Below are positions 1 to 64,000 of a stretch of DNA of 64,000 nucleotides, piece after piece. Position 1 is the stretch's first letter; each line of letters starts with the position of its first letter. The notes beneath the pieces are model-generated. The model was not told the DNA's origin. It saw nothing but the letters and a program-made list of their open reading frames with translations, and did not search any database. Origin of the DNA: Helianthus annuus (Eukaryota; Streptophyta; Magnoliopsida; Asterales; Asteraceae); NCBI RefSeq assembly GCF_002127325.2, contig NC_035446.2:161355878-161419877 (forward strand). The letters are read 5' to 3'. The translations under genes were made by a program, and so were the position numbers.

Positions 1-934
1 GATCAAGCACAAATCGGGAGTTAGAATAACTCTCCAATTTTTGCTTGATAGCATCATGCTCGCATTTGGCAATGGCTAGTTCCTTTTTGGTTTCCTCAAC
101 AATGTTAATGTAATCGTTAATACTAACTTGTTTATGATAAACAACTTTGTTCACTTCGGAAACACTTTTCTTTAAGGTTTCAATTACAGATTTAAATTCC
201 TTTTCGTTTCTAACTAAAGCCATATTTGCATCTTTGCACTTTGACAGTTCAATAACCAAACTTTGATTGTGACTATGAACCGTTTCAGATTCACGTTTCA
301 ATTCAGCACATTCACGTTTCATATCAGCACAATCACTACATATGCTAGGAGTTTCAGATTTTACTTGACTTGCAGAAGCTGTGACATTAGCCATAAAGGC
401 AGTCTGAGAATAGAAAGATCCATCTTCAGTGAGAATCTTCTCCATTTCTTCTGATGTAGTATTAGCTTTCTTGATTAAGTCAGATTTTTGACATTTCATA
501 TCCTTGGCATCATTCGACAAACTATCAGCTTCAGAATCCATTCCCTCCTTCACGTCCGATTCTGAACTGTAATCACTCACACCTGAGCCATCTTTATCAG
601 TATTGCCACTATATCCTGAACTGTCATCATTTCCTGAAGATTCACCATCATTAACATTCTTGACAATTTCAGCATAAAACGGAGTTCTTGTTTGATCACC
701 GTTTCCCAACTGTATGGCCGGACCACAATTTACACTTGGATCGAATTGAGGTTGTGTTGTGGAAACTTGAGGTTGAGGTTGGGCTTGAGGAATGGAATTC
801 ATTAAATATGCGGCCATCAAAGTCTGATGTGGAGGGGGTTGAGGTATGGAATTCGCTAAATATGCGGCAATCGGAGTCTGATTTTGACCTGGTCGTGGGT
901 CCGTACTCCAATCCCATGGGCTCGTACAACTCAT
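1..934 (-). CDS. Ty1/copia gag-like ORF, partial at left edge (family 1, copy 1)
   Basis: The minus strand is open for 311 codons from an ATG at 932-934 to the window edge, with no stop in this frame. The N-terminus is Pro/Gln-rich and carries a repeated phrase (IAAYLANSIPQ, MAAYLMNSIPQ). An acidic Ser/Asp stretch follows at about residues 95-150, then a Lys/Glu-rich, probably coiled-coil part from about residue 200 that starts at CSDCADMKRECAELK. No UBN2 domain or CCHC knuckle is visible in the part present. It lies 1 kb downstream of a PBS and LTR on the same strand (1923-2681), so I read it as the structural gag of a copia element whose pol lies outside the window. A second ORF at 696-965 in another frame is a shadow. 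Family assignment is inference from context and composition. Confidence 0.75.
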   Translation of the reverse strand, partial: MSCTSPWDWSTDPRPGQNQTPIAAYLANSIPQPPPHQTLMAAYLMNSIPQAQPQPQVSTTQPQFDPSVNCGPAIQLGNGDQTRTPFYAEIVKNVNDGESSGNDDSSGYSGNTDKDGSGVSDYSSESDVKEGMDSEADSLSNDAKDMKCQKSDLIKKANTTSEEMEKILTEDGSFYSQTAFMANVTASASQVKSETPSICSDCADMKRECAELKRESETVHSHNQSLVIELSKCKDANMALVRNEKEFKSVIETLKKSVSEVNKVVYHKQVSINDYINIVEETKKELAIAKCEHDAIKQKLESYSNSRFVLD

Positions 935-1922
935 GATTGATGTATGTATGTGAAAAACTGATCACACACTTGAACTCAAACTGTTAAGACACTTTTGCAA
1001 GTCTTCTGTTAAAAATGACAAGTATCTCAACGAAACTCTTTGATCAATGACGAAACTCTAGAACGATGAGGCTTCGACGAAACTCCTTTGTGTGTGAGAT
1101 GATCCACTCGACGAAACTGAATGGATAAGGTCCGACGAAACTGGATTTTGATTTAGATCGACGAAACTCTTGTGATGATATTTGGCGACGAAACTGATTG
1201 TGAGTTCAGACGACGAAACTCAATTTTATGTATGCGACGAAATGGAGGTTGACGAAGACTATTTGTTTGACAAAGTCTATGGTTGATTAAATCTCTTTGA
1301 CGAAAACTGATGTTGGACGAAATCTGATTTGTTTCAGGGAATTTCGTCAATCAAAGGATAAGATCAATAAGTTGGTGAGATATTTGGTGGGAATTTTTTT
1401 TTTTAAATAACCTTATCTTTCTCCCTACACATGACACCCATTTCAACCTACACCTTACTTTTTCTGATATCTAAGCTCCTTTTTCAAAAATCATCATCAC
1501 CCATGTATGCCTTTTTCAACATAATAGTATTTTAATCTATATAACTTTAATTTAAATGCAACAAGAATCAAACACGGATATATGCAATAAAAATGACGAA
1601 AACCCTATGAAGATATGATGAACAACTTGAAGAACTGAAGAACACAGTTGAAAGTTCCGGCCAAAATTTCACCGGACAAACTTTCCGAACACTAATCTTG
1701 AACTTTCAACAAAAACCCACCTTTTAATATATGAATATGCAATAGACAGGTTTTTTTTTTATTTTAAACAAGCTTAAAGCAAAAAACAACAAGGATTGCA
1801 CCGATTTTTCAAGATATTTTCCAGAAAATATGAATATCACCAAGAACAGTTTCTTGAAAAACGATTAAACAACTTGATAAAACACTAACAATGTTTGGTT
1901 TTAAACAAGGAAAAGAGCCAAA
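935..1922 (-). other. Untranslated leader of family 1 copy 1
   Basis: This lies between the PBS and the gag start. No coding sequence is supported. Its distinctive content is an irregular array of GACGAAACT-type motifs at about 1030-1335, roughly ten copies 20-40 bp apart. The rest is AT-rich with poly-T runs near 1387 and 1750. Confidence 0.6.
1030..1335. repeat. Interspersed GACGAAACT motif array
   Basis: The motif CGACGAAACT or close variants recurs about ten times with non-constant spacing, always in the same orientation. The same core (GACGAAAC) recurs at 2221-2270 in the LTR of the same element. Confidence 0.75.
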
Positions 1923-1934
1923 GCTCTGATACCA
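1923..1934 (-). promoter_or_regulatory. Primer binding site, initiator tRNA-Met type
   Basis: The minus strand reads TGGTATCAGAGC, the usual plant copia PBS complementary to the 3' end of initiator tRNA-Met. It lies 2 nt inside the LTR end at 1937. This fixes the element orientation and identifies the adjacent LTR as the 5' LTR. Confidence 0.9.
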
Positions 1935-1936
1935 AT

Positions 1937-2681
1937 TGTAAGTCCCGTTTTTCCGGTGGATCGATAACGAAAACTTATCCTTGTTTATCACAAACACGGT
2001 AACGGGTGCGGAATCCCCATGACGGTGCAAACCAAACACAGTGTAAAACAAGAACACGCGTAACCAAAAGATTCAATATCTATTGATTAGGGATGAGTAT
2101 AACCAGAAACATATACAAACAATGTTTACAGACTTTCACTAAGTCTCACAGGTCTCTCATACTCATCTCTGTTTCACACAGAAAATATGACGAGTATTTA
2201 TACTAAACAGACACAGACCTTGACGAAACGCAAGATGGCACGACGAAACAACAAAGTCGACGAAACACTTTCTGTTTCGTTGACATACAAGTTGATTCAT
2301 TGATTTCCGTCGTTTGATATGGCCCAGATTGAAGGTTTCGGCCCAACTTATAAGTTACGGCCCAATGAAATTTGATTGGTCCATGTGAATTTGATTGGCC
2401 CAATGGTAGTTCCTAAACATGCATGCACGTTGACATGAATTCTTAAACAAATTCAGATTGTAAGATTAGTCAACAACATGTGACATCATCATGACATCAT
2501 CATGATGATGTGTAAACGGGATTGGTTCGCGGCTCTCCGTGCTTCGCGTGTCGAACTCTGTGGCGCACGACGGAGGAATGTCGTGACGTCGGGCTTGAGC
2601 CGGACCTAACCGAGTCGAAACCAAGTTGAACCGAACCGAGTCGAGCCGAGCCGAGTCGCATCCACATAAAGTGTACCAACA
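1937..2681 (-). repeat. 5' LTR of copia family 1, copy 1
   Basis: On the minus strand the LTR runs from TGTTGGTACAC (2681) to GGGACTTACA (1937), 745 bp, with TG...CA ends. It is homologous over much of its length to the LTRs at 7542-9741 (plus) and 61293-61917 (minus). A TATA-like TATAAATA is at 2195-2202 (minus). GACGAAAC motifs lie around 2221-2270. The partner LTR and target duplication are outside the window. Confidence 0.88.
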
Positions 2682-3618
2682 CAAACAATGTGGATGGAAG
2701 TGGAAGCTCAGATGGAAGTGCAATACAAACGAAGGCAAAAGATTCTGCAGAAGATGTTGCAAACTGATCTACAGATGTTCTTTCTGTTATCAAATCTACA
2801 CGGTTTTACAATGGCTGCAGACAAATCTTGTGGTGACCTTCTGTGACGCTTAAATGGCTGAAGTTCTACTTGCTGCATTTCAGTTTGTGATCTTGAGTTA
2901 ATTTGAGGTGTAGTAAATTGACTTTGGCTTCTGTTTCTTGTTTTTGATGTAAAACTATTACATTGGTAATTAACAGTAATTTGAGGTGTAATAATTCTTA
3001 TGAAGATTATTCGAAGCCAAACAAAGTCAAACCTAGATAATGTTCTGATGTTGCAGCCAAACATTGTAATTAACAGTAATTTGAGGTGTAATAATTTTTT
3101 GACGGGAAGGGTTTTGGAAGTTGCAGGGGGTAATATTGTTTCTTAACACAAAGTATAGGGGGTAATAAGATAGGACAATTTAGTAATTTACCAATGGGGG
3201 GTAATTATGCAACATAACAAGAACGTTGGGGGGTAATATTAAAGGGTAATATAGTCATTTCACATTAAAGTTAACAGATCTGTTAGCAAATTTGAAGCCG
3301 GGGGGTAAACTTGCGACATAACATCAACGTTGGGGGTGTAAATTGCAATTATTTCTTTAGGGGGGGTCAGAGTGTCAATTGGCCTAAACCCCAGGGGGTA
3401 AAATTGCAGTTTACTCTAATATTTTTTTTCCTTTCTAAATGCATAAAACTAATAGGATTCCCTCGCTTTCACGGCCAGAATTCGGTCGGTATCAGATCGG
3501 TTTGTTACGATATTAACATTCACTATAGCAATTGAAAGAGAAAAACCCAAACATCCAAAACGATACTCACGGTTACGCATGTGTTTATATGGCATGAGTA
3601 AGTTTCGAATCTAAGAAA
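2682..3618. other. No supported gene; degenerate repeats
   Basis: Flank of the family 1 LTR. Two copies of a 38-bp direct repeat (2961-2998 and 3061-3098) lie exactly 100 bp apart. The minus ORF at 2708-3064 has no recognisable domain and lies over this repeat. The remainder is described under the G-rich repeat. Confidence 0.5.
3110..3420. repeat. Degenerate GGGGGTAA-type interspersed repeat
   Basis: Short runs of GGGGGTAA followed by AT-rich words recur about eight times with irregular spacing. The pattern resembles the opposite strand of the 56860-57620 array. No coding potential. Confidence 0.55.
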
Positions 3619-4136
3619 ACAAATAAATTAAACAAAAAGTTAAAAAAATCTAGTAATTAACAATCAAATAATCCAGTAAAAATGTCTGGTTGGTCCATGT
3701 GGTTTGCAAAAATTACAGACTTGGTCCTAAGGCTTCACTAATTACAAACTTGGTCCCAATTCTTGCAAAAAATAAACTCACTTAGTCCTTTGCCCTAACA
3801 TCAGTTAGATTTCTCAATTAACACGCCCCATGTGCATGTCACATGAGGGTAATCTTGTGTGAATTTACTTATTTACCCATGAAGATAAAAAAAGAATATA
3901 AATTATTATATTATAAAATCTTTTGGGGTGTGTTAACTAAGAAATCTAACTGATGTTAGGGCAAAGGACCAAACGAGTTTATTTTTTGCAAATATTTTGA
4001 CCAAGTGTGTAATTAGTGAAGCCTTAGGACCAAATTTGCAATTTTTGCAAACCACAGAGACCAACCAGACATTTTTACTGGATTATTTGATTATTAGTTA
4101 CTAGATTTTTTTAACTTTTTTGTTTAATTTATTTGT
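3619..4136. mobile_element. Foldback-type MITE, 518 bp
   Basis: Two arms of about 210 bp (3619-3831 and 3919-4136) are near-complete reverse complements. The left arm starts ACAAATAAATTAAAC and the right arm ends GTTTAATTTATTTGT. The central unpaired part is about 90 bp. No ORF. No clear target duplication was found, so the exact ends are uncertain. It abuts the truncated start of the copia pol relic at 4137. Confidence 0.85.
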
Positions 4137-5764
4137 CAATTGAGAAACAACAACAATGCTGGCTTGTATGCAGCAATCAGAGAATCGGGTTTGCAGAATG
4201 ATTGGTCCTTCGCGTGTTATGTCTCACAAGAAGAACCAAGGTCTTAGAAAGAAGCGTTGAAGGATAATTCTTGGGTGGAAGCTATGCAGGAGGAACTGCA
4301 ACAATTCTAGAAGCTTGGTGTCTAGAAACTGGTTGAGAAGCCTGAAAACTACAAGAAGATTGGCACCGGTTTTCAAATGCAAGAAAGATGACCGTGGAGT
4401 AGTTGTCCGAAACAAGGCAAGATTAGTTGTTCAAGGTTTTCGTCAGGGAGAAGGGATAGACTACAACGAAGTATATGCACCGGTTGCACGTCTTGAAGCT
4501 ATTCGGATTTTTCTACCCTATGCTTCCTTCAAGGGATTTAAGGTTTACCAGATGGACGAGAAAAGTGCATTCTTACATGGTGTGGTTGAAGAAGAGGTGT
4601 ATGTCGAACAGCCTCCGGGTTTTGAAGATCCTATTCATCCTGATCGGGTTTGGTTGCTCAACAAAGCTCTCTACGGATTACATCAAGCACCGAGAGCTTG
4701 GTATGCAACCTTATCTAACTATGTGATGGAGAATGGTTTTCGCCGGGGTCTTATCGATTGCACTCTCTTCATCAAAGAAAAAGATGGAGATCTTCTGTTG
4801 GTTCAGGTATATGTAGATGATATTATTTTTGGGTCAACTTACGATGTTTTGTGTAGGGACTTCGAGCGTGTTATGCAGGAGAAATTCGAGATGAGCGCCA
4901 TGGGGGAAATGAATTTCTTTTTGGGCCAACAAGTTCAACAAACGGAGTCTGGGATATTCATCCATCAGACTAAATATGTCGGAGACATCTTGAGCCAGTT
5001 CCAGATGTCCGAAGCGACGCCCAATGGTACCCCACTTCCGCAAAATCACGGGATTACTCCGGACTTGAAGGGTGAAAGCGTGAACTCTTCATTTTATCGC
5101 GCAATGATCGGTTCTCTTATGTATCTCACAGCCTCGAGGCCTGACATAATGTATCCGACGTGCCTGCTCGCTCGCTATCAAGCCAACCCGAAGGCCTCAC
5201 ATCTAGCAGCTGTAAAAAGGATTTTCCGTTATTTGAAGGGTTGCCCGGACACCAGTCTCCGGTACCCTAAGGATGATAGCTTCGACTTGATCACGTTCAG
5301 TGATTCTGATTTTGGTGGTTGCAAAATCGACGGCAAATCCACAACGGCTAGATGTCAGTTTTAGGAAATCGCCAGGTCACATGGCAGTGCAAGAAGCAGA
5401 CTTGTGTTGCTACATCAACCTGTGAAGCTAAATACATTGCTGCCTCAAGTTGTTGCTCCCAAGTCTTGTGGATTCAACAACAAATGCGCAATTACGGTTT
5501 TGAATTCCTATCTAGTATCTACTCCTATTTTCGTTGATAATTCGGCTTCCTTACAGATCACTAGAAATCCTGTGCAGCATTCAAAGACCAAACACATCGA
5601 GATTAAATATCACTTCCATACGTGATTGTTTTGATAAAAGACTTATCGATGTTGTTAAGGTCCACACCGATGACCAACGTGCCGACCATTTTACCAAAGC
5701 TTTTGACAAATCACGATTTGACTATTTACTAATGGTAAACGGCATTAAGGTCAAGCCAGAGTAA
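4137..5764 (+). pseudogene. Copia pol relic: RT and RNase H (family 1, copy 2)
   Basis: Decayed 3' part of a Ty1/copia polyprotein. The largest open stretch, 4315-5364 (349 codons), holds the RT domain: [10 protein letters not shown], the [13 protein letters not shown] block and the catalytic YVDD at about 4809-4820. RNase H continues in other frames (about 5352-5530 with ATSTCEAKYIAASS, then TKHIEIKYH, then ADHFTKAFDKSRFD) to a terminal TAA at 5762-5764. Frameshifts near 5350, 5515 and 5615 and stops upstream of 4315 break the frame. Gag, protease and integrase are missing: the copy is cut at its 5' side next to the foldback MITE. It cannot be functional. Confidence 0.92.
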
Positions 5765-7541
5765 AACCAACATCGGAAAATCATTTTTGTAAATATTTAT
5801 TTGTGTTTTCTTAATTTCTCGTAATTTTTGCATTTTAGGGGGAGTAAAAGCAAAAAAATACAAAAACATTGAAAAATTTTAAAAATACAAAAACATCGAA
5901 AAATTTCAAAAACACAAAAACAATAGAAAAACAAAAATAAGTTTCCTAACGAGAAAAAGAGAAAATGATAGTACATCAGTGGTCTGTCGAAACCTCTTTG
6001 AACTTAAAATGAAAAACGATAAGCAGCTCTATATAAGAAATAAGATGTATCGGTAGGCTCACAATCATTTTAAAGTGTACATGGTGATATAAACCTAAAT
6101 CGACTGAAGACCGTGTGGGAACCGCTCATTGGCATATGGTCTTGGTACCGAAATTTCGTTTGATAGATTGCCGAGGTTCTGAGATATGTGGTTTTTATGT
6201 TGTTAATCATCTGGGTATCATGGTTGTTTCTTTTACCAAAAACAACGGGGACGCAAGTCTAGAGCTTCCATGATACCATACATACGTGTATATCTCATTC
6301 AAACATGTATATAATACATGATGCATTCGACCTCAATAAGTGATAAACAATCACATGTCCCAATCAATAAGTGATAAAATATCACAGTTTATCCGGGAGT
6401 CAAGTTCGTCTCTTTGTCGGTACGATGGTAATAACCTGTTCATGGACTTGCTCTTGTGCCCTGCATGCATCGAATATCAAGTTCCTCATTAATAAGTGAT
6501 TTTATCACATAGGGCTTGTATTCATCCAAAAATAAGTGTGTATCTCACATCTTATACGTTGAAAACAGATGATAAATGGTATACTCACCAATAAGATGAA
6601 CTCTCGTGCATACCCTGATACGGGAATGTGTCGTGTGTGGATGAACACCGGTCGGTAAGTATAAATCATACCTTAACGTATCCCCTAACCGCGAGTACAT
6701 CTGATAAGTTGAGCTTAAGTGGACAACAATACGGATAATCGTTATAGGATGCTTATCTTAATATTAACTAATTGAACAACAAGAGTGTTTTGGCGTGACC
6801 GTACACTGATATGATTCTCTTACCCTCGAAACTTGCAAAAAGAATGTTTGTAAATATTTATTTACTACTTTCAGTTTATGCATCTCTGTATATATTTATT
6901 TACTGCTTTCCGTCTTTACATTTGAAATATGCAAAAAAATTCCAAAAAGATTTTAGGTGTGTTTTAATATAAACTTTATAAAAACCAAAAAGATTTTATT
7001 TCTATCTTATTTTTTATTGTACGATGTTGGATCTCAAGTCTTTACCACCTGAAACCAGATTGAAACTAAAAACAATTACATCTTCATAAACGGTCAAAAT
7101 TAACAAGTGTTGAAAGTTAAAATCTAAAATTGATCAAATCTTTATAACTTTCTAACTGTTGTTGGTCGGTAGTTGATTGTGAGTTGGTCACATGTGTGTC
7201 ATTTTAACTATATTCCAAGCAGTTGTTCTCATTACGCGTTTAGCTTTATTGTATGTGCAGATGCGACATCCAAACCAGCTAAAGGCGAAGAGAACGTGTT
7301 AGATGACAAGCTTCGGAATGAAGACACGACATGGTTGCAATCAGAAGATCAAGATGATCGAGTTGTAGCTGACCACTCATCAACACCGAAAGGATCTGAA
7401 GTATTGAAGATCAAAAGATTCACGAGCATCAGTCAAGGGGGAGTTTGTTGATACATTCCCTGTTTGTGAAACGTGAAGACATCTGAAGATCCGACAACAT
7501 GTGAAGGTCGAACCATCACGAGCAGCATCCAAGGGGGAGTT
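5765..7541 (+). other. Long 3' untranslated region of family 1 copy 2
   Basis: This 1.8 kb between pol and the 3' LTR has no domain-bearing ORF. It is homologous to 61918-63838 read on the minus strand, which shows it belongs to the element. An ORF at 7173-7451 contains an exon-like segment after a possible splice acceptor (TGTGCAG at about 7254-7260). A purine tract plus LTR-start module occurs twice (7435-7452 and 7531-7548). Confidence 0.75.
7531..7541 (+). other. Polypurine tract of family 1 copy 2
   Basis: AAGGGGGAGT directly precedes the LTR start TGTTGATGC at 7542, as expected for plus-strand priming. An upstream duplicate at 7435-7444 is followed by a decayed LTR start. Confidence 0.8.
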
Positions 7542-8111
7542 TGTTGATGCACTTTGTGGATGCGGCTCGGTTTGGTTCGACTCGGTTAGGTTCGGCTCAT
7601 GACCGACGTGGCGACATTCCTCCGTCGTGCGCCCCAGAGATCGACTCACGAAGCACGAAGAGCCGCGATCTGTCATCAGATGCCACATCACCATGACATC
7701 ACCGTGATAATGTCATGTGATAACTTATCATTTCATGCAATTCTTAACAACCACAAAAGACATGATGACTGGATCCACGAAGAATAGATTGTTCACCAAG
7801 AACAATAGCTCACGAACATTGGTATGATTGTTCACCACGAACAATACATGCCACGAAGTGTCTATATACAAACGAAGATTATCATGGTTCGTCCATGTCT
7901 ATATGCCACGAAGAATCAATGCATGACGAAGATTGATAAGAGTTCGTCCGTGATAGATTGTTCGTCGCAAAGATTCACGAAGACTCCATTATTCGTGGTG
8001 GACCTGATGAATGTTCGTGAGCCCAGTAACCACTCTTCGTAGGGTTACTGGGTGTTGGGCCTATAAATACAGGCACTTGTCTAACATTTGAGGAGAGAAC
8101 ACAGAGTGAAC

Positions 8112-9526
8112 TATAACAACCCTCGGTAAAACAGACATCCTCATAATATTTCCGACACCCTAATATATTTTAAATATCTCAATGTGTCTTTATATGCACC
8201 CCGTATGTGAAAACCGAGCCCCAAAATAGATTATAAAAACAATAATTATTAAGTTGAGGCGGGCCGCGTAGGGCCTCACCTCAAGCTTAAGCGGGCCGCG
8301 CGAGTGTGTAACCAGACTTCGCCAAAACCCTTAGTTGATGCGGGCCGCGTACATGTTTGGGGAAGTGAAGGCGGGCCGCGAGCGTCCTGATTTGTGGCAT
8401 GACCCGGAGCCGACACGTGTCAACACCGTGTCAAGTCTAGTGATGAGTGGGCCAAGCTACGCCGTTGACTTCATTTGACGCGGGCCGCGTGAACCCGGCC
8501 CAAATCCCACGCGGGCCGCGAGAAACCCCAGATCAGATCCTATAAATAGCACGCATCGGCTTCATTCGACGATCGCTCAAATCTTTCTTTCTTTCTAAAT
8601 TTCTGAAGTAGTATACACTATAGCCGGGTATTATACCCCCTAAAATAGCGAGGTTCTGCTACGATGTAAGTATTATAACCCCTGGAGACGTATTAGATAC
8701 GCTGCCCGATTGATCTAGGGTTCCGTAACGGCTGTCGTGGTTCTGCCCGACGTAGTCGTTGGAATGCCGTCTCGGGGAGGGTATTACTAATGTTAAAATG
8801 GGTTATTATACTAACACACGTGCATTTGTGTAATTTATAGATTATCTCCAGGAAACCCTTACGAAAAACCTAAAACAGCAATGTGAGTAATCTCCTTTTT
8901 GTAAACTGTTTTTACAAAACCTTAAATACCTTTCCATGCAAATGACAGTTATTGAGTATTTGTAAAGAATACAATTATAGTGGGTATGTTGGGGTTTTGT
9001 ATACAAAATTGGTTACTGGCGTGGTAACATCCCATAAGTTGAGTATGACCGTACCACTGATGTTAATTGTGATGTCTTGGATACAAATGTAATTGCGGAT
9101 GTGCCCTCAATACTGCAAATTGGTTTTTACTTACACTTGATTAAACTGGGATTCACTCACCAGTATTTCCCACTGACAAAATGTTTTTAAAACGCGTTTC
9201 AGGTAACAATATGTGAAAGCCAAATAGAAGCCAGCTGGACAGCACTGAAGGCTTGGAAAAAGTGGCAATAAAGTTACCTAAGAATAAAATGGATGTTTTT
9301 ATTAAATAAATAGGATTTATTCCTATGAAACGTGTGTATTGAAAACTTGGGTTTTTACCCATATGTTTAATGTTATAAAACATGGTGGTGTACTCTGATT
9401 AAAATATTTCCTAACTACGGTCCTGATGAAAATTTCCGCTGCCAAACTGAATAAATAAAATGTGATACCACCGAAACTGGCTCACGGCCGCCCGTTCCCG
9501 GGAGATAGGGATCGGGGGCTGTGACA
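8112..9526 (+). mobile_element. Solo LTR of a Ty3/gypsy element, 1415 bp
   Basis: The insert interrupts the copia LTR and is flanked by a perfect 5-bp target duplication TGAAC (8107-8111 and 9527-9531). It starts TATAACAACCC (probably TG mutated to TA) and ends GGGGGCTGTGACA, typical gypsy LTR ends. TATAAATA is at 8541-8548. There is no internal region, PBS or second LTR, so it is a solo LTR left by LTR-LTR recombination. Six copies of GCGGGCCGCG lie at 8259-8520. Confidence 0.9.
8259..8520 (+). repeat. Six GCGGGCCGCG motifs in the solo LTR
   Basis: Exact copies start at 8259, 8291, 8340, 8371, 8480 and 8511. All are in the same orientation upstream of the TATA box at 8541. Confidence 0.9.
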
Positions 9527-9741
9527 TGAACACAGTGAGAGTATTCAGAGAGTTTGTTTGTTATCTTGTATCATCTCTGTAAACAAAGTCCTTTGGTTGA
9601 ATACATTTGAGCTTTAACCGTTGAATCTTGTTTTTGTGTTTGTGTTCTTTGTCTTGGTTGCATACCCGCTTGGATTCCGCACTTGCGGGTGTGTTCGGTA
9701 ACAAGGAGAAGGTGTTCTAGATCCTCCTCTAGGGACCTACA

Positions 9742-10971
9742 GAAACCAAAAAAGGCAGCCGAGGACAACGTGAACAATTGATGTGGTGAGTTCGGATGAT
9801 CGGTGTGTGGCAGCGGTTGGTCAGGGAGCGGATCTGATGTGTTCTCTTCGTCATTATCAACAACGAGTAGGAAGTGTGGCAGGTTGCATTTGTGACCTGG
9901 AGAAAACTTTTCCGGGCTGCGGAAACATAAGCCCTGACCGCGACGTTGTTGAATGGCCTCCGGTGATAGTTAGGTGAACGGAAGGGTCGATTTAGGTGCG
10001 GGTAGTAGGGGTGTGGTAGAAGGTTTTGGGTTGTTGGAAGAATAGGCAGTGGCTGCGTTTGGTGTTGTGGTGGTGGAATTAGGTGTGGTTTTGAAGTTAG
10101 ATGAGGAAGTGAAGGTACGTGGTTGATAGGTTGTAGTTTTGGCTAGAGTAAGTTTGTCTTCGATGAGTTTGGAAAGGCCATAGGCCTGATGTATGGAAGT
10201 GGGTTTGTGGACTGCGAGTTCGTTGAGAATTTCCGGTTTTAACCCGGAGATATAACAATTGAGCAAGGCTTCACTTGGTAGACCGACCACACAATTACAA
10301 ATTCGCTCGAATTCGGATTGAAAGGCGGTAAGAGTGGATGTTTGGGTGAGTTTAAAGAGTGTGGCTTGATGGTTTTCGTAGGTCGAAGGACCGAAACGAA
10401 GTTCAAGGGCGCGGGAAAATTCGGGCCAGGTACCCAAAAGATTATTAAAGATTATTTGTTTTCAAGTATTTATACCAACTAAGAGCTTCTCCGACAAAGT
10501 AGAAGACGGCGAGAGAAATACGCTCGTCCATCGGGATTTGATAGTAGGTAAAAAAAAAATTTCCGCTTGGAAAATCCAGTCTAACGGGTTGGACCCGTCG
10601 AAAGCAGGAAGGACAATTTTGGGGGTACGGGGGTGGTTCGAGTGGGATGGTTCGGTTGGTTCCTTCAGTTCCGAAAAAGATCCGAAGGACAGCTTCGGCA
10701 TGGTTTCGTTGTTCTTTGAGACCACAGACAACAATTTGGAGGTGGCTTCAAGTTGTTGTTTCATGGCTTCTTGGAGGTTTTGAAAATTGGCATTGGTTTG
10801 GTTGGTAACAGTAGCATTGGTGGTAATTTGTGTGGTTAGTAGTTCTTGCAAGGTCTGGAAGTTGGTGGAGGTTTGAGCAGTGTTGGAAGCATTGGTTGTG
10901 AGGAATTGGTCCAACTTGTCGATGAGAGTTTGCATCTGATCATCGCCAGTTGAATCCTTCTTAGGAGGCAT
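9742..10971 (-). pseudogene. Ty3/gypsy gag relic
   Basis: Minus-strand gag beginning MPPKKDSTGDDQ at 10971. The first segment (10462-10971) is Gln/Thr/Asn-rich and reaches FDGSNPLDWIFQAEIFF, the start of a Retrotrans_gag domain. A homopolymer-associated frameshift near 10552 breaks it. The domain resumes at TWPEFSRALELRFG (about 10430) through FQSEFERI and SGLKPEILNEL. A TAA at about 9970-9972 is in frame; the frame continues with LSPEAIQQRR and a CFRSPEKFSPGHKC zinc-knuckle-like region in which one Cys is replaced by Ser. It ends abruptly at the copia LTR (9741). Protease, RT and integrase are absent. Original role: capsid/nucleocapsid of a gypsy element; now dead. Confidence 0.88.
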
Positions 10972-11000
10972 GGTTCGTTGTGATGAAAGCACCAAATTGG

Positions 11001-11209
11001 TGTGTGCCTATTCGAGTCGGCAAACTCCAAAGAAAGACAGGAAGAAATCAGATATTTTTTGGAACAATTTTCTATATTACTTCCTGCAAATTACAATGAT
11101 TAAATACTAAAAGACTCCACTAACTCATACTTCCACTACTACCCACTAACTCCTAACTTGCTGGAATTAAACGTGCACTTTATTGACCTACTAACAATTA
11201 CCCACTACA
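11001..11209 (-). repeat. Candidate short 5' LTR of the gypsy relic
   Basis: On the minus strand a 209-bp segment runs from TGTAGTGGGTAATTG (11209) to TAGGCACACA (11001) just upstream of the gag start. It is followed by TTTGGTGCTTTCATCA (10981-10996), which could be the PBS. No second copy is in the window, so the limits are a guess from TG...CA ends and position. Confidence 0.4.
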
Positions 11210-11323
11210 TGCATAAGACTGGAAGGTGAGCCGCCACGTCACCCGCCACATCACCCGCCACGTCACCGGAAGTGAGGATGTGCCTAAAGGGGATGGACCA
11301 AGGGGGTGGAGGATGGGGCTAAA

Positions 11324-11358
<35 letters not shown>

Positions 11359-11678
11359 GTATAGTTATGTGTGTGGAGGAGAGGCACGTCGAGCTCATCG
11401 TGGGGAGGACGGAAGGGACGAGCCGGGCCATAGGAGGGCGGTGTTCCGGGCCAGCGCCAGGCCTCGCCGTGCCCCAAACCCACCGGTCTAACTATCTCCT
11501 ATTTTAATGCAGTAACAAAAATGCAGGAAATAAACATGTGCTTCCAATTCCTTTTGATTCAATCCAGCAGCCTCGCAGGCTTCTTCAAAGGCCTCTTGGG
11601 CCTCTTAACCAGCCCATCATCATTTCCCAGCTCCTCCGATTGACCCGAGCCCATATCAAAATGGTTCTGATAAGAAAG
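11210..11678. other. No gene; repeat-rich segment 5' of the TNL relic
   Basis: Contains a GC-rich stretch with repeated CCGCCACRTCACC words (11229-11270), an AT dinucleotide microsatellite (11322-11361) and a further GC-rich stretch to about 11480. It resembles a MITE-like insert but no inverted ends or target duplication could be assigned. The expected TIR domain and P-loop of the TNL gene are not here. Confidence 0.45.
11322..11361. repeat. AT dinucleotide microsatellite
   Basis: About 40 bp of alternating A and T with one short interruption (TACA near 11340). Confidence 0.9.
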
Positions 11679-13945
11679 GTCTCAAGTCCTTACAAGAAAA
11701 GCTTCTGTCAGAAATCTTAACGCAAAAAGATATTCATGTAAAGGATTGTGATGATGGAATGCGTCACATTCGGGCAAGACTGAGCCGTAAAAAGGTTCTT
11801 GTTGTTCTTGACGATGTTGATAATAGTAAGCAGCTTCAATTCTTAGCTGGTTCTCATGAATGGTTTGGTCTTGGTAGTAGAATTCTGATAACAACCAGAG
11901 ACAAGCATTTGTTATGTGATGCTCGGGAGAAATATGAACCTGAATTGTTAAGCGAAACAGAAGCTATGGAGCTCTTTAGTAGGCATGCGTTTAAGGCAAA
12001 CATCCCTCCAAAGGAGTATGGGGAGCTATCAGGTGTTTTAGTACGCCATACAGGTTACCTTCCTCTAGCCCTTAAAGTTTTAGGTGCTCGTTTTTGTGGT
12101 AGAAAATTGGATTTTTGGCAAAGCACCTAGAATGTTTTGGCCAAGATACCAAACGAGGATATCAATGGAACTCTAAAGTTAAGTTTTGATGGTTTAAATA
12201 AATTTGAAAAGGAAATATTCATTCACATTGCATGTTTCTTCAAAGGTAAGAAAAGGCATAGTATCACGAGAATTCTTGATAGTTTTAGCTTAGAAGCTGT
12301 AAGTGGAATGACCGTGCTGATTGAAAAATCTCTTTTAACGACTTCTAATGGATATCTTCATATGCATGATTTGATACAAGAGATGGGTCGATTCATTGTT
12401 CGTGATTGTTATTCAAACAACATGGTATGGTGTCCAAAGGAAATCAAAGAAGTAATGACAAAAACCACTGTAAGCCCTATTCTTATAAATGCGTAAACTA
12501 TAATAATGTGGAATTTGGAAGAAATATACCTGAATGCTTTGATTGGTTTATCCTAGAGAATGGAGACAGTTGAAGCCATAGTGGAGACCAAGGGTGATTA
12601 AAACCGCCGTTGCTGTGCAGAAATCTTTAAGTGCATGAAGAAGTTGAGGCTCCTTCAAGTTAGAGGGCATTTCACTTGGACGGAACCTGAATATTTCCCT
12701 AAACAACTAAAATGGCTTAGTTGGATAAGCTACCCATTTAGAATTCTGACAATAACAAGTGATATGAGCGAGCTTGTTGGCCTTGAAATGATGTTTAGTT
12801 GGATAACTCGACTAAAAATAGAGAAAAAGGTATCGGTTTTTTTAGTTTAAAGTTGTCTTTTGACAAGTCTTAAATTGACCTTGCTGTAACAACCATCATC
12901 TATATCTGTCAGGTCATCCTCACCAACCTTAAGTTCATGGATCTACGTCACTCGCAGTTTATAAAGTTTTTTCCAGACGTCTCATTGGCCCCAAATCTTG
13001 AGCGCCTAAATTTGTCATTTTGTGGGTTCTTGGAGCATATTCATGAATCTGTTTTTCTTCACGAAAAGATTATTCACTTAGATTTGAGTTCTTGTACGAA
13101 ACTTACTTGGCTCCCACATTGTATCAAGATGAAATCCCTACAAAGTCTGCATCTTAATTCTTGCGTAAGCTATATTTTTCCAAGAGTCTATGGAGAGATG
13201 GGGAGGTTGTTGGTGTTGAATATGAATGACTGTCATAACATAATCACACTACCATGGTCCATCAGACTTTTGACGGGGCTTACCGTTTTTTCTATGGGTG
13301 TAAGCGGCCCACTAAGACAAATACATGATTATAGGATTACACAACATGTTCCCCGCATTCAGGGTTGCGAACTTTTGGGTTCTTTGAGGACACTAGATCT
13401 AAAAAATAACAACCTTTTTCAGGACGACATCCCTACTGATCTGCATATTTTGTGGCCCTTTTTGGAAGAGTTGGATCTAAGTGAAAACTTGTTCACCTCC
13501 CTACCTGCAAGCATCTCGCTGCTCTCTCGTCTCAAATACCTCAACCTTAGTGACTGTGTGCACCTCAAGGAGCTACCTGAGCTTCCATCACTTATTCAAG
13601 TTCTGAGGGCAGATCGTTTCAGGTCTTTGCAGAAGATTGGAAACTTTTCAAACAAAAACAAGTGGTTGTTTAAGTTCTCACTCTATTACTGTCCCAAACT
13701 CTTAGTGGATCAAGACAGTCAAAGCCACCTTGCTAGTTTCTTGATGCAATCTTTGGTCCAGGTATCTTCTTCATCTCAATTAATCTCTAACTAGTGGTTA
13801 CACTCGCGCTTCGCAGCACGGGATGGACAAATTTAAAAAAAATTGAATGAAAACCTAGACGTAATGGTAAAAATAACGTTAATGGCAGGAATTTAGTCGG
13901 TATCGGTTTTATTTATTACCGTATCCATACATTACTGACACTCGG

Positions 13946-14109
13946 TATTAGTAAATGATTTTCTCTTTATGTATAGTTATTATGTATTTATTCTCTTTCC
14001 TGATTTATTGTTGATCTCCTCAATCATAGGAGATATTGTTGTACATTTTATCTATAAATACAATTCAAGACCTCTCATAATCCATGAGGTCAATTGACAA
14101 ATATTGACA
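13946..14109 (+). repeat. 5' LTR of the Ale-like element
   Basis: Starts TATTAGTAAATG and ends AATATTGACA. The same TA (instead of TG) start is in the 3' LTR, so the change predates insertion. A TATA-like word is in TATCTATAAATACAATTC near 14050. Confidence 0.93.
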
Positions 14110-14120
14110 TGGTATCAGCC
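14110..14120 (+). promoter_or_regulatory. Primer binding site of the Ale-like element
   Basis: TGGTATCAGCC directly follows the LTR, close to the initiator tRNA-Met PBS. Confidence 0.85.
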
Positions 14121-14249
14121 TTTCTTCTCTAAAAAAACCTCACCTTTTTCTCTTTTCTCTTTCCTGGACCACCGTTCACCTTTTCTTCCTCTTTTGTTAT
14201 AGCTGAAACAACCTCTTCTTCCTTCTCCATCAATACCCTTTTACATCTT

Positions 14250-17200
14250 ATGTCTACCAAACTCACTTCAGACAATTATCTGATATGGCGAGACAACATT
14301 CAACCCCTGTTCGCCTCTTTACAACTATTGAAGCACATTGACGGCTCCTCTTCCTCTCCTTCTAAAACCATTACTGTTGAAGACAAAGCTGTCTCAAACC
14401 CTGATTATGCTAAATGGGCCGATTCTGAACAGCAGGCTATTCTTCTTCTTAAATCTTCCCTTTCTGAACAAGCAGCCGCTGAGGTAATCGGTATCACTAA
14501 TGCTCGGCAGATCTGGGTTGCCCTTGAAGCAGCCTACAGCAACTCTTCGGTTGAACGCATTCATGTGTTGCGTGATTCTCTTCGTCAACTCACTAAAGGT
14601 ACCTCTTCGGTCAGTGATTTCAGTCACAAATTTAAAAATTTATGTGATCAATTGGCTGCAATAGGACATCCTGTTGCAGAGATTGACAAAACTCATTGGT
14701 TTCTTTGTGGTTTGGGACCATCTTATGAGACTTTTTCGACTTCGATTCGAGCCAACACACCGACCTTACCATTTCGTGAATTAGTCAACAAGACTGAAAG
14801 TCAGGAACTTTTTTTGAAATCTCTCCATGGCTCGCCTGCCCCTGTTGCCTTTCACGCTCAACAGAATCGGTCCTCTTCTTTTCAGCAGGGCAGGGGCCGC
14901 GGATCTGGATCTCGAGGCTCTGGATCTCGAGGTGTTTATGCTAGTGGCAGGGGTCGCGGATCTGCTCGTAGGCCTCCTCACTGCCAACTTTGTCGCACTA
15001 ATGGGCATTATGCCTCTTCATGTCCTAACTTGCATGCTTATGCCAATCAAACTGCACCCACTGATGAATCTTTGGCAAAGGCCTTTCATGCTCAATGCCA
15101 TGTGACTGAGAATGGCCCCGACTGGAATGCTGACTCGGGTGCTACCGATCACATGGCCCCTGAATGTGCAGATCTAAATCAGACAACCCCATATCCAGGT
15201 ACATCTCAGGTTATGTTTGGTGATGGTAACAAACTTCCTATTACTCATATTGGTTCCACTGTTATTTCCAATAATATTCCTCTCAAGGATGTTTTGGTTA
15301 TTCCTAATCTTAAAAAGCGTCTCTTATCAGTAAGCAAATTAACCACGGACTATCCTGTAGATGTATTGTTTTCTCAACCATTCTTTACTATTCAGGATCG
15401 GCAAACAAAACAGGTACTCGCTAGAGGCAGCTGTGTCAATTGTCTTTATGTGCTCAAGAATGAACCACAAGCTCTCGTTGCTACTGGAGTGTCGAATAAA
15501 GATTCTTTTGAACTTTGGCATGCTCGTTTAGGACATGTCTCATTTGATATTATTTCACGTTTAAATAAATTGGGTGTTTTGTCTATTACGTCTTTGTTAC
15601 CCAAACAAATTATTTGCACTCCGTGTCAACTTGCAAAAGGACAAAGGTTATCTTTTAATGTTAATGTTAAGCGTGCCGCTTATCCTTTAGATTTGATACA
15701 TTGTGATTTATGGGGCCCTGCACCTATTTCCTCTACGGATGGTTTTCGCTATTATGTGGCTTTTCTTGATGATTTTTCCAGGTTCACTTGGCTATATCCG
15801 CTCAAATCTAAAACAGACTTTTATTCTGTTTTACCTATTTTTATTAATCTTTTTCAAACACAATGTTCAAGAAAAATAAAAGTGTTCCAAAGTGATGGTG
15901 GTGCAGAATTTGTAAACCACCGGGTGCGTAAAATTTTTGAGGATAATGGCACTTTTCATCACCTTTCGTGCCCGTATACACCGCAACAAAATGGTCGAGC
16001 AGAACGGAAGCATCGTCACATTGTTGAAACCGGACTTGCAGTGTTATTTAATGCCCATATTCCAGCATGTTACTGGGTCGATGCTTTTATCTCAGCAACC
16101 TTTATCATTAATCGCTTACCCACACCATTATTGGATAACAAGTCTCCGTTTCAATTAATTTTCAATCAACATCCTCAATATGGTAATTTTCGGGTATTCG
16201 GATGTCAAGTGTTCCCATGTTTACGTGATTATTCAAAACACAAACTGGAACCACGCAGCATTCCTTGCATTTTTCTTGGGTACAGCTCTCAATATAAAGG
16301 ATATCGTTGTCTTGATGCTTCCACTTCGCGTGTGTTTATTAGTCGTCATGCAAGATTTAATGAGTCGGTTTTTCCATTTAATGGATCCGCCTCCAACTCG
16401 GATCTCTCCAATTTGGAGCTCATATCCTTCATTGATGACATTCTTCAACCAACTACAACACCTGTTGCACAATCTCATATTTCGACACCTGCCCCTATTG
16501 CACCTCCTGCCCCATCTTCTTGCACCTTATGCAAACATCCTACTGATGGACCAACAACTTAGCCCAATACATCACCTTTGGCCCAACCTGATGACCACAC
16601 CCCAAACTCTCCAGCCCCACATCACCCTACACCACCTACGGCCCAATCTATTCCTTCCCCACAATCCTCCGCCCAACCTCTTTCACCTCCAACTACTGAC
16701 CCGCATCCTCACACCATTCCCTCTTCCACCGAACCACCACCACCTATTCCGCCCACCTCCTCCACTCATCCAATGACCACCCGATCCAAGGCCGGTATTT
16801 TCAAACCAAAACACCAAGCGGATTTTGCTTCTCTAGAAACTCATCGCCTTCACCAAGCCTTACTCTCAGCCAAAGAACCAAAGGGTGTCAAAACTGCATT
16901 GAAAGATCCTCAATGGCTGGCCGCTATGCATGACGAGTTAGAGGCATTGAAAATCAATCATACGTGGACCTTGGTACCACAACCATCTTCAGCAAATGTT
17001 GTTGGTTCAAAATGGGTGTATCGTATTAAATATCATTCGGACGGTACCATTGAGCGCTACAAAGCACGCTTAGTTGCTCAAGGTTTTACTCAGATTCCGG
17101 GACTGGACTTCTCTCACACTTTCAGTCCAGTTATCAAATCCTCCACGGTGCGTATCGTTTTGTCTCTTGCTGTCTTAAACTCCTGGAAATTACATCAGCT

Positions 17201-18407
17201 AGATGTTAAGAATGCCTTTTTAAATGGTAATCTAAATGAAACAGTCTTTATGGAACAACCTCCTGGTTTTGTCGATCCGCAATTTCCGAATCACGTGTGT
17301 AAGTTATCCAAAGCTCTCTATGGTTTGAAACAAGCCCCACGTGCTTGGTTTCAACGTTTAAGTACTTGTCTCTCAGCTTATGGATTTACATGTAGTCGCG
17401 CTGACACTTCTCTCTTTGTTTTTACTCGTGGGCCATGTATTATGTATTTGCTCGTCTATGTTGACGATCTTATACTTACCGGTAATGATGACAGTGTTGT
17501 CGCCTCATTTATTTCTCACTTAAATACGGAATTTGCCATCAAATATCTTGGTGATCTAAGTTATTTTCTCGGCCTTGAGGTATCCTATACTGAAAATGGG
17601 TTATTTCTAACTCAATCCAAGTATGCAAGGGACATTCTTCTTCGTGCGGACTTACTTGACTCTAAGCCGGTTAGCACTCCTCTGGCTCCACTTATCTCCT
17701 TCACGTCTGATGGATTGCCGTTTTCTGATCCTACTTTGTATCGATCTCTGGTTGGTGCACTTCAGTACTTGACTATCACCTGACCAGATTTATCTTATGC
17801 TGTGAATCAAGTTTCTCAATTTCTACATGCTCCGACGACTGATCACTTTCAATCCGTCAAACGCATACTCAGATATGTTAAAGGGACACTTGCTTATGGC
17901 CTCACCTTTACTCGCCCTCACAAAAGTTCTCTTGTTGGGTACTCTGATGCGGACTGGGCTCGTTGTTTGGAGACACGTAGGTCCACTTATGGCTATTCTA
18001 TTTTCTTGGGAGGTAATCTTGTGTCCTGGAGTGCTAAGAAGCAACCTACTATGTCCAGATCCAGTTGTGAGTCTGAATATAGAGCAATGGCTAACACGGC
18101 TGCAGAGATGATCTGGATCACTCATCTTCTTCGTGAATTACGAGCCTTGCCACCAGATCGACCTACTATCCTTTGTGATAATAAGAGTGCGTTGTTTATG
18201 ACACAAAATCCAGTGGCACATAAAAGAGCAAAACACATTGACTTGGATTATCATTTTGTCCGGGAGCTTGTTACATCAGGAAAGTTATACACAAAATTTG
18301 TTCCGGCCAATCTTCAGGTGGCTGATATTTTCACCAAAAGTCTTCCGCGTGCCCAATTTGAGCAGTTCGTACGTTACTACGTCTCGGACCGCCACCGTTT
18401 CGATTGA
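14250..18407 (+). pseudogene. Ale-like gag-pol polyprotein with two nonsense codons
   Basis: One frame from ATG 14250 to TGA 18407 (1385 codons) broken only by TAG at 16560-16562 and TGA at 17781-17783; no frameshift. Domains in order: UBN2-type gag; CCHC knuckle CQLCRTNGHYASSC at about 245; protease DSGA at 295; GAG-pre-integrase (LWHARLGH); integrase with Asp 486, Asp 549 and Glu 585; RT with [20 protein letters not shown] and YVDD (Asp 1072/1073); RNase H with YSDADW (Asp 1233) and a terminal DIFTKSLPRAQFE. Both stops fit single C-to-T changes (CAG to TAG, CGA to TGA). In an intact copy the product would package, cleave, copy and integrate the element. Confidence 0.95.
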
Positions 18408-18413
18408 AGGGGG

Positions 18414-18576
18414 TATTAGTAAATGATTTTCTCTTTATGTATAGTTATTATGTATTTATTCTCTTTCCTGATTATTGTTGATCTCCTCAATCATAGGAGA
18501 TATTGTTGTACATTTTATCTATAAATACAATTCAAGACCTCTCATAATCCATGAGGTCAATTGACAAATATTGACA
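18414..18576 (+). repeat. 3' LTR of the Ale-like element
   Basis: Preceded by the purine tract GAAGGGGG. Matches the 5' LTR except for one missing T in the GATTTATTG word. Confidence 0.93.
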
Positions 18577-19785
18577 CTCGGTATAGTAACCGAAAGAGAA
18601 AACCCAAAAATAAAGTCGCCCGAAAGGATTTGGACACGTGTTTTGAGTCGAATGAAAACGATAAAAACAAATTCAGTAAGTCGTTGTGCCGGACTATAGA
18701 TCTGGTGGAAGGTACGACGTTGAAACGACACACGGTTAAGTAAATACGTCTAAAGTCAGCTTCAATTATAATAAGTTAAATAAAAAATAATTAAACGTAT
18801 AAAAAAGATGAAAGAAAAAAAATATCGGTTATAAAAGAAGAAAATTACGTTATTAAACTTCAAGGGCCGTATATTAACTCTTTTAAAGTTCAAGGATATA
18901 GACATAAATTGGTTAAAGTAAAATAATTATTAAAGTTAGGAACCGTATGATATCTCTATTAAAGTTTAGGGGTAGAAACATAAATTGATAAAAGAAAAAA
19001 GATTTGATTAAAGTGTAAGGGGTGCAAGTGTAAATACTTAAAGTGCAGTGGTGCAAGTGTATAAGTTAAATAAAAGAATTAAAAAACGTTACTTTAGCGC
19101 CGATTTGATGGACGCTACACTAGCCACTTGTTGTTTAATAATATTTATATTATGTGCATAATGAGAATCTTGTAGTACACTTAACTAAGGATGTTGTTCG
19201 CTGATGCAGGAATGTGCTGCTGTGAATCATCGATTAAGTATCACAATTCCTGGAAGCAAAATACCTGAGTGGTTTAGCAACCAACGCTTGGGTAACACGA
19301 TCACACTAAAGTTACCACAAAATTGTATGACGGAAATGACAGGCCTGGCCTTATGCTGTCGCGTTTTACCACCATTAGACAAATTGACGACATTCCGTAA
19401 AATCAATTTCAAAGTGTCAGGTGAGGAAAGTTCGATTGGTAAGGTAGCAGCATGTACAGCAAAAAGCGCCGATGTTGTGTGGACTGGATATCTGCCAGTT
19501 GATATCCTTGGGAATCTATGTCATGGTTTAGAATCTGAAGATCTTATCATAACTTTTGAAGATGGTGTTGTGGAATGCGGGGTGTGTGTTGTGTACCAAG
19601 ATAATATCAAACCGATGACAAGAAGTGGATCATGGATCCCAGATTTTGATGAGGTGAGGAGGATTGATCATGAAAGTACAAGTAGTGAGGACTGGCATCA
19701 TGGAAGATTGTCCAAACCGACTTTTTACTTCGACAATACAAAAATTGGAGACCACAAAACTGTTGAAGTATGGGGCAATGTTTGA

Positions 19786-20147
19786 TGACATAATTTCTGT
19801 TATATTATATGTCAGGGCTTTGGGGAATCAAGATGACCAAAATTTAACAAGATATAAGACTTCCTTTGTTTAGAGAGATAGAGCCAAATGATTCGTTTAT
19901 ATATTAATTAATAATTAAAAAAAAGAAATTAAACAACACTCGCCTCCGTCCACCTCCTCACCCGCCGATCACGCCCAAGAGGGGCTGTGCTCCATGCCCC
20001 CATGCCTACGTGGCATGGGCACCGGCCCCCTTTCACCCTCATAACAAATACTCTTATCTGAAGATCTTATTTTATTTGATCTTTAATTTAGTGGTCAGGG
20101 TTTTGTGAACAAACCAATTAATAAAGTTAATGCATGTACCCTTAGGC
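19786..20147. other. No gene; 3' flank of the TNL relic
   Basis: AT-rich 3' flank followed by a C-rich segment (19935-20040) similar in style to 11226-11480, perhaps the same repeat family. Nothing coding seen. Confidence 0.5.
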
Positions 20148-20163
20148 ACTTAGCCCAGAAATT

Positions 20164-21732
20164 TCTCGCATGGCATCCATTCTTGAGTGCAAAGCGGGAA
20201 CTCTTCTGTTTATCTACCTTGGCCTCCCGGTGGGAGCCAACATGGGGCTAGTAAAAAATTGGAGGCCCGTTGTGGAGCGTTTCGAAAACAAACTCTCCCT
20301 TTGGAAAGCAAGAATGCTATCTTTTGGCGGGAGGGTGACATTGATAAAAGCCGTGCTAGGTAATCTTCCCACATACTATTTCTCGCTTTTCAATGCTACG
20401 GTAGAAATACTTAAAAGGCTGGAAAAAATTAGACGTAAATTTCTATGGGGCGGGTGCCTTGACAACAACAAAATTTGTTGGGCGCCTTGGTTCAAAGTGG
20501 TTGCGCCGATAGAACAAGGGGGGTTGGGCATTGGAAGTTTAGCTTCTACAAACAAAGCACTTATGGTGAAGTGGAATGTTAGATTCAAAAACGAGCCGTC
20601 ACAACTTTGGGCGCGAGTCATATCAGCTATACATCAAGGTGTAAAACTTCCTTCCTTTATCCCTCTAAAAAGCTCGATTGGTGGGGTTTGGAAAAGTATT
20701 GTAAACATGGGTCGAAAGTCGGAGAACAACTTGATTATTATAAAAAATAGACTGAAGATTTGTCTAGGAAATGGTGAGAAAACATACTTCTGGTTGGATA
20801 ATTGGGCTAGCAATATTCCATTACGGGAACTATTTCCGCGCCTCTTTACCCTCGATCGAGCCAAATACTGCACAGCACGACAGAAATACTCAACTGTCAT
20901 GGGCTGCATCTCATGGAATTTGGGCAGCGTGGAGGCGTCAAACGACTCAATTGCTACCGCTGAAATGGTTGCACTCGTCCAACTGTTGGAAAATCAAAAG
21001 GTTGAAGATACACCAGACGCTTGGTTATGGGATTCAGGTGGACTAAGTGTGGAGTTTCAGGTGTGCGACTTAAGGCGGGAACTCGATAGCATCCAAAAAA
21101 TTCAGGAAACAAAACACCTGAAAGTGGATCAGTTGGATCCCAAAAAAAATAAATTGTTTTTTTATGGAGAGTGGTGTTGGACCGAATACCTACTAGGGAG
21201 GCCTTAATCAAGAGGAGGGTGCAACTACCTTCTAATCGATGTGTCATGTGCAGTCGAGCCCTCGAATCCGCAGATCATCTTTTGATTACTTGTGAATTCG
21301 CTCAGCAAGTGTGGACTGCGGTTTCTCTTTGGCTAAAAATTCCTCTTCCGAGGTTCCTTTTAAGCGTGGTGGAGCTTTTGGAATTCGTTGGAAGTCTCCG
21401 GATAACAGAAAACAGGAAGAAGGCAATTTATTCGGTGGTGGCCGATGTATGTTGGTCTCTATGGTTGGCTCGAAATGATACAATTTTCAAAAACAAGGTG
21501 TATCAGGTCTTTAAACTAATGGGGGATATCAAAGCCTTAGCATTCCTGTGGGTTACCTCAAGGGCGGCATCGATTAAAATGGACTGGAAGACCTGGTGTG
21601 ATTTTAGGTTGTAGTTGTGTTTCTTGTTATATTTTCCTCTTTTATCTTCTCTGTACTCTTTTTCATGCTTGAGCATCTTGCTTAAGCATGTTTTCCTTGT
21701 TTTATAAAATTGCCGCCTTCAAAAAAAAAAAA
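20164..21732 (+). mobile_element. 5'-truncated L1-type LINE
   Basis: Perfect 16-bp target duplication (20148-20163 and 21733-21748, beginning ACTTAGCCCAG), a 3' poly-A tract at 21720-21732 and the end of a LINE ORF2. The 5' truncation and long target duplication are typical of target-primed reverse transcription. Confidence 0.95.
20170..21614 (+). pseudogene. LINE ORF2 C-terminal part (RT end and zf-RVT)
   Basis: 20170-21207 encodes the region after the RT core (YLGLPVGANMG, LSFGGRVTLIKAVL, RRKFLWGG, GLGIGSL). The frame then shifts at a poly-T tract near 21160 and resumes at about 21171-21614 with the zf-RVT zinc-binding domain (DRIPTREALIKRRV; Cys-rich CVMCSRALESADHLLITC; CWSLWLARND). Endonuclease and the RT catalytic centre are missing because of 5' truncation. 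Non-functional. Confidence 0.93.
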
Positions 21733-21748
21733 ACTTAGCCCAGAAATT

Positions 21749-22254
21749 ACATGCATTTTGTGTCCAGTATCTCCAACCTAATAGTGTCCATGGACCATGA
21801 CTAACTAGTTAAGAGTTATCCAACTCACGGAGCTTAAAGTATAGGCCCAACCTTTTTCTGGGCTGCAAAAAGGCCCAACTTTTTCTGGGCTGCTTTCTCA
21901 GCAAAGCGTAAGAGCAACTCAGCAAGTCATAATGTCTTATTTTCCAAATTAAAAAGCCAGGAAGAAGAAAAAAGAGTTTAGAAATTCTCGGCACTAATAT
22001 TACGAACCTGTCTACACCTTCATCATTATTTTGTAATATCATGTAGGTGATTATCGAATTTTAGTATCATCTAAGTCATTTTTTAGTTTATTTAAGTTTA
22101 GTTGAATTTACTTACCACGAAAGTGAAATCATAATAAATATCAATACAAGCTATAACGTATGCAGTACACACTTATTTGAGACTATGCTTTATGACATCA
22201 ATGAGCCCGGTAGTCCGAACCCTGGATGCCCCCTAGTGACCATGGGGTTTCAAG
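21749..22254. other. No gene; short tandem duplication
   Basis: A word of about 27 bp containing GGCCCAACTTTTTCTGGGC occurs twice in tandem at about 21844-21895. Otherwise AT-rich with no coding signal. Confidence 0.5.
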
Positions 22255-22714
22255 CATAGTTATTAAAGGTGTTACGCATTCAAGGCGCAAAGGCCTCGCT
22301 TGAGGCCTAGGCGCAAGATGTAAAAAAAACAAGGACCTGAAAAAAGAAAAGCGTACGACGGAAAAAAAAATATATATTATGTATTAGAAAAATAATAAAA
22401 TCTTCATATAAAATAAACAAAAGCTATTATATAACATTAAATAACATATTTTTAGTACCGGAAGTTCTAAAATATTTAGTGTACTAGTGTAGAAAAGTAG
22501 TTTGCCTTAAATAAAAGTAGAAACCTAGCTAGAATTTTGCCGGAATTTAGAGAACTTGGCTAGAAAATATCGGAAATCTAGGAATCCTGTCGAAATTTGC
22601 ATTGAACCATCACCTGGAGAATTAAAGTGCAATTCTCTCGACTTAATGCACAATTGGCTCGCCTCGCCTGGAAAATGGGCCTAGGCACAAGAGGCGATGA
22701 CATTAACAACTATT
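22255..22714. mobile_element. hAT-type MITE, 460 bp
   Basis: 8-bp target duplication GTTTCAAG (22247-22254 and 22715-22722) and imperfect inverted ends (CATAGTTATTAAAGG and reverse complement of CATTAACAACTATT). GGCCTAGGCGC-like words near both ends. No ORF. Confidence 0.8.
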
Positions 22715-22722
22715 GTTTCAAG

Positions 22723-24024
22723 TGGGCATCGCCTTGGTAGCGTCCAACGCTCAAAGTGGAACAAATGACCTTGTTTTTTAGCCACTAGAAGTTGCTTTGG
22801 ATTTGCATGACATCAACAATCGAAACCGATCAGTAGTAATAATTGGTCGTCAATAGTAATTGATCATTAATACTGTCCATAAGTGACAATCATGTTATCT
22901 CCATCAATGGTAGCAATTATCAGTCCGTAAGTATGCATCAATAATAACTTGATTGATCAACGATAGCTGAGTTATTGTTGATAGATTAATCATCAGTAGT
23001 AACTTGAAGGAGCTTCTATAGACGACTTTTCTGTTGATTTAACTGAATAATTGCGATGATTTTAACTGTTAACTAACATACTTTTCATGAAGTATTGTAA
23101 CATTTCAACATAAACTTGTGATCGTACCTTACCTATATAAAAAGAATTTTGTTTCGTTTTGATCATGCTTTTTTTGGTATGTTTTCAGAACAAAAAGGTA
23201 TACTCGTTCTTGTTTTCTTTATCAGTTATCTAGTTATCTAATGAGCATCACCAATATACAATAATCTGGCTAGTAATGTCACGATTATAGGAAATATCTA
23301 GGACATTTCCAAACTAACGTACCCCTTTCTTAATGGTGGATCTTGGAAATATTGTAGGAGAGTAAAAATAAGCGAATAATTATAGTCAAAACAGGTCGGA
23401 TTAGGGACTGAACCAAGAGGATCAATAATGTCCGCTAACCCCAATCCTTGGAAATAATTACTTTTTTTCTATAATTCTCGACCAATAATTTCCTCTTCCA
23501 AAACAAATGGACTTTCCTAATTTCCACAATAAAGTAAATAACAATCATACCTAATACAATGTACAACCAAGAATGTGACAACTTCTAATAATGAAAACCG
23601 TTGAAAATGCAAGAAGAATAAATTCATGGAAAGTGAGAAAAAGGTGAACTATTTCTAATTTTTAAAGACTAAAGATAATTTATGAGAGTGTGCCTAGTAA
23701 GTTATAGACGTTGGTCTTCTCATTTTTAGATAATAAAAATAATATTTTTATTTAAAAATGATTATTCAATACGAGACCTACGTCATCACACCCCAACTTG
23801 ATCCATTGATCCGCTCTCCTGATGGCTAGCCATCACTAGGGAAGACTAGGTCAAATTAAAATTTGACTAACTTTATATTAAAATTCTCAGTGGGTTTTGG
23901 GTGGCTCTATCATGTAAAAAATATTCCTAATTCAATTTCAAAGTATTAGATTGTCCCTCTTTCTAAATGCTACTTTAGAAACTTGTTTTATATGTTTTGT
24001 TTTATTTGATTTATTTATCTTTTC
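22723..24024. other. No gene; intergenic
   Basis: AT-rich. 22820-23000 has a loose recurrence of ATCARTAGTAA-like words. No domain, RNA gene or inverted repeat recognised. Confidence 0.5.
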
Positions 24025-24027
24025 TAA

Positions 24028-24354
24028 GGGTGAAGGGAGTGGTTAGACATTTGGAATAGGTAAACTCCCAAATCACCCAATCACATAGCGTCATGTCAAT
24101 TGTTTACCTAATGCTCAAAAACGTTGGCGGTGTTTACCTAATAGAAAGTAGGTAAACTATTTAAAAAAGTGGGAAAATGTATGGACCTCACCACACACCC
24201 CTCTCTCTCTCCCCTTCCCTCCCTCTCCCCGATTCGGTGAACCTTCACCGAAAACACCCCCAATTTCGGTAACTTTGATCGATAAACATAAACATGGTAG
24301 GCAGTGGTCACCGATTCGGTAAACACAAGTTTACCGCTCCCACTCCGTAGGCCC
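24028..24354. mobile_element. PIF/Harbinger-type MITE, 327 bp
   Basis: TAA target duplication (24025-24027 and 24355-24357). Imperfect inverted ends GGGTGAAGGGAGTGG and GGGCCTACGGAGTGG, both leading to GGTAAAC. No ORF; a CT-rich stretch lies inside at 24195-24230. Confidence 0.7.
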
Positions 24355-24357
24355 TAA

Positions 24358-25250
24358 TATATTTGAATGAAAAAGTTTCATGGGGAGAGAAAAACGTGAG
24401 AGTACAAACAGGTAATGTCAGCGTGGAGGAGAGGGCATTTGTAAACCCCCATTGAGTCACTGACAATGCTCTTGGTGCTAGAAAAAGACTCATGATTATT
24501 TAGGAAATACTATTAGGCGAATTCGATGTAAATTATTTCCACATGCTCGTGGTTGAGAATAAATACCATTGACCATTATCCAAATTATTAAGATGTGGGC
24601 ATGAGAAAATATATGCAAAGAGGTCCTTGTGGACCTTGCACTCGTTACTTTCCGCGAAACAACTTTGGAAGTGAAGTGTGTCATTTTAAACTCAGTTGGT
24701 TCTTGAATATGTATTGAAAGGGATGTTGAATTAGTTTGTGATTTACTGGGTTTTATAACTAACTTTTTTTTAAACACTATTAACTGGATTTAATAATTTT
24801 TTTTTCCACCAAAAAATACTTTCCCTTAGGAAGTTTGTTTTGTTGGATATCAAAAAGACTTCGAATAATAATAAACACAAACTTGAACAATGAATGAATT
24901 CGAAATGTACAGAAATGTAATTGATATCTTGGTGTTGGATAAGATTCCGGCTTATGTCTATATATACATATGTTGTGACAGTTATGGGTAACACGGTTGA
25001 AGGATCTAGGCGCCAAAACTGTTTGTAACTGTCTTCGACAACCTCCAACTTTCGTCCATAATTGTCACATAATTATTTGATAATCTTACCTTAATACAAT
25101 CCCTAGATATTAAGTACAACATACATAGTATAAATATACAAGTTCATACGATAAATAAGTTTATATTCTAACAGTCATAAGTTGTGTTGAATTGTATTGA
25201 ATTGTTTTTCTTGATAATCAACTTTGCAACTAAATTCTTAAAATTGAGCA
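24358..25250. other. No gene supported; left flank of the CACTA element
   Basis: Two minus ORFs (24496-24777, 24770-25048) show no recognisable motif. AT-rich intergenic DNA. Confidence 0.45.
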
Positions 25251-25253
25251 TGT

Positions 25254-25420
25254 CACTACAAGAAAAAGGAGCATTAGGGGCGCTATCTTTAGGGGCGACA
25301 TATAAAAAGTCACCCCTAAAGGGCCTATCCGTGTTTCAGCCTTGTACAATGAGTTCTGGCCGTCGATCAGGTAAAGAATCTAACGGTTGGTCTCTTTTCT
25401 TCACAAGTCGCCCCTAAATC
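25254..25420. repeat. CACTA left subterminal repeats
   Basis: Copies of TTTAGGGGCGAC and its complement (for example around 25288, 25311 and 25405) inside the left end. Such motifs bind the TNPA-type protein in En/Spm; here that is inference. Confidence 0.75.
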
Positions 25421-26007
25421 TGAGTTAAAATCCTTGGCGGGCTTCTTTCCCCCCATCAGACAACACTTCCACGTTTCCTCCTCCAAACCCTACCTGCCAC
25501 CCACCAGCCAGAATGTCGGCTCTTGTTGCATCAAATTCTCAGCCTTTTGAAGCAACGTGATGTTCAAATCGCAAGGTTTCTGTGTGGTTTATGTAGGTAA
25601 GAACCCTAACCGGTTTAATCATTAAGATTGATGTTCAAATCCCAATTATTATGTGTTGTTTGATGTTCAATTGCAAGTATTTTGTGGTGTATGTTGTTCA
25701 AATTAAAATTAGGCTGTTGCATCTTGAGGGACCACCATTCGATACGTCCAAATAGATATAAAAAACTAACAGGGACCACCATTTGTACTTGTGCTTGAGA
25801 TTCTATGAGATTGTTGACTTTATTGGGGTTTAAAATAAGGAACTTTAGTCAATACATGAGTTTGAGAGGACCACTGTTTGTTTTGTTCTTGTATTTGTCT
25901 CTTTTGTTTTTTTACATGACAAAATCATATATGAAAGTGTTTAATTCTATTTTATTATTGTATTTGTTGTTATTTAATAATTATGTATGTTTTGATTTGC
26001 ATTAGAA

Positions 26008-27065
26008 CTGATTTGGAATAAGTGTGTGTGGTGAACTACTATATCTGAATTGTTAGTAGTGGAGACGTAACCTGTTAATCGTTTGGTTTAAATTACGTAT
26101 TGGTTTAGCCTTACGGTTAGTTAGGGTTTAGGTATTTTTAAACGCTATGGTATATGGTTTATATGCGAACCCGGTTGCAAAAAAGTGAGCTTACGTATTG
26201 GACAAACCATCGATAAGAATGATTATGTGTAACAGCATATGGATTAAAGAATCATATAATATTAAGTGTTGTCTTTAAGCGTTTGAAAGAACATTCAAAG
26301 ACTAAACCCGTCGTAGGAGATTGCATTACGCTCGTGTTTATGGTTTTATATTGTTTGTTTCTTATATATCTGTTCTTTTTTATTCTATTGCAGTTTAGAA
26401 GCACCACCAAGGCCTTAATTTGTGCTGTTGATTTGTGTGAGTAGCGAATTGCAGAGTTAATAGTCAACAAAGCAGTTGTGCTTAATAGGTACAGATCATC
26501 CAGATTGTCTCTTTAAAATATAAATTGGTACACTCTAATCTAGCAAAAATTGTTGTATAAATAAGCATCAAATTGGCTGTAAAAAGAGCAATAAAATGCT
26601 GCAAAAAATGCTATAAAATCTGCGTAAAAAGGGGCGGTAAAAACAGCTACAAAATGGCTGCACAAAGCTGGAAAAATGCTGTAAGATTTGGAATAAGTAC
26701 GTGTTGATTTGAGTTGTTAGTGGTGGAGACGTAACCTATTAATGGTTTGGTTTAAATTACGTATTGGTTTAGTTTTTTAGCGTTGTCTTTAAGCGTTTGA
26801 AAGAACATTCAAAGACTAAACTCGCCGTAGGAGATTGCATTCTGCTCTTTATTTTGGTAATTAATATTGTTTGTTTCTTGTAACACTGTTCTTATTTATT
26901 CTCTTGCAGTATGGAAGCACAAGGCCTTAATAACTGACACGAAAACCCCTAACAAGGCCATAATTTCTGCTGCTGATTTGTGTGAGTAGCAAATTGCGGA
27001 GTTAATCATCAACAAAGTGGTTGCGCTTAATAGGTACAAATCTTCCAGATTCTCTTTCTAAATAT
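26008..27065 (+). repeat. Direct duplication inside the CACTA 5' region
   Basis: About 26008-26522 and 26688-27065 share long blocks in the same order (GGAGACGTAACCT, TTTAAATTACGTATTGG, GAAAGAACATTCAAAGAC, GATTTGTGTGAGTAGC). The copies differ by indels. Confidence 0.85.
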
Positions 27066-27438
27066 AAGTTCGTACACTCTTTGTTTTAAGTTAGATAGCA
27101 CTTCTTTTCATGCAAAGTAGTGTGCATAATACGTATGGATCCGAAAAGAACCGAGAACCAAACATAGAATTAACCAAAACCGAAACCGATAATAAACATA
27201 TAAGTAGGTCCTCGGTTCTGGAATTTTACCCATTTCGGTTTTGGGTCGGTTCTCGGTCCAGTACGGAAAATAACCTGAAGTAAATAAACCACACCGAACT
27301 TAAAAAAATAACAAAATATGGCCCAGGCCTGTTAAGTAAACAATATGGATGCCTGTTAACGAAATATTAAATAATATGGGCGCTTGTTAACCTAATCTGC
27401 AGAACAGCTGTGAAAAATGCTGTAAATAAGCATCAAAC

Positions 27439-28355
27439 TAGGGGTGTTCAAAAAGCTTGCGGCTCGCAACTCGCTCGAAGCTCGCTCGAAAAATACTCGA
27501 ATAAAGCTCGACTCGAAATCGGCTCGGTTATAAACGAGCCGGCTCGGCTCGGCTCGATTTGAAAACGAGCCGAGCCCGAGCTAGGCCTGGCTCGGCTCGT
27601 GAGCTCGTGAGTCGGCTCGGATTATTTTTTTATATTATATACATTAATTTTAATGGATAGATAAAATTGTGAATCTGGTAGTTTATATATTTGGATCTTA
27701 AAAATGTAATTTGTTAGTTCTTACGGTTAAATTTTATCTCAGCATTATATATTAATTTTGAAGGATACATAAAATTGAATCTATGGATACATAAAATTCT
27801 GAATCTGTGGAAACATAAATATGTGAATCTATTGGCTTATATTTTCGGATCTTTGCAGCATTAAAACATGCTTATCACATAAGAAGTGAAATAAAAAGGT
27901 AAGGGTTACATACTCGCCACTTTCAAATTTAGCAAAAATCACAAGATTAATACATAAAGCATGATATAATCAAGATCCCACATCGCTAAGAAGAGAAAGC
28001 ATGCGAAAGAACCTCCCCTATAAAAAGCCAGGGTGAAACCATCTAAAGAGTTAATAAGCTATGCTTACATGTGTTGTTCTTTGGTCAATAAAAGTTGCAT
28101 ATTTTGCCCTTTGGCTTTGTTACTTGAAATTTAGTCATGTTTGAGATTTTTTTTACTAGTAAATTTAATTGCTCTTGATAAAGTCGAGCTAAAGCGAGCC
28201 GAGCCGAGCTGGCTCGAATCTAGTTCGAGTTGAGCTTGAGCCCCAAACCTTAGCTCGATTTAAAATTCGAGCTTGAGCCGAGCCAGCTCGATTTGATTTC
28301 GAGCTGAGCTCGAGCTAGATCTGGTTTGGCTCGACTCGGTTCGTTAACAGCCCTA
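27439..28355. mobile_element. hAT-type non-autonomous element, 917 bp
   Basis: 8-bp target duplication CATCAAAC (27431-27438 and 28356-28363) and ends TAGGGGTGTTCAAA and TTAACAGCCCTA. Subterminal parts are rich in GGCTCG/CGAGCC words in both orientations. No ORF. It contains a snRNA-like promoter arrangement at 27975-28026. Confidence 0.9.
27975..28026 (+). promoter_or_regulatory. USE-like plus TATA arrangement in the hAT element
   Basis: ATCCCACATCG (27975-27985) matches the plant snRNA upstream sequence element RTCCCACATCG exactly. TATAAAAA follows at 28019-28026, 33 nt later, the spacing used in Pol II snRNA genes. No known snRNA sequence was seen downstream, so function is open. Confidence 0.4.
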
Positions 28356-28679
28356 CATCAAACTAGCTGTAAAAACAACAATAAACTGGCTGCAGAAATC
28401 TGCAAAAAAAATATTGTAACATCAGCTTAAAATGGCTGTAAAAACAGCAACACAATCGCTGCCGAAGGCTGCAAAAATGCTGTAAAATGAGTTATATATG
28501 TATTGTATGTATATATAGAAAAATAAATAAATTTATATACCTAACTAAATAAAATAAACATTTATATGTGTAACCAAATAGAGATTGAGTTGATTACAAA
28601 TTGATTAGAAAATAAACATCACTCGTCAATACTCTATTAAAAAAACGATACCTTAGACCCTAAATTATGTTTCAGTTGC

Positions 28680-31600
28680 ATGATCATGTCTGTCGATAAA
28701 AGCTGGCTTGAAAATCCAAATCGTAGATCAACCGAGTACTTGGAAGGACTTAACTCTTTTATCAATAGATGTAAAGAACATACAGATAGCAGAGGCTATG
28801 TAAGATGTGCGTGTGCAAAATGTGAGAATACTCTTGTAATACCCTTCACAACGATGAAACATCATATGAATGTATGGGGCATCTGCCGGGATTACAAGGA
28901 GTGGACCTATCACGGTGAAAGTTTAATTCCTGAGGTTGAAGTTGTAGATGATGTTGCACCGACAAACGATACGGATATGGCTGCCGTTATCGAAGACGTT
29001 ATGTATGAGCGTATGGAAGAGGACACAGACCTCAACGAAGGGGACTTAGGTACAGAGAGTAGTAGCGTCCATGATGAATTTGAATGCCTGTTAAAGGAAG
29101 CCGAATCAGAATTATATCCTGGTTGTACCAAGTTTTCTTCCCTTGACTTTATAACAAAGTTTATGCATATCAAGGTGAGGCACAAATTGACTAATAGTTG
29201 CTTTGATGAAATCCTCGAGTTGTTGCAAGCTTCACATCCTGAAGGCAACAAGGTTCCTCCTTCCCATTATGTAGCCAAAAAGACATTAAAGAAGCTTGGT
29301 TTGGGGTATGAGTCGATACATGTGTGCAAAAATGATTGTGCTCTCTTTTGGGCAGAACACCATTTGTTGCAGAATTGTCCTGTTTGTAATGAGAGTCGAT
29401 GGGTTGATCCCGACACACATGGCAAGAAGGTACCTCATAAGAAATTACGATACTTTCCTTTGACCCCACGACTACGACGTTTGTACGGTTCAAGGCACAC
29501 TGCAAAAGATATGATATGGCACCATACAGGACGATCAGAAGATGGTACGATGCGTCATCCTGTTGATGGAACTTCATGGAAAGAATTTGATATTAAGTAC
29601 CCTAACTTCTCGAGGGAACCCCGAAATGTTCGTCTAGGTCTTGCAGCTGATGGTTTCAATCCCTTTGGTAACATGAGTTCGGCTCATAGCACGTGGCCAG
29701 TAATACTAACCACATACAATCTGCCTCCATGGCTATGCATGAAAGAGTCCTCATTCATGTTGTCCTTGGTGATTCCTGGCCCCAAATCACCCGGGAAGGA
29801 CATGGACGTCTTCCTTAGGCCGTTGGTGGACGAGCTTAAGCATTTGTGGCAGTCGGGCGTACGTACTAAAGACGCTGCGACTAACACATTCTTTACAATG
29901 AAAGCGATGTTGCTATGGACCATAAATGACTTTCCAGCTCGTAGTAGTCTATCGGGTTGGAGCGGACAGGGTTACAAAGCATGTCCGACTTGCAACGAAG
30001 ACACTCCTTCAGTACGTGTAACAAATAAAGTCGTGTATGTTGGTCATCGTCGATTCTTAGATTTCGACCATCCATGGAGAACCAATTTAGAATTTAACGG
30101 GGAACCCGATACAAGAGCCCCTCCGAAACAATTTAGTTCTGCTGACATAGAAGCTCAACTTGATCGTTTACTTCATCGTTTACCGGGCAAACATCCTGAT
30201 TTTGGAGGTGGTACGAGAAAGCGGGAGAACTTTGAGTTGAACTGGTCGAAACGAAGTATATTCTATGAACTTGAGTATTGGTCATCTCTGCAGTTAAAGC
30301 ACAACTTAGATGTAATGCATATTGAGAAAAATGTGTGCGACAGTTTGCTTGGTACGCTTTTAATGAATGATAAGTCTAAAGACACGCCAAATGCACGGGT
30401 CGACTTGGAAAAGCTAAATATTCGAAAGTCGCAATGGTTGAAAAAAAAAGGAGAGAAGTGCTATAGTCCCCACCCAAAATACTCATTCAAGGTCAGTGAT
30501 CGAAAGCTTTTTTGTCAATTTATAAAAGATGTTAAACTGCCAGATGGGTTCGGATCTAATATCAGCAAAAGAGTAACTGATAACAATAGTAACATTACTG
30601 GGTTGAAATCCCATGACTGTCATATTCTCATGCAACGTTTGATACCGATTGGGGTTAGAGAATTTTTGACTAAAGATACCTATACACCAATAGTAGACCT
30701 TTGTATGTTCTTTAAGCAACTTTGCTCAAGAACACTATTGGTTGAGGATATGAAAAAAGCAAAGGATGCCATTCTTATGATATTGTGCAAGTTAGAGTTG
30801 ATCTATCCGCCAGCGTTTTTTGACATTATGGTTCATTTAGTTGTGCACTTACCAGATGAAGCAATTCGTGGGGGTCCGGTATGTATGAGATGGATGTATC
30901 CGTTTGAAAGGTATATGAAAAAGCTAAAAAACTATGTCGCGAACAAGACACACCCAGAAGGCTGTATAGCTGAAGGTTATGTTGTTGAAGAAGCTCTATC
31001 ATTTTGTTCGATGTACCTTCGAGATGTTCAAACAAAGTTCAATCGCCCGGATAGAAACGAGGATGTTGTTGTCGAAAAAAGAAAGATGTGGGTGTTTGAG
31101 TCTAAATGTCGTCCGGCTAGTGCAACAAAGATCAAATTTCTTTCTCCAATCGAAAAACTCAATTTAGAATGGTTTGTTCTTGATAACTGTCAAGAAGTCA
31201 GGGAATATGTGAAGTAAGTGTTCCTATCTTTGACTTTTCATTATTTGTTATGTATTTTCTCATTCTTTACCTTTTGTATACTTTTGTCTTTGTTGTAGTG
31301 AATTTAAATCTAAACATCCCCTAGAAGACGTTAAAACCAAATTTCATAAGTGGTTTCTCGAGAAGGTAATATATATGTAAAACACATTACTATATATTCG
31401 TTAGGTAACACATATATAACACTCATTACTCTGTTTCTTAGGTGTATTCCATGAAAATACAAAATTCTTCAGAATTCCACTCAGAGCTATATGCTCTTTC
31501 AATGGGTGCGGATGTAGAGGCCGCTACTTACACTGCTTGCATAGTCAACGGTGTTAGGTTTATGGTACTTCTTCGTGACAAACGACGCACAACGCAAAAC

Positions 31601-32215
31601 TCTGGGGTTTCAACACAGGGAGAGCATGGTGAGAAATATTACGGGTTAGTAGAAGAGATTATTGAGTTGTTTTATGCAAATGGGTATTCAACTGTCCTAT
31701 TTCGATGCAAGTGGTTTGATACTCGCATGGGCGTCACATATGACAATAATATTACCAGTATCAACACAGAACACGAATGGTGCAAAGAGGATCAACTCAT
31801 ATTTGCTTCGCAAGCGAAACAAGTCTTCTACGTCCGAGAACCTTCTCGAGGAAACCAAATCAATAACCATCGGTGGGTAGTCGAGGATGTTAATCATCGA
31901 AAAATTTGGGATCTACCTGCACTAAACGATGGTCATGTTGAGAATGTCCAAAATGTTAACAATGACCTAGCTGAAGATCTTGACGTCGTTCACAACAACT
32001 CTTCATCTAATAGTGTACTTTTCATCGACTTTCGCCAATACTTTCAGAACATGTCTGCTCATGTCACCGAGGGCGAGTCTGCAATTGAAGTTAACCCGCC
32101 AACGGTTATCGATGATGAAGTGTCTGAAGTCGAGACAGATTATGACGAGCCTGATCCTGATTATCTCACGGAGGGGTCTGATGAGTCAGACACTTCCGAG
32201 GGAAAGTTTGATTAA
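28680..32215 (+). CDS. CACTA TNP2-type transposase (TNPD-like)
   Basis: Exons 28680-31213, 31299-31365 and 31442-32215 join in frame across GT-AG introns to 1124 residues. Domains: N-terminal transposase-associated region (about 8-82, WLENPNRRS, with CACAKC), TNP2 transposase core (about 180-600, including LDVMHIEKNVCDSLLGTLL near 541), DUF4218 (about 690-790, PPAFFDIMVHLVVHLPDEA, MRWMYPFERYMKKLK) and DUF4216 (about 900-1020, RCKWFDTR). The tail is acidic. No internal stop. It should bind the element ends and catalyse cut-and-paste transposition in the nucleus. The start could be Met 1 or Met 3; an upstream non-coding exon is likely, since TTTCAG precedes the ATG. Usual family length is similar. 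Confidence 0.95.
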
Positions 32216-32553
32216 AAGACGAGTTGTAATTTCTATATATGTCTGATTATAAGAAACCTTGGGTGTACTTCCATGTTGCTAGAAAACCTCATTCATATAT
32301 GTATGAGTTAATTACATAAATAGTCCCTGTGGTTTTAGGTAACTTTTAGTTTTGTACCAAGTTTAGGTGTTAAAACTAACAGACGTTAAATTTTATGTTA
32401 AATTTTGCACATTTCAGCGGGTTATCGACACGGAAAACGGCTGAAGCGGTGGCGACGGTTTAGGTCATCCTAGAAGAACTGGGAAAATAGTTGTGTTGTA
32501 AAAGTTTTTTTTTTTAATTTTATCTTCTTAAATAGTTTTATCTATATACAGAA
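32216..32553 (+). other. Spacer between the two CACTA genes
   Basis: Holds the 3' end of the transposase gene and presumably the promoter or 5' UTR of the second gene. A poly-T tract lies near 32505. No ORF. Confidence 0.5.
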
Positions 32554-33395
32554 ATGGCGAGTGTCATGCCAAGAAGCCATGGTGGCGATGGTGCCGAGGA
32601 TCCACCACCTCCTAGCGGTTTTGGGCGGGGCCAGCATGTGGAGGATCGTAAGTCTTTTTAAAGTTTATTTATTTACTATTTTTATTCAATTTTATAAATA
32701 TGTATTGTGACTAATAATTTTTATCTATATTGTAGTTGTCCCAGCCAAGAGAACAAGGGGTAAGGCTAAAAACAAAGGACTTAGACATGCGATTGCTTTA
32801 AACAAGGGGCGAGTTTCTCTTCCATTTGATACAGAAGTCACTTATCTCCCAATTGGTATCCCTAATGATTGGTTCACTCGCGAAGTGGGGCGTTATATGT
32901 TTGGCCACTTTGCATTCGATAAGAGTTCTTACAACTATGTTTCTGATGCTGAAAAGAATGCCATGGAGGTGCATTTAAGGGTAAATATATTATTTAAGTA
33001 TATTTCTATGTTCTTTGTTCATGACTCGTTTTCAACTTAACTAACTTATTTTGTTTAATTCCTAGCGGCGTTTCAATTTTACTGAAATTGAGAAGCATCC
33101 TAAATGTAGACAATTGATGGATGGCCTTAATGCGGTATACATGAAGCGTTATAGAAGCCGAAAAGCCAAAGCAAAAGAAGAATTTTTAGCAAACGGAGGG
33201 GAAACTGATGTAGCGAGAGCAAGGGCCAACATCCCCAAGGGTATGAGTGAAGAGAATTGGAATAAAACCGTAGACTATTTCTTGACCAAAGAACATAAGG
33301 ACCGGTCACGTGCCAACAAATCAAATCGCCAAAAACAACTTTACGCAAACCGTGGGGGATCGTCGACATATAGTAGTTTTTGTTTCAAAAAAGTA

Positions 33396-33447
<52 letters not shown>

Positions 33448-34509
33448 CTATTTTTACGTATAAGTGTTTGTTTAAAGTAGTCTAATTTTTAATGTTAAAT
33501 AGGATAAGACCCGACTCGAAGCGTTTAAAAATGGTCATACTCTTAAAGATGGAAGGTTTGCCAGCGAGCTAGAGGAGCAAAAATACGTAAGTATCTTATT
33601 AAAAGTATAATTTTTATATATATTTATATTAATCTATTGCCGTTGTAAAACACAGGAAGAATTACAAGCAGAGTTTGAGTCCCAAAGTGAACCTAACATA
33701 GAAGACGAATTTGGAGAAGGTAGTTCGTCACAAGTGAATGAAGTTCAAGTATTTGAAAAGGTGTTTGGTGCTCGGCGCGGGCATTATATAGGTATGGGGC
33801 GTAAACCTTCACTATCTAGATTCGCACCACCAAGTTGTGTTGGTCCTCATGAGAAGGAGCAAACACCTCCAGCACTTACACTTACAGAGGTAAAGTTGGA
33901 TCAACCTTAATATGTTAAATGTTGGATGTCTTAAGTGTGTTACAGTCGTCCCTTTCATAACCCTAGGTGTCCCATCTACTTAATATGCCTGTTAGATCTC
34001 TGTTTTATGCTTTTATTCTTTGTACATTTGGTTGTTTATACTGCTAGTGAGTAACTAGTGGATCTGATTCAACACCATTATCGACAGCATTTAGATGTAG
34101 GATGAATTGTTGCTTTAGTTTTAATATTATTAGGATTTTTGTATGCATTGCAAAGAAAATATTTTTGAAGTTGAAAGAGGTGGATACCTATTTGAGGTTA
34201 TCTAACAAAGATCCAGCAAATACAAACACAAGTTTAATGTTTAATATCATCTATTTAGTACCGATTTGGTTAAAAGTTGGATGTCTTAAGTATGTTATAG
34301 TGGGCTCGGGTTTAATGACCCATTTGGTTAATGTTGTGCTTGGAAATATGTAGTTTGTTTGAACTTATAATCTACATCTTATTTTGTAGGATTTCCTTGA
34401 TGGTTTGTTTGAAAACGAAAGTTTTTTAGAACGTCTCTCAAAATTCATGAACTCTAAGAAGGCTTCAAAGAATGGCAATGAAGACAACATGGATGAGGAT
34501 CAAGAATGA
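32554..34509 (+). CDS. CACTA second gene, TNPA-like (Transposase_24 type)
   Basis: Six exons join in frame: 32554-32647, 32736-32980, 33066-33392, 33503-33586, 33656-33889, 34390-34509, giving 367 residues, all with GT-AG introns. A basic stretch (AKRTRGKAKNKGLRH, about 34-48) precedes the conserved part: YLPIGIPNDWFTREVG, a Lys/Arg-rich segment with ARANIPKGMSEENW, then RSRANKSNRQK and FGARRGHYIGMGRKPS. The C-terminus is acidic. This matches plant Transposase_24 (Ptta/En/Spm) proteins, the TNPA counterpart that binds subterminal repeats. The exon starting at ATG 32554 is chosen because it keeps phase into exon 2. Intron 3 contains an AT microsatellite. The gene looks intact. Confidence 0.88.
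33402..33444. repeat. AT dinucleotide microsatellite in a TNPA-like intron
   Basis: About 40 bp of alternating A and T between the donor at 33393 and the acceptor at 33502. Confidence 0.92.
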
Positions 34510-34734
34510 TGAAAAAAAGAAACTTGATGTTTATTATGTTTTATTTTAGACTTATAACTTAACTAGACAAAGAAACGTGAAACGTGATGTTATTATGGCT
34601 TATTTTTGATTTGATATTGGTTTTATGTTTAGATTAGAATTGCTGGGTATGTTTCGAAAAGAACAGCAGGTTTTGGTATTTGAAAAAACGGCAAAAAAAT
34701 AGAAAACAAAAAAAATCTAGTTTTTCCAGGAATG

Positions 34735-35004
34735 GACTTTTAGAGGCAACAAAAGTCGTCCCTAAATGTATAAGCGTGAGGTCATATGCTGATGTCATCA
34801 ATGAACTTTTAGGGTCGACAATTGTCGCCCCTAAAGATTCAACACCATTATCGACAACAATTGTCGTCCCTAAAGGTCAGTAGTGACAAGGCATTAGGGT
34901 CGACATTTTAGCAGCGACATGTCGCCCCTAATACCTTTAGAGGCGATTTTCTGCATCAATAGGGGCGACAATTGTCGCCCCTAAATCTCTGATTTCTTGT
35001 AGTG
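34735..35004. repeat. CACTA right subterminal repeats with palindromes
   Basis: Several copies of TCGCCCCTAAA, some inside palindromes: GGGGCGACAATTGTCGCCCC at 34964-34983, with imperfect versions near 34811 and 34860. Confidence 0.85.
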
Positions 35005-35007
35005 TGT

Positions 35008-35354
35008 TATGACATTGAGGAGGTTGGATATAAACTTTAGGAGCCTGCGAATATATGCAAACGCGGTCTCTGATCACGAACAATAACAAATCCATGATTT
35101 TTTGTCTGGGAAAAAAGAAGTCGGTTAAAACAAGCTGTTTAAATAAGTCGGATAAAGGGTTCACAATAATTACATTAATAGAAAGCAAAGAATTGAACAC
35201 CAAGAATTCTTCCAATGCATCAAAGAATAGGGATTCACTTAAGAACAAACGAGAAATAGAGTATATATTGAGAAATAGGATAACTTGGCTTGTTTTGAGA
35301 TATCGAATTCAAGCGAATTCTGGTAAAAAAAAAAAATTAACATAAATTTCTATA
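35008..35354 (+). other. Right flank of CACTA; unassigned 96-codon ORF
   Basis: An ORF at 35055-35345 is Lys/Asn/Ser-rich (LKNKREIEYILRNRITW) and ends in a poly-A-encoded Lys run. I do not recognise it with confidence; the AT-rich, Lys-rich style resembles plastid ycf1, so a plastid DNA insert is possible. No promoter or introns seen. Confidence 0.3.
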
Positions 35355-35796
35355 GGGGTAACTTTGTAGAATAGTAACCAAGTTTTAAAAGTGTTCCAAT
35401 TAGGTCACTCAAGTTTCAATAGTGTTCCAATCAGGTCATGCAAAATTCATTTTTCATTAAAATTAAGGGTTTTTTCTTCCATTTCATAAGCAACCATGGT
35501 GATGTGGATTTTTTTTTTTTTTCCATTTTATTTGATGCTAACTTCGAATGATGACGTGAATTGTAACTTGTTTTTTTAATTTTTAATATAGTTAAAGTGT
35601 TTTTATTTTTAATAAATATAATTTCATATATTAAAATAATTCGACTCCAACATCTTATGCTTCATTTTTTTTCTTGTCACCTAGGAAAAAGGACATGACT
35701 CGATTTGAATGTTAAGTTATCCAATTGAGACAAAAACGATACGAGTGACCTAATTAATACTTTTAAAACTTGGTTACTGTTCTGTGACATTTTCCC
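35355..35796. mobile_element. Inverted-repeat MITE, about 440 bp
   Basis: The left arm (35355-35420, GGGGTAACTTTGTAGAATAG onward) and right arm (35735-35796) are reverse complements over about 60 bp sharing AGTAACCAAGTTTTAAAAGT. Flanking words ATTTCTATA and ATTTCTCGA may be a decayed 9-bp target duplication, suggesting a Mutator type. Confidence 0.7.
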
Positions 35797-36530
35797 ATTT
35801 CTCGATACTCGTTCTTGAAACCTTTGTCTTATTTAGTTATTTGACTAAAGATTTTGAAGCACCACTAAAATAACTTTAATCTAAAAGTAATCTCTAGATT
35901 CAAAGGTCACCCATTCAAACTTCAAACCAGAAAACACAAAACGAATTTGACATGTTTTGTCAAAATTGCCATAATACATTTATACATGCTTCAAAGTCCA
36001 ATATGAAATTTTATGGCATGTCTGGCCTTGATTAATTTAAAGGTGCAAATACTTGGATGTATTCGTATACATAATCCATTTGTCTTTTACGATGATCTTA
36101 ATTACGATCACATAATTGTCAATATAGTGGAAAAATCGCATTTTAAAAGACGCAAGTTTGTTAGGTGAGAGGTGGTATGGTATGAGGTTGATGGAGGATT
36201 TGTTCATTCAAGTTTTCTCCAACCACTTCCACTCCATACCTTAAGTGGAAGCTGGTCCCCAATCCAAACTTACCCAAATAAGGGTTTGTATTGTTCGGGT
36301 TATTCTAGCGACTTATATATTATAAAAATAAAAGAGATTTTGAATTTGGATTTTACTTTACTCCAATAACAGAATGATCCAAATATCAATCAGTTAAACT
36401 AGTTTTAGTAATTTAAATTGGATTATTAGGTTAACATGCTATCTAAATAAAGGGGGGTTATTCAAACTTCAAAGCACCCCCTTTTCCTTTTTACCTTTTT
36501 TTTAACAGCAAATTTCTTTTATTTCGGTTG
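35797..36530. other. No gene; AT-rich intergenic
   Basis: The plus ORF at 36172-36369 has no recognisable motif. No structured repeat seen. Confidence 0.45.
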
Positions 36531-36533
36531 TCT

Positions 36534-36722
36534 GTGGGACTTGAATCCAAGACATCTCACTCTTAAAGTATTTAAAAGTTTTGCCTTTGCCAATAGACCA
36601 CCACCTCATTGGTTATTTTTTTTATTCCATGTGGGACTTGAACACAAGACCTCTATCTCTCCCAAAGTGTTTAAAGACTTTGTCTTTGCTAATGGACCAC
36701 CACCCCCATTGGTTAAAATGTT
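36534..36722 (-). repeat. SINE-like tandem dimer with Pol III boxes
   Basis: Two related units of about 95 bp on the minus strand. Each has a B-box-like GTTCAAGTCC or ATTCAAGTCC (plus coordinates 36633-36643 and 36536-36546) and, about 40 nt upstream, TAGCAAAGAC or TGGCAAAGGC, similar to an A box. Each unit starts near AACCAATG and ends in an A-rich run. No tRNA fold is intact. Confidence 0.5.
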
Positions 36723-37187
36723 AAATAACATATTATATTTTCATAAATGCACAAAAATACTGTTAAATAATAACTAGATGATTCAATCAACACGTTGCCG
36801 TAGGATGTGAGGGGTGTTCGATTGTTAGCTGCTTTGTTTCCATCCTTGTGTCTTTGTAACTGGCCGAGAATTTTGAACGGTTGGTAACCGTCGACTTCAA
36901 GCCACCATCAAAGCGCAATCATGGTTGCCTTCAACTAATTATTATTCGGAACTAACAAATTATGGTGCAACCATTCGATTATCTCTGTCTTACCACCTAG
37001 TCGTTCTTGTGTTCAAAGCGTAGACTCGGACGCCAGAGATTGTGATTGCAAAAGCTAATGCACCACCACCGTTTTGTTCCCTCCGTCAAATCGATTGTAG
37101 CCACAATCAAATGACAAAGTCGTGGTTGTTGTTACTCGCTGGAAATCACAATCGTCTTACTTTGAACCGTTTAAAGTTGATTTCTAT
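36723..37187. other. No gene seen
   Basis: Mixed-composition intergenic sequence. A 16-bp word TACTTTGAACCGTTTA at 37158-37173 recurs at 43015-43030. Confidence 0.45.
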
Positions 37188-37346
37188 CTAAGGTAACGAT
37201 TCCACTTGTTTTAACATCGCTAAATATTAATATAAAATGTATGAACTAAATATTCGAATATTATATGTGTTTATAACATGTTATGAACTAGGTTAACTTT
37301 TTATAAAATGTATTACAAAATATATAATAACGAGACTCTCGTTATT

Positions 37347-38687
37347 TGTGGGAAATTCGACTAGTACAATATCGGTTACAAAAATTAAATAAACGAATAT
37401 AAAATACAATATAATTGTACCAATCTTGATTCAAAGCCAATGTCTTTGGAAAAACTTCAACCGCATCTACGAGATCAAAACTCCGCTACAAGACAAGCAA
37501 AATTGTTGACGGTTTTTGGTTGAGGCACGGGTTCAACACGCTTCCCTTAAAACAGATTCCGCGCCTCCTCTCAGACGGTCTGTCTCCCAGGGTACAACAA
37601 CCGGAACAGTATGTGTACTGCCGGAGATGACTCTCATGCCCGAGATAGCACCGGGTATAATTTGGTGTTCACACAATTAGGAAAATATGAAGTTGAGAAA
37701 AGAATAATTTAGAGAGTGCTCCTCTCTAAATTTTCAAGGAACAAAAGACCAATTTGTTGTGTCTATTTTTCTTCTTCTACACAAATGAATAAACCATATT
37801 CATTTTATAATTAGATGCATAGACTCATTCAACCCTCTTAATGGTGACATAAACAAGATCATTAATCTTGTAATTAACAAGATCATTAATCTTGTAATTA
37901 ACAAGATAATTAATCTTGTAATAAAAAAGGGTTAAACTCTAACTTAATGAATATTAAGTGGTAGTAAAAAGAAACTGCCATTCAACTTATGGCACTAGTG
38001 GAAACCGTCTAACATTAACTCTCTAGTAAGTAGACTGGTTTAACCGGTCGAACGCGCATGCAGGCGCGCCTTAGTTGAGCCTGCACTACGCTTCCGCGGA
38101 GACACACCTTCTTGCGCCACACGCTAATTGGATGCCACTATGCATACCAGGATGCCACCTGGTTATGCACCATCCATACTCGCGTGCCACTTGCAGTCTT
38201 CCCCATAGCCAATGACGTGCGCCATGAGCCATGCCAAGGCATCCGCCTACGCCACCCAAGGGTGCGCCATAAGCGGACCCGCCATGTATCTGACCATGCG
38301 CTCATGGACAAAAATACAAAGGCGGTGTGTGAAGTTCAAAGCGCACCACATTGGGCTTATAGCCCACATCACGCGCGCATATGTGCAGGTGCGATGCACC
38401 CTTTGGTCCCCACTAATGTTTGCCTTCAAGGAGTGCTCCTCCTTATATACCACTTTAAGTTTTGTCTATCCACCTATGTGGGACAAGATGACAAATCTCA
38501 ATCCATTTTTCTCATATTTGTTTGTTCCAAACATACAACTTCAAACTTCGATATCTGATTCATCTTAGCTCTATTTGGACATAGTTTGAACACAAACCCA
38601 TAAATAATTATTTATACAACACATATATAAATATTATTCATGTCCAAAATATTTAGTGAAAAACTCATTTTCACTAAATTTCCAACA
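37347..38687 (-). repeat. LTR of copia family 2, minus strand
   Basis: On the minus strand it runs from TGTTGGAAATTTAG (38687) to CCCACA (37347), 1341 bp. It is homologous in layout to the LTRs at 45771-55198: LTR start, TCCCACATAGG box, GC-rich middle, ACTCCGGCAGT/CCCTGGGA block. A purine tract (GTGGGGGAT) lies next to 38687, so this is the 3' LTR of a minus-strand element. AAGATCATTAATCTTGTAAT recurs at 37855-37925. ORFs such as 38112-38558 are fortuitous. Confidence 0.8.
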
Positions 38688-41522
38688 ATCCCCCACATGA
38701 ATGGAGATCGATGAAAACACCAAAAAAATTCCCCGATAAAACCTCGACAGTCGAGTATTGCAGGATAGGTAGGTTTTGCCTTTGAACCTTCCTTTGTGAA
38801 GCATACTTAGCCTACTAGGGTTTTGTAGACGTGATGTCCTTGAACAACCCCCCATTTGTGTAAGCGACAATATACATTCACACAATACTTTCCCTAGCCG
38901 GGCCATCCCCTCACTAGCGTGTCCTATAATGGTCATGGAGCACTTTCCTGGTTCTGCGGGAGCTCTAGGAATTATGCCCTAATTCCATTCGAAGCGACCA
39001 CACTTCTCTCCAACATAGGTGATTTCCCTTTAAATCATTAAAAGCATTATGGTTTACTATGATTTACACAAATCATAAAACCACATATTATGCTTAACCT
39101 CACAACAATGTCACTGAATATTATAGGAATGGACTAGGATGTAATTAAACACCCTTTTATAGTTTAGGGGGTATATGAAACATATACACTAGCTTATATA
39201 TAAACATATATATTAGCTACGCCCCCACAGTGACTACCCTTCGGTTCATGATTAAGTTGGCCTATTGAACCTAGATCTTGGGATCTCCAGTCAACTAGGT
39301 TAGGTTTCCCTCATGTCCCTTTTTTTTTCCATGGCTTTAGTCCCATTCCACAACCTGATCTGTTATCAACCCACTGGTTGTTGGATCCAAAATTATTTGT
39401 TGACTTCGTTAAGTCAATAACAATAATTTTTCAGTTTAGATCAGTTGTTCTAACGTGTTCTTGACATGCTAGTCACTTTTGCCTTTTAGTCGATTCATAA
39501 GACTTATAACTCGTGATCTCAACCTGGATCCAGTTATGTACCTTGTCTTTAGAATGACATGAAACTCAATTCATGGCTAGACACGTTTTCACCATGCTTT
39601 TGGTGTGTCATGACTAACATCTTACAAGATTTTGAATCTAACCAATTGGCATTCGAGTCCAATCTACTCGATTGACTCTATATAACCATTGTGTACTCCA
39701 CTTGGTCATGCTTTGCAATATATGCAAGTCACCCCCACATTTAAGTGTAATTGGATATCATCCAAATGGGGCGATGAAAGGTTCTCCCTTTCATTTCGAG
39801 TTTGATAAAACTTCTCAACTCCCATTTCCACATTCAAATGCAAGCCACCCCCACATTTAAGTGTAATTGGATAACATCCAAAAGGGGTGATGAAAGGTTC
39901 TCCCTTTCGTTTCAAGTTTGAGAAAACTTCTCAACTACCATTTCTTCATACCCTAAAGGGTTTGTTTCTTAAATGGTTCCTCCCCCCACATTGCTTGCAT
40001 TTTAATTAAGTATCCTTTAGGACTAAAAAGAGGTTATCTTTACAGTTTTGTTTTAGCACAAAATTCATTCTTGTGTCATCACATATTTTAAATGTTTAAA
40101 GTTAATTTAATCTCCGTCGAGCATATAAATTAACAAGTATTAGTCTAGCATGCTTTAGACCACAATACTTTAGCATGTGAACAGAAGATGCATCATTCTG
40201 ATTCTTCACAACCTTAAGAGATAACGCACTATCTCTTCCAAACATTCTTTTCTTAGTTTAGACACAATAATGGAATTTTATTTCACCATTCCAAAACCAT
40301 CCGTTTTATGAAGGCCTCAAAACCATAGTTAACTCCATCCATTAGGATCATAACTCGTTTGCCTTTTTATCTCCAAGGCTTCACAATTGACTTCCTAAAG
40401 ACTTAAACATAAGTCTTAATACAAGTCACTTTGATGAAAAATCTTTGTATAAAATCACTTGAGTCTTGAGATATAGCCAATTAGATTGACACTCAACAAC
40501 AAAGCATTCACGTATGCCTATAGTGATATATACATTTACATTGTTGTTTCGTTTAATACCATGTATTGGGATCTTCCAAATTGAGAACCAAGCCTCCACA
40601 TAGTTTAAACAACATTAATGGTGGTAGAAACATCTACAAGTCCATCACTATTGTAAATTTCCATTAATAAATTTTCTAAATTTATTAAAATCATTTACAA
40701 TAATAACATATATTTCTTTCATATGTTATATTCTATGAAAAACTCACATGTGCATTTCCATGTTGATGCTCTCAACATTAGATGACATATTTCGTTTTCG
40801 TGCATTTCATCTCAAACCATTCACCACGTTTCTTACGACGCCGTTATGCATTTGATGTTTGATTTGTGACTTATTACATAAGTCATGATCACAACCCGCT
40901 CGTTGTGTTTGTGTAAATTACTTTTTACACTTTGTACCAAAATGTGTATCCTTTTGACAAATTATTAGTAGTCCAAAATAAATATTTATCTTTTATTATA
41001 ATTAAACCATTTGTTTATGTTAAATAAACCCAAACGATAGTCTACCATTTATAATAAATTAAAAGTGGACAAAAATAAAACGGATACACTAAAGATATCA
41101 AAACATTAAATGCCAAAGTGTTATTATCTTCAACACTTTTGACCGAAATAAACGCAATTATTTCGTTCGGTGTCATGTTTTGAGGTACTCCCTCATCTTG
41201 GAACTCTAAACTTGAATAATCACAAGTTGTCCAAAAATATAAAGTTGTTTAAAATTAAATACTCGCAAGTAGTTAAGCAACTTATTATGTCTATAACAAC
41301 ATCGAGTTGTTTTTCACTAAATAGTCTTTTAGAGACTATTATATGGTTCAAGACGTTATACTTCTCGTGGAAGTATATCGAATCACTTATAATTCGCAAA
41401 GACATGTTTTATTCGTTCAAAACATTTCTCGTTTTACAAGTGTTTTAAAAATAAACTATATATTTATGTTTTGATTAAAAATCAAAACAATAAACCTTAT
41501 AATAGTTTATTAAATAAAACAA
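38688..41522 (-). other. Non-coding interior of a family 2-related element
   Basis: 38688-39320 matches the 3' UTR of the family 2 elements on the minus strand, including the last codons of pol near 39303-39345. Beyond that no pol sequence remains: the interior is AT-rich and non-coding, as in a large non-autonomous derivative. It contains a tandem duplication of about 120 bp at 39720-39957. Confidence 0.6.
39720..39957. repeat. Tandem duplication, unit about 120 bp
   Basis: Two consecutive copies starting CAAGTCACCCCCACATTTAA and CAAGCCACCCCCACATTTAA, about 90 percent alike by eye. Confidence 0.9.
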
Positions 41523-42885
41523 TTTCAAACTCGCTCGTTTGAAAAATAAACCGAATACACGTCGTTTTAATAGTTGGTTTATCATATTTAAACCATTTCT
41601 AACCGCTGTAGCCTGTTAGATAATAACGATTACCGATCGTTAAATTGAGTGGTTTGTATGATAACCAATTCTAATGTGCTAATTAGAATTTAAATGTTTA
41701 TCAAACATTCAAAATATTCGGTTTTTTTATAAAGTAAACCGTTACTAACGCGCTCGTTAGAAATAAAACGGATACACTTATTCTCATAAGCAAATTTTGG
41801 TTTATTTAAATGAACATTTTCTAACACGCTCGTTAGAAATAAACACAAACCTTTTCTAACATGCTCGTTAGAAAATATATAAACCGGATACAAATCATGT
41901 TAAATAATTTATCATGGTTAACCCGGTTCTAACCCGCTCGTTATAAATTAACGATTGCAAATCGTTAAAAGCTTTCTAATACGCTCGTTAGAATTAAACG
42001 ATTACAGAATTTGTTTCGAAGTTTATAAAAGTATAAACTATTTCTAATACGCTCATTAGAAATAAACAAATACGAAACCATTTTAACATTTATGTAAAAA
42101 AAACCGTTTCTAACTTAATTGTTAGAAATTTAAAGGTTCAGACGAAACCGTTACAAGGTTAATTATTATCCATAAATTGTTTCCAACTCACTTGTTAATA
42201 ATTATTTGCAACAAAAATCTTTTCTAACACACTCGTTAGAAAATCTGATCGTCTTTTAAGTAGTTCGGTTTACAAAATCATCGTATCTAACACGCTCATT
42301 AGATATAATAGATGATATTAAACCTTATTATTCTATAAAATTCTAACACACTTGTTAGAATTAAACGATCATTTATTTCCATAAGCCGTTTTTGGCATAT
42401 ATAAAATAAACGTTTTCTAACCCGCTCGTTAGAAATATTAAAAATTGCCAAAGTCGTTAAATCATTTCTAACACGCTCATTAGAAATAACTTATTACAAT
42501 TTTTGTTTTGAAGTTTATAAAAAAACTATTTCTAATACGCTCATTAGAAATAAAAAAAAAATACGAAACCATTTCAAGATTTCTTATTATCCAAAATAAT
42601 TGTTTCAAACACGCTCGTTTAACAATTATTTGTAATAATAATCTTTTCTAACATGCCCGTTAGAAAATCTAAACGTTTTTAAACTATTGTTTCTAACACG
42701 CTCGTTAGAATATCCAACCGTCTTTAAAACATTGTTCCTAACACGCTCGTTAGAACATATAGATGTTTTAAAACTTATTATTATTCAAAATAATTATTTC
42801 TAACACGCTTGTTAGAATACATTAATGTTTTAAAACTTCTAATTTTATAAAAAAAAATTACTTTCTAATACACTCATTAGAAAAT
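41523..42885. repeat. Array of about 22 hairpins, fixed 6-nt loop, covarying stems
   Basis: Consensus TTCTAACACGCTCGTTAGAA: stem of 7-10 bp around a loop that is almost always 6 nt (ACGCTC type). Copies start at about 41523, 41667, 41745, 41818, 41852, 41928, 41973, 42040, 42107, 42220, 42284, 42339, 42414, 42467, 42528, 42603, 42645, 42691, 42735, 42797 and 42862, mean spacing about 60 bp, plus decayed copies near 41592 and 42181 and an outlier at 40890. Stems vary in a paired manner (TTTCAAAC with GTTTGAAA; TATCTAA with TTAGATA; AATTCTAAT with ATTAGAATT). Spacers are AT-rich with weak recurrent words. Non-coding. Confidence 0.93.
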
Positions 42886-43031
42886 ATATGTGTTTCAAGA
42901 CATTTAAACCAATATTAATATACCAATTAAAGTTTATAACATGTTTGTAACAACAAGTGGAATCGTTACCTTAGATATTTTATATTAATATTTATATATG
43001 TGTTTAAAGTTGATTACTTTGAACCGTTTAG
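42886..43031. other. Junction between hairpin segment and truncated copia pol
   Basis: AT-rich junction containing the right 23-bp inverted repeat (42952-42974) and the word TACTTTGAACCGTTTA (43015-43030) ending right at the pol breakpoint. Confidence 0.6.
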
Positions 43032-45172
43032 TGAAAGAAATGATGAACGCCATGTTGATAAGTTCTGGGGTGAGCCACGAACTGTGGGGGGAAGCCATTC
43101 TCTCGGCTAACTATCTTTTGAACAGGATACCACTCAAAAAGAGAGACGAAACTCCATATGAGTTATGGAAAAGGAAGAAACCTTCATACAAATACTTGAA
43201 AGTGTGGGGGTGCCTAGCAAAGGTGACTGTACCACCTCCTAAGGCTCTTAGGATAGGACCCAAAACTGTTGATTGCATATTTATTGGGTATGCACATCAA
43301 AGTAGTGCACATCGCTTTCTTGTACATGAGTCCAAGAATCCTGATGTACACGTAAACACTATTATGGAGGTGAATTCTAACGTTGTGTCTTACTTTGAAA
43401 ATGTGTTTCCTTTGAGAAGACAAACACATGCAACGTCATCAACACCCAATTTTGAAGTAGGTGAAAGTTCATCTACACCAGTTGATGAGGTGGTTCATGA
43501 TAAGACACATGAACAACCTGAGGTTGAAGAAACCGATCGTAGGCGAAGTAAAAGGCCAAGGGTTGAAAAATCCTTCGGTCCAGACTTCGTTAGCTATATG
43601 GTTGAGGGCGAGCCCAATACATATCGCGAAGCGGTCTCCTCTTCAGAAGGACCTCAATGGAAAGAAGCAATAAGAAATGAAATAGATTCTATATTGCAAA
43701 ATCATACTTGGGAGTTAGTAGATCTTCCACCTGGTTGCAAACCACTTGGATATCGTTGGATATTCAAAAGGAAGATGAAAACTGATGGAAGTATTGATAA
43801 GTACAAGGCTAGGTTGGTGATTAAAGGATTTAGACAAAAGGAAGGTCTAGATTACTTTGATACCTACTCGCCTGTGACGCGCATAACCTCGATTAGATTG
43901 GTTCTTGCTATAGCGGCTTTAAGAAATTTGGAAGTTCACCAAATGGACGTTAAAACCGCATTTCTAAATGGCGATTTAGAAGAAGAAATTTACATGGAGC
44001 AACCTGAAGGTTTCTCCGCCCCAGGTCAAGAGGGTAAAGTATGTAAACTCGTCAAGTCTTTGTATGGCTTGAAGCAAGCACCAAAACAATGGCACCAAAA
44101 GTTTGATCATGTCATGATTGACAATGGTTTCAAAATAAATGAGTGCGACAAATGTGTTTACTTCAAAGACACAAATGAAGGTTATGTCATCTTATGCCTT
44201 TATGTAGACGATATGCTTATCATTGGGAGTAATGATAAAATTATCAAAGCTACTAAAAGCATGTTGAAAGCGAGATTTGACATGAAAGACATGGGTTTAG
44301 CGGATGTGATTCTTGGAGTAAAGATCATAAGAACCCAAGAAGGTCTTGTCTTAAGTCAATCTCACTATGTGGATAAAATTCTTGAAAAATTCAACTCGGG
44401 AGATACGAGTGTCGCTCGAACTCCAGTTGATACCTCCCAACATCTCAAGAAGAATAAAGGAGATGGAGTTGCTCAGTTAGAGTATTCAAGAATTATAGGT
44501 AGTCTAATGTATCTAATGACATGTACTAGACCCGACTTGGCTTACGCGGTGAGTAGGCTAAGTAGATACACCAGCAATCCGTGCGCGGATCATTGGAAGG
44601 CTATCACGAGGGTGCTTAGATACATACGATACACAAGAGACTATGGACTGCATTATACCCGACAACCAGCAGTGATCGAAGGATACACTGATGCAAACTG
44701 GATATCGGATAATAAAGATTCCAAATCAACAAGTGGTTACGTGTTTACACTTGGAGGAGCTGCTATTGCTTGGAAGTCTTCTAAGCAAACAGTCATAGCG
44801 AGATCCACAATGGAATCTGAATTTATCGCCTTGGATAAGTCAGGCGAGGAGGCGGAATGGCTACGTCAATTCGTGGAAGATATTCCAAGATGGCCAAAGC
44901 CTTTGCCAGCCATATGTGTACATTGTGATAGCCAATCAGCGATTGGTAGAGCTCAAAGCTTGATGTACAATGGCAGATCAAGGCATATGCGACGTAGACA
45001 TAACACGATACGACAACTACTCTCAACGGGTGTTATCACAATTGATTATGTGAGATCAGCGGATAACATTGCGGACCCGTTTACAAAAGGCTTAAGCAGA
45101 GAGTTAGTAGAAACGTCGTCAAGAGGAATGGGACTAAAGCCCGTGGTTAATGGGAATATGAGGGAAACCTAA
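43032..45172 (+). pseudogene. 5'-truncated copia pol (family 2, unit X)
   Basis: From 43032 the sequence matches the complete element from 50977 on, at a constant offset of 7945 bp with no indel seen. It encodes the end of integrase ([21 protein letters not shown]), RT ([16 protein letters not shown] near 44203) and RNase H (GYTDANW) to the stop at 45170-45172. Gag, protease and most of integrase are missing, replaced by the AT-rich junction. The open frame extends back to 42998 only by chance. Truncated, therefore not autonomous. Confidence 0.93.
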
Positions 45173-45770
45173 CTTAGTTGACTGGAGATCCCAAGATCTA
45201 AGTTCAATAGGACAACTTAATCATATTACCAGAACGGAGTCACTGTGGGGGAGTACCCCAAACTACATAAAAGGGAGTTACATATACTTCCTAGTCCATT
45301 CCAATCAGTGACATGAAGTGAGGTTAAGCATATTAAGGTTAATGATTTCGGGAAATCAAATAACCATGATGCTTTTAATGATTCATGGGAATCACCTATG
45401 TTAGAGAGAAGTGGGGTCGCTTCAAATGGATTTGTGGGGTGCGCAAATCCTAGAGCTCTCGCAGAACCAGGCTAGTGTTCCAGGACCATAATAGGACACG
45501 ACAATGAGGAGTTGGCCAAACCAGGGAGAGTATTGTGTGAAGTGTATTGTCGTTTACACAAATGGGGGTATGTTCAAGGACATCGCGTCTACATATCGCT
45601 AGTAAGCTAAGTGCGCTTCACAAAAGAAGGTTCAAAGGCTTCAACCTACCTATCTTGCAATACTCAACTGTCGAAGTTTATCGTTGAAAAGTGTAAGGAA
45701 AAGATCCATTTCCATACATGTGGGGGATTGTTGGAAATTTGATGAAAATAGCATTTTTCATGTGGGGGAT
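45173..45770 (+). other. 3' UTR and duplicated purine tract of unit X
   Basis: Matches 53118-53715. Ends with two copies of GTGGGGGATTGTTGGAAA (about 45722 and 45763), the second preceding the LTR start at 45771. Confidence 0.8.
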
Positions 45771-46560
45771 TGTTGGAAAATAAGTGAAAATAGCATTTTT
45801 CACAAATATAGGAAAATGATTTTTTCCTATTTTGGACTAGAAATAAATATAATAAAATGAGCGGGTTTTATGTATTTATTTGTGGGTTTGTGTTCTATGT
45901 TGGAAGAGCTTCGCAACGAACTAAACCGCGTCCAAAACCGAGCTAAGATGAATGAGATATCGATGCTCAAAGTTGGGTGTTTGGAACATTCAATGTTGAA
46001 ACTAAAGGGAAAGTAGCACCTTGTCCCACATAGGAGGAGAGATGGAACTTAAATGGGTATTTAAGGTGGAACTCTCCATCCTTATTGTTTCATGGAAGCA
46101 CACACTAGTGTCCTCGCGAAGGGTGCGGAGCACCCTAACTCGCACTCGCACTCGCACACGCTCGCGCGCGCGCGCGTGGCGTGGGCGATGAGGCGCAATG
46201 TGGCGCTTTGATGGCGCACTTTGCACTTCGCACGCTCGCATCGCCGCGAGCCGCTTGAGAGCCGCCTTTGTATTTTTGACCGCGCGCGCGTGGTGAAGCA
46301 CAAGGGTTGCAAGGACCAAGTGGTAGGTGATGCGGTGCATGACGCGGCAGTCATGCGCGCGCGGGTACACGAGGCGCGCGGTTCGGAGCATGGTGCATGG
46401 GTCCTACTGTGCCGTGTGCGGCGCACCAGAGTGAGCCAATACGGCGCGACTGTGTGGCGCGCACGTATAGACTCACAAGGTGACGTGGCGCACGCCGCAT
46501 GGACGGACTTGAGCTGCACCGCCGCACGCCGCATGGACAGACTTGAGCCGCACCGCCGCA

Positions 46561-46690
46561 CGCCGCACGGCAGTGAGCCAAGAGGCCGCACGCCGCATGG
46601 CAGTGAGCCAAGAGGCCGCACGCCGCACGACAGTGAGCCAAGAGGCCGCACGCCGCACGGCAGTGAGCCAAGAGGCCGCACGCCGCATGG
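46561..46690 (+). repeat. 30-bp minisatellite in LTR A
   Basis: Units at 46561, 46591, 46621, 46651 and a partial one at 46681, each CGCCGCACGG-CAGTGAGCCA-AGAGGCCGCA with one or two changes. Repeated in LTR B (47981-48110) and LTR C (54506-54635). Confidence 0.95.
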
Positions 46691-46878
46691 CGCACCGCGC
46701 ATGGGCGCGCGCGCGCGCAGAAGCTTCCAGCATTGAATGACAGGGCAGTTTCAGTCCAGCTTCGTAACTGACGAGTTAATAGGCTTTGACTGAGAATTAA
46801 ATGACGTATTAAATTGCATTGAAGACGTTTAATGCAATTTAAACCTCTCATTTAATTCATTTTGACTGTTTCAACCTA

Positions 46879-46900
46879 GGAGCTGTATAAATACAGCTCC
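46879..46900 (+). promoter_or_regulatory. Palindromic TATA box of the family 2 LTR
   Basis: TATAAATA (46886-46893) lies at the centre of a 22-bp near-perfect palindrome with arms GGAGCTGTAT and ATACAGCTCC. It is present in LTR B (48299-48320) and LTR C (54824-54845). Likely the core promoter of the element. Confidence 0.75.
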
Positions 46901-47202
46901 ATACCCACTTCAGAAGGAGACCAGCAACACAACAGTAATCCAAACTTTCTCTCTAGAATTTTTTTCTTGCAGCTTTCAAGGTAACCTTCGGGTTGTAGGC
47001 GAACTCCGGCAGTACTACTGCTCCGGCTGTTGTACCCTGGGAAACAAAACGAGTACTCTTGGGAGACTCGGAATTTGTTTTAAGGGAAGCGTGTGTTCAC
47101 GTGCCTCAGCCACTCTGCTTCTACTCCATTTCTTGTATTTTGGCTTATTTCAGTTGTAATAGTAATAGTATTTCAGCTTTCTTATTTCTTTGTACTGCCA
47201 AT

Positions 47203-48673
47203 AATAAGTGAAAATAGCATTTTTCACAAATATAGGAAAATGATTTTTTCCTATTTTGGACTAGAAATAAATATAATAAAATGAGCGGGTTTTATGTATT
47301 TATTTGTGGGTTTGTGTTCTATGTTGGAAGAGCTTCGCAACGAACTAAACCGCGTCCAAAACCGAGCTAAGATGAATGAGATATCGATGCTCAAAGTTGG
47401 GTGTTTGGAACATTCAATGTTGAAACTAAAGGGAAAGTAGCACCTTGTCCCACATAGGAGGAGAGATGGAACTTAAATGGGTATTTAAGGTGGAACTCTC
47501 CATCCTTATTGTTTCATGGAAGCACACACTAGTGTCCTCGCGAAGGGTGCGGAGCACCCTAACTCGCACTCGCACTCGCACACGCTCGCTCGCGCGCGCG
47601 CGCGTGGCGTGGGCGATGAGGCGCAATGTGGCGCTTTGATGGCGCACTTTGCACTTCGCATCGCCGCGAGCCGCTTGAGAGCCGCCTTTGTATTTTTGAC
47701 CGCGCGCGCGTGGTGAAGCACAAGGGTTGCAAGGACCAAGTGGTAGGTGATGCGGTGCATGACGCGGCAGTCATGCGCGCGCGGGTACACGAGGCGCGCG
47801 GTTCGGAGCATGGTGCATGGGTCCTACTGTGCCGTGTGCGGCGCACCAGAGTGAGCCAATACGGCGCGACTGTGTGGCGCGCACGTATAGACTCACAAGG
47901 TGACGTGGCGCACGCCGCATGGACGGACTTGAGCTGCACCGCCGCACGCCGCATGGACAGACTTGAGCCGCACCGCCGCACGCCGCACGGCAGTGAGCCA
48001 AGAGGCCGCACGCCGCATGGCAGTGAGCCAAGAGGCCGCACGCCGCACGACAGTGAGCCAAGAGGCCGCACGCCGCACGGCAGTGAGCCAAGAGGCCGCA
48101 CGCCGCATGGCGCACCGCGCATGGGCGCGCGCGCGCGCAGAAGCTTCCAGCATTGAATGACAGGGCAGTTTCAGTCCAGCTTCGTAACTGACGAGTTAAT
48201 AGGCTTTGACTGAGAATTAAATGACGTATTAAATTGCATTGAAGACGTTTAATGCAATTTAAACCTCTCATTTAATTCATTTTGACTGTTTCAACCTAGG
48301 AGCTGTATAAATACAGCTCCATACCCACTTCAGAAGGACACCAGCAACACAACAGTAATCCAAACTTTCTCTCTAGAATTTTTTTCTTGCAGCTTTCAAG
48401 GTAACCTTCGGGTTGTAGGCGAACTCCGGCAGTACTACTGCTCCGGCTGTTGTACCCTGGGAAACAAAACGAGTACTCTTGGGAGACTCGGAATTTGTTT
48501 TAAGGGAAGCGTGTGTTCACGTGCCTCAGCCACTCTGCTTCTACTCCATTTCTTGTATTTTGGCTTATTTCAGTTGTAATAGTAATAGTATTTCAGCTTT
48601 CTTATTTCTTTGTACTGTAATCAATTAAATAAAATTTGTTTTATTTTAATTATTTACACGAACGGTTCCTACA
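47203..48673 (+). repeat. Family 2 LTR B (5' LTR of unit Y)
   Basis: Begins at AATAAGTGAAAATAG, missing the TGTTGGAA start, joined to LTR A through the filler CCAAT (47198-47202). Ends GGTTCCTACA at 48673. Minisatellite at 47981-48110 and palindromic TATA at 48299-48320. Confidence 0.92.
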
Positions 48674-48705
48674 ATCTTAAAACAAATTTTTAAAACCGTT
48701 CGTGT
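48656..48705 (+). promoter_or_regulatory. Hairpin across the LTR/leader junction in place of a tRNA PBS
   Basis: Perfect 12-bp arms ACACGAACGGTT (48656-48667) and AACCGTTCGTGT (48694-48705) with a 26-nt loop span the LTR end at 48673. The sequence after the LTR (ATCTTAAAAC) does not begin TGG and is not a recognised PBS. A self-priming or other non-standard priming role is possible but unproven. Confidence 0.55.
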
Positions 48706-49067
48706 AATCAAAACCATTCTGTTTGTGATTCAAACCAGTTTTGATTTCACTCAGTTTGTGTTTTAAAAACAGATTTTTTTAGTTTTCATCTTCAAAGGTG
48801 CGACTTTGGTTGAAAACTATTTTTGGTTACATTCGAACTTGTCCTAAATTTGCTAAAACTTTCTGATTTGGTCTTCAAAGTTGGACTTAGAAGCCAATCA
48901 GTAAGTTCTAAAAATTATAAAATTTTCTGTTTTTGGTCTTCAAAGTTGGACTTAGAAGCCTAAACAGTAAATTTGTGGTAAAAAAATTAAAATTTAATTG
49001 TTTAATTCTGGTTTTGCGTAAATCAGAATATTTTTGACTAAACTTTTAAAATTTTAATTTTTTCAGA
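48674..49067 (+). other. Untranslated leader of unit Y
   Basis: Between LTR B and the polyprotein ATG. A word starting GGTCTTCAAAGTTGGACTTA occurs twice (about 48871 and 48936). No ORF. Confidence 0.75.
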
Positions 49068-52000
49068 ATGTCGACCTCAAACAACAACAATACGAATGTT
49101 GTAGTTGGAACCCCTGCCAACACTGTGGGAGCGTCCACTGTGGCAAATCATGCTGAAAGACCTGAGAAGTTCTCGGGTCTACACTTCAAGCGGTGGCAAC
49201 AGAAGATGTTCTTCTACTTGACCACCATGAACCTTGCGAGGTTCTTGACGGAAACCGCTCCCCAACCTGCGGAAGGGGAGACCGACGCTCAGGCTCTGAG
49301 CGCGGTAGATGCGTGGAAGCATTCGGATTTCATATGTCGAGGCTATGTACTCAACGGTCTCTCGGATGCTTTGTATAATGTGTACTATAATATCAAGACT
49401 TCCAAAGAATTGTGGGAGTCTTTGGAGAAAAAGTACAAAACGGAGGATGCGGGAACAAAGAAATTTGTTGTCGCCCGTTTCTTGGACTTCAAAATGGTTG
49501 ATAACAAGCCGGTTATGAACCAAGTCCAAGAGTTGCAAATTATACTAAATGACATCCATGCCGAGGGAATGGTACTTAGCGAGACATTTCAAGTGGCAGC
49601 CATGATTGAGAAATTACCTCCTGCTTGGTTGGATTTTAAGAATTATCTTAAACACAAGCGGAAGGAAATGTCGGTGGAGGACCTTGTTCTTCGTCTTCGT
49701 ATAGAAGAGGAGAATAGGATCGCCCTAAAAAACAGCCTTGTGCAGCCTAGTGCTAGTGCAAACGTGGTTGAGCATGGGCAATCCTCTAAAGGCACAAAGG
49801 GCAAGGGGAAAAAGGACAAAGGGAAAGGGAAAGCAAAGGCTAGCAACCTTGGACCGAAGAAAGGGGTTGTGAAAAAGAAACCTCAAACGTTCCAAGGGAC
49901 TTGTTACAACTGTGACGAGCCGGGGCATCGGGCTAACCAATGCAAGAAACCAAAGCGTGAGCGTGCGCACATGGTGAATGAAGACGGAATGCCTTTGGTG
50001 GCAATGATTTCCGACAAAAGCGCAATGATGGATGAGGTCAATACGGTGACCAATACTCCAAAAGGTTGGTGGGTTGATACGGGTGCGACCCGTCACGTTT
50101 GTGCAGACAAAAGTCTCTTTACCACCTTCAAGGCGCTTTCTGGAGAAGAGAAGCTGTATATGGGAAATGCAGCCACCGCTGACATCATGGGTGAAGGAAC
50201 GGTGATCTTGAAGTGGACTTCAGGGAAGGAGCTCACTCTAAGCAACGTGTTGTATGTCCCAGACTTGCGCAAGAATCTAGTCTCGGGATGGTTGCTTAAC
50301 AAGTTTGGATTTCGTTTAGTTTTTGAGAGCGATCAATTTGTACTAACTAAACGAGGAACGTATGTAGGCAAGGGTTATGCCCAAAATGGAATGTTCAAAT
50401 TGAATGTAATGGCTGTCAAGAACATGAATAAAATTGCTACTACTTCTACTTATATGCTTGAGTTTTCTGAATCGAATAAATGGCATGGTAGATTAGGTCA
50501 CGTAAATTTTAATTCAATACGCCGTTTAATCAATTTAAATTGTATACCAACATTCCATATTGATTCACACTATAAATGTGAAACATGCGTTGAATCCAAA
50601 CTTACAAGAACATCATCGAAATCGGTTGAACGAATAACCGAACCCCTTGATTTAATTCACACTGATATTTGTGATTTAAAAGTGGTACCCACAAGAGGTG
50701 GAAATAAGTACTTCATCACGTTTATTGACGATAGTACTAAATATTGCTATGTATATTTACTAAAAAGTAAAGATGAAGCAATAACTAAATTTATCTTGTA
50801 TAAAAATGAAGTTGAGAATCAACTTCAAAAGAAGATAAAAGCTTTGCGAAGCGATCGAGGAGGCGAATATGTTGCACCTTTTGCCGAGTTATGCGCAAAA
50901 AGTGGCATTGTACATGAGTGTACACCTCCTTACTCTCCACAATCAAATGGCGTGGCGGAACGAAAGAACCGCACATTGAAAGAAATGATGAACGCCATGT
51001 TGATAAGTTCTGGGGTGAGCCACGAACTGTGGGGGGAAGCCATTCTCTCGGCTAACTATCTTTTGAACAGGATACCACTCAAAAAGAGAGACGAAACTCC
51101 ATATGAGTTATGGAAAAGGAAGAAACCTTCATACAAATACTTGAAAGTGTGGGGGTGCCTAGCAAAGGTGACTGTACCACCTCCTAAGGCTCTTAGGATA
51201 GGACCCAAAACTGTTGATTGCATATTTATTGGGTATGCACATCAAAGTAGTGCACATCGCTTTCTTGTACATGAGTCCAAGAATCCTGATGTACACGTAA
51301 ACACTATTATGGAGGTGAATTCTAACGTTGTGTCTTACTTTGAAAATGTGTTTCCTTTGAGAAGACAAACACATGCAACGTCATCAACACCCAATTTTGA
51401 AGTAGGTGAAAGTTCATCTACACCAGTTGATGAGGTGGTTCATGATAAGACACATGAACAACCTGAGGTTGAAGAAACCGATCGTAGGCGAAGTAAAAGG
51501 CCAAGGGTTGAAAAATCCTTCGGTCCAGACTTCGTTAGCTATATGGTTGAGGGCGAGCCCAATACATATCGCGAAGCGGTCTCCTCTTCAGAAGGACCTC
51601 AATGGAAAGAAGCAATAAGAAATGAAATAGATTCTATATTGCAAAATCATACTTGGGAGTTAGTAGATCTTCCACCTGGTTGCAAACCACTTGGATATCG
51701 TTGGATATTCAAAAGGAAGATGAAAACTGATGGAAGTATTGATAAGTACAAGGCTAGGTTGGTGATTAAAGGATTTAGACAAAAGGAAGGTCTAGATTAC
51801 TTTGATACCTACTCGCCTGTGACGCGCATAACCTCGATTAGATTGGTTCTTGCTATAGCGGCTTTAAGAAATTTGGAAGTTCACCAAATGGACGTTAAAA
51901 CCGCATTTCTAAATGGCGATTTAGAAGAAGAAATTTACATGGAGCAACCTGAAGGTTTCTCCGCCCCAGGTCAAGAGGGTAAAGTATGTAAACTCGTCAA

Positions 52001-53117
52001 GTCTTTGTATGGCTTGAAGCAAGCACCAAAACAATGGCACCAAAAGTTTGATCATGTCATGATTGACAATGGTTTCAAAATAAATGAGTGCGACAAATGT
52101 GTTTACTTCAAAGACACAAATGAAGGTTATGTCATCTTATGCCTTTATGTAGACGATATGCTTATCATTGGGAGTAATGATAAAATTATCAAAGCTACTA
52201 AAAGCATGTTGAAAGCGAGATTTGACATGAAAGACATGGGTTTAGCGGATGTGATTCTTGGAGTAAAGATCATAAGAACCCAAGAAGGTCTTGTCTTAAG
52301 TCAATCTCACTATGTGGATAAAATTCTTGAAAAATTCAACTCGGGAGATACGAGTGTCGCTCGAACTCCAGTTGATACCTCCCAACATCTCAAGAAGAAT
52401 AAAGGAGATGGAGTTGCTCAGTTAGAGTATTCAAGAATTATAGGTAGTCTAATGTATCTAATGACATGTACTAGACCCGACTTGGCTTACGCGGTGAGTA
52501 GGCTAAGTAGATACACCAGCAATCCGTGCGCGGATCATTGGAAGGCTATCACGAGGGTGCTTAGATACATACGATACACAAGAGACTATGGACTGCATTA
52601 TACCCGACAACCAGCAGTGATCGAAGGATACACTGATGCAAACTGGATATCGGATAATAAAGATTCCAAATCAACAAGTGGTTACGTGTTTACACTTGGA
52701 GGAGCTGCTATTGCTTGGAAGTCTTCTAAGCAAACAGTCATAGCGAGATCCACAATGGAATCTGAATTTATCGCCTTGGATAAGTCAGGCGAGGAGGCGG
52801 AATGGCTACGTCAATTCGTGGAAGATATTCCAAGATGGCCAAAGCCTTTGCCAGCCATATGTGTACATTGTGATAGCCAATCAGCGATTGGTAGAGCTCA
52901 AAGCTTGATGTACAATGGCAGATCAAGGCATATGCGACGTAGACATAACACGATACGACAACTACTCTCAACGGGTGTTATCACAATTGATTATGTGAGA
53001 TCAGCGGATAACATTGCGGACCCGTTTACAAAAGGCTTAAGCAGAGAGTTAGTAGAAACGTCGTCAAGAGGAATGGGACTAAAGCCCGTGGTTAATGGGA
53101 ATATGAGGGAAACCTAA
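49068..53117 (+). CDS. Intact copia gag-pol polyprotein (unit Y)
   Basis: Single ORF of 1349 residues. Order: gag with UBN2 region (about 30-230; [17 protein letters not shown]), Lys/Gly-rich linker, CCHC knuckle [14 protein letters not shown] (279-292), protease DTGA (Asp 337), GAG-pre-integrase ([10 protein letters not shown]), integrase with Asp 533, Asp 596 and Glu 631, RT ([24 protein letters not shown] with Asp 1029/1030), and RNase H (GYTDANW, Asp 1190; [18 protein letters not shown]). All expected catalytic residues are present. The product makes virus-like particles, processes itself, reverse transcribes and integrates the element. The ATG lies in AGAATGTCGACC context and is the first in this frame; gag starts there. 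Lineage within copia is not resolved. Confidence 0.97.
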
Positions 53118-53715
53118 CTTAGTTGACTGGAGATCCCAAGATCTAAGTTCAATAGGACAACTTAATCATATTACCAGAACGGAGTCACTGTGGGGGAGTA
53201 CCCCAAACTACATAAAAGGGAGTTACATATACTTCCTAGTCCATTCCAATCAGTGACATGAAGTGAGGTTAAGCATATTAAGGTTAATGATTTCGGGAAA
53301 TCAAATAACCATGATGCTTTTAATGATTCATGGGAATCACCTATGTTAGAGAGAAGTGGGGTCGCTTCAAATGGATTTGTGGGGTGCGCAAATCCTAGAG
53401 CTCTCGCAGAACCAGGCTAGTGTTCCAGGACCATAATAGGACACGACAATGAGGAGTTGGCCAAACCAGGGAGAGTATTGTGTGAAGTGTATTGTCGTTT
53501 ACACAAATGGGGGTATGTTCAAGGACATCGCGTCTACATATCGCTAGTAAGCTAAGTGCGCTTCACAAAAGAAGGTTCAAAGGCTTCAACCTACCTATCT
53601 TGCAATACTCAACTGTCGAAGTTTATCGTTGAAAAGTGTAAGGAAAAGATCCATTTCCATACATGTGGGGGATTGTTGGAAATTTGATGAAAATAGCATT
53701 TTTCATGTGGGGGAT
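53118..53715 (+). other. 3' UTR and duplicated purine tract of unit Y
   Basis: Matches 45173-45770. Two copies of GTGGGGGATTGTTGGAAA near its end, the second defining the LTR C start at 53716. Confidence 0.85.
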
Positions 53716-55198
53716 TGTTGGAAAATAAGTGAAAATAGCATTTTTCACAAATATAGGAAAATGATTTTTTCCTATTTTGGACTAGAAATAAATATAATAA
53801 AATGAGCGGGTTTTATGTATTTATTTGTGGGTTTGTGTTCTATGTTGGAAGAGCTTCGCAACGAACTAAACCGCGTCCAAAACCGAGCTAAGATGAATGA
53901 GATATCGATGCTCAAAGTTGGGTGTTTGGAACATTCAATGTTGAAACTAAAGGGAAAGTAGCACCTTGTCCCACATAGGAGGAGAGATGGAACTTAAATG
54001 GGTATTTAAGGTGGAACTCTCCATCCTTATTGTTTCATGGAAGCACACACTAGTGTCCTCGCGAAGGGTGCGGAGCACCCTAACTCGCACTCGCACTCGC
54101 ACACGCTCGCGCGCGCGCGCGTGGCGTGGGCGATGAGGCGCAATGTGGCGCTTTGATGGCGCACTTTGCACTTCGCACGCTCGCATCGCCGCGAGCCGCT
54201 TGAGAGCCGCCTTTGTATTTTTGACCGCGCGCGCGTGGTGAAGCACAAGGGTTGCAAGGACCAAGTGGTAGGTGATGCGGTGCATGACGCGGCAGTCATG
54301 CGCGCGCGGGTACACGAGGCGCGCGGTTCGGAGCATGGTGCATGGGTCCTACTGTGCCGTGTGCGGCGCACCAGAGTGAGCCAATACGGCGCGACTGTGT
54401 GGCGCGCACGTATAGACTCACAAGGTGACGTGGCGCACGCCGCATGGACGGACTTGAGCTGCACCGCCGCACGCCGCATGGACAGACTTGAGCCGCACCG
54501 CCGCACGCCGCACGGCAGTGAGCCAAGAGGCCGCACGCCGCATGGCAGTGAGCCAAGAGGCCGCACGCCGCACGACAGTGAGCCAAGAGGCCGCACGCCG
54601 CACGGCAGTGAGCCAAGAGGCCGCACGCCGCATGGCGCACCGCGCATGGGCGCGCGCGCGCGCAGAAGCTTCCAGCATTGAATGACAGGGCAGTTTCAGT
54701 CCAGCTTCGTAACTGACGAGTTAATAGGCTTTGACTGAGAATTAAATGACGTATTAAATTGCATTGAAGACGTTTAATGCAATTTAAACCTCTCATTTAA
54801 TTCATTTTGACTGTTTCAACCTAGGAGCTGTATAAATACAGCTCCATACCCACTTCAGAAGGACACCAGCAACACAACAGTAATCCAAACTTTCTCTCTA
54901 GAATTTTTTTCTTGCAGCTTTCAAGGTAACCTTCGGGTTGTAGGCGAACTCCGGCAGTACTACTGCTCCGGCTGTTGTACCCTGGGAAACAAAACGAGTA
55001 CTCTTGGGAGACTCGGAATTTGTTTTAAGGGAAGCGTGTGTTCACGTGCCTCAGCCACTCTGCTTCTACTCCATTTCTTGTATTTTGGCTTATTTCAGTT
55101 GTAATAGTAATAGTATTTCAGCTTTCTTATTTCTTTGTACTGTAATCAATTAAATAAAATTTGTTTTATTTTAATTATTTACACGAACGGTTCCTACA
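53716..55198 (+). repeat. Family 2 LTR C (3' LTR of unit Y)
   Basis: Full-length LTR, 1483 bp, TGTTGG...CCTACA. Over the shared 1427 bp it matches LTR A with no indel and at least one substitution (near 46919 in A). Minisatellite at 54506-54635 and palindromic TATA at 54824-54845. Host sequence resumes at 55199. Confidence 0.95.
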
Positions 55199-55918
55199 GC
55201 TTTATTGTGAAGAGGCAACTCATATATATTATCAAGAATTTTCTAAGTGGTTTAAAAACAAAAAACTCTGATTGGATGGCTCATTTTGGCAGGTGAATGC
55301 TATTCATTTCACATGGTTTTTGTACATAGCATAGTATAATATAAATATAATATAATTTTGTATATACTATAATATTTCAAAAGATGTATCTAAAAGTTAT
55401 AAAAAATGATATGATTAATAAAAATAAATTCTCATTATGTTCAAATAAAAATAATAAAACTATGACCTATGTGAGCGTATAGAAAAAGCTAAAAATCGTG
55501 TTAATAAAACTTTATTAATAACACATAAGAAAATATATGTAACGAAAAGAATATTACTACTATAATCTATTAATAAGTCAGAATCAAATACAGGTGTTAC
55601 GAAGTTTAATCATGAGTTTGTAACACATGAAAGAACCAAATATCACTAATTAGGTGGCCAATATATTTTTGTTCAATTATTTATTAACTTAAAACAAATA
55701 TAGACCACGCGTAGAAAAGAGAGAATACCAAAAATATCAAACTTTGAACATCTCGGGTCAAACCTAGCCAGACGACCCGCACCAGGAAAGTTATGCATCA
55801 GCGCAAGATAGCCAACGAACGCCTAACAGCAAGACTGCAACTAAGATACGCCAGATGCGTAATTAGGTAAAATTAATAAACACGAGCCCCACGCGCCGCC
55901 GTACACGCTCCTCCTCAG
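55199..55918. other. Intergenic, 3' side of the NIMIN-like gene
   Basis: AT-rich with no ORF of note; includes the 3' UTR of the minus-strand gene near 55860-55918. Confidence 0.5.
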
Positions 55919-56251
55919 CTACTCTCCCTCGTCGGGCACCGTATTCAGATCCAAAATCGCAACGCCGGTTCTCTTCTTCACACAAACTTCACCTTCTTCA
56001 ACCTCTCGTGACGGATCCGACAACTTCCGTACACCTTTTTCTTTCTCGTAATACTTCACCGCCTCTCGCATCCGGCGCAAAATAGCAAAGAATTCATCCA
56101 CCTCATCTTCCGTCGGTGGCGGAACCACCACCACCGGATCGGTTTCTACATCTTTTCCTTTCGTTTCTCGCTCTTTCTTCCGCTCTCCTCCGCCGCTGCC
56201 GCCGCCGTCCGCCGCCCTGCTCCGCTTCCGATCTCTCTCCATACGTATCAT
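55919..56251 (-). CDS. NIMIN-like protein (NIM1/NPR1-interacting), EAR-motif regulator
   Basis: Intron-less 110-codon gene. N-terminus is basic (RDRKRSR, likely nuclear localisation) and Gly/Lys/Glu-rich. The central EDEVDEFFAILRRMREAV (about 50-67) matches the NIMIN2-type NPR1-binding helix. The C-terminal AILDLNTVPDEGE holds an LDLN EAR-type repression motif. NIMIN proteins are small nuclear partners of NPR1 that tune salicylic-acid-induced PR gene expression; length fits the family (about 100-140 residues). Start may be Met 1 or Met 4. TGACG-type elements lie about 200 bp upstream. GC-rich coding sequence contrasts with AT-rich flanks. The only intact host gene in the window by my reading. 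Confidence 0.85.
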   Translation of the reverse strand: MIRMERDRKRSRAADGGGSGGGERKKERETKGKDVETDPVVVVPPPTEDEVDEFFAILRRMREAVKYYEKEKGVRKLSDPSREVEEGEVCVKKRTGVAILDLNTVPDEGE

Positions 56252-56427
56252 ATAAAAGATTGAAAGAGGTGGTGGTTAGATTGTCTGATCCTCCATATAT
56301 TTTTTTGTAACTATTGTTTGTATATGCGTCTGTATGTAATAAGAAGAGTTATGTGTGTGGACAGATGACTATATAATTATAATAATATGTAATTAATTAT
56401 TGTAAATGAATGACTTTGTAAAATGGT

Positions 56428-56469
56428 GATGTCGATCATACGTGTGGGGGTGACATCTTGACGGTGTCA
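56428..56469 (-). promoter_or_regulatory. as-1-like TGACG/TGACA cluster upstream of the NIMIN-like gene
   Basis: TGACATCTTGACGGTGTCA (56451-56469) combines TGACG with a TGACA/TGTCA inverted pair; TGATGTCG lies at 56428-56435. About 180-220 bp upstream of the start codon. as-1-type elements bind TGA bZIP factors in salicylic-acid-responsive promoters; the role here is inferred. Confidence 0.5.
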
Positions 56470-56859
56470 TAAGCAGTGAACATGGACCCAACTAATATTC
56501 TTTTGGTTTCTTAAGGTTATTTTTAAACTTTCCATTTTAAAAGTGTATTTTATACATGGTTTTATAATTAATCTGTATTTTTTAGTGTAAAGTATAATCT
56601 TTGTTAATCTTTGTCAATTCATTCTACACACACCACTAGGTTTTGATCAAAATTTATTTTATTTTTTCTCACTCCAATTTGTCGGTATAATTTTGGCTTA
56701 GAAATCGAGGTTCTAACTAATATAAGATTTAATGTTTACTGAAGTAAATATTTAACTTTTATGTTGTCTCGTATGTTATATTATTTTATAAAAAATGAAG
56801 ACGATATGGGCATTTTCATTTTCAATACATACAAAGACAAGTGTGATTACATCAGCCGG
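56470..56859. other. Intergenic, no gene seen
   Basis: AT-rich, possible distal upstream region of the NIMIN-like gene. Confidence 0.45.
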
Positions 56860-57620
56860 TAATAGTTTCACCCCCTCAATTGGGCTAAATGGGTGGCAGG
56901 TGTAATAGTGACAGGCAGTTGTCTGACACTCCCCTATTGGCCCAACAAATTTACGATTTTATCCCGATTTAAAATTACGCTTTTGCCATCAGTTCATAAA
57001 TATGTTATCGCCCCCCTTAAAAATAAATTTACGCTTTTACTCCCAACTAAATATTTCAATTTTGCCCCCGATTAAAAATTACGATTTTGACTTTATGTTT
57101 TTGCCCCCACTTAAAAATAAATCCGCTTTTGCTCCCAGCTAAAAGTTCCAATTTTCCCTCGGTTCAAAATTTCGATTTTGCCCCGTATAAATTTATACTT
57201 TTGCCATTAGTTATTTTTTTCTCAAAGCCAAGTTACGAATTTGCCTTCAACTTAAATTTACATTACGCCCATCGTTTTTTTTTGTTTTCCTGGTGAAGTA
57301 CAATTTTGCCTCCAGTTTAAAATTACTGTCATGCCGGCAGCTTTCTGGCACTCCCCCATTGGTCCATTTAATTTACGATTTGTCCCTTGAATAAAATTAT
57401 GTTTTCGCCCTCAGTTAAAAATTACGTTTTTCCCATTGTTTTAGTTTTTTTTAATCAAAACTATAAAGGTATTTTGTTTTAATTGGTTTACTCGATTTAA
57501 TATTTTTTTCGTCTCAAAGAGCTGCCTAACACTGGCTCATTAGTCCTGAAAAATTATAGTTTTGCCCTTAGCCAAAAATTCCGATCTTATCATCATTTTT
57601 GTTTTCTTTTTTCTAGCAAA
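56860..57620. repeat. Degenerate array of TTTTGCCCCC / AATTACGATTTT words
   Basis: About twenty imperfect units of roughly 25-35 bp, each combining an AATTTACGATTTTGCC-like word with CAGTTAAAA-like words. ORFs inside are by-products. The end near 57668 has CCCGCAACGCGGGC, common at plant repeat ends. Confidence 0.75.
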
Positions 57621-58282
57621 ATTATAGTAGGCTTTTTTTAATTGATTGAGAATTACTCAACCATCGTCCCGCAACGCGGGCAGCACATCAACTAGTTTAT
57701 ATACATACAATAGAAGACTTGTATTTTTTTGTCACACTCGCAACACTCTTAAAAATAGATCTAAGAGTATATCAATTCAAATGAAGAAGCTCAAATTTTC
57801 TCCCTAAGGCCTTTTAAACATGATAAATCAAGTTACAACAATTGTAAGAGATTTTATTGAATACTTAGTTAGAAAGCGGTGATAAGTCTATACATAAAAC
57901 GATTGTGTTAGAAAATGATTTTCTAGTTACAAATACAAAAGTTTCATTTTATTCGAAGAAAAAATAAATTGTGGACAGAAAATGTAAGTCGAACATTTAT
58001 TAGAAAAAAAATATCCATTAATTTAGTTTTGACCCATGGCTCCATAATGGATAATACGGGTCGCCGAAAGAATAAAGTTTTCCTAGGGTTATTTTTACAT
58101 TATTAATGTATCTGGAACATAAAGAATGATCAAATCTTCTTCAATAGCCATAAAATCATTTAGTTATCTTTGGATTAAAAATATCACTTTTTAAGTGTTT
58201 GTTATAGAATGATCAATGTAATTTTATCTATTGACCTATGTTGTTGGTTAGTTCTAATATCTTGCTAGTTGTTTTAATAAAA
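57621..58282. other. Intergenic, no gene seen
   Basis: AT-rich. No motif recognised beyond the repeat end near 57668. Confidence 0.45.
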
Positions 58283-58290
58283 GTTATTAT

Positions 58291-58600
58291 TAGGGGTGAG
58301 CAAGTTTAGGTTCGGAACGAAAATAACCGAGAATCGAACCGAAAATATACCTAACCTGACCTGAACCCAAGTACCTAGGTATTTAGATCGGTTCCACGTT
58401 TTCATATAAAATAGGGTCGGGTCGGGTCGGTTCTCGGTTCTTTTCATGGTGAAACCCGACTTGGACCTATGGACCGGAACCAACCCTATATTTAGGGTAG
58501 TGAATCTGTTCTGTATTTTATGCTTGATCGGTTCTCGGGTCGGGTCGGGTAATGGTCGGGTCGGGTCAGGTTTTTCCTTTTGCTCACCCCTAGTGGCCTA
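58291..58600. mobile_element. hAT-type MITE, about 310 bp
   Basis: Starts TAGGGGTGAGCAA; TTGCTCACCCCTA lies near the right end. An 8-bp direct repeat GTTATTAT flanks 58283-58290 and 58601-58608, which places the right end 9 bp beyond the inverted repeat. Interior rich in CGGGTCGGGT and GAACCGA words. No ORF. Confidence 0.75.
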
Positions 58601-58608
58601 GTTATTAT

Positions 58609-61049
58609 TGAAAAACAAAGTTATTTTAAATTTTTATATAGCAACTACTAGCCCAACAACTATCCCCAGTCATAAAATACAAATTTCTTCCTTTTGGTCT
58701 CTCACCCTCGTTCTTTTGCCACTAAGAAAAGGAAGAAGAAATGTTAAAAAATAAGTTTTAATTTTGTCAAGTAACAGCCCAGTTGATACTTGATGTTGGT
58801 TTTTTTTTTTTTTTTTTCGAATTTGTTGACCGGCCACCTCTATATTGCTATTTCGTGAATAATCAAACTATTGTGTCGTCCAGCGACAAAACTAATACTT
58901 AATATTTGTAACTAATTATGACCATAATGCTTTAATTAAGTCAATCAAATTGTTTTAGTCAAATGAATATATTACTTAAGAAAATTATATAGACAAGATT
59001 TAGTACAGTTATCTTTATTATAATTAGCATGTATGATTAGATTAGGTTTCCATTGTTATTATCAGAATTGTAAGTGCATTACGCGCTTTTGATTACTCAC
59101 AAGTTAATATTAATTAGGTGGTGAAATAGTTTCATAAATTAGGTCGCCCCACCGCAGAGCGCGGGTGTAAACTATTAGTTTCATCTTTTTTTTTTTTTTT
59201 TTTTTTTCGAACGGCAACCATAGTTTCATCTAAATTGTAAATGAATTCAACTAGAGAATTGGTATCTTTGACTACTCTTTTTGTTATTGCATTTGATACC
59301 CTGTCTTCGCCCCCACCCGCACTACCACCATTGCCCACATCTCCACCTCCATTGCCAATGTCATCACTCTCTACATCTGTCGTCGGCCACCACAATGGCC
59401 ATCATTGCAGGTGCGGATCCAAGCTTTGGCTTGGCTGGGCGGGGTCCCCCGTTGAAAAAAAATTAGTGTATTTTCGAGGTAAAAATCCCGACTGCACCTC
59501 TTGAAAATTTGATTGAACCCTTTGTTTGCACCCCCAGAAAATAATTCCTGTGTCCGCCAATGCTTCGTTGTCACCGCCACCCTCACCAACCTGCCAACTT
59601 TTTTTTTGAACGACAGTCTAATTATCTACTTCTAAATACTCACATACAAGCACCTTGCGAGATTTGAAGCTTCCACCTCTTGGATAGAGGAAACATGCAA
59701 ACTGTTGTGCACGTGCAGATGCGGCGGAGCTTCCTTAGGGCCAGGCGTGTCCCCCCTCCCCCCCCCCCCCAATTTTTTCGATTTGTAGCGTTAATTTTAC
59801 CGAAAAATTTTGATTTTGTTTTGTGGTGTAAAATATTAGATTTTGAGAGTCCGCCCCCTGGTTTTAAGTTCAAGATCAGCTAATGGACGGAGGTAAAAAA
59901 AAGGAGGCACATGGGTGATTATGGTGATGGTGCTAAAGGCGCGAGGAGGGGGTTGCATCGACCGATGGCAACGACAACACCCAGTGGATGGTGGCTATAA
60001 TGACGTATTACAATTTCTTATACATGTTTACTTACAATAAAACTAAATATATTAATATGTTATGTGATATAAATTTTGTTTAGAACAACATATAACATTA
60101 ACAATACCCTTAACTTTATTATAATAATAATAATAATTAGTAGATTTCTAAAATGAGTTTAATGTGGTATTATTAATAACCAACCCCCCCCCCCCCCCTC
60201 CCCAAACAAAAAAAAAAGTAATTGTAATCGAAAAAATCAAATAATATGATATTAAATACAAGATTGCGGTTTTTTATATGACTTATTAAAGAATACGATT
60301 AGGTCGGAATGAAAGGGTTTTCAAAGGCAAGATTGCGTCGTTTTTCAAGATCGTAGATGTTATCAAAGAAACTTCGTTTCTATGGATTAAGATAGGTTTA
60401 ACCGTTTAAGTTTCAATGTATTAACAGGAACACATGATGCAAATTTGATGATGTAATTGTATAAGAGTGTATCTGTGACCTCTTTTAGGGGTTTTTTTTT
60501 GGAATGGTATTTCGTTTGTTGTTAAAAAAAAAGATACAATTTAAACTGATATGATCCTAGTATGTAGCTTATAAATGGAAGGAGTGAAAGAAAACTTATT
60601 TACAAAATATCAAATTCATAAAAATTGTTTTAAGTGTAAGTTCGACAATGACCTAACATGTCTCATCGTTTAAAATCAATACTCGGAGACCTGCCAGTCA
60701 TTCGTAGACTCTTGTACATTTTTTATTTACCTCAAGTATAATTATTTTCAACATCTTATTATCACACTTTTATACTATATATAGTATAACGTTTAAAGGT
60801 TTTACACTGGGACACGGGAGAGATCCTTTTCTTTCTTTCTTTGTTTTTTTTTTTTTTTCACTAGTCAATGTATCAAACAATTTTATATTATATAACTAAA
60901 CAAAAAGCAACTTGGGGTTGCCTCTTTAGAATTAAAAGTTGTGACTTTTAAAAAACCACCAACACATACCCTTTGCTTAATTATTATCTATTGTACAAAT
61001 ATACAAAAGGTGCCTTTTAACGTCACTTAGATTGCCTTAAACATACCGA
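58609..61049. other. Intergenic repeats, no gene supported
   Basis: Poly-T tracts (58800, 59190), a CCACC-rich stretch (59300-59400) whose ORFs are low complexity, two segments with common plant repeat style (59405-59565 with GTGCGGATCC and TGTCCGCC; 59715-59885 with GGCGTGTCCCCCC and GTCCGCCCCC), a poly-C tract (60184-60201) and AT-rich sequence. Nothing coding seen. Confidence 0.5.
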
Positions 61050-61292
61050 AGAACCAAGAAATCAAGTTCAGGCCGAAGCCTGTAAATGAAGATTTGGATC
61101 TTGTTAGAGGTTGAGAGAGTTTCCTGCAAAACAGAAAACCGTTAGGCTCGCCGCAGAGATGGGAGGGCCACTCTGCGACCACCCTCCGGCGTGAGGATAA
61201 GTATTGGTAGAGAGAGAAAATAGAGAGAGAAAATAGGGACGAAGGTTCAGAGAAATCGTACTTGGATTTGTACTTGTAGGGGTATTTATAAT
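61050..61292 (-). other. Possible truncated LTR or promoter fragment
   Basis: On the minus strand a TATAAATA (about 61282-61289) is followed about 150 bp later by CTGTTTTGCAG and GAAACTCTCTCAACCTC, like a transcribed leader with a splice acceptor. It is cut by the family 1 LTR at 61293. No second copy in the window. Confidence 0.3.
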
Positions 61293-61917
61293 TGTAGGTC
61301 CCTTTTCGCGGAGGATTACGAACCTAAACCTTGTTATACAAACCTACTAGCGAGTGCGGAATCCAAGCTAGCAAGCAAACCGAGTTAGTAGCAAGAAGAG
61401 AAACAAACACACAAAGATTCACCGATTAACACAACTTGTATTAATGCAATGAGGGTTCGGTTACAAGCTCAATGTTTACAGAAGTGTTCTATAAACTCTC
61501 TAAGTGTGTGAGTGAGTTCTGGGCAGAATGCTCTCTAAGCTTCTATCTCTCGGGTGTGTGAAAATGGCAGAACTCTAGAACTCTCAACACATGCATGGGT
61601 ATATATACCCAGCTCAGCAGGTCTGCTCGAAGGATTCGACAGATGGTCCGAAGGATCATCTGTCGACCACATGTTACACGAAAGATCAGCATGGACCTCG
61701 AAGGATCATCCTTCGAGGTCTAATGGTCGAACCATATCTTTCGATCACCTCGAAGGATCAGGTGTATCCTTCGAGGCTATCCTTCGATCAGAACATCTTT
61801 CAACTGTTGTCCAAGTCAAACCGGAGGATGGTTGACTTGGTCAACTTACAACACAAATCAGGACATCGTTTATATCAGACCGAATACAGACAAAGTACAG
61901 ACACAAGTGCACCAACA
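61293..61917 (-). repeat. 3' LTR of copia family 1, copy 3
   Basis: On the minus strand from TGTTGGTGCAC (61917) to GGGACCTACA (61293), 625 bp, homologous to the LTRs at 1937-2681 and 7542-9741. No PBS next to the 61293 end and a purine tract next to 61917 show it is a 3' LTR. TATATATA at 61600-61607. The U3 part (61625-61800) has many TCGAAGGAT words. Confidence 0.88.
61625..61800. repeat. TCGAAGGAT motif cluster in the copy 3 LTR
   Basis: At least eight TCGAAGGAT or complementary ATCCTTCGA words; one pair forms a palindrome with arms CCTCGAAGGAT and ATCCTTCGAGG near 61697-61719. Confidence 0.85.
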
Positions 61918-63838
61918 AACTCCCCCTTGGCTGTAGCTTTGTCTTTGATCTCTAAGCTTTGTCTTGTTCTTCTAAAAGTGTAGACTTGTCTGGAACTTCG
62001 ACAGTCTTTGGTCTTCAGGTCTTCAAGACTCTGATGTCCTATCATGTCTTCAATGCCGGAGGATCTTCAAAGTCTTCACGTCTTGAAAGTAGAGAGTGTA
62101 TCAACAAACTACCCGTATCATGTAGGAAGTGTGTTGACAAACTCCCCCTTAACATAAGCTCCCCCTTGAGTTATGCTCGTGAAATACTTTAACTTTATGA
62201 AGTAAGATCCTTCGAGGTGATGATGATGGCCAGCGGCAACTCGATCATCTTCATTCATTGAGTGCCTTCGTGTCTTCATTCCAAAGCTCGTCAACGACCA
62301 TGTTCTCCTAGCCTTTAGAATCTGCACATGCAAGAAATCTAAACGCGTAATGAGAACAATTGCTTGGAATATAGTATAAACAAATGACACACGAATGACC
62401 ATGTCATAATCAAACACCGTCCGACAGTTTGAAAGTTTAATAAAATTTGTCAATTTTAGTTTTTAGCTTTCAAAACATGCAAATTTCGACCGTTTATGAA
62501 GATTTAGTCAGTTCGGTTTTCAGTCAGGTTTCAGGTAACGAAGACTTGAGCTCCAACATCGTACGATCGAAAATAAAGCAGAAATAAAATCTTTTTGGCT
62601 TTTATAAAGTTTATATTAAAACAAGCCTAAAATCTTTTTGGTATTTTTGAAATTAAAAGACAACAATTTAAAATCCTTTGAGTGTTATCAAACGACATCA
62701 CCGCTAATGTCGTGCTGATATGCACCAAACGACGAAACTGTTTAAAAGAAATAATAAAAGTTAAACAGTAAATAAATAAATATATACAAACATTCTTTTT
62801 GCGAGTTTCGAGGGTAAGAGAATCATATCAGTGTACGGTCATGCCAAAACACTCTTGTTGTTCAGTTAGTTAACATTAAGATAAGCATCCTATAACAATT
62901 ATCGGTATTGTTGTCCACTTAAGCTCAACTTATCAGATGTAATCATGGCGAGGGGATACGTTAAGGTATGATTTATACTTACCGACCGGTGTTCATCCAT
63001 ATCACGACACATTCCCGTATCAAGGTATGCACGAGTGTTCATCTTACCGGTGAGTATACCGATTATCATCTGTTTGACCGTATAAATTGTGAGATACTCA
63101 CTTATTTTGATTTGAAAACAAGTCCTATGTGATATAATCACTTATTGATGAGGAACTTGATTTTCGTATGCATGAGGGCACAGGTGCAAGTCCGTGAACA
63201 GGTCAGTACTTTCGTACAGCAGAGAGACGAACTTGACACCCGGATAAATGTGATATTTTATCACTTATTTGATTTGGACATGTGATTGTTTATCACTTAT
63301 TGAGGTCGAATGCAATATGCAATATGTACACGTATGTATAGTATCATGGAAGATCTAGACTTGCGTCCCCGTTATTTTTCGGTAAAAGATACAACCATGA
63401 TACCCAGATGATAAGCAGCATAAAGACCGAATATCTCAGAACCTCGGCAATCTATCAAACGAAATTTCGGTACTAAGACCATATGCCAATGAATGGTTCC
63501 CACCTGGTCTTCAGTCGATTAAGATTTATATCACCCTGCACACTTTAAAATGATTGTGAGCCTACCGATACATCTTATATAGAGCTGCTTATCGTTTTTC
63601 ATTTAAGGTTTAAAGAGGTTTGGATAGACCACTGATGTACTATCACTTTCTCTTTTGCTCGCCAGGAAACTCATTTTTGTTTTTCTATTGTTTTTGTGTT
63701 TTTGAATTTTTCGATGTTTTTGGATTTTCAGATTTTTGGATATACTCCCCCTAAAATCAATAAACTAAGATAAATTTAAAACACACAAAGATATTTTCAA
63801 AAATGATTTTCCGATGTTGGTTTACTCTTGTGCTTGAC
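61918..63838 (-). other. 3' untranslated region of family 1 copy 3
   Basis: Collinear with 5765-7541 read in reverse, including the purine tracts (plus-strand ACTCCCCCTT at 61919-61928, and again near 62141 and 62160) and an exon-like block (about 62165-62335). No domain-bearing ORF. Confidence 0.75.
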
Positions 63839-64000
63839 CTTAATGCCGTTTACCAAAATTAAGTTTTATCAGAAAAGATTTAACAAATTTTGGAAAAATG
63901 AGTTGGCATGTCGGTAAGCGGTGCGAACCATGACAACATTGATGAGTTTCACATTGAAACAATCACGTGTGAGGTGATATCCGAGATCAACGTGTCAGGT
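63839..64000 (-). pseudogene. End of copia pol (RNase H tail), family 1 copy 3, partial
   Basis: The minus strand matches the last 55 codons of the pol relic at 4137-5764 (NGIKVK near the end) but is frameshifted and carries stops. Continues beyond the right edge. Confidence 0.75.

Follow-up and report, generated by a model that had tools for sequence, protein, structure and literature searches.

Reiterated NNGCGN-loop hairpins in a protein-less LTR retrotransposon of sunflower: a candidate packaging code in common with coding copia elements

Close inspection of a 64,000-nucleotide stretch of the Helianthus annuus genome (contig NC_035446.2; hereafter the window) revealed an array of short hairpins that recurs in many places in the genome. 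Judged by its sequence features, the host of this array is a dispersed, non-autonomous, LARD-like LTR retrotransposon of copia type, 7.4-7.5 kb long, which we named E. The genome itself documents the element, its sense strand, the cis signals that it has in common with a coding copia lineage, a strand-specific loop, covariation of the stems and lineage constraint on the hairpins of subfamilies A and B. From these comparisons we consider it very probable that the array consists of a sense-strand RNA hairpin motif common to E and the coding lineage. We lean, with less assurance, towards the whole chain of events in which this hairpin would be bound in the sense RNA by the Gag of the coding element, would serve as a packaging site, and would have been amplified in E. 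The most specific form of the proposal is put forward tentatively: the hairpin with a 6-nt NNGCGN loop may be the Gag recognition code of the copia lineage, multiplied by the parasite to about 23-27 copies as a competitive packaging array.

The genomic context of the array provided the first insights into its nature. Used as a query, positions 41523-42885 of the window matched at least 39 other places in the genome with 82-98% identity, counting the best candidates only. The flanks of 16 other copies (L009-L024) revealed that the array is embedded in an LTR retrotransposon. Complete copies (L009, L010, and L016) displayed 1.4-kb LTRs around about 4.6 kb of internal sequence, with 5-bp TSDs (CAATG, AAAGA, and GTTAA, respectively). 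The LTR pairs of these copies are nearly identical (99.7%, 99.9%, and 98.4%, in the same order), which marks the insertions as young. The LTR ends read TGTTGG...CCTACA, with TGTTAG at the start of the 5′ LTR of L009. A DNA foldback satellite had been among the readings offered by a first-pass annotation of the window. This candidate was rejected because the array is an internal part of dispersed LTR elements with TSDs, unlike the head-to-tail genomic arrays of satellites or foldback elements with terminal inverted repeats and no LTR. An association of the array with the neighbouring family-2 copia element, also raised at that stage, did not survive comparison either: none of the 16 compared copies runs into that copia fragment, and past the position equivalent to 42950 they continue for about 0.4 kb more and then enter their own LTR. 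The family-2 copia is nevertheless the relative that matters here.

The copy of E in the window lies on the minus strand. Its 3′ LTR, in sense orientation, occupies 37279..38687, starting with TGTTGG at 38687 and ending at an approximate outer limit of 37279; this sequence is repeated at both ends of L009, L010, and L016. Adjoining the LTR is a polypurine tract, CATGTGGGGGAT (38688..38699, minus strand), which is identical in the copia element of the window. In a self-comparison of the window, the 3′ region of E (38688..39349, minus strand), beside the LTR at 38687, aligned in inverted orientation, at about 80-85% similarity, with the terminal part of the copia ORF and the 3′ UTR that follows it. 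In addition, the LTR end together with the primer-site region, CCTACA|ATCTTAAAACA, is common to E and the window copia. The inverted similarity to the copia 3′ end and the positions of the polypurine tract and primer site indicate that the sense strand of E is the minus strand of the window and that the array lies in the 5′ leader, where it begins about 315 nt after the LTR. The window copy is incomplete. Its match to other copies ends at 42950 and a copia pol fragment begins at 43032, so that the breakpoint falls within 42950..43032; the 5′ LTR, the primer site, and the first hairpin of E were lost there.

No coding capacity was apparent in E. The longest open frame in L009, L010, L016, and L025 spans 181 codons, a tblastn search of the copia ORF against the E of L010 gave a best E-value of 0.62, and a tRNA scan of L010 returned none. 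Internal regions were cut from 17 copies, of which 16 were aligned (L019 was dropped by length, and L014 and L024 are shorter), revealing a large non-coding internal domain that is conserved across copies. This domain also contains a tandem repeat of 116 bp (window 39722-39944), whose units carry the polypurine-tract-like AATGTGGGGGTGGC.

The array spans 41523..42885 on the minus strand and comprises 22 units with the sense form TTTCTAAC-GAGCGT-GTTAGAAA. The 20-nt cores of units 1-11 start at 41524, 41669, 41743, 41819, 41854, 41927, 41974, 42042, 42108, 42181, and 42222, and those of units 12-22 at 42285, 42341, 42415, 42466, 42530, 42604, 42646, 42691, 42736, 42798, and 42863. These were kept from 31 candidate sites, nine having been discarded as off-register or poorly paired. 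A stricter hairpin scan also returned 22 hairpins in the window, namely 21 of the kept units (the weak unit at 42181 was missed) and a weak site at 42934-42953, beyond the end of the array. In that scan, the distance between units ranges from 35 to 145 nt and is mostly 42-76 nt. We counted 17 perfect hairpins combining a 6-nt loop with a stem of 6 bp or longer; in 200 dinucleotide shuffles, 1.3 were expected and no shuffle gave more than 5. At loop positions 3-5, the 22 units carry GCG in 14 cases, GTG in four, and GCA in three; the remaining loop is AATTAA. The first-pass annotation had described about 22 hairpins with 6-nt loops in this region, and both the number and the compensated pairs of arms that it listed were found in the sequence. 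Likewise present is the longer hairpin that it had placed around 42592-42627 (42592..42627, minus strand), in which outer arms AATAATTGTT and AACAATTATT enclose a GAGCGT-loop hairpin. Its description of stems drifting from 5 to 10 bp can be refined, in that the conserved stem measures 8 bp and outer pairing is near chance; the fixed 6-nt loop stands, bar an additional unit near 41597-41619 with a loop of 11 nt. In complete E copies, an additional good hairpin is present on the side that the window copy lost.

Local RNA folding of the array was assessed on the E copy L010, yielding a mean z of -3.2, against -0.25 in window positions 1-32000. The z values are equal for both strands, hence the strand of the RNA cannot be read from folding energy, and a folding-energy strand bias was dropped as a line of evidence. 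E as a whole displayed a mean folding z of -2.0 and the copia ORF -1.35, compared with the same -0.25, an effect present on both strands in E and in the ORF. A search of window positions 36000-46000 with 4227 Rfam models returned no matches at an E-value of 1 or below.

The stems of the array covary. Among the 22 window units (21 distinct), eight cells were changed on both sides of a pair, compared with 1.9 ± 1.2 after shuffling, and none of 500 shuffles reached the observed count. The covariation score of these units was 0.219, against at most 0.067 with slid partners. The covariation check on these units thus gave a signal above both the shuffled and the slid controls. A scan of 23 E arrays gathered 487 sites (308 distinct 50-mers), including a few strays (one each in L023, L024, and L025, far from the array) and, in nine arrays, the weak site found at 42934-42953 in the window, whose stem is unlike the others. 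Across the 23 arrays, Watson-Crick pairs made up 73-98% at stem positions 1-8 and fell to about chance further out. Sense-strand G-U cells exceeded A-C cells at stem positions 1-6 (56 vs 13), and the reverse held at positions 7-8 (14 vs 21). We set this excess aside as proof of RNA pairing, since CpG decay at the loop-closing pair could be the source of part of it and positions 7-8 point the opposite way. Exact copies of TTCTAACNNGCTCGTTAGAA occur 928 times in the genome and those of a reversed control not once; all 13 places taken from these matches (L025-L037) carried E.

The coding relative in the window provided a second setting for the same type of loop. Its gag-pol ORF (49068..53117, plus strand) is intact and encodes 1349 amino acids with a CCHC zinc knuckle in Gag. 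The window copia and E have in common the primer site, the polypurine tract, and the LTR ends, and the proposed pairing of E with this copia as its helper draws only on these signals. The copia primer-site region, ATCTTAAAACA, is found at 48673..48683 (plus strand) and is identical in E. The usual copia primer site is that for initiator Met-tRNA, from which ATCTTAAAACA differs. This region (window 48655-48705, and L010) is enclosed by a long stem whose sequence differs by element, ACACGAACGGTT/AACCGTTCGTGT and GTGAACCTA/TAGGTTCAC in the two elements.

The copia leader folds far more stably than its shuffles (z = -7.5) and contains the hairpin CAAAG-GTGCGA-CTTTG (H1). H1 to H4 and the LTR hairpin described next are on the plus strand. 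H1 (CTTCAAAG-GTGCGA-CTTTGGTT, 48790..48811) is followed by H2 (49006..49028), which reads TTCTGGTTT-TTGCGT-AAATCAGAA in relatives and has one T missing here. Two more lie within gag: H3 (49121..49142, codons TVGASTV) reads CACTGTGG-GAGCGT-CCACTGTG with one pair broken here, and H4 (49226..49247) reads GAACC-TTGCGA-GGTTC. A hairpin of the copia LTR, ATAAAAT-GAGCGG-GTTTTAT, is situated at 47276..47295 and again in the 3′ LTR at 53797-53816. A different hairpin, GGTCTTCAAAGTTGGACTTAGAAGCC, is present twice in the leader, at 48860-48970, and does not vary among the 18 aligned leaders. As for the surroundings of the element, 43032-47197 duplicates 50977-55142 at 99.98% identity, and there are three stretches of copia LTR sequence, beginning at about 45767, 47203, and 53724; copia copies are thus chained in window 43032-55198, probably through unequal recombination. 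The copia LTRs also contain GC-rich minisatellites of 30 and 34 bp (46489-46691, 47909-48111, and 54434-54636).

These leader hairpins recur in other coding-lineage elements. Among 17 close copies (L038-L054), picked for lower identity from 40 matches, the second loop base of H1 was A in 10, T in six, and G in one, often giving GAGCGA, and one outer pair of the stem varied between A-U, U-A, G-C, and G-U. A broader sample was drawn without the hairpin as a criterion, through the pattern formed by the LTR end and primer site, which has 527 exact matches in the genome. From the first 38 of 100 listed matches we took 20 places, skipping 14 at known E arrays, three belonging to the family of the window copia, and one very near a place already sampled; together with the window copia these formed a set of 21 leaders. 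Not all sampled places are intact coding elements, as the start of gag is disrupted in several and was not located in some others. H1 with a loop NNGCGA was present in 17 of the 21 leaders, 117-134 nt after the LTR. H2 was likewise present in 17, at 253-343 nt (92 in L067), on two unrelated stems, TTCTGGTTT/AAATCAGAA and AATAATAAA/TTTATTATT, with loops such as TTGCGT, TAGCGT, and TAGCAC. H3, just inside gag, was found in 18 leaders, with the loop GAGCGT in all of them but L059. H3 overlaps seven fourfold-degenerate gag codons, none of which displayed a synonymous variant shared by at least two of 15 leaders, compared with five of the next 11 codons. H3 and H4 lie within codons, and protein conservation contributes there.

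The loop is specific both in register and in strand. The sense strand of the 21 leaders contains 80 GCG trinucleotides, of which 44 occupy positions 3-5 of a 6-nt loop (stems of at least 5 bp) and none occupies positions 1-3, 2-4, or 4-6; the leaders are related, so that the 44 cases are not independent and represent about five independent hairpins (H1, two H2 forms, H3, and H4). On the antisense strand, none of the 29 GCG fell at any of these loop offsets. With stems of at least 6 bp, 30 of the 80 sense GCG were at loop positions 3-5; by this share, GCG ranked first among trinucleotides (37.5%), ahead of GCA (8.1%) and the next (3.4%). GCG was also centred in 4-nt loops 11 times, in 8-nt loops 31 times, and in loops of 5 and 7 nt twice each; we take most of the 4-nt and 8-nt cases to be these hairpins with one base pair opened or added. 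Individual leaders carried one to four GCG-loop hairpins in 19 of 21 cases, compared with 0.004-0.033 per shuffled leader; L059 and L070 had none, L059 displaying the variants GAGTGA and GAGCAT. In control positions 1-33000 of the window, 0 of 162 and 0 of 167 GCG were at loop positions 3-5, and three were at other loop offsets, on the minus strand. Within the copia stretch 49251-53700, one of 45 GCG on the sense strand and one of 31 on the antisense strand lay at positions 3-5 of such a loop.

A covariance model, R1, was built exclusively from coding-lineage hairpins, with none from E. It used 22 of 29 distinct hairpins; of the other seven, four had aberrant loops, one had a mismatched closing pair, and two nearly duplicated H4. 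The coding-lineage set covaries as well, although loop and pairing were themselves the criteria by which its members were selected. Applied to the window, whose own copia contributed two of the training hairpins, R1 matched, among the array units, that at 41523-41544 best (E-value 0.0036). Of its 40 window matches at an E-value of 10 or below, the array accounts for 15, each of them in sense orientation. Most single units score weakly (E-values of 0.1-7), as expected at 22 nt.

Hairpins with this loop were also found in E downstream of the array, all on the minus strand of the window. One at 40216..40237, AAGAGATA-GTGCGT-TATCTCTT, is present in L010 as well as L018, L021, and L025, and matches R1 with 12.4 bits (E-value 3.1). 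Another at 40890..40907, CACAAC-GAGCGG-GTTGTG, presents an array-type loop on another stem; its core has 105 exact matches in the genome, compared with none for a reversed control. The hairpin at 41144..41165, CGAAATAA-TTGCGT-TTATTTCG, is listed for L018, not for L021 or L025, and that at 41255..41276 reads TTAACTAC-TTGCGA-GTAGTTAA in L010 and has one stem base changed in the window copy. Outside the array, the internal region of L010 has seven GCG on the sense strand, four of them at positions 3-5 of a 6-nt loop, and five on the antisense strand, none of them so placed; the four loops (TTGCGA, TTGCGT, GAGCGG, and GTGCGT) sit on four unrelated stems. In the LTR of L010, no GCG lay in such a loop (0/29 sense, 0/19 antisense), while weaker GCG loops fall within LTR sequence in L018 and L025. 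Altogether, one loop type occurs on some ten unrelated stems (the array, four more in E, and five in the leaders), and both the leaders and the internal region of E carry it in sense orientation. Considered together, the perfect hairpins elsewhere in E show few compensated changes and are not clearly maintained by compensation.

The evolution of the array across E copies was also analysed. Sampled copies contained from 7 to 25 units per array in our scan, a variation that we read as unit loss and rearrangement. Constraint was assessed by comparing changes seen in one copy only with those seen in three or more copies. Subfamilies A and B, represented by 17 copies, gave counts of 43 and 11 in stems, 28 and 9 in loops, and 148 and 117 in spacers (stem plus loop vs spacer, P = 1.6e-4). 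A second alignment was derived from the 17 internal regions, with L019 dropped by length and L025 kept apart, leaving 15 A and B copies with labels taken from one copy. It gave 41 and 17 for stems, 21 and 13 for loops, and 81 and 88 for spacers, with P = 0.0035 for stems and 0.003 for stem plus loop; loops alone did not differ significantly from spacers in this alignment (P = 0.19). Hairpins of the A and B subfamilies thus changed more slowly than spacers in the source lineage and drifted in single copies. In the nine copies of subfamily C, no constraint signal was detected (62 and 9 vs 180 and 34 in spacers, P = 0.57). The non-coding region after the array changed even less than the array stems (250 and 61), so that lineage constraint is not special to the hairpins. 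In that region (about 39350-41500), L025 is about 5% diverged from the other copies while its LTRs differ by about 21%, a contrast that could be due to either constraint or recombination.

Of the readings offered by the first-pass annotation, that of a structured RNA array gains support from the covarying stems, the sense-only loop on unrelated stems, and the slower evolution of A and B hairpins, which does not extend to C. On this reading, each unit consists of a stem of about 8 bp, exchangeable as long as it stays paired, that presents a 6-nt NNGCGN loop, mostly GAGCGT. Loops of this type, on unrelated stems and 0-4 per sampled leader, occur from the primer site to the beginning of gag in the coding copia elements that have their primer site, polypurine tract, and LTR ends in common with E. 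We prefer protein binding at the level of RNA. Covariation in the stems and the strand preference of the loop make the alternative of an array bound as DNA less likely. In that scenario, the units would be palindromic sites for a host transcription factor or an anti-silencing protein, similar to the motif arrays of some DNA transposons. The half-sites of the core are indeed strongly conserved in sequence, and repeated short motifs in the non-coding parts of transposons can be protein targets. Yet stems were swapped for unrelated paired sequences while the loop type stayed, compensated changes are not expected of independent half-sites, and the loop is confined to the sense strand (44/80 vs 0/29 GCG in leaders, 4/7 vs 0/5 GCG in E outside the array), all of which makes a DNA site improbable. 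Slightly more doubtful still is an array without function, in which tandem duplication and hairpin template switching during reverse transcription would keep the palindromes. Reverse transcription is prone to template switching, unit number and spacing vary among copies, and E is hairpin-rich overall. Nevertheless, such a process predicts neither that different elements would present one loop type on unrelated stems nor that A and B hairpins would accumulate fewer lineage changes than spacers, and no flipped loops occurred among the array units listed. Because a palindromic DNA site would not depend on one strand and template switching would not preserve a single loop type across unrelated stems, the unit is best viewed as an RNA hairpin whose loop is read.

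Retroviral packaging signals occupy the leader from the primer site to where gag begins, and known psi signals consist of a few distinct stem-loops with exposed G-containing loops. The copia hairpins display the same position and a conserved sense-strand RNA structure, in an element whose Gag carries a CCHC knuckle; they differ in that a single type of loop recurs on many stems. Given this position, the use of the hairpin by coding and protein-less elements with the same ends, and the zinc knuckle, binding by Gag and packaging appear the most likely role. A protein encoded by the copia partner, in all likelihood Gag through its zinc knuckle, would then bind the loop, and the hairpin would act as a psi-like packaging site. 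With about 23 copies, E may bind more Gag and thereby compete for the particles of its partner. A rather unlikely alternative, though one to be taken seriously, is that the same RNA motif is recognised by a host RNA-binding protein, or serves to control the translation, stability, or nuclear export of the transcripts. This alternative accounts equally well for everything that points to a sense-strand RNA motif. Since E makes no protein, a role in export, stability, or escape from silencing is possible in E, and such hairpins also occur downstream of its array. On the other hand, coding elements concentrate the motif between the primer site and gag start, as packaging predicts, with just one of the 45 sense GCG of copia 49251-53700 in such a loop, and a host-factor role alone leaves the use in common with a coding relative unexplained. 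By far less probable is an array serving as a source of small RNAs or as a silencing decoy. Stems of 8 bp are short for Dicer-like processing, and loop conservation would be unexplained. This scenario draws on the correlation of hairpin-like structures in maize genes and transposons with small RNAs, as reported in parts of PMC10760457.

Packaging by Gag, the reading that we favour, can be placed next to known systems. E displays TG..CA LTRs, TSDs, a primer site, a polypurine tract, a conserved internal domain, and no gag or pol coding capacity, as is characteristic of LARDs (large retrotransposon derivatives), which were described in barley and are discussed in passages of PMC7215508. According to these passages, LARDs have LTRs and a large conserved internal region without coding capacity, as E does, trans-mobilisation is assumed for them, and a conserved RNA structure is claimed. 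A reiterated hairpin array with a loop shared with the partner, as present in E, is not described in those passages of PMC7215508. The relationship also resembles in its logic that of BARE2 and BARE1 in barley, as far as described in sections of PMC3735527: BARE2 is a copia-type element without its own Gag that is packaged into BARE1 particles, and conserved dimerization and packaging signals are mentioned. E has its primer site and polypurine tract in common with a Gag-encoding candidate partner and lacks Gag, and its packaging signal would be the hairpin. The differences are that the remainder of the BARE2 ORF may still be translated, whereas E has no coding sequence and an approximately 23-fold hairpin, and that packaging was measured for BARE2 (PMC3735527) and is proposed from sequence for E. 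Tandem repeats in the internal regions of plant LTR elements are known, including those of Retand (parts of PMC11963269 and PMC7004042). The repeats named there for Retand lie between pol and the 3′ LTR, whereas the array of E lies in the 5′ leader and, unlike those plant LTR repeats, is made of hairpin units with unlike spacers and a conserved loop (PMC11963269). In the titles and abstract beginnings of the open-licence literature, we found neither a reiterated hairpin array in the leader of an LTR retrotransposon nor this loop, and a term search for "hairpin" returned none in the available parts of PMC7730604 and PMC8704663. Non-autonomous LTR elements and packaging stem-loops are known; the new aspect, for which no precedent was found in the open-licence literature, is a reiterated hairpin code common to helper and parasite.

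These findings have implications for the understanding of mobile elements in plants. How protein-less LTR retrotransposons enter the particles of their partners is a long-standing question, and to our knowledge, the RNA code of plant copia elements is hardly known. Here, sequence alone yields a candidate code, namely a short, strand-specific, repeated loop common to a coding lineage and its protein-less relative. If the proposal is true, the array would be a compact, reiterated packaging element through which mobile elements compete by dosage. It would also be an arms-race trait, written as an array of hairpins, by which E out-titrates its coding partner. In that case, screening other genomes for hairpins with GCG at loop positions 3-5 could bring further pairs of this kind to light.
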